Shown here: in pieces, positions 1 to 36,848 of the stretch | Layout of the letters: the number at the start of each line of letters is the position of its first letter | Numbering within the stretch: position 1 is the stretch's first letter | From: Thermoanaerobaculia bacterium | Lineage (GTDB): Bacteria > Acidobacteriota > Thermoanaerobaculia > UBA5066 > DATFVB01 | Direction: 5' to 3' | DNA length: 36,848 nucleotides | Assembly (NCBI GenBank): GCA_035260525.1 | Contig: DATFVB010000272.1 | Coordinates: 1-36,848 of the forward strand | Notes under the pieces: model-generated | The model's input: only the letters and a program-made list of their open reading frames with translations | Told to the model about the DNA's origin: nothing | The model's database searches: none | Translations under genes and position numbers: made by a program

Positions 1-506
1 CCGAGCTGGAGAAGGAGCTCGAGGAGGAGGAGACGCCGGAGGCGCCGCTGCTCGAGGGGGCCGGCGAGGAGGTCTCGCTCGAGGAAATCTTCCGGGAATT
101 CAAGCGCGGCGTCGAGCAGCAGCTCTCGCCCGAGGACTACGAGACGCACTACAACCTCGGGATCGCGTACAAGGAGATGGGCCTGACCGACGAGGCGATC
201 GGCGAGTTCCAGATCGCCGCGAAGGACCCCGCGCGCTCCGTCGAGTGCTGCAGCATGCTCGGCCTCTGCTTCATGGAGAAGGGGCTCGCGCCTCTCGCGA
301 TCCAGTGGTTCCAGAAGGGCCTCGAGAGCCCCGGCATCCGCGACGAGGAGCGCTGGGGACTCCAATACGACCTCGCGGACGTCTTCGAGCAGAGGGGGGA
401 TGCCGCGCGCGCCTACGAGATCTATCTCGAGATCTACGGGCAGAACTCGAACTACCGCGACGTCTCCGCGCGCGTGAAGGCGCTCGAGAGCCCGTCGGGA
501 CGGTGA
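1..506 (+). CDS. TPR-repeat protein, C-terminal part (5' end outside window)
   Basis: The reading frame is open from the window edge (codons begin at base 3), so only the last 167 or so residues are seen. The visible part starts with a Glu-rich acidic linker, then a segment with EIFREFKRGVEQQL, then helical TPR-like repeats (THYNLGIAYKEMGLTDEAIGEF and following units) up to a last helix containing YGQNSNYRDV. Such C-termini are common in large TPR scaffold proteins of Acidobacteriota and myxobacteria. A role in protein-protein interaction is inferred; no catalytic motif is visible. The stop TGA overlaps the GTG of the next ABC ATPase gene (GTGA), so translation is probably coupled. What lies N-terminal is unknown. 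Confidence 0.85.
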   Translation, partial: ELEKELEEEETPEAPLLEGAGEEVSLEEIFREFKRGVEQQLSPEDYETHYNLGIAYKEMGLTDEAIGEFQIAAKDPARSVECCSMLGLCFMEKGLAPLAIQWFQKGLESPGIRDEERWGLQYDLADVFEQRGDAARAYEIYLEIYGQNSNYRDVSARVKALESPSGR

Positions 507-1471
507 CCGCCTCCCTTTCCGTGCGGGACCTGACGGTCGTGCTCGAGACCGGCGGGGGGACGTTTCCGGTGCTCGACGGCGTGTCGTTCGATCTCGCCCC
601 CGGGCAGTCGCGGGCCCTCGTGGGGGAGAGCGGCGGCGGGAAAACGCTGCTGGCGCGCGCGGTGATGCGCCTCCTTCCCCCCGCCGCGCGGGTTCGAGCG
701 GGGGCGGTCCTCCTCGACGGCGTCGACCTGCTGCGGATACCCGAGCGCGAGATGGCGCCGCGCCGCGGCGGCGCGATCGGGTGGGTTTTCCAGGAGCCGC
801 TCGACGCCCTCGATCCCGTCCGGTCGGTCGGCTCGCAGGTGGCGGAGGCCGTGCGGCGGCACAGCGCGTCGGGCGCGCGAGAGGCGCGCGCCCGAGCGAT
901 CGCGCTCCTCCAGGAGGCCGGGCTCGCGGAGGCCGCGCGCCGTTTCGACGACCCGCCGCATGCGCTCTCCGGCGGGATGCGCCAGCGCGTGATGATCGCC
1001 GCGGCTCTCGCGGGAGATCCGAGCGTGCTGATCGCCGACGAGCCCACCGCGGCGCTCGATCCGCCGCTCGCGTCGCAGGTCGTCGCGCTCATCGACCGGC
1101 TGCGCCGGGAGCGCGGCCTCGCGCTCCTGCACGTCACGCACGACCTTCGCCGCGCCGCGGAATGCGACCGCGTCTCGGTTCTCTACGCCGGGAGGATCGT
1201 CGAGGAAGCCTCGGGCGCGGATTTCGCGCGGACGCCGCGGCACCCGTACGCGGCCGCGCTCGCCGCGTCGGCGGCGGCGCGGACGCCGCGCCGGCGCCTT
1301 CCCGCGATCCCCGGCGCTCCCCCGGCGCTCGCCGATCGCGCCGCGCCCCGCTGCGCATTCGCGCCCCGCTGTCCCCAGGTCTTCGGGCGGTGCGGGGAAG
1401 AGAAGCCGGAGCTCTATCCCGCCGGCGCCTCCCGAGCGCGCTGCTTCCTGTACGCGCCCGAGGCGGCATGA
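503..1471 (+). CDS. ABC transporter ATP-binding protein, OppD/DppD type
   Basis: A 322-residue nucleotide-binding subunit of a peptide/nickel-type ABC importer. Walker A is GESGGGKT (residues 41-48), the Q-loop lies in VFQEP, the signature is LSGGM (155-159), Walker B is VLIADE (175-180) and the switch His is in VTHD (His213). The C-terminal OppD/OppF extension has a Cys cluster (CAFAPRCP, then FGRC, then RARC); a related DppD structure carries an iron-sulfur cluster at such cysteines. The GTG start at 503 overlaps the preceding stop and gives the expected domain boundary. The stop overlaps the next gene (ATGA). No permease or binding-protein gene follows, so the substrate cannot be told; oligopeptide import is the family default. 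Confidence 0.9.
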   Translation: MTASLSVRDLTVVLETGGGTFPVLDGVSFDLAPGQSRALVGESGGGKTLLARAVMRLLPPAARVRAGAVLLDGVDLLRIPEREMAPRRGGAIGWVFQEPLDALDPVRSVGSQVAEAVRRHSASGAREARARAIALLQEAGLAEAARRFDDPPHALSGGMRQRVMIAAALAGDPSVLIADEPTAALDPPLASQVVALIDRLRRERGLALLHVTHDLRRAAECDRVSVLYAGRIVEEASGADFARTPRHPYAAALAASAAARTPRRRLPAIPGAPPALADRAAPRCAFAPRCPQVFGRCGEEKPELYPAGASRARCFLYAPEAA

Positions 1472-2442
1472 CCGAGCCGATCCTCCGCGTCGAGGGGCTC
1501 TCGAAGACTTTCGTCTCCGGCGGGGCATTCCGGACGCGGCGCGGGGCGGAAGCGCTCGACGACGTCTCGTTCACGCTCGGGCCGGGCGAGACGCTGGCGG
1601 TCGCGGGGGAATCGGGAAGCGGCAAGACGACGCTCGGGATGATCGTCGCCCGCCTCGAAGAGCCGAGCGCCGGCGAGATCCGGCTCGACGGCGTCGACTG
1701 GCTCGCCCTCTCGGGAAAGGCGCTCCGGCGCGCGCGGAAGGACGTTCAGATCGTCTTCCAGGATCCGGCGACCTCGCTCGACCCGCGGCTCCGCGTCGGC
1801 GAGTCGATCGCCGAGCCGCTTCGCGCGCTCCGCGGGCTGTCCGGACGCGCCCTCGACGCGCGCGTCGGCGAGCTCCTCGTCTCGGTCGGGCTCGATCCGG
1901 CCGCGGCGCAACGCCGTCCCCGGGACTTCTCCGGGGGAGAACGGCAGCGAATCGCGATCGCGCGCGCGATCGCGCCGGGTCCGCGCCTCGTCGTGTGCGA
2001 CGAGCCGGTCGCGGCCCTCGATCCCTCGGCGCGGGCGAACGTGCTCAACCTGCTCCTCGAGCTTCGCGAGCGGACGGGCGTGGCCTACCTCTTCATCTCG
2101 CACGACATGGAGGCGATCCGGAGCGTCGCCGACCGGGTGGCCGTGCTCTATGCGGGCCGGCTCGTGGAGGAGGCGCCGGCCGAAGAATTCTTCGCCGGCC
2201 CCCGGCACCCGTATTCCGCGGCACTCCTCGCCGGACGCGCGCTGGCGGGAGAGCCTCCCCCGGCGTTGGATCTCCCTTCGGGATGCCGCTTCCACCCGCG
2301 GTGCCCGTCGGCGCGGCCCCGCTGCGCCGCCGAGGCGCCGCATCTGCGCCCGGAGCCCGGCGGCCGGCGCGCGGCTTGCTTTTTTCCCGCGGAACAGGCA
2401 GAAAAGACGAAACTTTCCGGCGCGGATCGCGTAATCGGATAG
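1468..2442 (+). CDS. ABC transporter ATP-binding protein, OppF/DppF type
   Basis: The 324-residue partner of the preceding ATPase; OppD and OppF normally form a heterodimer under two permeases. Walker A is GESGSGKTT (from residue 47), the Q-loop is VFQDPATSLDPR as in OppF, the signature is FSGGERQRI, Walker B is LVVCDEP and the switch His is in FISHD. The C-terminus again holds the oligopeptide-family Cys motif (CRFHPRCP, PRC). It starts on an ATG overlapping the previous stop. The permeases are not in the window and may lie upstream of the TPR gene or elsewhere. The family call is secure; the substrate is not. Confidence 0.9.
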   Translation: MTEPILRVEGLSKTFVSGGAFRTRRGAEALDDVSFTLGPGETLAVAGESGSGKTTLGMIVARLEEPSAGEIRLDGVDWLALSGKALRRARKDVQIVFQDPATSLDPRLRVGESIAEPLRALRGLSGRALDARVGELLVSVGLDPAAAQRRPRDFSGGERQRIAIARAIAPGPRLVVCDEPVAALDPSARANVLNLLLELRERTGVAYLFISHDMEAIRSVADRVAVLYAGRLVEEAPAEEFFAGPRHPYSAALLAGRALAGEPPPALDLPSGCRFHPRCPSARPRCAAEAPHLRPEPGGRRAACFFPAEQAEKTKLSGADRVIG

Positions 2443-2456
2443 CGGACGACGCCGAC

Positions 2457-2462
2457 GAGGAG
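2457..2462 (+). promoter_or_regulatory. Shine-Dalgarno of the TolC-like gene
   Basis: GAGGAG lies 9 bases before the ATG at 2472. It supports this start over upstream in-frame codons and yields a clean signal peptide. Confidence 0.7.
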
Positions 2463-2471
2463 TGTGAGTTG

Positions 2472-4181
2472 ATGAAAACGCTCAGGGCCCTGACGATCAC
2501 GGCGTGCGCGGCGGCCTTCGCGGCCGGCCTCGCGGCACAGACGACTCTCGCGCCGCCTCCTCCGGCGCCGCCTCCCCCTCCGGCCGCTCCGGAGCACCCG
2601 GCCGTCTCGGTGACCGTCTCGGCGCGGGCCGGCAAGGGGCACGCGGAGCCGATCCCGGCGGCGACCGACGAAGGCGTCAAGCTCTCGCTGCGCGATGCGA
2701 TCGCGCTCGCGCTGGCCAACAACGTCGATCTCCAGGTCTCGATCGCGGGCGATGAGCAGGGCTTCTACGGCGTCCTCCAGCAGAAAGGGATCTTCGATCC
2801 GCTCGCCTTCGCCAACGTCTCGGCGGCCGATCAGCAAACGCCGCAGGCGTCGACGCTCGGCGGCGGCACGTCGACCCAGACGAAGACCTACGTCGGCGAC
2901 GTCGGCGTCTCGCAGCTCCTCCCGACCGGCGGCACGTTCACGCTCGGGTTCGACAACCAGAAGACCGACACGAACAACCGGTTCTTCACGATCAACCCGT
3001 CGTACGACTCGAGCCTCTTCCTCAACCTGAAGCACCCGCTGCTGCGCAACTTCGGCCGCGATGTGACGACGCGTTTCATCCGGATCGCGAAGAACAACCA
3101 GGCGGCCAACAACCAGGTCTTCCTCCAGAACGTGCAGACGACGATCACGGCCGTCGAGCAGGCGTACTGGGACCTCGTCTACGCGCGGCAGAACCTCCAG
3201 GTGAAGAAGGAATCGCGCGACCTCGCGCAGGAGCTGTACCGGATCACGAAGATCAAGATCGACGTCGGCTCCCAGGCGCCGATCGACATCGTCCAGACGG
3301 AAGCCGGCGTGGCGCAGCGCGAGCTCGACATCATCACCGCGAGCCAGGCCGTCGGCGACGCCGAGGACCGCTTGAAGCGGCTCCTGAATTTCGCCGCCGT
3401 CGGGCGCTGGGACGACCGCGTGATCCCGACCGACGAGGTCCGCGTGGAAACCGTCCCGGTCGACACGAACGCCGGAGTCGAGCAGGCGCTCCAGAACCGG
3501 CCCGAGGTCCGCGGCGCGATCTTCTCCGCCGCCAACGCGCGCATCAACTACGACTTCGCGCGCAACCAGCTCCTGCCGCAGCTCGATCTCAACGCGCAAT
3601 ACGGGTACGCGGGCCTCGGCGGGCCGAACCACGTCCTCGACGTCAACGGCAACCCCACGGGCGCCGTGATCCCGGGCGACTGGAACGACGCGTTTTCGCA
3701 GGTGCGACACGGCGATTTCCACAACTGGACGGTCGGCGTGACGCTCTCCGTGCCGATCTTCAACCGCACGGCGCGCGGGGCGGCGGGCGTCGCGCGCTGG
3801 TCGCTCGAAGGGTCGCTCGCTTCCCTCGAGCAGCTGCGGCAGAACGTGACCGTGGAGGTCCGGAACGCCGCGCGCGCCATCGACACGGCGCGCCAGTCGA
3901 TCGAGGCCGCGGGCAAGTCGCGCGAGCTCGCCGAGCGCAACGTCGACGCGGCGAAGAAGAAGTACGACAACGGCCTCGTCACCGCGTTCGAAGTGCTGTC
4001 GGTCCAGAACGACCTCGCGACGGCGCGGAGCGCGGAGCTCCAGGCCCTCACGCAGTACCGCGACGCGATGGTCGCGTACCATCGGGCGATCGGCGATCTC
4101 CTCGGCTGGAAGGACGTCCAGGTGGAGGGGCTCGCATCGATCGCGACGCCCGATCCCGAGTCGCTCCGGCCGAAGCGATAG
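2472..4181 (+). CDS. TolC-family outer membrane efflux channel
   Basis: A 569-residue outer-membrane factor expected to form the trimeric channel of a tripartite exporter. It starts with a signal peptide (MKTLRALTITACAAAFAAGLA), then a Pro-rich linker of about 20 residues, then two OEP-type halves rich in long helices. Typical features are LSLRDAIALALANNVDLQ near the start of the first repeat and VEQAYWDLVYARQNLQVKKE in the helical barrel; the second half repeats the pattern (YDNGLVTAFEVLSVQNDLATAR). Length fits the family (450-600 residues). The adaptor and ATPase genes follow, which supports an exporter operon. The ATG is fixed by a good ribosome-binding site. The exported substrate is unknown. 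Confidence 0.93.
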   Translation: MKTLRALTITACAAAFAAGLAAQTTLAPPPPAPPPPPAAPEHPAVSVTVSARAGKGHAEPIPAATDEGVKLSLRDAIALALANNVDLQVSIAGDEQGFYGVLQQKGIFDPLAFANVSAADQQTPQASTLGGGTSTQTKTYVGDVGVSQLLPTGGTFTLGFDNQKTDTNNRFFTINPSYDSSLFLNLKHPLLRNFGRDVTTRFIRIAKNNQAANNQVFLQNVQTTITAVEQAYWDLVYARQNLQVKKESRDLAQELYRITKIKIDVGSQAPIDIVQTEAGVAQRELDIITASQAVGDAEDRLKRLLNFAAVGRWDDRVIPTDEVRVETVPVDTNAGVEQALQNRPEVRGAIFSAANARINYDFARNQLLPQLDLNAQYGYAGLGGPNHVLDVNGNPTGAVIPGDWNDAFSQVRHGDFHNWTVGVTLSVPIFNRTARGAAGVARWSLEGSLASLEQLRQNVTVEVRNAARAIDTARQSIEAAGKSRELAERNVDAAKKKYDNGLVTAFEVLSVQNDLATARSAELQALTQYRDAMVAYHRAIGDLLGWKDVQVEGLASIATPDPESLRPKR

Positions 4182-4191
4182 CCCGGTGAGG

Positions 4192-4259
4192 CCGGCGCGG
4201 CCGTCCCTCCAGCCGAATCCGGCGCGGCCGTCCGTCGCGGCGCGACGGCCGGCCGTCGC
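4192..4259 (+). repeat. Direct repeat plus perfect palindrome between channel and adaptor genes
   Basis: The 15-mer CCGGCGCGGCCGTCC occurs at 4192-4206 and again at 4219-4233. A perfect 18-base palindrome, GCGACGGCC joined to GGCCGTCGC, fills 4242-4259 and ends 12 bases before the adaptor ATG. No Shine-Dalgarno is visible for that ATG. The palindrome could fold in mRNA and affect adaptor translation or transcript stability; this is inference. Confidence 0.55.
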
Positions 4260-4271
4260 TTCCCGGCCGGC

Positions 4272-5393
4272 ATGACGAAGAAGGCCGCGATCGCCGCCGC
4301 CGCGCTCGCCGCGGCGGCCGCGATGCTGTTGGCCGTCCTGCGGTGGCGCGGCACCGCCGTCGAAGCCTGGCGCGTCTCGCGGACGACCGTCCGTCCCGTC
4401 GTCGCCGCCGCGGGCGAGATCCGGCCGCCGGAGAGCGTTCCGGTCTTCCCCCGGGTGATCGGCCGCGTGGCGAAGGTGCTCGTCCGGGAGGGGGACCGCG
4501 TCCGCGCGGGCGATTCGCTCTTCGAGCTCGACGGCAAGGCTTACGCGGCGCAGGCGGCACAGGCGCGCGCCGCCGCGGCGCTCGCGGAGGAGAACGCGCG
4601 GCGTGCGGAGGAATCGATCGAAGCGGCATCCCGCAAGCTCGACGCCGCGCGCGGACTCGTCGGCAAGAGGCTCGCGTCGCGCGAGTACCTCGCGGCGGCG
4701 CGGCTCGACGTCGAGAAGGCGGTCCGGGAGCGCGACTCGGCGGCGGCGGCGCTCGCCGACGCCCGCGCGCGGCTGGCTTCGGCGCGCGAAGCGCTCGCGC
4801 GGACGCGCGTCGACGCTCCGGTTTCGGGGAACGTCGTCGACCTGCGCGTCCGGACCGGAGAGACGGTCCGGGAGAACGAGGCGGTCGCGGCGATCGCCGA
4901 CCCCGGAGCGCTCCGCGCCGTCGTGGAGGCGCCGGCCGGTGCCGCCGGAGCGATCGCGCCCGGGATGCCGGCGCGGGTCACGGCGGCCGGCGTCACGGCC
5001 GCGGGCGCCGTGCGCGAGGTCGCCGCGCCAAACAAAAGCGGCGGTTCGACGTATCTGACGGTGATGATCGCGCTCTCTTCGGCGCCCGCCGCCCTGCGCC
5101 CCGGGATGCCCGCTCGGGCCCGCATCGAGGGAGAGCCGCGCGCCGGCGTGCTCGCGGTGCCGCTCTCCGCCCTCGTGCGGCCGTCCGGCGCCGCCCCGGG
5201 CGCCTTCGTCTGGACGATCGCCGGAGCCCGCGTGCGGCGGCGGGCGATCGCGGTTGCGGCGGCCGGCGACCGTCTCGCGGAAGTCGCGTCCGGTCTCCGC
5301 GAGGGCGAGACGATCGTCGGAGGCCCGGCTTCCGCCGTGGCCCGCCTCGAGGAAGGCGACCACGTCCGCATCGAGACGCGGAAGGGAGAATGA
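4272..5393 (+). CDS. HlyD/RND-type periplasmic adaptor protein (membrane fusion protein)
   Basis: A 373-residue adaptor linking an inner-membrane pump to the TolC-like channel. An Ala-rich N-terminal membrane anchor (residues 4-21) is followed by a biotinyl-lipoyl-like half ([30 protein letters not shown]), a long Ala/Glu/Arg-rich alpha-hairpin (about 95-180), the second lipoyl half ([20 protein letters not shown]) and a beta-barrel/proximal domain with [13 protein letters not shown]. This is the MacA/RND adaptor order. It lies 90 bases after the channel gene and 4 bases before the ATPase gene. The start codon lacks an evident Shine-Dalgarno; ATG 4272 is chosen because it begins the anchor. 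Confidence 0.9.
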
Positions 5394-5397
5394 GCCG

Positions 5398-6132
5398 ATG
5401 GCGCTGATCGAGATGAGCGGGATCACGAAGGTCTACCGCATGGGACAGGAAGACGTACAGGCGCTCCGCGGCGTCGTGCTGTCGATCGACAAGGGAGAGT
5501 ACGTCGCGATCATGGGGCCATCGGGGTCGGGGAAATCGACCCTGATGAACCTGGTCGGCTGTCTCGACACGCCCACGGCGGGGTCGTACCTCCTGAACGG
5601 TCACGAAGTGGCGCGGATGAGCGACGACGAGCTCGCCGCGATCCGCAACCGCGAGATCGGGTTCGTGTTCCAGACGTTCAACCTCCTTCCGCGCACGAGC
5701 GCGCTCGCGCAGGTCGAGCTCCCTCTCGTCTACGGCGGAGTCCCGAAGCGGCAGCGCCACGAGCGCGCCGTCGAAGCGCTCCGCGCGGTCGGGCTGGCGG
5801 ACCGCATGACCCACCAGCCGAGCGAGCTCTCGGGCGGGCAGCGGCAGCGCGTCGCGGTCGCGCGCGCGCTGATCAACCGGCCGAGCCTCATCCTCGCCGA
5901 CGAGCCCACGGGTAACCTCGATTCGAAGACCGGCGCCGACATCATGGCGCTCTTCGACACGCTGAACCGGCGGGGGAACACGATCGTCCTCGTCACGCAC
6001 GAGGAAGACATCGCCGAGCACGCGCGCCGCATCGTCCGCATTCTCGACGGCCGGGTCGTCGACGACCGGGAGAACCCGAAGCACCGCGCGCCCGCTTCGG
6101 CCGCTGCGGCGCGGACCGACGCGCCCGCCTGA
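5398..6132 (+). CDS. MacB/LolD-type ABC transporter ATPase
   Basis: A 244-residue stand-alone ATPase of the MacB/LolD/FtsE class, which couples ATP hydrolysis to mechanotransmission permeases. Walker A is GPSGSGKST (from residue 40), the Q-loop is [10 protein letters not shown] (a MacB/LolD hallmark), the signature is [15 protein letters not shown], Walker B is [12 protein letters not shown] and the switch His is in LVTHEED. It follows the adaptor after 4 bases, so it belongs to the same operon. The expected FtsX/MacB-like permease is missing: the next gene is a secreted protease. The C-terminal 20 residues are Ala/Arg-rich and not conserved. Confidence 0.92.
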
Positions 6133-6143
6133 CCGTTTCGCGG

Positions 6144-6172
6144 TTGATTTCGGCGGCAAACGCCGCTAGTCT
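6144..6172 (+). promoter_or_regulatory. Possible promoter of the sedolisin gene
   Basis: TTGATT (6144-6149) and TAGTCT (6167-6172) are 17 bases apart. The spacer contains the hairpin CGGCG-GCAAA-CGCCG (6151-6165). The -10 is weak (TAnnnT only). The ATG would lie 11 bases after the -10, giving a very short leader. Confidence 0.35.
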
Positions 6173-6183
6173 CGTCGTTTCGG

Positions 6184-8124
6184 ATGCATTTCTCTCGAAT
6201 CCTCCGCTGGCCGGTCCTCCTCCTCGCCGGGGCCGCCGCTCTTCCGGCCGCCGCCCTTCCGCGGGAGGACGACGCGCGAGTGACGTTGCGCGGCAACGTC
6301 CCGCCGATGATCGCGGCGGCGCAGGACGCCGGTCCCTCCGATCCCGATCTCCCCATGGATCGCATGATCCTCGTGCTCGCACGGCGTCCCGGCGCCGAGG
6401 CGGAGCTCGAGGCGCTGCTCGAGGCGCAGCACGATCCCTCGTCGCCGCTCTTCCACCGGTGGCTCTCGCCCGACGAGTTCGGAGCGCGGTTCGGGCCTTC
6501 GGACGCCGATCTCGGCCGGATCGTCGACTGGCTCCAACAGAGCGGCTTCTCCGTCGACGAGATCGGCCGGGGACGGGGATGGATCGACTTCAGCGGCACC
6601 GCCGCGCAGGTCGACCGCGTCTTCGCGGCGCCCATCCATGATTTCACGCTCGCGGGCGAGGTCCACCACGCCAACGTCTCCGATCCCTCCGTCCCGGCGC
6701 GGCTCGCCCCGTTCGTCACCGGGATCGCGTCCCTCCACGATTTCCCCAAGCGATCCTACCGGGTCGCGCCGGAGAGTCGCGCCGGCGATTTCCCGCCGGC
6801 GACGGGCGCCGGAACGCGAGCGCCGGAGAGCCCTTCTCCCGACTACTTCACGTTCGGCGAGCACTGCCTCGCTCCCGCAGACTTCGCCCGGATCTACGGT
6901 CTCGAACCGCTCTACGCGGCCGGGATCGACGGAGCGGGGCAGAAGATCGGGATCGTCGGCCGTTCCCAGATCGTGCTCTCCGACATCCGCGAGTTCCGGC
7001 GCCGGTTCGGGCTTCCGCCGAAGGATCCGGTCGTCGTCGTCAACGGGCCCGATCCCGGGTTGTGGCGCGTGGACGAAGAGCAGGAGGCGGTTCTCGACGT
7101 CGAATGGGCGGGCGGAGTCGCGCCGGCCGCGACGGTGACGCTCGTCGTCTCGAAATCGACACTTGCGACCGACGGCGTCGATCTTTCGGCGCAGTACATC
7201 GTCGACCACAACCTCGCCGCCGTGATGAGCACGAGCTTTGGCGCCTGCGAGAGCGACATGGGCTCGGCGAATCTCGCGTTCTACAAGAACGTGTGGCAGC
7301 AGGCGGCCGTGCAGGGGATCACGAGCTTCGTCTCCTCGGGGGACACGGGATATGCGGGGTGCGACAGGGGAGGGAGCGCGACGGCGATCGGCGCAGGTGC
7401 GGTCAACGGGGTCGCTTCGACGGCGTACGACGTGGCGGTCGGAGGGACGCAGCTCGACGACGCCGAGACCTCTCTCTACTGGGCCGCCGCACCCGACTCG
7501 GTGAGCGGGCTCTCCGCGCTCTCCTACATCCCGGAATGGGGGTGGAACGAGAGCGGAGCGGTGGTTCCCGGCGGACATGGACTCTGGTCGTCGGCAGGAG
7601 GACCCAGCGCCGTCTACGCGAAGCCTTCCTGGCAGGCCGGACCGGGCGTGCCCGCCGACGGCAAGCGCGACGTTCCCGACGTCTCCCTTTCGGCGGCGAC
7701 CCACGACGGCTATTTCGTTTTCCAGGCCGACAGCGGGGGCGGCTCGACGATCGGCGGGACCTCCGCCTCCTCGCCCGCGATGGCGGGGATCATGGCGTTG
7801 ATCGTCCAGAAGAAGGGGGGCCGTCAGGGAAACGCGAACCGCGCGTTCTATCCCCTCGCGGCGGCGCAGGCGGCCGGCTCGGGGCCGGACGTGTTCCACG
7901 ACGTGATCGCCGGCGACAACGACGTGCCCGGGCTCGCCGGCTTCGCCTGCGCTTCCGGCTACGACCTCGTCACCGGCGTGGGATCGGTCGACGCGGCCGC
8001 GATCGCCGGCGCGTGGCCGAACCTCCCGGCGGAGACGCGCCCGCCGGTGAGCCGGGGGCGCGTGGCGCCGATCAGCGCGCCGGCGGCTCCGCCGGTGGTT
8101 CGGTCGCCGGGCGGCGGCCCGTGA
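6184..8124 (+). CDS. Secreted sedolisin (S53, pro-kumamolisin-type serine-carboxyl peptidase)
   Basis: A 646-residue secreted endopeptidase of the acid-active sedolisin family. A signal peptide (1-25) precedes the activation prodomain (about 50-195, with HRWLSPDEFGARFGPS and a VFAAPIHDF end) and the catalytic domain. The catalytic pair is Glu301/Asp305 in EEQEAVLDVEW, the oxyanion Asp is Asp387 in SSGDTGY and the nucleophile is Ser527 in IGGTSASSPAMAG. The calcium-site region DVIAGDN...GYDLVTGVGS is present, so the enzyme looks intact. The last 30 residues are Pro/Ala/Arg-rich and overlap the 3' end of queA on the other strand by 53 bases. It does not share an obvious role with the efflux genes upstream. 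Confidence 0.95.
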   Translation: MHFSRILRWPVLLLAGAAALPAAALPREDDARVTLRGNVPPMIAAAQDAGPSDPDLPMDRMILVLARRPGAEAELEALLEAQHDPSSPLFHRWLSPDEFGARFGPSDADLGRIVDWLQQSGFSVDEIGRGRGWIDFSGTAAQVDRVFAAPIHDFTLAGEVHHANVSDPSVPARLAPFVTGIASLHDFPKRSYRVAPESRAGDFPPATGAGTRAPESPSPDYFTFGEHCLAPADFARIYGLEPLYAAGIDGAGQKIGIVGRSQIVLSDIREFRRRFGLPPKDPVVVVNGPDPGLWRVDEEQEAVLDVEWAGGVAPAATVTLVVSKSTLATDGVDLSAQYIVDHNLAAVMSTSFGACESDMGSANLAFYKNVWQQAAVQGITSFVSSGDTGYAGCDRGGSATAIGAGAVNGVASTAYDVAVGGTQLDDAETSLYWAAAPDSVSGLSALSYIPEWGWNESGAVVPGGHGLWSSAGGPSAVYAKPSWQAGPGVPADGKRDVPDVSLSAATHDGYFVFQADSGGGSTIGGTSASSPAMAGIMALIVQKKGGRQGNANRAFYPLAAAQAAGSGPDVFHDVIAGDNDVPGLAGFACASGYDLVTGVGSVDAAAIAGAWPNLPAETRPPVSRGRVAPISAPAAPPVVRSPGGGP

Positions 8125-9121
8125 CGAACATCGCGTCTCCGTAGGAATAGAAGCGGTAGCCCCGCCGGAGCGCCTCCGCGTACGCGGCGAGGACGAGCTC
8201 CCGTCCCGCGAACGCCGAGACGAGCATCAGGAGCGTCGACCTCGGCAGGTGGAAGTTCGTCAGGAGCGCGTCGACGGCGCGGAATTCGAATCCGGGCCGG
8301 ATGAAAAGGTCGGTCGTGAAATCCGTTTCTCCCCCGAGCGCCCAGGCCTCGAGCGCCCGCGTCACGGTCGTTCCCACGGCGACGATCCGGCCCCCGCGCG
8401 CGCGCGCGCGGGCGATCGCGTCGACGGTCTCCTTCGGGATCCGAACGCGCTCCCGGTCCATGACGTGCGCGTCCGCGTCCGGGACCGTGACGGGCTTGAA
8501 CGTGCCGGAGCCGACGAGGAGAGTCACGTCCGCGACCTCGACGCCGCGGACGGCGATCTCCTCGAGGATGGCGGCGGTGAAGTGCAGTCCGGCCGTCGGC
8601 GCGGCGACCGCGCCGTCCGAGCGCGCGTAGACGGTCTGGTACCAGTCGCGGTCGCGCGGGTCGTCGGGGCGCCGGATGTACGGCGGGAGAGGGACGTGCC
8701 CGATCGCCGCGAGCCGCTCCGGGGTGAGAGGCGGGTCGAACCGCACCCGGCGCTTCCCGTCCGGCAACACCTCGAGGACCCGCGCGCGCTCCCCTTCGGG
8801 GAAGTCGATCGCATCCCCCGGCTTCGCCCGCCGCCCGGGGCGGGCGAGCGCCGTCCACGCGCCGCTTCCCTCGTCGGCGAGCAGGAAGATCTCGACCGCG
8901 CGTCCCTCCCGTCGACCGAGCAGCCGCGCCGGGATCACCCGGGCGTCGTTGCGCACGAGGAGGTCCCCCGGGCGGAGCTGCGAGGGGAAATCCGCGAACG
9001 TCCGGTCCTCGATGGCGCCGCTCGCGGGATCCACGACGAGGAGCTTCGACGTGCCGCGCGGGCGCGGCTCCTGGGCGATCGCGTCGACCGGCAGCGCGTA
9101 GTCGAACAGGTCGACAAGCAC
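8072..9121 (-). CDS. queA: S-adenosylmethionine:tRNA ribosyltransferase-isomerase
   Basis: A 349-residue enzyme that transfers and isomerises the ribosyl group of SAM onto preQ1-modified tRNA, the penultimate queuosine step. Family motifs are FDYALPVDAIAQEP at the N-terminus, GDLLVRNDARVIPARL, PLPPYI, DWYQTVYA, APTAGLHFT, LLVGSGTFKPV, HVMDRE, GTTVTRALE and TNFHLPRSTLLMLVSAFAG. Length is normal. The start is the GTG at 9121, which places Met five residues before FDY as in other QueA proteins. An ATG 11 bases upstream has an ideal AAGGAG but is out of frame. A TATGAT box 6 bases before the GTG suggests a leaderless message. It diverges from pyrR. Confidence 0.95.
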   Translation of the reverse strand: MLVDLFDYALPVDAIAQEPRPRGTSKLLVVDPASGAIEDRTFADFPSQLRPGDLLVRNDARVIPARLLGRREGRAVEIFLLADEGSGAWTALARPGRRAKPGDAIDFPEGERARVLEVLPDGKRRVRFDPPLTPERLAAIGHVPLPPYIRRPDDPRDRDWYQTVYARSDGAVAAPTAGLHFTAAILEEIAVRGVEVADVTLLVGSGTFKPVTVPDADAHVMDRERVRIPKETVDAIARARARGGRIVAVGTTVTRALEAWALGGETDFTTDLFIRPGFEFRAVDALLTNFHLPRSTLLMLVSAFAGRELVLAAYAEALRRGYRFYSYGDAMFVTGRRPATEPPAEPPAR

Positions 9122-9140
9122 GCGCGGATCATAGTAGACT
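9111..9140 (+). promoter_or_regulatory. Possible pyr operon promoter
   Basis: TCGACA (9111-9116) and TAGACT (9135-9140) are separated by 18 bases on the plus strand, overlapping the 5' end of queA. It would place transcription start near 9147, upstream of the leader hairpin. Tentative. Confidence 0.25.
9128..9133 (-). promoter_or_regulatory. Leaderless -10 box of queA
   Basis: On the minus strand TATGAT (5 of 6 to TATAAT) lies exactly 6 bases before the GTG start at 9121. No convincing -35 is seen. Confidence 0.5.
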
Positions 9141-9176
9141 CTCCTTTTGATGCCGCCGATCCCGGGTCGCGAATCG

Positions 9177-9201
9177 ATTCCCCGCGCGGGGAATTTTTTT
9201 T
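9177..9201 (+). terminator. Intrinsic terminator/attenuator in the pyr leader
   Basis: The 18-base palindrome ATTCCCCGCGCGGGGAAT (9177-9194) runs into eight T residues (9194-9201). It lies about 70 bases before the pyrR ATG, with no plus-strand gene upstream that needs a terminator there. Its position matches transcription attenuation leaders of PyrR-controlled operons. I could not find a PyrR-binding loop consensus, so the mechanism is inferred. Confidence 0.65.
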
Positions 9202-9207
9202 GCCGGC

Positions 9208-9237
9208 CCGACGCGCGGGCGACCGTCCGCGGGTCGG
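9208..9237 (+). promoter_or_regulatory. Second hairpin in the pyr leader
   Basis: CCGACGCGCGG (9208-9218) pairs with CCGCGGGTCGG (9227-9237) with one G-G mismatch and an 8-base loop. It sits between the T-run and the pyrR ribosome-binding site and might affect pyrR translation. Confidence 0.4.
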
Positions 9238-9268
9238 ACCGCCGAGCGGCGGGAAGGGAGAGGGCGTG

Positions 9269-9826
9269 ATGGTCGAGTCTCCGCCGCTCGTCCGCAAGGC
9301 GAAGATCATGGACGCCGAGCGCATGGAGCGCGCGATCGTCCGCATGGCCCACGAGATCGCCGAGAGCGAGCGCGACCTTTCGGAGCTCGCCCTGATCGGC
9401 ATCCGGACGCGCGGCGTTCCGCTCGCCGAACGCCTCGCGCGATGCCTCGAGAAGAACGAGGGGATCCGCCCGGCCACGGGGTCGCTCGATATCACTCTCT
9501 ACCGAGACGACCTCTCGACGGTGGGGGCCCAGCCGCTCCTTCGGAAGACGGATCTGACGTTCGACATCAAGCCGAGGGTCGTGATCCTGTGCGACGACGT
9601 CCTGTATACCGGCCGCACGATCCGCGCGGCGCTCGACGGGCTCTCCGACTACGGCCGGGCGAAGGCGATCCGGCTCGCGGTGCTCGTCGACCGCGGCCAC
9701 CGGGAGCTGCCGATCGAGGCCAATTACGTGGGAAAGCGGGTGCCCACCTCGTCGCGCGAGCACATCCAGGTGCTCTTCCAGGAGATCGACGGCGCCGACG
9801 AGACCTGGATCATGGAGCGGGCTTGA
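9269..9826 (+). CDS. pyrR: PyrR-type bifunctional regulator/uracil phosphoribosyltransferase
   Basis: A 185-residue PRTase-fold protein. In characterised species PyrR binds pyr leader RNA when UMP is abundant and attenuates the operon; some homologues also make UMP from uracil and PRPP. The PRPP loop [14 protein letters not shown] spans residues 104-117. Other family motifs are [14 protein letters not shown] (43-56), [10 protein letters not shown] (74-83) and [18 protein letters not shown] with PTS after it. ATG 9269 is preceded by a purine-rich AAGGGAGAGG. It is first in the pyr operon and overlaps pyrB by TTGA. The leader terminator immediately upstream fits its regulatory role. Confidence 0.93.
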
Positions 9827-10779
9827 CGAAGGCCGGCCTGCGTTCGAAGGATCTCGTGGGGATCGAGCCGCTCGATCCGGAGGAGATCGAGCTCATCCTG
9901 GACACCGCGGAATCGATGGCGGAGATCGGCAAGCGCGAGATCAAGAAGGTGCCGGCGCTCCGCGGGCGGATGGTCGTCAATCTCTTCTTCGAGGCCTCGA
10001 CGCGGACACGGTTCTCCTTCGAGACGGCGGAGAAGTGGCTTTCGGCGGACACGCTGAACTTCGCCGCGCAGGGGACTTCCGTGGAGAAGGGGGAGACGCT
10101 CCTCGACACGGCGAAGAACCTCGAGGCGATGTCTCCCGACTTCCTCGTGATCCGGCACTCGTCGCCGGGCGTCCCGCATTTCCTCGCGTCGCAGCTGAAG
10201 ACCCGCGTGATCAACGCCGGGGACGGCGCGCACGAACACCCGACGCAGGCGCTCCTCGACGCGCTGACGATCCGGCAGAAGAAAAAGCGCTTCGAGAACC
10301 TGAAGGTGGCGATCGTCGGGGACATCGCCCACTCCCGGGTCGTGCGCTCGAACGTCTGGTGCCTGACGAAGCTCCAGGCGAAGGTCACGCTCTGCGCGCC
10401 GCCGACGCTGATGCCCGTCGACATCGAGTCGATGGGCGTGTCGGCCACCTCGGATTTCGAAGAGGCGCTCTCGGGTGCCGACGTCGTGATGATGCTTCGC
10501 GTCCAGATCGAGCGCGGAGGGAAGATGGCCTTTCCGTCGTCGCGGGAGTATTTCGCGCGGTACGGCCTGACGCGCGAACGCCTCGCGCTCGCGCGCCCCG
10601 ATGCGATCGTGATGCACCCCGGCCCGATGAACCGGGGCGTCGAGATCTCGTCGGAGATCGCCGACGACGCGGACCGCTCCGTGATCCTGTCGCAGGTCGC
10701 CAACGGCGTGGCGGTTCGGATGGCCGTCCTTTATCTGCTCGCGGGCGGGAGCCCCGCCGCGTGGCAGGAGAACGCATGA
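9823..10779 (+). CDS. pyrB: Aspartate carbamoyltransferase catalytic subunit
   Basis: A 318-residue ATCase catalytic chain that condenses carbamoyl phosphate with aspartate, the first committed pyrimidine step. The carbamoyl-phosphate motif STRTRFSFE spans residues 59-67, [12 protein letters not shown] begins at residue 139, and [11 protein letters not shown] near the C-terminus is the aspartate-side motif. Length fits the roughly 310-residue family. The start is a TTG overlapping the pyrR stop (TTGA): no ATG is available before the first conserved helix, so the rare codon is needed. No pyrI-like regulatory chain follows; pyrC does, as in PyrR-controlled operons. Confidence 0.95.
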
Positions 10780-12062
10780 GCCGGATCCTGATCCGGGGCG
10801 GCCGCATCGTCGATCCTGCCGCGGGGCGCGACGGGATCGCGGATCTTCTCGTCGAGGAAGGGCGGATCGCGGGGATCGGGACCGGACTCGACGCCGCGGG
10901 CGCCGAGATCGTCGACGCGGCCGGCCGGCTCGTCTTTCCGGGTTTCATCGACCTGCACGTCCATCTTCGCGAGCCGGGCTTCGAGTACAAGGAATCGATC
11001 CTCTCCGGGGCGCAGGCGGCGGCGGCGGGCGGTTTCGCGGCCGTGTGCGCGATGGCGAACACGGATCCGGTCAACGATCACCGCACGGTGACGCGCTGGA
11101 TCGCCGACCGGGCCCGCGAGGCCGGGTTCTCCCGCGTTCATCCGATCGGAGCGATCACGAAGGGTCTGCGCGGCGAAGAGCTCTCGGAATTCGGCGAGAT
11201 GAAGGAGGCGGGCGCCGTCGCGGTCTCCGACGACGGCCGCTGGGTCGCCAACGGCTCCGTCATGCGGCGGGCGCTCGAGTACGCGACCCTGTTCGATCTG
11301 CCCGTCGCGACCCACGCCGAGGACGGGAGCCTGTCCGGACGCGGCGCGATGAACGAGGGGCGCGTCTCGACGCGGCTCGGCCTCTCGGCGCAGCCGGGCG
11401 AGGCCGAGTCGACCGCGGTCGCCCGCGACATCGCGCTCTGCGAGCTCGCGGGAGGCCGGCTCCACGTCTGCCACGTCTCGACGGCGCGCTCCGTCGCGCT
11501 GGTCCGCGAGGCGAAGGCGCGCGGGGTGCGCGTCACCTGCGAGGTCACGCCGCATCACCTCTTTCTCACCGACGAGGAGGTGGCCCGTTCCGGCTTCTCG
11601 ACCGACACGAAGGTGAACCCGCCTCTGCGCGGCGCGCGCGAAGTCGAGGCGCTTCACGCCGGGCTCGTGGACGGGACGATCGACGCCGTCGCGACCGACC
11701 ACGCGCCTCATCACGCCGACGAGAAGGCGGTCGACTACGAGTCCGCTCCGTTCGGCGTCATCGGCCTCGAAACGGCCGCGGCGCTCTTCCACGACCGCCT
11801 CGTCCGCCCCGGCACGGTCACCCTCGCCCGCATGGTCGAGCTCTTCTCGTCCGGGCCGGCCCGCACCTTCTCTCTTCCCGGCGGCACGCTCGCCGAGAGC
11901 GGCGTCGCCGACGTCACGATCTTCGACCCCTCGGCGGAGGTCGAGGTGGATCCCCGCGCGTTCCGCTCCCGCGCGCGGAACACGCCGTTCGCCGGCGCGA
12001 GGCTGACCGGCGCCGTCGCCGCGACGTACGTCGGCGGAAGAGAAGTCTACCGGCGGCCGTGA
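10776..12062 (+). CDS. pyrC: Dihydroorotase, type I
   Basis: A 428-residue amidohydrolase that cyclises carbamoyl-aspartate to dihydroorotate. Metal and catalytic ligands are visible: His61 and His63 in [10 protein letters not shown], Asp153 in SDDGRW, His180 in VATHAEDG, His233 in VCHVS and Asp308 in VATDHAPHH. The Asp near 153 in place of a carboxylated Lys matches the type I enzyme of Aquifex, which pairs with ATCase. NTDPVNDH and VNPPLRG are further family motifs. It starts on an ATG overlapping the pyrB stop, and its own stop overlaps a response-regulator gene (GTGA). Confidence 0.95.
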
Positions 12063-12445
12063 AGCCCCGGCCGAAGCGGATCGTGATCGTCGACGATTCC
12101 GACGCGGCCTGCGCCATGTTCCGGGACATCCTGATCGAGCGCTACGGCGCCGGGGTCGCCGTGGAGACGTACGTCACGCCGCTCAACGCGCTCTCGAAGA
12201 TCGACGGCTCGATCGACCTGCTGGTCGTCGACCTCGAGATGCCGCACATGGACGGGAAGAAGTTTCTCGAGTTCGCGATCGAGCGGGGGGTGTCGCGATC
12301 GCGGGTGATCGTCACCTCCGGGCGCGACGCGGACGACCTGCATTCGATCTTCCCGCCGGGCGCCTGCCTCGCGGTGATGAACAAGACCGAGCCGAAGCAG
12401 CGCGAGGCGTTCACGATGATCCTCGACTCGATCATGAGGAGATGA
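12059..12445 (+). CDS. Single-domain response regulator (CheY-like receiver)
   Basis: A 128-residue receiver domain with no output domain. The acidic pair Asp12/Asp13 (VIVDDSD), phospho-acceptor Asp58 (LVVDLEMPHMDG), switch Thr86 (VIVTSGRD) and Lys109 (VMNKTE) are all present, so it should be phosphorylatable. It starts on GTG overlapping the pyrC stop and its stop overlaps the next gene (ATGA), so it is embedded in the pyr transcript. No histidine kinase lies in the window. The coupling to pyrimidine genes is unexplained; the partner kinase and output are unknown. Confidence 0.88.
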   Translation: MKPRPKRIVIVDDSDAACAMFRDILIERYGAGVAVETYVTPLNALSKIDGSIDLLVVDLEMPHMDGKKFLEFAIERGVSRSRVIVTSGRDADDLHSIFPPGACLAVMNKTEPKQREAFTMILDSIMRR

Positions 12446-14082
12446 ACGGGAGGCGGGCTCTCGCGGCCGCGCTCGTCGCGGCGCTCGCGGCGATCATTTC
12501 GGCCGCCCCGACTCCGGGCTCCGCCGCCGGCGCCACCCGCCTCGCGAGCGTGAAGGGCCAGGCCGGGCTTCCGATCGTTTTGAAGGTCTCGGCCGCCGTC
12601 GAGCAGCAGGCCGCCGAGGACGGCGATGCTGCGTTTGCGACCTACGCGCTGCGCCACCACCGCGTCGAGGTGCACGTGGCCAAAGACGCCCCCGCCTCGG
12701 TGGACCTCGTGTCTCCCGCGCTCGCGTCGGCCCGTTTCCTCGCGGCGCATCCGGCGGCCGAGCGCCGCCCCGTGCTGCTGGCGGCGTGGGGGGCGTGGCG
12801 CACCGGGCTCTGGTGGGGGCGGCCGGTCTCCGGGTGGGCCGCGATGCTGCGAGCCGCCGGCGCTCTTCCGGACGCGGAGGAGCTCTGCCGTGCGGGAGGG
12901 AAGGCGGACGCGCCGACGATGCTGGCCGTCGGGGCGGCCGCTTCGGCGCTCGACGCGTGGGCGAACGCCGAAGGGGAAGCGGCGGTCGAGAGCGCGCTCG
13001 CGGGGGGCGAGCCGCCGCTCGAGGAGATCCGCGGCGCTCTCGCGGCCGCGGCGCGCCGCCCGTTCACGCCGCCGCCGCGGCGCGCGCTTCCGCCGGCGAC
13101 GCTGCGTGGAATCACGTTCGCCATGGAGAACTCCGTCGGCGGGTCGTATCTCTCGCGGCGCTCGGCCGAGACCCTCGACCGCCTGAAGCGCGACGGGGCG
13201 AACGCCGTGTCGGTGATTCCGTACGCGTTTCAGCGCAACGCCCGCTCCCCCGAGCTCCGATTTCCCGGCCGGAATCCCCGCGGCGAGACGGAGGAGGGAA
13301 TCCTCCGCGCCGTCGACGACGCCCGTCGCCGCGGCATGGCCGCGCTCGTCAAGCCGCAGATCTGGCTCTGGCGCGGGTTCACGGGCGACATCGCGATGAC
13401 GTCGGAAGCCGATTGGGCGGAGTGGTTCCGGCAGTACCGCGCGTATCTCGTGCGATTCGCGGTCGTCGCCGAGGCGGCGGGCGCCGATGTGTTCGACGTC
13501 GGAGTCGAGCTCTGCGCGACGGAGCGGCGGGAGCGGGAGTGGCGCGAGACGATCGCCGCCGTCCGGGCCGCCACCGGCGCGGCGCTGGTCTACTCCTGCA
13601 ATTGGGGGAAAGGCGTCGGCGCCGTGCCGTTCTGGGACGCGCTCGACGCCGTGGGCGTCGATTTCTACGACCCGCTCTCCTCCCGCGGCGATCCGACGGA
13701 CGCGGAGCTCGCGGCGGGCGTTCGTGCGGCGGCGCGGCCGCTCGCGGCTGCGGCGGCGCGACTCGGGAGGCCCGTGTATCTCACGGAGGTCGGCTTTCCG
13801 TCCGTGGCGGGCGCGTGGCTCGCGCCCAACGACGAGGAATCGCCCCGGCCGTTTTCGTCGGCCGACCCGGCGCGGTGCGCTCGGGCGGTTTTCGCGGCGC
13901 TTTCCGGAGAAACGTGGTGCCGTGGGATGTTCTGGTGGAAGGCCTTCTCGGACGGGCACGAGGCTGCGGCCGCCGCCAAGAGCTTCAACATCCTCGGCCG
14001 GCCGATCGAGACGGCGATTCGGGAGGGGTTCCGGAAGATCATAAAGACGCCGCTTCCGGCAGGCTCGACGCGCCCGGATTGA
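12442..14082 (+). CDS. Secreted GH113-like TIM-barrel protein with unknown N-terminal region
   Basis: A 546-residue exported protein: signal peptide (1-29), an Ala-rich region of unknown fold (about 30-215), then a TIM-barrel-like domain (220-535). The barrel resembles the GH113 mannanase-like glycoside hydrolase group: LRGITFAMENSVGG at the first strand, KPQIWLWRGFTGDI, a candidate acid/base Glu356 in FDVGVELC and a candidate nucleophile Glu449 in PVYLTEVGFPS. The C-terminal part has GMFWWKAF as a late strand. The family call rests on pattern recognition, and the substrate (a beta-mannan or other glycan) is inference. It is translationally coupled to the response regulator and ends exactly where the opposing gene ends. 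Confidence 0.72.
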   Translation: MNGRRALAAALVAALAAIISAAPTPGSAAGATRLASVKGQAGLPIVLKVSAAVEQQAAEDGDAAFATYALRHHRVEVHVAKDAPASVDLVSPALASARFLAAHPAAERRPVLLAAWGAWRTGLWWGRPVSGWAAMLRAAGALPDAEELCRAGGKADAPTMLAVGAAASALDAWANAEGEAAVESALAGGEPPLEEIRGALAAAARRPFTPPPRRALPPATLRGITFAMENSVGGSYLSRRSAETLDRLKRDGANAVSVIPYAFQRNARSPELRFPGRNPRGETEEGILRAVDDARRRGMAALVKPQIWLWRGFTGDIAMTSEADWAEWFRQYRAYLVRFAVVAEAAGADVFDVGVELCATERREREWRETIAAVRAATGAALVYSCNWGKGVGAVPFWDALDAVGVDFYDPLSSRGDPTDAELAAGVRAAARPLAAAAARLGRPVYLTEVGFPSVAGAWLAPNDEESPRPFSSADPARCARAVFAALSGETWCRGMFWWKAFSDGHEAAAAAKSFNILGRPIETAIREGFRKIIKTPLPAGSTRPD

Positions 14083-15138
14083 TCAGCGCCGGCGGATGAT
14101 CGCCGGCTCGACGCCCGGGGTCGGTACGACGCCCAGGGGGTCGATCGCGAAAACGCCGTCCGCCGTTCCCGCATAGATCCGGTTCCCGGCGGCATCGAAC
14201 GCGATCGAATAGACGGTGAGCGACGAAAGTCCCGCGTCGAACGGTCGCCATGTTTTCCCGCCATCGATGGTCCGGAAGATCCCGGCGTCGATCGACCCGA
14301 CGTACGCGATCTCGGGATGGCGGGGGTCGGCGGCGACGGACAGCAGGGGAGCCGCCGGAAGGCCCGCGGTTTCGATTTCCCAGATTCCACCGCCGTCGCT
14401 GCTCACGGCCACCCCGTGGAGGGGGACCGTCGTGGCACCGATCGGCGCGTAGATCCGGGCAGTCGGCTCCCGGGAAATCGCGACACCGGCGACCCATGTG
14501 TCGCCCGGGATTCCCGCCGGAAGCGTCGCCCACGTTTCCCCCGAGTCGGTCGTTCGGTACACGCCGCCCAGGCCCGATGCCAGGAGGGTGCCGGGGCTCG
14601 AGGCGTCGGCGATCAGTTCCGTGACGGCGGTGGTGAACGCCGGGTCGGGGACGCTCCAGGAGAACGCGCCACCGGGCGACCGCTCGACCTTCGCGAATCG
14701 ATAAGCGCCCATGCCGAACGGTCCGCTATCGAGGGTCCGGGTCTCGACGGAGAGGACGTCCGGGTCCCCCGGCCCGACGACGATCGCCGAGACGTAATTC
14801 GCCGTGAGATCGGGGACGATCGGACTCCACGTCTCCCCGGCGTTCTCGCTGCGTGAAATCGAGAGGCCTCCGGCGTACAGGACGTCGGGATTCACCGGAT
14901 CGACGGCGAACGAGTATGGCCACGGGGAATCGACGGGCGACCAGGATCTCCCCCCGTCGAGCGACCGGTACAGCGATTCGGGGAGCCCGACCAAGGCATA
15001 CACGACGCCGGATCGAACGGGATCGGAGACGACGCGGTAGACGATTCCCGGTGGGCCGGCCGAAGTCCAGCGGCCACGGCCGGCGTGAGCGGGGATCCCG
15101 ACGATCAGGAGAAGGGCGGCGAGGGCCCATCGATGCAT
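14083..15138 (-). CDS. Exported Asp-box (BNR/sialidase-like) beta-propeller protein
   Basis: A 351-residue secreted protein with a signal peptide (1-19, ending AHA) and five Asp-box motifs: SLDGGRSW (59-66), SENAGETW (97-104), TTDSGETW (196-203), SSDGGGIW (246-253) and TIDGGKTW (290-297). Spacing suggests a six- or seven-bladed propeller as in sialidases, VPS10 and YCF48-like proteins. Asp-boxes are structural turns, so no enzymatic role follows; the sialidase Arg triad is not evident. It faces the GH113-like gene with no bases between the two stops. A TACCAT box 6 bases upstream of the ATG suggests a leaderless mRNA. Confidence 0.82.
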   Translation of the reverse strand: MHRWALAALLLIVGIPAHAGRGRWTSAGPPGIVYRVVSDPVRSGVVYALVGLPESLYRSLDGGRSWSPVDSPWPYSFAVDPVNPDVLYAGGLSISRSENAGETWSPIVPDLTANYVSAIVVGPGDPDVLSVETRTLDSGPFGMGAYRFAKVERSPGGAFSWSVPDPAFTTAVTELIADASSPGTLLASGLGGVYRTTDSGETWATLPAGIPGDTWVAGVAISREPTARIYAPIGATTVPLHGVAVSSDGGGIWEIETAGLPAAPLLSVAADPRHPEIAYVGSIDAGIFRTIDGGKTWRPFDAGLSSLTVYSIAFDAAGNRIYAGTADGVFAIDPLGVVPTPGVEPAIIRRR

Positions 15139-15144
15139 GCTTCC

Positions 15145-15150
15145 ATGGTA
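15145..15150 (-). promoter_or_regulatory. Leaderless -10 box of the Asp-box protein gene
   Basis: TACCAT on the minus strand lies 6 bases before ATG 15138. CTGACG (plus 15169-15174), 18 bases upstream, could be a -35 (4 of 6). Confidence 0.45.
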
Positions 15151-15276
15151 CGGCGGCCGACGATGCCGCGTCAGGGTGTGATTGCATCAATAAGCCAATT
15201 CTGCCGGAAGCGAGAGTCCTCCGCGCTCACGAAAGTGGATGCTTTTTTCGATCCCCACGGGCGCTGCGCGCACCCT

Positions 15277-15555
15277 CTAATTGATCGTCTGCGGATCGGG
15301 AGGGAAGCGCTCCTCGAGGATCCGGAGGAGTTTCGGACGGACGAGCAGCTCGAACTGCGCGTGGCTACCGGGAAAAAGTCCCTCGATTGCCTTCTCCGCG
15401 CGAGCGATCATCTCGAGCCCCTTTTCGGGAGACAGCGACGGCTCCTGCGACAGGACGCTCGCGGTGAGATCGACGATCAGGCGCAGGCGCCGCAGCCGCT
15501 TTTGTTCGTCGAGGAGAGCGTCGGCGTCGATCGCGGATTTCGGTTCGCTCGCCAC
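15277..15555 (-). CDS. Small helical protein of unknown function
   Basis: A 92-residue soluble protein, predicted all-helical: charged LLDEQKRLRRLRLIVDLTASVL, then PEKGLEMIARAEKAIEGLFPG, then FELLVRPKLLRILEERFP. I do not recognise a named family. The Lys/Arg/Glu pattern and GC-rich codon use match its neighbours, so it is probably real. It starts on a GTG (no in-frame ATG nearby) and diverges from the inositol monophosphatase gene across 62 bases. No cysteine, metal motif or membrane segment is seen. A small cytoplasmic adaptor or regulator is possible, but nothing shows it. Confidence 0.7.
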   Translation of the reverse strand: MASEPKSAIDADALLDEQKRLRRLRLIVDLTASVLSQEPSLSPEKGLEMIARAEKAIEGLFPGSHAQFELLVRPKLLRILEERFPPDPQTIN

Positions 15556-15603
15556 GGGAGAATGATCGCACGGCGTCCGGGATTTTTGAAGCCGCGGTTC
15601 GCG

Positions 15604-15609
15604 TATATT
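15604..15609 (+). promoter_or_regulatory. Leaderless -10 box of the inositol monophosphatase gene
   Basis: TATATT (5 of 6 to TATAAT) lies 8 bases before ATG 15618. No Shine-Dalgarno is present and no good -35 is seen. Confidence 0.5.
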
Positions 15610-15617
15610 CGCCGGCG

Positions 15618-16412
15618 ATGATCGACGCGGCGATGGAGGCGGCCCGGCGAGGGGGGGAGATCCTTCTCTCCTGGTGGCGGCGCCTCCCGGCCGGCGCGGT
15701 CGAGGAGAAGGCGCAGAACGACTTCGTCTCGCGCGCGGACCGGGAGAGCGAGGCGGCGATCGTCGAGACGCTTCTCGCGCGGCACCCGGGCGACGGGGTC
15801 CTCGGCGAGGAAGGGGCGAGCCGAAAGGGGACGAGCGGCCGCGAGTGGGTGATCGATCCGCTCGACGGGACCTCGAATTTCATCGCCGGCTTTCCGTTCT
15901 GGTGCGTCTCGATCGCTGCCCGCGAGAAGGGACGCGTCGTCGCCGGGGTCGTCTGGGACCCCCTGCGGGGAGAGATGTATTCGGCCGAGCGCGGCGCCGG
16001 CGCTTTCCGCAACGGCGCGCGGCTCCGCGCCAGCGCCCGGCCCTCGGCGCGGGGGGCGTTCCTCGCGACGGGGTTCCCGTTCCGCGCGCACGAAATGATC
16101 GACCCGTACCTGGCGATTTTCCGCGCGCTCTTCCTCGAGGCGAAAGCGATCCGGCGCGCCGGCAGCGCCGCGCTCGATCTCGCCAACGTCGCGGCGGGCG
16201 TGTTCGACGGGTTCTTCGAGTTCCGGCTTTCCGCGTGGGACATCGCCGCCGGTGCGATCCTGATCGAAGAGGCTGGCGGAGAGCTCCGCGACTTCGAAGG
16301 GGGGCCGCGGTATCTCGAGACCGGGGACGTCGTCGCGGGATCGCCCGGCGTCGTCGCGTCGATCCTCGAGATCGCTCGGGACGTCGAAGCGAGGGGCCGC
16401 TCAGGGTGCTAG
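15618..16412 (+). CDS. Inositol monophosphatase family protein
   Basis: A 264-residue magnesium-dependent phosphatase of the IMPase/SuhB superfamily. Metal ligands are Glu64/Glu65 in LGEEG, Asp80 and Asp83 in IDPLDGT, and Asp208 in AWDIAAGAILIEEAGG. Length matches the family. Substrates in this family include inositol-1-phosphate, histidinol-phosphate and PAP-like molecules; the sequence does not separate them and there are no histidine-pathway genes nearby. Its last four bases overlap the stop of the opposing universal-stress gene. Confidence 0.9.
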   Translation: MIDAAMEAARRGGEILLSWWRRLPAGAVEEKAQNDFVSRADRESEAAIVETLLARHPGDGVLGEEGASRKGTSGREWVIDPLDGTSNFIAGFPFWCVSIAAREKGRVVAGVVWDPLRGEMYSAERGAGAFRNGARLRASARPSARGAFLATGFPFRAHEMIDPYLAIFRALFLEAKAIRRAGSAALDLANVAAGVFDGFFEFRLSAWDIAAGAILIEEAGGELRDFEGGPRYLETGDVVAGSPGVVASILEIARDVEARGRSGC

Positions 16413-17236
16413 GGAACGCAGAGCACGGAAACGGAGCTTCGGCGGAGCACGCGCTCCGTGGTCGACCCGAGCACGAGCTCGACGATGCGTCCGTGTCCGT
16501 GGGAGCCGATCGCGATCAGGTCGTTCTCCCCGGCGCGCGCCGTCAGGACGTCTTCCGGATGACCCCGCGCGGAGACGAATGTCCACGCGACGGCGAATCC
16601 TTCGAGCGCCGCCGCTGCCGTCCGGCGGCGCTCGTCCGTCTCCCCGGCCGAATCGGCGACGGTCACGACGTCGAGCGGGAGATGGAGGGCGGCGCCGATC
16701 TCCGCGGCGGCGCGGAGGGCCCGAAGGGAGCGTTCCGAACCGTCGAACGCGGCGACCGGACGGCGGATCGGCGCGGGGTCGGCCGAGGAGAGGAATGCCG
16801 GGACCGCGAGGCGCCGCACGAGCGCGTCGGCGTGGCCTCCGAGCGCCTTCCCGCGGCGGACCCCCGTTCCGTGCAGGCCGAGGAAGACGAGATCGGCGCC
16901 GGCGGCGGCGCCGACGAGCTCGGAGACGACGAGCCCCTGGACCATGCGTCCGGCGCCGGGGACCCCCGCGGCTTCGCGCTTGGCCTCGAAGTCCGCGACG
17001 ATCGCGCGCCCGACCGCGTCGAGCGCCGTCCGCAGCTCGGCGGAAAGGTTGAGGAACGGCTGGAATCCGACGGACCCCGAAAGGTCCGCGATGAAGCTCG
17101 CCTCGAGCTGCGCGGTGTCGAGAACGTGGATCCCCGTGACCGACGCGCCGACGGCCGGCGCGAGCTGGAACGCGCGCCGGAGCGCGGCGTCCGAGCTCGG
17201 GGAGCCGTCGAGGGCGACGAGGAAGTGGCGCGTCAT
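16409..17236 (-). CDS. Tandem universal stress protein (UspA x2)
   Basis: A 275-residue protein with two Usp domains. Domain 1 begins MTRHFLVALDGSPSSDAALR; domain 2 begins RPVAAFDGSERSLRALR. The ATP-loop pattern G-x2-G-x9-G-S/T is complete in domain 2 (GSHGHGRIVELVLGST), but domain 1 has GLHGTGVRRGKALGGH, with Gly in the last position, so only domain 2 may bind ATP well. Start 17236 is chosen over upstream in-frame codons (17245, 17269) because TAAGAT lies 7 bases before it and because homologues begin right at the first beta strand. It converges on the IMPase gene with a 4-base overlap. Confidence 0.9.
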   Translation of the reverse strand: MTRHFLVALDGSPSSDAALRRAFQLAPAVGASVTGIHVLDTAQLEASFIADLSGSVGFQPFLNLSAELRTALDAVGRAIVADFEAKREAAGVPGAGRMVQGLVVSELVGAAAGADLVFLGLHGTGVRRGKALGGHADALVRRLAVPAFLSSADPAPIRRPVAAFDGSERSLRALRAAAEIGAALHLPLDVVTVADSAGETDERRRTAAAALEGFAVAWTFVSARGHPEDVLTARAGENDLIAIGSHGHGRIVELVLGSTTERVLRRSSVSVLCVP

Positions 17237-17243
17237 CGCCGCC

Positions 17244-17249
17244 ATCTTA
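17244..17249 (-). promoter_or_regulatory. Leaderless -10 box of the Usp gene
   Basis: TAAGAT on the minus strand, 7 bases before ATG 17236. It decides the start codon, since an upstream ATG would lie within the box. Confidence 0.45.
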
Positions 17250-17261
17250 CATGGGGCCCGG

Positions 17262-17531
17262 CGATGCATCGAGCCGGAATTCAGCGCAATCCGCCGCCTT
17301 GCGACGGATCAGCCGCGAGGCGGCCGGCGCGCAAGCGCCGAGCGCGTCAATCGCCGAGCACGGCAGTGCGACGGCACATGGCGCGTGCCGCCCTGCGACA
17401 TACGTGCTTTCTGTCATACCCGCGCAAGCGGGTATCCAGTCCTGGGTCCCCGCTTTCGCGGGGACGACCGATTCGTGGTCGCCTCACCGGGACGTCGCGG
17501 ACGACCCGCATCCCGTCGGGCTCGCGCCTCG
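17262..17531. repeat. Dispersed intergenic repeat, copy E (mosaic)
   Basis: This 270-bp stretch fills most of the 375-bp gap between the Usp and Memo genes. It shares four exact words, in the same order, with copy D: CGATGCATCGAGCCGG (17262-17277), GGCGCGTGCCGCCC (17380-17393), CGACCCGCATCCCGTC (17502-17517) and GGGCTCGCGCCTCG (17518-17531). The CGTAC hairpin of the other copies is absent; a REP-like palindrome occupies that interval. I see no gene here. Confidence 0.75.
17413..17468. repeat. Two-headed REP/BIME-like palindrome
   Basis: Two hairpins face each other: ATACCCGC-GCAA-GCGGGTAT (17416-17435) and GTCCCCGC-TTTC-GCGGGGAC (17446-17465), joined by the small palindrome CCAG-TC-CTGG (17436-17445). 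The outer arms (GTCATACCCGC and the inverse of GCGGGGACGAC) mirror each other. The layout resembles the widespread REP/BIME elements mobilised by RAYT transposases; no RAYT gene is in the window. Confidence 0.75.
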
Positions 17532-17611
17532 CCGCCGAGCTGGAATGAAATCAAAGTCTGACGGAGCCATGGCGAGCCCGCGGGACACGAATATCGGCGT
17601 GTACGGGCGAA

Positions 17612-18418
17612 TCATCCGACGATGATGCCCGCGTACCCCACGACGGAGTCCGCGTCGCCGGTGCGGTCCCCGCTGTCGGAGCGGGCGACGATCTCGGCGC
17701 GCGAAACGCCCCGGCGCCGGGCGGCGACGAGGAGGGCCGTCGCCGGCAGGAACCCGCACATCGAGATCTCGTGCTCGACGACGGCCGAGAACAGCCCGTC
17801 GGGGTCCACGCGCTCGATCGCCCGGAAGGCGAACGCGTTCTTCGCGTCGCCCACGGCCCTCGATTCGTAGTGGTTCATGTCGGACGATGCGAGGATCAGG
17901 ACGGGATCGGGCCGCTCCGCCGCGGCCTGCGCGCAGGCCTCTCCGATCTCGTGACAGAGCGCGAGCGACGGCGCCCCGATGCAGACCGGGACGACGGAGA
18001 CCGACGGCTCCCACGTCTGGAGAAACGGGAGCTGGACCTCCAGGGAATGCTCCCGGACGTGGGCCAGGCTCTCGCGCTCCAGGTGGGGGCAAGAGGCGAG
18101 CAGCCGGCGCGCGAGGTCCTCGTCGATCGCAACGTCGCCGAGCGGCGTGGCCCACCGCTCGTGGGCGTCGATCGACGCGGCGGGTCCGAGCCCGGTGTGG
18201 TTCGGGCCGAGCAGAATCACGGTCCGCACCGGAGAGACGCGCGCGTACACCGCCCCGGCGACCGCGCCCGAGTAGACGTAGCCGGCATGAGGCACGACGA
18301 CGCCGAAGGCGGCGCGCTGCGGAATCGGAGGACCGAGGCACTCCCGGACCTCCGCGGCGAGCGCGCGGGGATCGCGGGGGTAGAACGCTCCCGCCACCGC
18401 GGGAGGACGCGTGCTCAT
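17612..18418 (-). CDS. amrB: Memo-family protein (AmmeMemoRadiSam system protein B)
   Basis: A 268-residue member of the Memo/AmmeMemoRadiSam B family, structurally related to class III extradiol dioxygenases. Characteristic motifs are the N-terminal RPPAVAGAFYP, PHAGYVYSGAVAG with candidate metal His44, LLGPNHTGLG, EHSLEVQLPFLQ, SSDMNHYE and the C-terminal VVGYAGI. The molecular function of bacterial members is not settled. The usual partners, an AMMECR1-like protein and a radical-SAM enzyme, are not adjacent. ATG 18418 gives the canonical family N-terminus; TATGCT lies 6 bases upstream. Confidence 0.92.
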   Translation of the reverse strand: MSTRPPAVAGAFYPRDPRALAAEVRECLGPPIPQRAAFGVVVPHAGYVYSGAVAGAVYARVSPVRTVILLGPNHTGLGPAASIDAHERWATPLGDVAIDEDLARRLLASCPHLERESLAHVREHSLEVQLPFLQTWEPSVSVVPVCIGAPSLALCHEIGEACAQAAAERPDPVLILASSDMNHYESRAVGDAKNAFAFRAIERVDPDGLFSAVVEHEISMCGFLPATALLVAARRRGVSRAEIVARSDSGDRTGDADSVVGYAGIIVG

Positions 18419-18424
18419 TTCTCC

Positions 18425-18430
18425 AGCATA
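18425..18430 (-). promoter_or_regulatory. Leaderless -10 box of the Memo-family gene
   Basis: TATGCT on the minus strand, 6 bases before ATG 18418. A GGAG lies within those 6 bases but is too close to act as a Shine-Dalgarno. Confidence 0.4.
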
Positions 18431-18591
18431 CGCCGCGCGGAGCGGCGGTTCCTGGTGCGTTCCTCCGGCGCGGCGATTCGGCCCGAAGCATTCCCCGGTC
18501 GGGCCCTTCGCATCGCGGGGGACCCTCCGCCGAAGTAATCGAGCGGAGGCTCCCGATGCGGGAGCGAAAGCGTCGGCGAGGGGGTGGCCGA

Positions 18592-18626
18592 TTCGCGGCC
18601 GAGTCGCTCGTTCGACGAGCCGCGAA
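18592..18626 (-). terminator. Strong hairpin after the Ig-like lipoprotein gene
   Basis: TTCGCGGC (18592-18599) pairs with GCCGCGAA (18619-18626), and a nested GCTCGT-TCG-ACGAGC lies at 18606-18620. It is 44 bases past the stop of the minus-strand lipoprotein gene. There is no U-run, so it may be a Rho-type pause or an mRNA-stabilising hairpin. The rest of the 251-bp gap (18419-18669) shows nothing else clear. Confidence 0.45.
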
Positions 18627-18669
18627 CCCGTCACACGCTTTCGTCCCCCGAGCCAGCTCCCGCGACGGT

Positions 18670-19512
18670 TCAGTCGACGAGAACGGTGGCTTCCGCCCGG
18701 CGGCTTCCGATGGAAGCGGTCACCACCGCGGTACCGGATTTCAGCCCCGTGATCGTGCCGTCTCCGAGGACCCGGACGACGTCGGGAGCGCTCCCCGAGA
18801 GCTGTGCCCCCGCGTCGGCGATCGGAAGGCCGTTCTCGTCGTAGGCGGTCACCGAGAGCTTCTGGCTCTCTCCGACGCGGAGGATCGCGGTCTCGGGGCG
18901 GAGCTCGATGCGGGAAACGTCGCGGATGTCGATCTGGAGCTCGGATTCCGCGACGAGGTCGCCGACCTTCGCGGTCACGAGGGTCTGGCCCGGAGCGAGC
19001 GACGAGACCGTGCCGTCGCGGGCGATCGAGGCGACTTTCGGATTGGTCAGGATCCACGCGATGGAAGGGACCGCCGCGGGCTTCTTCGCGGCGTTGCGTC
19101 CGGTCACGACGAACTTCGCGGTCGTTCCCGCCGGGCCGACGAGCCGAAGGAGGGCGGGCGCGATCTCGATGCTCGACAGGTCGACGACCTCGACGGCGAC
19201 GGACGCCGAGAGGTTCCCCGACGAAACGGTGACGGTCGCCGTCCCCGGATGCTTCGGGACGACGTGTCCGGCGCCCGACACCTCGACGACGCCGGGATTG
19301 GAGCTGGTCCATTTGAGCGGAGGCATCTCGGCGACCGACGCTCCTTTCGCGTCGGCCGCGCGAACCGAGATCTCTTTCGACTGCTCGGTCCCGTAGATCA
19401 CCAGGCGGCGGGGGTTCGCCTCGAGAGACGCCGCTTTCGGCCGGCAAGCGGCGAGCATCAGTACGGCCGCGACCGCCGCGATCCGCTCTCGATTCCGGAT
19501 TCCCGTCGCCAT
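18670..19512 (-). CDS. Lipoprotein with bacterial Ig-like (BIG2-type) domains
   Basis: A 280-residue putative lipoprotein: basic N-region, hydrophobic segment (11-22) and lipobox LMLAAC with lipidated Cys23. The rest is made of three Ig-like repeats of about 80 residues, each with the BIG2 pattern of sequence-conserved ends such as WTSSNPGVVEVSGAGHVV...GTATVTVSSG, WILTNPKVASIARDGTV...GQTLVTAKVG and GSAPDVVRVLGDGTITGL...GTAVVTASIG. It is probably anchored in a membrane and faces the periplasm or surface. GGAGGGG (19517-19523 on the minus strand) sits 4 bases before the ATG, and TATCGT further upstream may be its -10. It diverges from the Omp85-like gene. Confidence 0.88.
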   Translation of the reverse strand: MATGIRNRERIAAVAAVLMLAACRPKAASLEANPRRLVIYGTEQSKEISVRAADAKGASVAEMPPLKWTSSNPGVVEVSGAGHVVPKHPGTATVTVSSGNLSASVAVEVVDLSSIEIAPALLRLVGPAGTTAKFVVTGRNAAKKPAAVPSIAWILTNPKVASIARDGTVSSLAPGQTLVTAKVGDLVAESELQIDIRDVSRIELRPETAILRVGESQKLSVTAYDENGLPIADAGAQLSGSAPDVVRVLGDGTITGLKSGTAVVTASIGSRRAEATVLVD

Positions 19513-19516
19513 CGAT

Positions 19517-19540
19517 CCCCTCCGTTGCGGGCGGACGATA
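19517..19540 (-). promoter_or_regulatory. Promoter -10 and Shine-Dalgarno of the Ig-like lipoprotein gene
   Basis: On the minus strand TGG-TATCGT (extended -10, TATCGT at 19540-19535) is followed by GGAGGGG (19523-19517), 4 bases before ATG 19512. Confidence 0.4.
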
Positions 19541-19558
19541 CCATGCGCCCCGGCAGAA

Positions 19559-19564
19559 TAGAAT
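19559..19564 (+). promoter_or_regulatory. Leaderless -10 box of the Omp85-like gene
   Basis: TAGAAT (5 of 6) lies 7 bases before the GTG at 19572. It overlaps the ATG at 19563, which therefore could not be transcribed from this promoter. Confidence 0.45.
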
Positions 19565-19571
19565 GACGGCC

Positions 19572-21176
19572 GTGTGGAACGCGATCCTCTGGGCCGCCGC
19601 GCTCCGGGTCGCGATGCCCGCCGCGCCGGTCGTCCACGTCGGGACCATCCAAATCCAGAGCAACGACGTCTTCTCCGCCGAAGAGTCGGCGAAAGGGTGG
19701 TTCTACCGGGCGGCCAACGCGATCCACATCGAGACGCGCGACAGCTTCCTGCGCAAACAGCTGCTGTTCCAGGAAGGGGACGTGCTGGACATCGCGCGGC
19801 TGGCCGAGACCGAGCGCAACCTGCGCGCCTTACCGTTCATCAAGAGCGCCTCGGTCACCGCGTCGGCGCCGCACGACGGCGTGAGCGACGTCCTCGTCGT
19901 GACCCAGGACGCGTGGACCACGGAGCCCGGCGGTTCCTTCGGGTCGAAGGGAGGCCGCACGACCTACAGCGTCGAGTTCTCGGAGACGGACCTCCTCGGC
20001 CGCGGGCAGAATTTGTCGCTCTCCTACGACCAGGGGACGGAGCGCACGACGCGGTCGATCTCCTTCGAGGACCCGTATCTTTTCCGCCCGTTCTGGCGGG
20101 GGCGGGTGCTCCTGGCCGACAACTCGGACGGGCGGCAGCGTCAGTTCGAAATCGCCCGTCCGTTCTACGCGTTCTCCGCCCCGTGGAGCGCGGACGGCCT
20201 CGTCTCGCGTCTGGCGGAGGAAGACAAAAACTACCGGGAAGGGGAGACGTTTTCCGTCTTCCGCCACGAGCATCGGGAGACGCTCGCGTCGTACGGCCGG
20301 GCCCTCGAATCGGGGGAGTTCGAAGCGCGCCGGCTGACCGGCGGGATCGACTTCCTCGACGAGACGTTCTTCGCCGTTGCCGGGAAGCCCGACGCGGTCC
20401 TCCCCGGCCCGCGGAAGTACCGGTACGCGTTCGCGGCGTTCGAGCTCGTCGAAAACGCGTTCGAGACGCTGAACTACGTCAACCGGGACTCCCGCTACGA
20501 GGACTTCAACCTCGCGCCGCGGATCTTCGCGCGCGCCGGCTTCTCGCCGACCGCCTTCGGCGCCCGCTCGAACAGCGCGATGGCCGAGGTGGAGTGGTCC
20601 GGCGGCATCCGTTTCAGCGAGGACGCCTTCGCGCAGACCGACGTGGACGTCCAGAGCCGGTTCGACGGCGGCCCGCAGAACACCATCGTCTCGCTGTTCG
20701 CCGGCTACGTCCGCCGTTTCCGGCTCGCGCGCACGCCCCAGACTTTCGTCGCGCGCCTCCAGTTCGACCGCGGATGGCGGCTCGATTCCGACGTCCAGTT
20801 CGAGGCGTCCGGCGCGACGGGGCTCCGGGGGTACCGCCTGCACGCGATGACGGGGGACAAGAGGCTCCTCGTCAACGTCGAGCAGCGGTTCTTCTCGGAG
20901 CGCGAGTACCTGCAGCTCTTCTCTCCCGGCGCGGTCGTCTTCGCCGACGCCGGTACGGCCGTTCCCGCGGGCATGCCGCTGACGCTCTCGAGTATCAAGT
21001 CGGACGTGGGGATCGGACTGCGGATCGCGATCGCTCGCGCGGGGGGGAACAACATCCTGCGGATCGACGTCGCGTTTCCGTTTCAGCGGGACGCGCGCGG
21101 CCGGCACGGCCCTCTCGTGTCGTTCTCCTCCTCGCAAGCGTTCACCTTCCGGCGAACGAGCGCGAGCGGGAACTGA
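19572..21176 (+). CDS. Omp85/BamA-like outer membrane protein with POTRA-like region
   Basis: A 534-residue protein (537 if ATG 19563 is used) with an N-terminal export signal (WNAILWAAALRVAMPAAP) and a POTRA-like region (about 20-115: IHIETRDSFLRKQLLFQEGDVLD, then RLAETERNLRALPFIKSASVTA). The remaining 400 residues alternate as a beta barrel. GLRGYR near residue 420 matches the conserved VRGY/GxRGY loop of Omp85 proteins and SDVGIGLRIAI matches late barrel strands. Only one or two POTRA units fit, fewer than the five of BamA, so it may be a TamA-, TpsB- or patatin-type relative. The start is chosen from the TAGAAT box. The purine phosphorylase gene begins one base past its stop. Confidence 0.85.
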   Translation: MWNAILWAAALRVAMPAAPVVHVGTIQIQSNDVFSAEESAKGWFYRAANAIHIETRDSFLRKQLLFQEGDVLDIARLAETERNLRALPFIKSASVTASAPHDGVSDVLVVTQDAWTTEPGGSFGSKGGRTTYSVEFSETDLLGRGQNLSLSYDQGTERTTRSISFEDPYLFRPFWRGRVLLADNSDGRQRQFEIARPFYAFSAPWSADGLVSRLAEEDKNYREGETFSVFRHEHRETLASYGRALESGEFEARRLTGGIDFLDETFFAVAGKPDAVLPGPRKYRYAFAAFELVENAFETLNYVNRDSRYEDFNLAPRIFARAGFSPTAFGARSNSAMAEVEWSGGIRFSEDAFAQTDVDVQSRFDGGPQNTIVSLFAGYVRRFRLARTPQTFVARLQFDRGWRLDSDVQFEASGATGLRGYRLHAMTGDKRLLVNVEQRFFSEREYLQLFSPGAVVFADAGTAVPAGMPLTLSSIKSDVGIGLRIAIARAGGNNILRIDVAFPFQRDARGRHGPLVSFSSSQAFTFRRTSASGN

Positions 21177-21177
21177 C

Positions 21178-21975
21178 GTGCCGCATCTCCCGATCGGCGA
21201 TGCGCGCGTGGGAATCGTGCTCGGCTCCGGCGCCGGCGGATTCGCGCGGCGGCTCGCGCGGGCCCGCCGGACGTCGTTTTCCGCTCTCCGCGGTTTTCCG
21301 GCGCCCTCGATCGCCGGCCACGCCGGAGAGCTGATCGTGGGCCGCGCGGCCGGGGTGCCCGTCGCCGTTCTCTCCGGGCGGGTCCACGCGTACGAGGGGC
21401 ATTCCTTCGAGAGGGTCGTGCATCCGGTGCGGGCCCTCGCGCGGGCGGGCGTCCGCGCGGTCGTCCTGACCAACGCGGCGGGAGCGGTTCGGGCCGCCTG
21501 GCGCCCGGGAGACCTGATGCTCGTCGCCGATCACCTCAACGGGTTCGGGGCGAATCCCCTGGCCGGACCCAACGACCCGTCGCTCGGGCCGCGGTTCCCC
21601 GACATGACCGGCGCGTACGACCCGGCGCTCCGGCGGCTGGCCCGCGCGGCCGCGCGCCGGCTCGCCATACCGCTTCGGCAGGGCGTCTACGCCGGGGTCC
21701 CGGGGCCGTCGTACGAGACGCCCGCCGAGGTGCGCATGTGGCGCACGCTCGGCGCGGACGCGATCGGGATGTCGACGGTCCCGGAAGTGATCGTGCTGCG
21801 GCATGCGTCGGTCCGGGTGCTCGCCATTTCGCTGATCACGAACATGGCGGCAGGAATCGGGCGAGCTCCGCTCGACCACGACCGCGTGCTGGAGGCGGGG
21901 GAGCGAGCCGCGGGAAGGCTCGGCGACCTCCTCGAGGCGGTCGTTCCGCTCGTCGATCGGCTCATCGAGGACTAG
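21178..21975 (+). CDS. Purine nucleoside phosphorylase (trimeric, 6-oxopurine type)
   Basis: A 265-residue enzyme of the mammalian-type PNP/MTAP family that splits purine nucleosides with phosphate for salvage. Phosphate-site motifs are VLGSGAGG (14-21) and GRVHAYEG (67-74, Arg68 and His70). VVLTNAAGA precedes the base/ribose site residues Glu180 (GPSYETPAEVRM), Met198 (GADAIGMSTVPE) and Asn222 (SLITNMAAG). Asn rather than Asp at the last site favours inosine/guanosine over methylthioadenosine. It starts on GTG one base after the Omp85-like gene, so the two are cotranscribed despite unrelated functions. Confidence 0.93.
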   Translation: MPHLPIGDARVGIVLGSGAGGFARRLARARRTSFSALRGFPAPSIAGHAGELIVGRAAGVPVAVLSGRVHAYEGHSFERVVHPVRALARAGVRAVVLTNAAGAVRAAWRPGDLMLVADHLNGFGANPLAGPNDPSLGPRFPDMTGAYDPALRRLARAAARRLAIPLRQGVYAGVPGPSYETPAEVRMWRTLGADAIGMSTVPEVIVLRHASVRVLAISLITNMAAGIGRAPLDHDRVLEAGERAAGRLGDLLEAVVPLVDRLIED

Positions 21976-22007
21976 CCTCCCCCCCGTCCGGCCAAAATGG
22001 CGTCGTC

Positions 22008-22021
22008 GCCGGGCTTCCGGC
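22008..22021 (+). terminator. Weak hairpin after the PNP gene
   Basis: GCCGG-GCTT-CCGGC lies 33 bases after the stop at 21975, with no T-run. It could be a weak terminator. Confidence 0.25.
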
Positions 22022-22093
22022 GTCGTCGTCGGGCAGAAGGCACCGTTACGCGGCGTCGCGCGGGTCGGGTAAGCTCTTCTTTTTCTTCCCTTT

Positions 22094-22115
22094 TGAGCAT
22101 TACGGCTCATATAAT
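22094..22115 (+). promoter_or_regulatory. Promoter and candidate operator of the DGQHR gene
   Basis: A perfect TATAAT (22110-22115) stands in an unusually AT-rich island. The inverted repeat TGAGC-N6-GCTCA (22094-22109) abuts it, where a repressor would block RNA polymerase. No good -35 was found at 16-18 bases. The predicted leader is about 20 bases and contains GGAGG. Confidence 0.55.
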
Positions 22116-22131
22116 TCCGGCAGTCGAAAAT

Positions 22132-22136
22132 GGAGG
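22132..22136 (+). promoter_or_regulatory. Shine-Dalgarno of the DGQHR gene
   Basis: GGAGG 4 bases before ATG 22141, the strongest ribosome-binding site in the window; it fixes this start. Confidence 0.75.
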
Positions 22137-22140
22137 TCGA

Positions 22141-23271
22141 ATGAGCTCTCTGGCCGCACTCCGGCTGAATCAATTCGGAGTACGTTTCTATGAGGTTCTC
22201 CTCTCCGGCGTGGACGTCCAGAAAATCGTTCATTTCGAGGTTCTGAACTACAGCGCCAACGACCGGCCGACGCTCGGCGGGGCCCGCCGGAAGTCGAAGG
22301 GACTGGTGAACTGGGAGTTCCTGGAGAAGAAGATCTCCGCTTCGGGCGAGGCGTTCCAGCGGCCGATCATCGAGCGGAAGATCAACGAGCTCGTCAACTA
22401 CTACCTGCAGTGCGCCGAGTCGGGGACCCTGCCGGCGATCCCCGGGAGCGTGCTCCTGGTGAGCGACCGCCGGCTCGAATACACGCCTTCCCGGGACAAT
22501 TCCGACCTCGGGACGGTCAAGCTTCCGGATCAGCCCGGCACCATGCGCGCCCTCGACGGCCAGCACCGGCTGCTCGCGCTCCACCAGCTCGCCGAGAAGC
22601 ACAACCTGACCGACTTCCAGGTGCCGGCGGTCGTGTTCGATTCGCTGACGGCGGACCAGGTGGTCGAGCTCTTCGTCACGATCAACAGCAAGCACACGAA
22701 GTTGAATCCCTCGCACCTCATCTCGCTCGCGGGACGCCGGCTCTACCGCGACGAGAACCTCGCGGCGTCGCACGACGTGATCCGCGGGTTGAACGAGGAC
22801 GAGCACTCGCCGCTCCACGGCCAGATCAAGGTCCTGGGCGTCGGGAAGGGGACCGTCACGCAGGCGTCGCTCGCCGACGAGCTCCGCGACGTCTTCGCCG
22901 CGATGGCGGCGGCGGGGCCGCGCACCTCGAAGGAGTTCCGGGAGAACGCGAAGAGATTCTTCCTGAACTACTTCAAGGCGATCGAGAAGGTGTTCCCGAA
23001 GGCCTTCGCGTCGCGAAAATATTCGATCAAGACCGGCATCGCGTTGCGCGCGTTCCTCCGCGTCTCGCCGCACGTGATCGCGATGATCCGCCACCGCGGC
23101 GGCGACCTCTGGTCGGCGGGCGAGCTCCACGCCGCGCTGCTGCCGTGGGCGGAGTCGATCGGCGACGCTCGCTTCGAGACCGATCAGCTCTGGAAGCAGA
23201 GGGCGGCCGGGGGAACGCGGTCGACCGTAGAAGTGCTCGTCAGGGAGCTCAAGCAGGGCCTTCTGGTCTAG
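22141..23271 (+). CDS. Orphan DndB-like DGQHR-domain protein
   Basis: A 376-residue protein with the name-giving motif of the DGQHR domain (ALDGQHRLLAL, motif at 139-143) and the associated VELFVTINSKHTKLNPSHLISL. The family includes DndB/DptB, the regulator linked to DNA phosphorothioation, and many stand-alone proteins of unknown role. The C-terminal half is helical (ENAKRFFLNYFKAIEKVFP, TGIALRAFLRVSPHVIAMI). No dndA, C, D or E and no restriction gene is in the window. It forms a one-gene unit with a strong promoter, an operator-like inverted repeat and an excellent ribosome-binding site, unlike its neighbours. A DNA-binding or defence-related role is possible by family, not shown. Confidence 0.85.
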   Translation: MSSLAALRLNQFGVRFYEVLLSGVDVQKIVHFEVLNYSANDRPTLGGARRKSKGLVNWEFLEKKISASGEAFQRPIIERKINELVNYYLQCAESGTLPAIPGSVLLVSDRRLEYTPSRDNSDLGTVKLPDQPGTMRALDGQHRLLALHQLAEKHNLTDFQVPAVVFDSLTADQVVELFVTINSKHTKLNPSHLISLAGRRLYRDENLAASHDVIRGLNEDEHSPLHGQIKVLGVGKGTVTQASLADELRDVFAAMAAAGPRTSKEFRENAKRFFLNYFKAIEKVFPKAFASRKYSIKTGIALRAFLRVSPHVIAMIRHRGGDLWSAGELHAALLPWAESIGDARFETDQLWKQRAAGGTRSTVEVLVRELKQGLLV

Positions 23272-23284
23272 CTCCCGAGACGCG

Positions 23285-23400
23285 CGGTTATACGGGTCCG
23301 TGCGGCCGGCCGCCGGCACGACGTACGCTGCCGGTACGCCTTAGCCGCCGGCAGTCCGCCCGAACCCGTCTTCCCGCACGTCTCGCTTCGCCTCGTCGTC
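23285..23400. repeat. Dispersed intergenic repeat, copy A
   Basis: It lies in the 354-bp gap between convergent DGQHR and gdhA genes. The core hairpin CGTAC-GCTGCCG-GTACG is at 23322-23338, flanked by outward GCCGGC/GCCGGC arms. The 5' part (TTATACGGGTCCGTGCGG) resembles copy B, and the 3' part (CTTCCCG...TCTCGCTTCGCC) resembles copies C and D. The rest of the gap (23401-23625) holds no gene I can support. Confidence 0.65.
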
Positions 23401-23625
23401 AGCGGCAGTGGAAACCAACAGGGAATGCTCGCCGGTACCTCGCGCTCCAGAACGATCGAGTTGCTCTGACGTAGTCCGAGTCGCGGTTCGGGCTTTCCGC
23501 ACGAGGCCGTGCGCCATGCATCGACGACGTCAGTTGTCCGACAGACGAGGCGCCGTCAGACGTGCGGGAAGGGCGCGGCCGGCCTCCCGCGCCCGCTTAA
23601 TCGTGCGTATGGTCAGCGCCAGCGG

Positions 23626-24984
23626 CTACGCGTAGAGGCCGCGGACCATCGTGTCATGCGCGACGCGCGACATCCCCAGCATGTACGCCGCGATCCGGTA
23701 GCTGACGTCGTACTTGTTCGACATCTCGACCACGTCGTTGAACGACTGCACCATGATGTCCTCGAGCCGCTCGTTGACTTCGGCTTCCCGCCAGAAGAAC
23801 CCCGCGCGGTCCTGGACCCACTCGAAGTAGGAAACCGTGACGCCGCCGGCGTTGGCGAGGATGTCGGGAACGACGACGATCCCCCGCTCGCGGAAGATGT
23901 TGTCCGCCTTCTGGGTCGTCGGCCCGTTGGCGCCTTCGACGATGATGCGCGGCTGCACCTTTCCGGCGTTGTGGCCGCGGAGCTGGTTCTCGTTGGCGGC
24001 CGGGACGAGGATGTCGCACGGGTGCTCGAGGAGCTCCGCGTTGGTGATCGCCTCGCCGTCCGGGAAACCCTCGAAGGAGCGCTTCTTTCCGTAGTGCTCC
24101 AGAACGGCCGGAACGTCGAGGCCCTTGTCGTTGGCGATGCCGCCGCGGATGTCGGAGACGGCGACGACCTTCGCGCCCGCCGCGTGGCACATCTTCGCGG
24201 TGATCGAGCCGACGTTGCCGAACCCCTGGACCGCGACGCGCGAGCCCGCGAGCTCGAAGCCGTTGGCGCGGGCCGCTTCGCGCGCGATGATCATGAGACC
24301 GCGCCCGGTCGCCTCGACGCGCCCCCGCGAGCCGCCGATCGTGAGCGGTTTGCCGGTCACGACGGAGGTCACGGTGTGGCGCATGTGCATCGAGTACGTA
24401 TCCATGATCCACGCCATCGTCTGCGGCGTCGTCCCCATGTCGGGGGCCGGCACGTCGCGCTCGGGTCCGATCAGGTCCAGGATCTCGGCGGTGTACCGGC
24501 GCGTGATCTTCTCGAGCTCGGCCGTCGAGAGCGAGGGGGGATCGCAGATCACGCCTCCCTTGGCGCCTCCGAACGGGATGTTGACGACGGCGCATTTCCA
24601 CGTCATCCAGGCGGCCAGCGCCCGGACCTCGTCGAGCGTCACGTTCTTGTCGAAGCGAATCCCTCCTTTGCCGGGTCCGCGAGCGATGTTGTGCAGGACC
24701 CGGTATCCGACGAAGACCTCGATCCGGCCGTCGTCCATGGAGACGGGGATCGAAACCTTCGTCTCGCGAACGGGTTCCCGGAGCACTTTGTAGAGACCGG
24801 GGTCGAGCGCGAGCTTCTGCGCCGCGACGTCGAAGCGCGACATCATCTCTTCGAAGGGGTTGTCGGAATCGACTCCCTGGGGACGGGTGATGATCGTCGT
24901 CTTGTTCATCAAATCGGAGACGTCGGCCCGCGCGGCGTCCCCGTCGATCATCGGCATGCCGCTGGCGGTATCCATTTTTGTCAC
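23626..24984 (-). CDS. gdhA: Glutamate dehydrogenase (Glu/Leu/Phe/Val family)
   Basis: A 452-residue oxidoreductase that interconverts glutamate with 2-oxoglutarate and ammonia. Catalytic and substrate residues keep the family spacing: Lys106 (GPGKGGIRF), Lys130 ([19 protein letters not shown]), Lys142 and Asp182 (APDMGT). The Rossmann motif is [11 protein letters not shown], and VPAANENQL and [15 protein letters not shown] follow. The N-terminus is about 30 residues longer than typical. The GTG start at 24984 is supported by AAGGAG 5 bases upstream; the ATG three codons in would be 14 bases away. It diverges from the sigma factor gene. Cofactor preference is not evident. Confidence 0.95.
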
Positions 24985-24989
24985 GAGAG

Positions 24990-24995
24990 CTCCTT
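24990..24995 (-). promoter_or_regulatory. Shine-Dalgarno of gdhA
   Basis: AAGGAG on the minus strand, 5 bases before GTG 24984; it selects GTG over the nearby ATG. Confidence 0.7.
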
Positions 24996-25009
24996 CTTGG
25001 TACGCTCGG

Positions 25010-25037
25010 ATTCTACCGGAATCGCCCCCGGCGGCAA
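25010..25037 (-). promoter_or_regulatory. Promoter of gdhA
   Basis: On the minus strand TTGCCG (25037-25032) and TAGAAT (25015-25010) are 16 bases apart, giving a leader of about 20 bases with the AAGGAG site. Confidence 0.45.
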
Positions 25038-25081
25038 GAGAAACCCGGGGCGCGTTCGTTCGTATGAAAGGACGGTGGGGA

Positions 25082-25663
25082 GTGGACGACGCGCTCTCGG
25101 ATGAGGAGATCGTCGCGCGGATACTCCGCGGCGAGGAGGACCTCTTCCCGATGCTCGTGCGCCGCTACCAGTCCCGCCTCGTCGCGCACCTCTCCCGCGT
25201 CGTCGGCAGCCGGGAAGAAGCGCTCGATCTGTCTCAGGAGATCCTGCTCAAGGTGTTCCAGGCGCTGCCGCGGTACAACGCGGAGTACAAGTTCTCGACG
25301 TGGATCTTCCGGATCGCCTCCAACGCGGGGATCGATTTCCTGCGGAAACGGCGCATCCGCACGGTCTCGATGGACGCCCCTCCCCCGGGAGAGCCGGAGG
25401 AGAACGCGCCGACGCGCGAGTTCCCGTCGTCGGGCCTCGACCCCTATGGAGAGCTCCGGAACCAGGAGCGCCGGGCGAAAATCGGGCGCGAGATCGCCGC
25501 TCTGCCGCCGGAATTCCGGGAATTGATCGGTTTGCGCCATTTTGCGGGCCTTTCCTACGAGGAAATCGCCGAAACCAAGCAAATGCCGCTGGGGACCGTG
25601 AAGAATAAACTTTTTCGCGCTCGGGCCGTTTTAAAGAGCAGGTTGGCAGGGGAGTTGACTTGA
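25082..25663 (+). CDS. ECF-type RNA polymerase sigma factor
   Basis: A 193-residue sigma-70 family factor of the ECF group. Region 2 spans about 20-85 ([34 protein letters not shown], then [23 protein letters not shown]). A linker rich in Pro/Glu follows, then region 4 ([45 protein letters not shown]). GTG 25082 is chosen because AAAGGA lies 9 bases upstream; ATG 25064, six codons earlier, lacks a ribosome-binding site but cannot be excluded. The stop overlaps the next gene (TTGA), the usual sigma/anti-sigma arrangement. Confidence 0.92.
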
Positions 25664-26202
25664 ACTGCACGCGCCCGCTCGACGCTCTGGATCTGGAGGC
25701 CCTGGCTTCGGGGGAGAACCCGGTGCTCACCCCGGACGCCCGCGCCCACGCCGAGACGTGTCCCGACTGCGGCCGGCGCGTGGACGCCTTCCGCGCCCTC
25801 GGCGAGTGGCTCGCCGACGTTTCCCTGCCGGCGGTTCCGGAAGGCTTCGCCGACGGGATCGAGCGTCTTCGCGGTTTTTCGCGCGCCGAGGCGCGCTCCT
25901 GGCGGCTGTGGAAGGCGCCGGCGGCGGCCTTCGCCGGAATGCTCGCCGGCTCGTCGCTCCTCCTCTCGCTGCCGGCGCTCGGCGCCGGCGAGCAGGCCGG
26001 CTTCCTGACGGCGCTCGCTCTCGAGTGGAGAGCCGTCCTCGTCTGGCCCGTGTCGATCGTCCAGTCGCTTCCGGCGGCGGTCTCGGCATTGTCGGACCTT
26101 CTTCTCCGGGACCGGGGATTCGCGGCCCTCTCGATCCTCCTGATGCTGCCGGCGGGGTTCGCCGTGACGCGGCTGTGGGCCCGGCACGCCATCCGCAAGT
26201 GA
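25660..26202 (+). CDS. Putative zinc-finger anti-sigma factor, membrane-bound
   Basis: A 180-residue protein coupled to the ECF sigma gene. Its N-terminus has the anti-sigma zinc motif His30-x3-Cys34-x2-Cys37 (AHAETCPDC), with Cys3 as a possible extra ligand. Two or three hydrophobic segments follow (AAAFAGMLAGSSLLLSLPAL, VLVWPVSIVQSLPAAVSAL, FAALSILLMLPAGFAV), so it is anchored in the inner membrane. It should sequester the sigma factor until a signal releases it; this follows from the family and gene order. TTG start overlaps the sigma stop; its own stop overlaps the next gene (GTGA). Confidence 0.85.
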   Translation: MNCTRPLDALDLEALASGENPVLTPDARAHAETCPDCGRRVDAFRALGEWLADVSLPAVPEGFADGIERLRGFSRAEARSWRLWKAPAAAFAGMLAGSSLLLSLPALGAGEQAGFLTALALEWRAVLVWPVSIVQSLPAAVSALSDLLLRDRGFAALSILLMLPAGFAVTRLWARHAIRK

Positions 26203-27071
26203 AGAGGGCGGGACTCGGAATCGCGTTCGTCCTCGCGGCCGCCGCGGTCGCGCGAGCGGACACGCTGACGACCGTTCGCCGGCCCGTCATCGTCTCCGAG
26301 CCGGTCTCCGGCCGCGTCGCCTCGATCGGAGGAGACGTCACGATCCGGTCGCGGGTAGCCGGCGACGTGATCGTCTGGGGCGCCGACGTGCGCATCGAGC
26401 CGGGCGGTTTCGTCGGCGGCGATGTCGTCGACTTCGGAGGCTCGGTGGCCGCGCCGGAAGGCGCGATCCGCGGCCGGCTGCTCACGCCCGGATCCCTCGG
26501 CGCGCTCTATCTGGCGGAGGCGGAGCGCGCGCCGTGGGCGCGCGAGAACGCGCCGTGGGCGCGCGGCGCGCGACGCACGGTCCCCTGGACCACCGTCGCC
26601 GGGCTGCGGCTCTTCGTCCTCGCGATGTGGATCCTGCTTTCCTCGATCGTGCTGCGCTTCCGGAGCGGGAGTGTGGCGCGAATGGCGAAGGTCTTCGAGG
26701 AGAGCCCGGGAGCCGCCGCGGCTTCGGGCGTCGTCGGGATCGTCTTCCTTTTCCTCGCCGGAATCGCGGCTTTCACGGCGTTGCCGGCGGCCGCCCGTGT
26801 TCCGGCCGCCGCCGCGATCCTCGCCGCCGCGTTCGCGTTGAAGCTGTTCGGGATGACGGCGCTCTTTCTCTTCGCGGGACAGAAGCTCACGGGACGCTTC
26901 TCGCCGGCGTCGCGCCCGGCGGCGCTCGTGCTCGGCCTCGCGGTCTGCGGCGCGGTCTCGCTCGTACCGGTGGCCGGGCCGCTCCTCTGGAGCGCGGCCT
27001 CCGTGTTCGCCGTCGGCGCCGCGCTGTATACGCGCCTGGGCGCGCCTCGCTTCCGCGTCGCGGAAGCGTAG
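26199..27071 (+). CDS. Exported membrane protein with polymer-forming-like beta repeat
   Basis: A 290-residue protein, third gene of the sigma/anti-sigma operon. After a signal peptide (1-20, ending ARA) comes a short right-handed beta-helix-like segment with GDV repeats (SIGGDVTIRSRVAGDVIVWGADVRI, then GGFVGGDVVDFGG), similar to polymer-forming/bactofilin-like folds. Then come an Ala/Arg/Trp linker with the repeat ERAPWARENAPWARGA and four hydrophobic segments (about 135-275). I do not recognise a named family. By position it may take part in the envelope response controlled by the sigma factor or be its sensor; that is inference. GTG start overlaps the anti-sigma stop. Confidence 0.78.
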   Translation: MKRAGLGIAFVLAAAAVARADTLTTVRRPVIVSEPVSGRVASIGGDVTIRSRVAGDVIVWGADVRIEPGGFVGGDVVDFGGSVAAPEGAIRGRLLTPGSLGALYLAEAERAPWARENAPWARGARRTVPWTTVAGLRLFVLAMWILLSSIVLRFRSGSVARMAKVFEESPGAAAASGVVGIVFLFLAGIAAFTALPAAARVPAAAAILAAAFALKLFGMTALFLFAGQKLTGRFSPASRPAALVLGLAVCGAVSLVPVAGPLLWSAASVFAVGAALYTRLGAPRFRVAEA

Positions 27072-27081
27072 GCGGGCGCGC

Positions 27082-27299
27082 CGATGCATCGAGCCGGGCG
27101 GGCGCGTGCCGCCCGCCCGCGGCGCTCGCCGTACGCCGCCGGTACGACTCGGCCGCGGGCCGGGCGACCCGCATCCCGTCCGCCTTCGCCAAGGCTACGG
27201 CGGATCTGCGACACACTTCCGCTGACGCTTCGACGGAAATAGGGAGCGATTCATCCGCCATAGCTCGTGAGAGCGGCGGCGGACCGGGCTCGCGCCTCG
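27082..27299. repeat. Dispersed intergenic repeat, copy D with extra hairpin segment
   Basis: The modules are CGATGCATCGAGCCGG (27082-27097), GGCGCGTGCCGCCC (27101-27114), the hairpin CGTAC-GCCGCCG-GTACG (27130-27146) inside longer GC arms, CGACCCGCATCCCGTC (27165-27180) and GGGCTCGCGCCTCG (27286-27299). About 105 bp (27181-27285) separate the last two, which are adjacent in copy E. This accounts for most of the 339-bp gap; I see no gene in it. Confidence 0.75.
27181..27285. repeat. Candidate inserted segment with three hairpins
   Basis: Hairpins: CCGCC...GGCGG (27180-27203, with inner GCC-AA-GGC), TTCCG...CGGAA (27217-27238) and the nested CCGCC-ATA-GCTC-GTGA-GAGC-GGCGG (27255-27279). The segment interrupts modules that are contiguous in copy E. 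It could be a small non-autonomous element. Confidence 0.5.
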
Positions 27300-27397
27300 G
27301 CGCGCCCCGTTCTCCGGGCTAACTGATTTTCGAAGCAACGGATAACCCCGTACGGGATCACGGCATGACCCTGCAAAGGGCGATCGGGCGACTACGA

Positions 27398-27403
27398 TAA
27401 AGT
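27398..27403 (+). promoter_or_regulatory. Leaderless -10 box of the hydroxybutyryl-CoA dehydrogenase gene
   Basis: TAAAGT lies 7 bases before ATG 27411. It argues against the in-frame GTG at 27402, which it overlaps. Confidence 0.45.
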
Positions 27404-27410
27404 GCGCGGC

Positions 27411-28265
27411 ATGGAAATTCGGACGATCGGCGTGGTCGGGTCCGGTCAGATGGGGAGCGGAATCGCGCACGTCGCGGCCGCCGCCGGCGCCTCGGTCGTG
27501 CTCGCCGACAGCGCGGCGGAGATCGTCGCGCGCGCTCGCGGCATCATCGCGAAGAACCTCGAGCGGGAAGTCGCGAAAGGGAAGCGCACCGCCGAGGAAC
27601 GGGACGCCGCCCTGTCGCGGATCGTCGAGACGACGGACTTCTCCTCCTTCGGTTCCGCCGACCTGGTGATCGAGGCGGTCACCGAGAACGAGTCGGTGAA
27701 GCGCGACGTGCTCCGGCGCGTCGACGAGATCCTGCCGGCCGAGTCGATCCTCGCCACGAACACGTCGTCGATCTCGATCACGAAGCTCGCCGCCGCGACG
27801 AACCGGCCCGACCGGTTCATCGGCATGCACTTCATGAACCCGGTCCCGGTGATGGCGCTCGTCGAGGTGATCCGGGGGATCGCGACCTCGGACGAGACGG
27901 CGCAGACGGTGCGGGCGCTCGCCGAACGGATGGGGAAGACGCCGATTTTCTGCAACGACTTCCCCGGATTCGTCTCCAACCGCGTCCTGATGCCGATGAT
28001 CAACGAGGCGATCTACGCGGTGTTCGAGGGCGTGGCGGAGAAGGAGGCGGTCGACGGCATCATGAAGCTCGGCATGAACCACCCGATGGGCCCCCTGGCG
28101 CTCGCCGATTTCATCGGTCTCGACACGTGCCTTTCGATCCTGCGCGTCCTCCACGACGGCCTCGGGGACCCGAAATACCGTCCCTGTCCGCTGCTCGTGA
28201 AGATGGTGGACGCCGGGTGGCTCGGGCGCAAGTCCGGCCGCGGCTTCTACGACTACGGAAAATGA
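27411..28265 (+). CDS. hbd: 3-hydroxybutyryl-CoA dehydrogenase
   Basis: A 284-residue NAD(P)-dependent dehydrogenase interconverting acetoacetyl-CoA and 3-hydroxybutyryl-CoA in fatty-acid or butanoate metabolism. The Rossmann motif is [14 protein letters not shown] (7-20). Catalytic residues fit: Ser119 (NTSSISI), His140 and Asn143 ([11 protein letters not shown]) and Asn190 (GFVSNR). The C-terminal domain has [27 protein letters not shown] and [11 protein letters not shown]. Length is typical (about 282). There is no Shine-Dalgarno; a TAAAGT box 7 bases upstream suggests a leaderless transcript. Repeat copies D and C flank it on both sides. Confidence 0.96.
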
Positions 28266-28280
28266 CTGCTGGCGCGGACC

Positions 28281-28400
28281 ATACATCGAGCGATACGGGC
28301 GCGTGCGGGCCGCGTCGCCCACCGACGTACGTCTGGAGTACGCCTGCGGGCGCCGCGGCCCACCCGCTTCCCGTCTCGCTCGCGTCCGGCCGCGCCTCGG
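28281..28400. repeat. Dispersed intergenic repeat, copy C
   Basis: ATACATCGAG (28281-28290), GGGCGCGTGC (28297-28306) and the hairpin CGTAC-GTCTGGA-GTACG (28326-28342). Outer arms GGGCCGCG and CGCGGCCC pair perfectly around it, with an inner GCCC/GGGC pair. The 3' part (ACCCGCTTCCCGTC, then GCTCGCG) matches copies D and E. It fills most of the 216-bp gap. Confidence 0.7.
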
Positions 28401-28481
28401 GGTCCTTCCCGCGGAGCTTTCGAAGCCGAGTTCGGAGCCTGGATCGAGGGCTGGTTCCCGACGGCGAAGAGCGCGGCTGAC

Positions 28482-30326
28482 ATGCTCTGCCAGACGTGCG
28501 GCACCTTCAACGCCGACGCGGCGGCGGAGTACTGCTCGCGGTGCAAGGGGAAGCTCCTCGTCGTTTCCGGTCCCCGTCCGGTCGAGGAGAACGACGCCGG
28601 CGGGAGCGAGGACGTCGGGCTCGACGAGCACCTGCTCGAGCGGATCTCGGCCCTCGAGGAGGTCGTCCGGCGCGAAGGAGAGATGCTCCGCACGCTGTTC
28701 GAGTCGCTCCAGCGTCTCGAGAAGAGCGTCTCTCTGGCCCAGAGCGGGATCCTCGCGCTCCAGGAGACGCTCGAGCAGCGCGGCGTGCTGTCGCCCGGGG
28801 AAACCACCGATCGCTGGCAGGCCCGGTCGGAGAAGCGGCTGCACGCCGTCGAGACGAAGGACCGTCTGCTCGACCGGCGGGACCGGATCCTCGCGGGCTT
28901 CGCGGGCACCGACCGGGACGGGTTCTTCCAGAAGCTCCGGGAGGCCGAGATCGCGATCGTCTCGCTCGACTCCGACCGCGGCCTGCGGCTGCTCGAGGAC
29001 GCGTTCCGGCTCGACCGCGGCAACGCGGATCTCGGGTTCTTCCTCGCGGAGACGTACTTCGCGGCCGGCGATCTCGAGCGCGCCTCGCAGTTCCTGAAGA
29101 GGATCCTCGCCGCGAACCCGAACCACCACGATTCGCTCCTGTATTCCGGCATCGTCGCTTCCGAGTCGGGAGACGCGAAGACCGCCGAGGCCTTCCTGCG
29201 GCGCGCGATCGAGATGAAGCCCGAAGGCTTCCTGTCTCATTTCGCGCTCGGGGGGCTGCTGGCCCGGCAGGCGCGGTTCGACGAAGCGCAGAAGGAGCTG
29301 CTGACCGCCCGCGACATCGCGCCGCTGACGGCGACGCGGATCCTCCTCGGGCAGGTGCAGAGGGAGCTCGGCGAGACGGGGAAGGCGATCGAGGAGTTCG
29401 AGGAGGCCATCCGGGAGGATCCGCGTTCCGAGGAGGCTCACTACCAGCTCGGCCTCGCGTACCTCGAGAAGAACCGTCCCGGCCGCGCGCTCAAGGAGTT
29501 CCAGAACAGCCTCGAGATCAATCCGCGCCGCCTCGAGGTGCAGGAGGCCGTCCGGCTCCTCGAGAGGGAGCGCTGGACGGGCCTCCCCGGCGTCGAGGGG
29601 CCGGCGGCCGAGGAGTTCAAGCGGGCCGAGGAGTGCGTGGCCGACGGCCGTCTCCGCCGCGCGCTCGATCTCTACCGGCGGGCGCTCGAGAAGGACCCGG
29701 AGAACGGGACCGTCCGGATCTCGTACGCGCTCCTCTGCGCCTCGCTCGGGCTCTCCGGAGAGGCGATCGCGGCGTGCCGCCAGATCCTCTCGGGGAAGGC
29801 CGAGGAGATGGTCGCGGCCGCGGCGTGCTCGACGCTCGCGGAAGTGCTCCGGGCCGAAGGGCAGGGACGCGAGGCGGCGCGCGTCGTCGAAGACTTCCTC
29901 GCCCGATACGACTCGCCCGCCGCGCGGACGATCGGGTTCTACGAGCTCGCGTCGAACCTCGCCGACTCGGAGGAGAACTTGAACGAGGCCCTCGACTTCG
30001 CGTCGCGGTCGCTCGAGGCCGCTCCGGACGAGCTGAAGCCGTTCTCCCTCGCGGCGATGGGGTGGGTCTACTACAAGAAAAAGGACTACGACAGCGCGAT
30101 CAAGTTCCTGAAACGGTCGTCCGAGAGCTCGCCGACCCCCTCGACGCTCCACCGTCTCGGGCTCGCGCTGCTGGCCTCCGGGCAGGCGGAGGAGGCCAAG
30201 GCGGCCTTCCGCAAGGCGAAGACGGTCGCCTCGCGGGGCGCGCGGCTCGAGGAGAAGATCCTGGAGCAGGTCCGAATGAATCTGCGCATGATCGAGATGG
30301 CGGCTCCCGGCAAGCGCGGGCGATAG
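28482..30326 (+). CDS. Zinc-ribbon, coiled-coil and TPR protein
   Basis: A 614-residue cytoplasmic protein in three parts. A zinc ribbon (Cys3-x2-Cys6, Cys18-x2-Cys21) is followed by a helical, coiled-coil-like region (about 48-125, LLERISALEEVVRREGEMLRTLFESLQRLEKS), then about a dozen TPR units (from about 165 to the end), for example LGFFLAETYFAAGDLERASQFLKRIL and EAHYQLGLAYLEKNRPGRALKEF. No enzyme motif is present, so a scaffold or adaptor role is likely. The zinc ribbon could bind nucleic acid or protein. The start lacks a clear Shine-Dalgarno, but the Cys pair right after Met supports it. Confidence 0.88.
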   Translation: MLCQTCGTFNADAAAEYCSRCKGKLLVVSGPRPVEENDAGGSEDVGLDEHLLERISALEEVVRREGEMLRTLFESLQRLEKSVSLAQSGILALQETLEQRGVLSPGETTDRWQARSEKRLHAVETKDRLLDRRDRILAGFAGTDRDGFFQKLREAEIAIVSLDSDRGLRLLEDAFRLDRGNADLGFFLAETYFAAGDLERASQFLKRILAANPNHHDSLLYSGIVASESGDAKTAEAFLRRAIEMKPEGFLSHFALGGLLARQARFDEAQKELLTARDIAPLTATRILLGQVQRELGETGKAIEEFEEAIREDPRSEEAHYQLGLAYLEKNRPGRALKEFQNSLEINPRRLEVQEAVRLLERERWTGLPGVEGPAAEEFKRAEECVADGRLRRALDLYRRALEKDPENGTVRISYALLCASLGLSGEAIAACRQILSGKAEEMVAAAACSTLAEVLRAEGQGREAARVVEDFLARYDSPAARTIGFYELASNLADSEENLNEALDFASRSLEAAPDELKPFSLAAMGWVYYKKKDYDSAIKFLKRSSESSPTPSTLHRLGLALLASGQAEEAKAAFRKAKTVASRGARLEEKILEQVRMNLRMIEMAAPGKRGR

Positions 30327-30331
30327 CGGCC

Positions 30332-30430
30332 GTTATACGCGCCCGTCGGGCCCGGCCGCGCTCAACGTACGCTCTCGGTACGCCTCGCGCGCGGGCCGGA
30401 TTCGAGATCGCCCGGTCCGCCTTTCACCGA
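30332..30430. repeat. Dispersed intergenic repeat, copy B
   Basis: TTATACGCGCCCGT at the 5' side resembles copy A. The hairpin CGTAC-GCTCTCG-GTACG (30366-30382) is followed by GCC as in copies A and C, and GC-rich outer arms (GGCCCGGCCGCG and CGCGCGGGCCGG) pair imperfectly. It occupies the gap before proS. Confidence 0.65.
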
Positions 30431-30475
30431 CGGCTTTTCCCCGATCCATTCGCATCAAGAGCGCCGCGCGCCATC

Positions 30476-30484
30476 TGTTAAGCT
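30476..30484 (+). promoter_or_regulatory. Leaderless extended -10 box of proS
   Basis: TGT-TAAGCT (extended -10 pattern TGnTAnnnT) ends 7 bases before ATG 30492; there is no Shine-Dalgarno. Confidence 0.5.
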
Positions 30485-30491
30485 CCCGAAA

Positions 30492-32207
30492 ATGCGCTGG
30501 AGCCGGTATTTTCTGAACACGCTGCGGGAGACGCCCGCGGACGCGGACGCCGTTTCGCACCGCCTGATGATGCGCGCGGGGATGATCCAGAAGGTCGCCG
30601 CGGGGATCTACACCTATCTCCCGCTCGGTCTTCGCGCGGTCCAGAAGCTCGAAACGATCGTCCGCGAGGAGATGAACCGCGAAGGGGCGGTCGAGCTCCT
30701 GATGCCGGCGATCTCGCCCGCCGAGCTGTGGCAGGAATCGGGACGCTGGCAGAAGTACGGCAAAGAGCTCCTTCGCATGAAGGACCGGCACGACCGCGAC
30801 TTCTGCTTCGGGCCGACCCACGAGGAGGTCGTGACCGACACGGTCCGGAAGTCGGTCGTCTCCTACCGGCAGCTCCCGTTGAACCTCTACCAGATCCAGA
30901 CGAAGTTCCGCGACGAGATCCGCCCGCGGTTCGGGCTGATGCGCGGACGCGAGTTCCTCATGAAGGACGCCTATTCCTTCGACGTCGACGACGCCGGGCT
31001 CGCCGAGCAGTACGCGCGGATGATCCGGGCGTACTCGGCCGTCTTCACGCGCTGCAAGCTCGATTTCACGATGGTCGAGTCGGACGTCGGCGCGATCGGC
31101 GGCTCCTCCGCGCACGAGTTCATGGTGCTCGCCGAGACCGGGGAGGATGCCGTCGTCAAGTGCCCGGCCGGCGACTACGGAGCGAATCTCGAGAAGGCCT
31201 CGACGGCGGAGCTCGAGCCGCCCGACGCGGGCCCGCTCGAGCCGATGCGGACGGTCGACACGCCGGGAGCGAAGACGATCGAGCAGATCGCCGCGTTCCT
31301 GAAGGTCCCGCCGTCGCGGACGATCAAGACGCTGATCTTCGAGACCGACCGGGAGTTCGTCGCCGCCGTCGTGCGCGGGGATCTCGACGTTCACGAGGTG
31401 AAGCTCAAGAACCATCTCGGGGCCGAGCATCTCCAGCTCGCTTCCGAGGGAAAGGTGGAGCAGGTCACCGGCGGTCCGTCGGGATTCTCGGGGCCGGTGG
31501 GGCTCTCCGGCGTCCGGATCGTCGTCGACCGGTCGGTCAAGCGTCTCGTCAACGTCGTCGCGGGAGCCAACCGGGCCGACCGCCACCTCGTCGGCGTGAA
31601 CCCGGGACGCGACTTCGACGTGACGGAGATCGCCGACGTCGCCGCCGCCCGGGCCGGCGACCCGTGCCCCCGGTGCGGCTCGCCGCTCGAGGTCGCGCGC
31701 GGGATCGAGGTCGGCAACATCTTCAAGCTCGGGACGAAGTATTCGGTCCCGATGGACTGCTCGTTCCTCGACGAGAACGGCGAGAAGAAGCCGATGGTGA
31801 TGGGCTGCTACGGGCTCGGGATCGGACGGACGGTCGCCGCGGTCGTCGAGCAGAACCACGACGACGCGGGGATCGTCTGGCCCGCGCCGCTCGCGCCGTT
31901 CGACGTGCATCTCATCGCGATGAACGTCGGGGACGAGGAGAATCGCACCGAGGCCGAGCGGGTCTACGCCGCGCTCGGAGAAAGAGGAGTCGACGTGCTG
32001 TACGACGACCGCGACGAGCGGCCGGGGGTCAAGTTCAAGGACGCCGACCTTCTCGGCCTGCCGCTCCGGATCACCGTCGGCGGCCGTTCGCTCAAGGAGG
32101 GAAAGATCGAGCTCTCCCGGCGGAAGGACCGCGCGGTCGAGCCGGTCGCCAAGGAGCAGATCGTCGAGGCCGCGTTCGCCGCGGTCCGGCAGGCGCAGAA
32201 GTCATGA
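30492..32207 (+). CDS. proS: Prolyl-tRNA synthetase, bacterial type with editing insertion
   Basis: A 571-residue class II synthetase that charges tRNA-Pro. Motif 1 region: GIYTYLPLGLRAVQKLETIVREEMN; FGPTHEEVVTD and TKFRDEIRPRFGLMRGREFLMKDAYSF form motif 2; GCYGLGIGRTVAAVVEQNHDD forms motif 3. Between motifs 2 and 3 lies the YbaK-like editing insertion (about 235-380, with SRTIKTLIF and DLDVHEVKLKNHLG), which clears Ala-tRNA-Pro. CPRCGSPLE just before motif 3 is a usual feature. The C-terminal anticodon domain ends in KEQIVEAAF. Length matches the prokaryotic-type form. The stop overlaps maeB (ATGA). Confidence 0.97.
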   Translation: MRWSRYFLNTLRETPADADAVSHRLMMRAGMIQKVAAGIYTYLPLGLRAVQKLETIVREEMNREGAVELLMPAISPAELWQESGRWQKYGKELLRMKDRHDRDFCFGPTHEEVVTDTVRKSVVSYRQLPLNLYQIQTKFRDEIRPRFGLMRGREFLMKDAYSFDVDDAGLAEQYARMIRAYSAVFTRCKLDFTMVESDVGAIGGSSAHEFMVLAETGEDAVVKCPAGDYGANLEKASTAELEPPDAGPLEPMRTVDTPGAKTIEQIAAFLKVPPSRTIKTLIFETDREFVAAVVRGDLDVHEVKLKNHLGAEHLQLASEGKVEQVTGGPSGFSGPVGLSGVRIVVDRSVKRLVNVVAGANRADRHLVGVNPGRDFDVTEIADVAAARAGDPCPRCGSPLEVARGIEVGNIFKLGTKYSVPMDCSFLDENGEKKPMVMGCYGLGIGRTVAAVVEQNHDDAGIVWPAPLAPFDVHLIAMNVGDEENRTEAERVYAALGERGVDVLYDDRDERPGVKFKDADLLGLPLRITVGGRSLKEGKIELSRRKDRAVEPVAKEQIVEAAFAAVRQAQKS

Positions 32208-34477
32208 GAAAAATCGGCAAGCAGGAAGCTCTCGACTACCACTCGCGGGGGCGCAAGGGAAAGATCGAGGTCGTCGCGACGAAACCGTGCCGGACGCAGG
32301 AGGACCTCTCCGTCGCGTACACGCCCGGCGTCGCGGAGCCATGCCTCGAGATCCAGCAGGACCCGCTGAAGGCCTACGAGTACACCGCGAAGGGGAACCT
32401 CGTCGCGGTCGTCTCCAACGGGACGGCCGTTCTCGGGCTCGGCAACATCGGCCCGCTCGCGGGAAAGCCGGTGATGGAGGGGAAGGGGATCCTCTTCAAG
32501 CGGTTCGCCGACATCGACGTCTTCGACATCGAGCTCGACGCTCCGGGAATCGACGACGTCGTCGACACGGTCCGGCGCATCGCGCCGACCTTCGGCGGGA
32601 TCAACCTCGAAGACATCAAGTCTCCCGAGTGCTTCGAAATCGAGGAGCGGCTCAAGGCGGTCCTCGACATCCCCGTCTTCCACGACGATCAGCACGGCAC
32701 GGCGATCATCTCCGCGGCCGCCTTCCTGAACGCGCTCGAGATCGCCGGCAAGAAGATCGGCGAGGTGAAGGTCGTTTTCGCGGGGGCCGGCGCGGCGGCG
32801 ATCGCCTGCGCGAACCTGTACGTGTCCTACGGCGTCAAGCGCGAGAACCTCCGCCTCTGCGACCGCAACGGGGTCATCTACAAGGGGCGGCGCGAAGGAA
32901 TGAACCCCTACAAGGAGAAATTCGCCGTCGAGACCGACGAGCGGACGCTCGCCGAGGCGCTGCGCGGCGCGGACGCGTTCATCGGGGTCTCGTCGAAGGG
33001 CATCGTGAGCGGCGACATGCTGCGGCCGATGCGCGAGAGCCCGATCGTCTTCGCGATGGCGAACCCCGATCCCGAGATCACGCCGGAAGAGGCGATGATG
33101 GCCCGCCCCGACGTGATCATGGCGACCGGACGCAGCGACTACCCGAACCAGGTCAACAACGTGCTCGGCTTCCCGTACATCTTCCGCGGCGCTCTCGACG
33201 TGCGCGCGCGGGAGATCAACGAGCCGATGAAACGGGCGGCTTCGGAGGCTCTCGCGGCGCTCGCGAAGGAGGACGTCCCCGATTCCGTGCTGAAGGCCTA
33301 CAACCTTCCGACGATGCGGTTCGGGCGCGAGTACCTGATCCCGAAGCCGTTCGACTACCGGGTGCTCTTCTGGGTCGCGCCGGCCGTCGCGAAGGCGGCG
33401 ATGGATTCCGGGGTCGCGCGCGTGCCGATCGACCTGGAGGCGTATCGGCGCCGGCTCGAAGTGCTCCTGTCGAGGACGCGCGAGGTGATGCGGACGGTGC
33501 GGGAGAAGGCGCGCTCCAACCCGAAGCGGATCGTCTTCCCCGAGGGGGAGCACCCGAAGATCCTGCGCGCGGCGAAGATACTCGCCGAGAGCGGGATCTG
33601 CCGCCCCGTCCTGATCGCGCGCCCCGAGCAGGTGGCCGGGAAGCTCAAGGAGTTTTCGATCCCGGCGGGCAAGATCGAGTTCGTCGACATCCCCCGGTTC
33701 CCGCGGCTCGACGAGTACGCCGACCGGCTCGCCACACTCCGGCAGCGCCGCGGCGTCACCCGGGAGGACGCCCGGCAGAAGGTCCTCCACCGCAACGTGT
33801 TCGGCGCGCTGATGGTCGAGATGGGGGAGGCCGACGGGCTGATCTCGGGGCTCACGATGACGTACTCGGAGACGATCCGGCCGGCCCTCCAGATCGTCGG
33901 GATCGAGCCGGGCGTTCGGAGAGTGAGCGGCCTCTACATCCTGATCCTGAAGGACCGCATCTTCCTCTTCGCCGACACGACGGTGAACATCGACCCCTCG
34001 GCGGAGGACCTCGCCGAGATCGCGCTGTTGTCGGCCTCCACCGCCGAACGGTTCGGCTTCGAGCCGCGCGTCGCGATGATCTCCTTCTCGAATTTCGGGT
34101 CGAACCGCCACCCGAAGGCGGACCGGGTCCGCGACGCCGTCGCGCTCGTCCGGCAGCGCCGCCCCGACCTTCCGATCGACGGCGAGATGCAGGCCGACAC
34201 GGCGGTTCTCCCCGACCTCCTCGAGAACGACTTTCCGTTCGCGACCGTGCGGCGTCCCAACGTCCTGATCTTTCCCGACCTCGAGTCCGCGAACTCCGCC
34301 TACAAGCTCGTCTGGCGGCTCGCCAACGCGGAGGCGATCGGGCCGGTGCTGATGGGGATGAACAAGCCCGTCCACGTCCTGCAGCGGGGCGTCGACGTCA
34401 CCGACATCGTCAACATGGCGGCGATCGCGGTCGTCGACGCGCAGCGCAACGAGGAGCGTCAGGGCCGCCTGTTGTGA
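32204..34477 (+). CDS. maeB: NADP-type malic enzyme fused to a phosphotransacetylase domain
   Basis: A 757-residue MaeB-type multidomain protein. The N-terminal malic enzyme part (1-425) oxidatively decarboxylates malate to pyruvate: [49 protein letters not shown] and Rossmann [12 protein letters not shown]. The C-terminal part (about 440-757) is PTA-like: [52 protein letters not shown] and [18 protein letters not shown]. In studied MaeB proteins this domain mainly gives acetyl-CoA regulation rather than PTA activity. The ATG overlaps the proS stop; its stop overlaps the lipoprotein gene (GTGA). Confidence 0.96.
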
Positions 34478-34929
34478 GGCGCCGGCGGGCGGCGCCGCTC
34501 CTCCTCCTCTTGGCGGCCGTCGCCGCCTCGGCCGGCTGCGTGACGTTCCGCAAGCCGGCGATCGTCTTCGAAGGAGTCGCGGTCTCCGAGATCACCCGGG
34601 ACCAGGCCTCGCTCGACGTCGAGCTCGGCGTCACGAACCCGAACGGGTACCGGCTCGGCGTCCGGCAGCTCACGTACCGGCTGTCGATCGACGGGGCCGA
34701 CGCCGGACAGGGATCGATCGACGCCGCGGTCTCGATCCCGCCGCACGGGAGGGCGACCGTGAAGCTGCCGTTGACGCTCGCGTTCGCGCCGCTGAAGACG
34801 CGCGCGCTCGACCTCGCGCTCTCCGGCGGGATCGGCTACGCCGTCGAGGGGGAGATCGTCTTCACGACGCCGCTCGGCGCGGTTCGGCGTCCGTACCGCC
34901 ATGAGGACCGGCTGAGCCTGTTCCGCTGA
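34474..34929 (+). CDS. LEA14/WHy-domain-like lipoprotein
   Basis: A 151-residue putative lipoprotein with basic start (RRRRAAP), hydrophobic stretch and lipobox ASAGC (Cys at about residue 22). The mature part has the LEA14/WHy pattern: EITRDQASLDVELGVTNPNGYRLGVRQLTYRLSIDG, then SIPPHGRATVKLPLTLAF. Bacterial members are small periplasmic beta-sandwich proteins linked to stress tolerance, without known enzymatic activity. GTG start overlaps the maeB stop, so it ends the proS-maeB operon. Its last 68 bases overlap the 3' end of the NRPS-like gene on the other strand. Confidence 0.85.
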   Translation: MRRRRAAPLLLLLAAVAASAGCVTFRKPAIVFEGVAVSEITRDQASLDVELGVTNPNGYRLGVRQLTYRLSIDGADAGQGSIDAAVSIPPHGRATVKLPLTLAFAPLKTRALDLALSGGIGYAVEGEIVFTTPLGAVRRPYRHEDRLSLFR

Positions 34930-36848
34930 ACGGATCCGCGAAGAGCTCGCCGAGCACGCGGGCGATCTCCGCGGCGCCCTCGCCTTCGATCAGCGTGTCG
35001 TGGGTTCCCGGCACGACGTGGGTGCGCAGCCGGACGCCCGGGATCGCGCGCCACCCGTTGTCGGGATCGTCGTGCAGCCGTCCGGCGCGCTCGACCTGGT
35101 CGCGAGCGCGAAAAAGAACGACCGGCACGGGCAGGGTCTCGGGCGCGTACGCGCGAAGCGCCCGTCCCAGCGGGGCGGGACGGAGCCGGCGGCCGATGCG
35201 CCGCCGCACCGCCGCCGCGCGCTCCTTCCACGAAAGCCGGAGGAACCGTCTCCAGATCCCCGCCGCGCGAAGGACCGGCGGCGCCGGAGGGGGATAGCCG
35301 GGGGCGAACGTGTCGAGGAGCACGAGGAGGTCGACGGCTTCCCCCGCCGCCGCGAGCCGACGGGCCATTTCCCATGCGACGGTCCCTCCGAAGGAGTGTC
35401 CGCCGAGACGATACGGGCCGCGCGGCTGGACGAGCCGCAGCGCGGGGAGGAAGCGGTCCGCCCACGCTCCGATCGACTCGGGCATCGGCTCGCCCGTCTC
35501 GGTCAGGACGTGGAAGGCGTAGAAAGGCTGGTCGTCGCCGAGCAGGCGCGCGATCGTCCGGAAGTTGAACCCGGGGCCGTTTCCTCCCGGAACGCAGAAG
35601 AACGGGGGCCGCGACCCGGCGGCGCGCAAGGCGACGATCGGAGAGACGGGCGATGCGCCGGGCGCCGCCGGCTCGCGGAGCAGCCTCGCGAGCGACTCGA
35701 TCGTCGGCGCGTCGAGCAGCACCGGGAGCGGGAGCCTCCTGCCGAAGCGGCGTTCGACGGCCGCGAGCATCTCTGCGGCGATCAACGAATGGCCTCCGAG
35801 GTCGAAGAAGTCGTCCCGCGTCCCCTCGACGGGTCCGGGCAGGAGCAGGCGCCAGATCTCGAGGAGCTCGCGCTCGACCTCGTCGGCGGGCGGGACGGCG
35901 GGAGCCCGTCCAAACCCGCCGGGGGACGGCGCCGGAAGCGCGCGCCGATCGATCTTCCCGGTTCGCGTGCGGGGAAGGTCGGCGAGCACGACGACGGCCT
36001 GCGGGACGAACGGGGCCGGGAGACGGCGGCGGAGGATCTCGCGGAGGGCATCGCGGGCCGGGATCGCCGCCGGATCCCCTTCGAGATAGGCGACGAGCGT
36101 GTTTTCGCCGGATGTGTCGGGGAACGCGGCGGCGGCCGTGTCCGTCACTCCAGGCAGGCAGGCGAGCGCCGCTTCGACCTCGCCGAGATGGACGCGGACG
36201 CCGCGGATCTTGACCTGGAAGTCCTTCCGTCCCACGTGCTCGACGATGCCGTCCGTCCGGATCCGCCCGAGATCGCCGGTCCGGTAGGCGCGCCCGCCGC
36301 CGGGATCGGTCTGGAAACGCGCCGCCGTCAGCTCCGGGTCCCGCCAGTATCCGTCGGCCATCCACTCGCGGCGGATCACGATCTCCCCGACCTCGCCGGC
36401 GGGGAGCGGCCGGCCCTCGTCGTCCCGGATCTCGACGAGGACGCCGGGGCAGGGCGGTCCCACCGGGATCGCGCCCTCGGCCGGATCGGCGTCGCGCGGG
36501 ACGAGGTTCGAGCAGACCGTGCCGGCCTCGGTGAGCGCGAGATTGACCCGCAGGCGGGCCGCGCCGGGAAAATGCGTCCTCCAGAGCTCGAAATCCCGAC
36601 GCAGAACGGCGTCGCCGGAGAGGCGGACGAGCCGGACGCCCGGGAACCGGGCCTCCGGTCCGGCCGTCGCCAGGAAACGGCGGAAGACGCTCGGGACGGA
36701 GTGATAGACGGTGACGCCTTCCTCGACGATCGCGCGCGCGAGCGCGGCGAGGCCCTCGGTCTCCACCGGGAAATGCACGACCGCTGCGCCGGCGAGGAGC
36801 GCCTGGTGGATGTTCGCGAGCCCGCCGCCGAAGGTCGTGGATCCCGTC
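34862..36848 (-). CDS. NRPS-like protein: adenylation (partial), carrier and thioesterase domains (5' end outside window)
   Basis: The frame is open to the window edge; about 661 C-terminal residues are visible. The adenylation domain enters at its core (TGSTTFGGGLANIHQALLAG) and continues with LTEAGTVCSNLV, YRTGDLGRIRTDG, VKIRGVRVHLGEVE and the final lysine motif RTRTGKIDRRALP. A carrier domain follows with the phosphopantetheine serine in DDFFDLGGHSLIAAEML, then a type I thioesterase with GGHSFGGTVAWEMA and a late His in GTHDTLIEGEG. Such modules activate an acyl or amino acid and release it by hydrolysis or cyclisation. The substrate code cannot be read reliably here, and whether a condensation domain lies upstream is unknown. 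Confidence 0.92.
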   Translation of the reverse strand, partial: TGSTTFGGGLANIHQALLAGAAVVHFPVETEGLAALARAIVEEGVTVYHSVPSVFRRFLATAGPEARFPGVRLVRLSGDAVLRRDFELWRTHFPGAARLRVNLALTEAGTVCSNLVPRDADPAEGAIPVGPPCPGVLVEIRDDEGRPLPAGEVGEIVIRREWMADGYWRDPELTAARFQTDPGGGRAYRTGDLGRIRTDGIVEHVGRKDFQVKIRGVRVHLGEVEAALACLPGVTDTAAAAFPDTSGENTLVAYLEGDPAAIPARDALREILRRRLPAPFVPQAVVVLADLPRTRTGKIDRRALPAPSPGGFGRAPAVPPADEVERELLEIWRLLLPGPVEGTRDDFFDLGGHSLIAAEMLAAVERRFGRRLPLPVLLDAPTIESLARLLREPAAPGASPVSPIVALRAAGSRPPFFCVPGGNGPGFNFRTIARLLGDDQPFYAFHVLTETGEPMPESIGAWADRFLPALRLVQPRGPYRLGGHSFGGTVAWEMARRLAAAGEAVDLLVLLDTFAPGYPPPAPPVLRAAGIWRRFLRLSWKERAAAVRRRIGRRLRPAPLGRALRAYAPETLPVPVVLFRARDQVERAGRLHDDPDNGWRAIPGVRLRTHVVPGTHDTLIEGEGAAEIARVLGELFADPFSGTGSAGPHGGTDAEPRRAAS

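Follow-up and report, generated by a model that had tools for sequence, protein, structure and literature searches.

In the papers cited here, DGQHR/DndB proteins are discussed as components of phosphorothioation defence, and DndB is described as having an operator in its own promoter, the palindrome TACG-N10-CGTA (PMC4507180). The QR, DGQHR-type and FxxxN motifs of the domain have been described, together with a proposal that the related DGQQR motif binds nucleotides (PMC4619093), and binding of ATP and GTP has been shown for a DndB-like protein (PMC12704722). Other described relatives are DpdB, the N-terminal domain of GmrS/DUF262, which belongs to the ParB/Srx superfamily and carries a DGQ(Q/H)R motif, and orphan proteins with a ParB-CTPase fold, for which the surveying paper stresses mobile elements as a frequent home (PMC12704722). 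Among the titles, abstracts and selected passages searched, none dealt with a solitary DGQHR subfamily. Here, we analyse such a gene in a 36,848-nucleotide stretch of a Thermoanaerobaculia genome (hereafter, the window).

Domain assignment and orphan status

The DGQHR gene lies where the initial annotation had placed it (Table 1). A mechanical list of open reading frames opens the frame further upstream, at 21997, and the N-termini of the orthologues favour the ATG given here. The protein passes the TIGR03187 profile of the DGQHR domain (126.2 bits for a cut-off of 58.85) and the Pfam DndB profile PF14072 (55 bits, cut-off 29.1), both of which are also matched by all 32 aligned orthologues. 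It fails the DndB equivalog TIGR03233 (24.8 bits, cut-off 328), the DpdB family NF041060 (54.8 bits, cut-off 300) and TIGR04172, DGQHR_dnd_1 (47.6 bits, cut-off 450), and the PADLOC model of DndB gives it 26 bits, against 520–529 bits for true DndB proteins from the same phylum. Judged by these profile scores, the protein is DndB-like by domain and is not DndB, DpdB or DGQHR_dnd_1. With DndB/DptB it shares the domain, a comparable length and the QR and FxxxN motifs, but it differs in its equivalog score, in the genome in which it resides and in its promoter (see below). The likeness to DpdB comes down to the DGQHR domain and a weak match below the family cut-off, and that to GmrS/DUF262 to superfamily, motif and a partial PF03235 match of 21.9 bits, under the cut-off of 33.2; the window protein does not have the HNH nuclease part, and a domain search found no nuclease domain in it. 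Searches of the PDB by sequence returned nothing related, whether started from the single protein or from a profile.

The initial annotation had further claimed that the gene stands alone, and this was borne out: neither DndC nor DndD gave a match at E ≤ 0.001 in the window genome, which is 98% complete, or in four relatives bearing an orthologue. DpdA gave no match at the same threshold in these five genomes and ten further carriers, that is, in the window genome and 14 others. In another Acidobacteriota class, where 78 of 126 genomes carry an orthologue, DndC exceeded its cut-off in five genomes, all of them non-carriers (Fisher p 0.007, a value that overstates the case as the genomes are related by descent). 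By these searches, the gene is an orphan with respect to DndC, DndD and DpdA.

The motifs of the domain are found at Q73-R74, at residues 139–143 (DGQHR) and at F178-xxx-N182. They are invariant in the 32 orthologues, and remain invariant or nearly so when distant DGQHR proteins are included. A first structure model, with only orthologues in the alignment, reached a pLDDT of 64; a second AlphaFold model, for which distant DGQHR proteins were added, reached a mean pLDDT of 74 and a pTM of 0.55. Among solved structures, the best matches of this model were weak, namely the N-domain of a pNOB8-like ParB (E 0.04) and, lower, the ParB-like PadC (probability 0.89); TM-scores were low and no PDB match attained E ≤ 0.001. 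Viral proteins of the DndB-like, GmrSD-N and ParB/sulfiredoxin kinds matched the model more clearly. From these weak model matches and the named relatives, a ParB/Srx-type fold is tentatively suggested for the N-terminal part.

Table 1. Features of the DGQHR locus, in positions of the window
Feature	Position	Strand	Remarks
TGAGC-ATTACG-GCTCA inverted repeat, earlier proposed operator	22094..22109		exact; unconserved, within chance
29-base block, starting one base ahead of TATAAT and reaching into the Shine-Dalgarno sequence	22109..22137	+	identical in sister species
TATAAT, -10 box	22110..22115	+	same in sister species
GGAGG ribosome-binding site	22132..22136	+	ATG 4 bases on; kept in sister species
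Gene for DGQHR-domain protein	22141..23271	+	376 aa; ATG at 22141 backed by orthologue N-termini
DGQHR codons, residues 139–143	22555..22569	+	putative nucleotide-binding motif
Very conserved block, residues 176–192 (ELFVTINSKHTKLNPSH)	22666..22716	+	contains FxxxN (178–182)
C-terminal helical part, residues 231–376	22831..23268	+	computed pI ~10.3; putative nucleic-acid-binding part
Dispersed, imperfectly palindromic repeat, ~120 bp	23276..23399		adjoins the gene, outside it

Distribution, selection and genomic setting

A scan with the window protein alone matched only two contigs, from Acidobacteria metagenome-assembled genomes of the same order. When 396 genomes of the phylum were scored, no orthologue fell below 428 bits and no other DGQHR protein exceeded 123, a gap of more than 300 bits. 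Within the class of the window, an orthologue is present in five of 149 genomes, which are both genomes of family f1 and all three of family f3. The remaining family identified in the order, f2, has no orthologue in any of its 14 genomes. In the other class, it is carried by 78 of 126 genomes, nearly always as one copy. The tree sets the orthologues apart from other DGQHR proteins, and every family represented by at least two rows forms one group in it, with support that is not always strong. On the scores and the tree, we consider the orthologues a separate, mostly single-copy subfamily. The pattern fits mainly vertical inheritance with losses, and transfer between the two classes may have occurred. 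Over long times the gene is dispensable, since f2 and the greater part of its own class do not have it and it seems to be broken in two genomes (G509 and G492). Between the window genome and its sister species, its dN/dS is 0.041, the lowest of ten genes in the window region (the nine others range from 0.06 to 0.20, the next being 0.059), a value that indicates strong purifying selection.

The surroundings of the gene are not those of a defence locus, as the initial annotation had noted, and the survey of homologue neighbourhoods that it had proposed extends this to other carriers. In the window genus, a purine nucleoside phosphorylase lies upstream and a Glu/Leu-type dehydrogenase downstream; in f3, the neighbours are LemA and an M48 peptidase; in the other class, they include FTR1, an HGSNAT-type membrane acyltransferase, LamB/YcsF, an AMP-ligase, ArgJ and OTC. 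Epimerase, M14 and PD40 genes also appear, depending on the family. Most neighbours are thus metabolic, none of those examined is defence-like (genes in these loci being called by a simple script and not by a gene finder), and no constant neighbour points to a pathway. The neighbour set changes from family to family and the gaps are mostly wide, so that most carriers probably transcribe the gene by itself; where f3 has gaps of 49–68 bases, it may be co-transcribed with LemA. Some neighbours are on the opposite strand.

The dispersed repeat reported downstream of the gene is present as well, with 58 matches genome-wide when the copy next to the gene is counted. Some copies form arrays with a spacing of about 205 bp, partial copies occur in the window at 27099–27180 and 30329–30385, and Rfam recognized no family anywhere in the window, the repeat included. 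In the sister species, there is no clear copy at the site, and the intergenic gap measures 208 bases versus 354. Other DGQHR loci were also observed. The conjugative plasmid pNL1 holds a radical SAM gene and a gene for an ATP-binding protein flanked by two DGQHR-domain genes, an arrangement suggestive of a distinct system of several genes. In genome G050, from the class of the window, two remote DGQHR-like matches are separated by about 4 kb and lie among genes whose third-position GC is below that of some surroundings; this region is possibly an island.

These data bear on the idea, raised in the initial annotation, of a stand-alone protein for defence or DNA sensing, which would detect modified or foreign DNA and act by itself, for example by nucleotide degradation, a solo action that has been suggested for proteins of the ParB superfamily involved in conflicts. 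As a rule, defence genes are mobile, occur in clusters and have a patchy distribution. The gene is indeed patchy at the level of order and class, and DndB, GmrSD and SspE, of the same superfamily, are linked to defence (PMC10853773, PMC4619093, PMC11662687). Against this stand the mostly single copy, the tree groups that coincide with families, the household neighbours, the very low dN/dS and the lack of a recognizable nuclease domain. Moreover, the plasmid, phage and viral-contig collections searched contained no close relative, the best identity being about 23–26%. A defence role is therefore left unsupported by these data and we judge it unlikely, a weaker reading than a household role. The protein may act alone as a sensor of DNA or of nucleotides.

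The neighbours could also be taken as a hint that the protein serves amino-acid or 5-oxoproline metabolism as a regulator or an enzyme. LamB/YcsF, of the 5-oxoprolinase subunit A type, lies downstream in two families, a gene for oxoprolinase/hydantoinase A does so in another, and a Glu-type dehydrogenase follows the gene in the window genus. We regard this link as improbable given the turnover of neighbours, the gaps and the orientations described above. The two 5-oxoprolinase-like types found downstream, LamB/YcsF and hydantoinase/oxoprolinase A, are unrelated to each other.

Promoter architecture and origin of the gene

The perfect TATAAT, the GGAGG and the exact inverted repeat TGAGC-N6-GCTCA are all present as first noted (Table 1). 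The repeat had been proposed as an operator for autoregulation, which would make the protein a repressor of its own gene, in the manner of DndB and TACG-N10-CGTA. Its position just upstream of the -10 box is compatible with such a role, as is the binding of DndB to palindromes in its own promoter (PMC4507180); the sister species, too, has a repeat with 5-bp arms at nearly the same place. However, that repeat is of a different sequence, TCGGC-N7-GCCGA, and its 5' arm is displaced by one base, although the two proteins are 96% identical and the adjacent -10 box and leader are kept. TGAGC-N6-GCTCA is missing from the promoters of the other orthologues among 33 upstream regions, an outcome that the initial annotation had itself named as speaking against its reading, and the operator of DndB was not found in the promoter of the window gene with one mismatch allowed.

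Chance can account for the repeat. With up to one mismatch, 0.90 occurrences are expected per window and at least one was seen in 63 of 100 shuffles, a lenient test given that the real repeat is exact. When the 60 bases preceding the ATG were shuffled, 23% of the shuffles contained some repeat with 5-bp arms. Over the 33 orthologous upstream regions, one of them only 7 bases long, 20 inverted repeats with 5-bp arms were observed against 20.3 from shuffles. The full pattern of repeat plus TATAAT occurs once in the whole genome. The claim that the repeat exceeds chance did not hold, and the operator reading was rejected on the sister promoter, which does not have the repeat sequence, and on the count over the 33 promoters. 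Self-repression through TGAGC-N6-GCTCA thus appears very improbable.

In the other class, many orthologues share a promoter with TTGAG-N17/18-TACAAT or a similar sequence (TAnnnT), often after an A-rich stretch, an arrangement that is absent from the window promoter. The fifth position is G in 19 of 19 such matches and in none of the 11 promoter-like matches that precede other genes in these loci, which is an observation and not a test, the 19 promoters being related by descent.

Least credible is that the gene is a drifting relic left behind by the loss of a Dnd or Dpd system, since although other families of the phylum have Dnd genes, several with a true DndB, a dN/dS of 0.04 disfavours drift and the subfamily lies far from true DndB, with DndC in none of the 78 carriers of the other class.

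A proposed role on the chromosome

We propose, with a probability of about one half, that the gene is a household gene of some Acidobacteriota lineages and that its product is most likely a nucleotide-dependent DNA-binding switch on the chromosome. A household role is probable because this is a strongly conserved, stand-alone chromosomal gene of several Acidobacteriota groups, and the searches revealed no corresponding defence system in them. The N-terminal ParB/Srx-type (DGQHR) fold would probably use the DGQHR, QR and FxxxN motifs to bind a nucleoside triphosphate, and the basic, helical C-terminal part would probably contact DNA or RNA. The protein would be expressed from the gene's own promoter, would work without Dnd, Dpd or fixed partners encoded by its neighbours, and would act on chromosomal DNA, in transcription or chromosome upkeep. 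Triphosphate binding, nucleic-acid binding, the household role and the process served are what we infer, the two binding activities from the structure matches, the basic C-terminal part and the ATP and GTP binding of the DndB-like protein mentioned above.

The predicted ParB-like fold and the lack of a visible ParA-type partner beside the window gene recall the orphan ParB-CTPase-fold proteins (PMC12704722); in contrast to that survey's emphasis on mobile elements, the window subfamily is chromosomal, conserved and found among metabolic genes. A bolder formulation, that these are lineage-conserved ParB-fold nucleotide switches of Acidobacteriota, which act on the chromosome and take part neither in ParABS segregation nor in DNA-modification defence, is doubtful at present.

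Genome annotation would file the window protein under phosphorothioation defence. By itself, a DndB-type match does not point to a defence system, because it may come, as here, from a chromosomal subfamily that is strongly constrained, is present mostly once per genome and occurs where DndC is not detected. With a single gene involved, this subfamily is a simple setting in which to ask about the function of the DGQHR fold on its own. If the bolder formulation is true, the fold would have been domesticated as, or would originally have been, a household DNA-binding switch.
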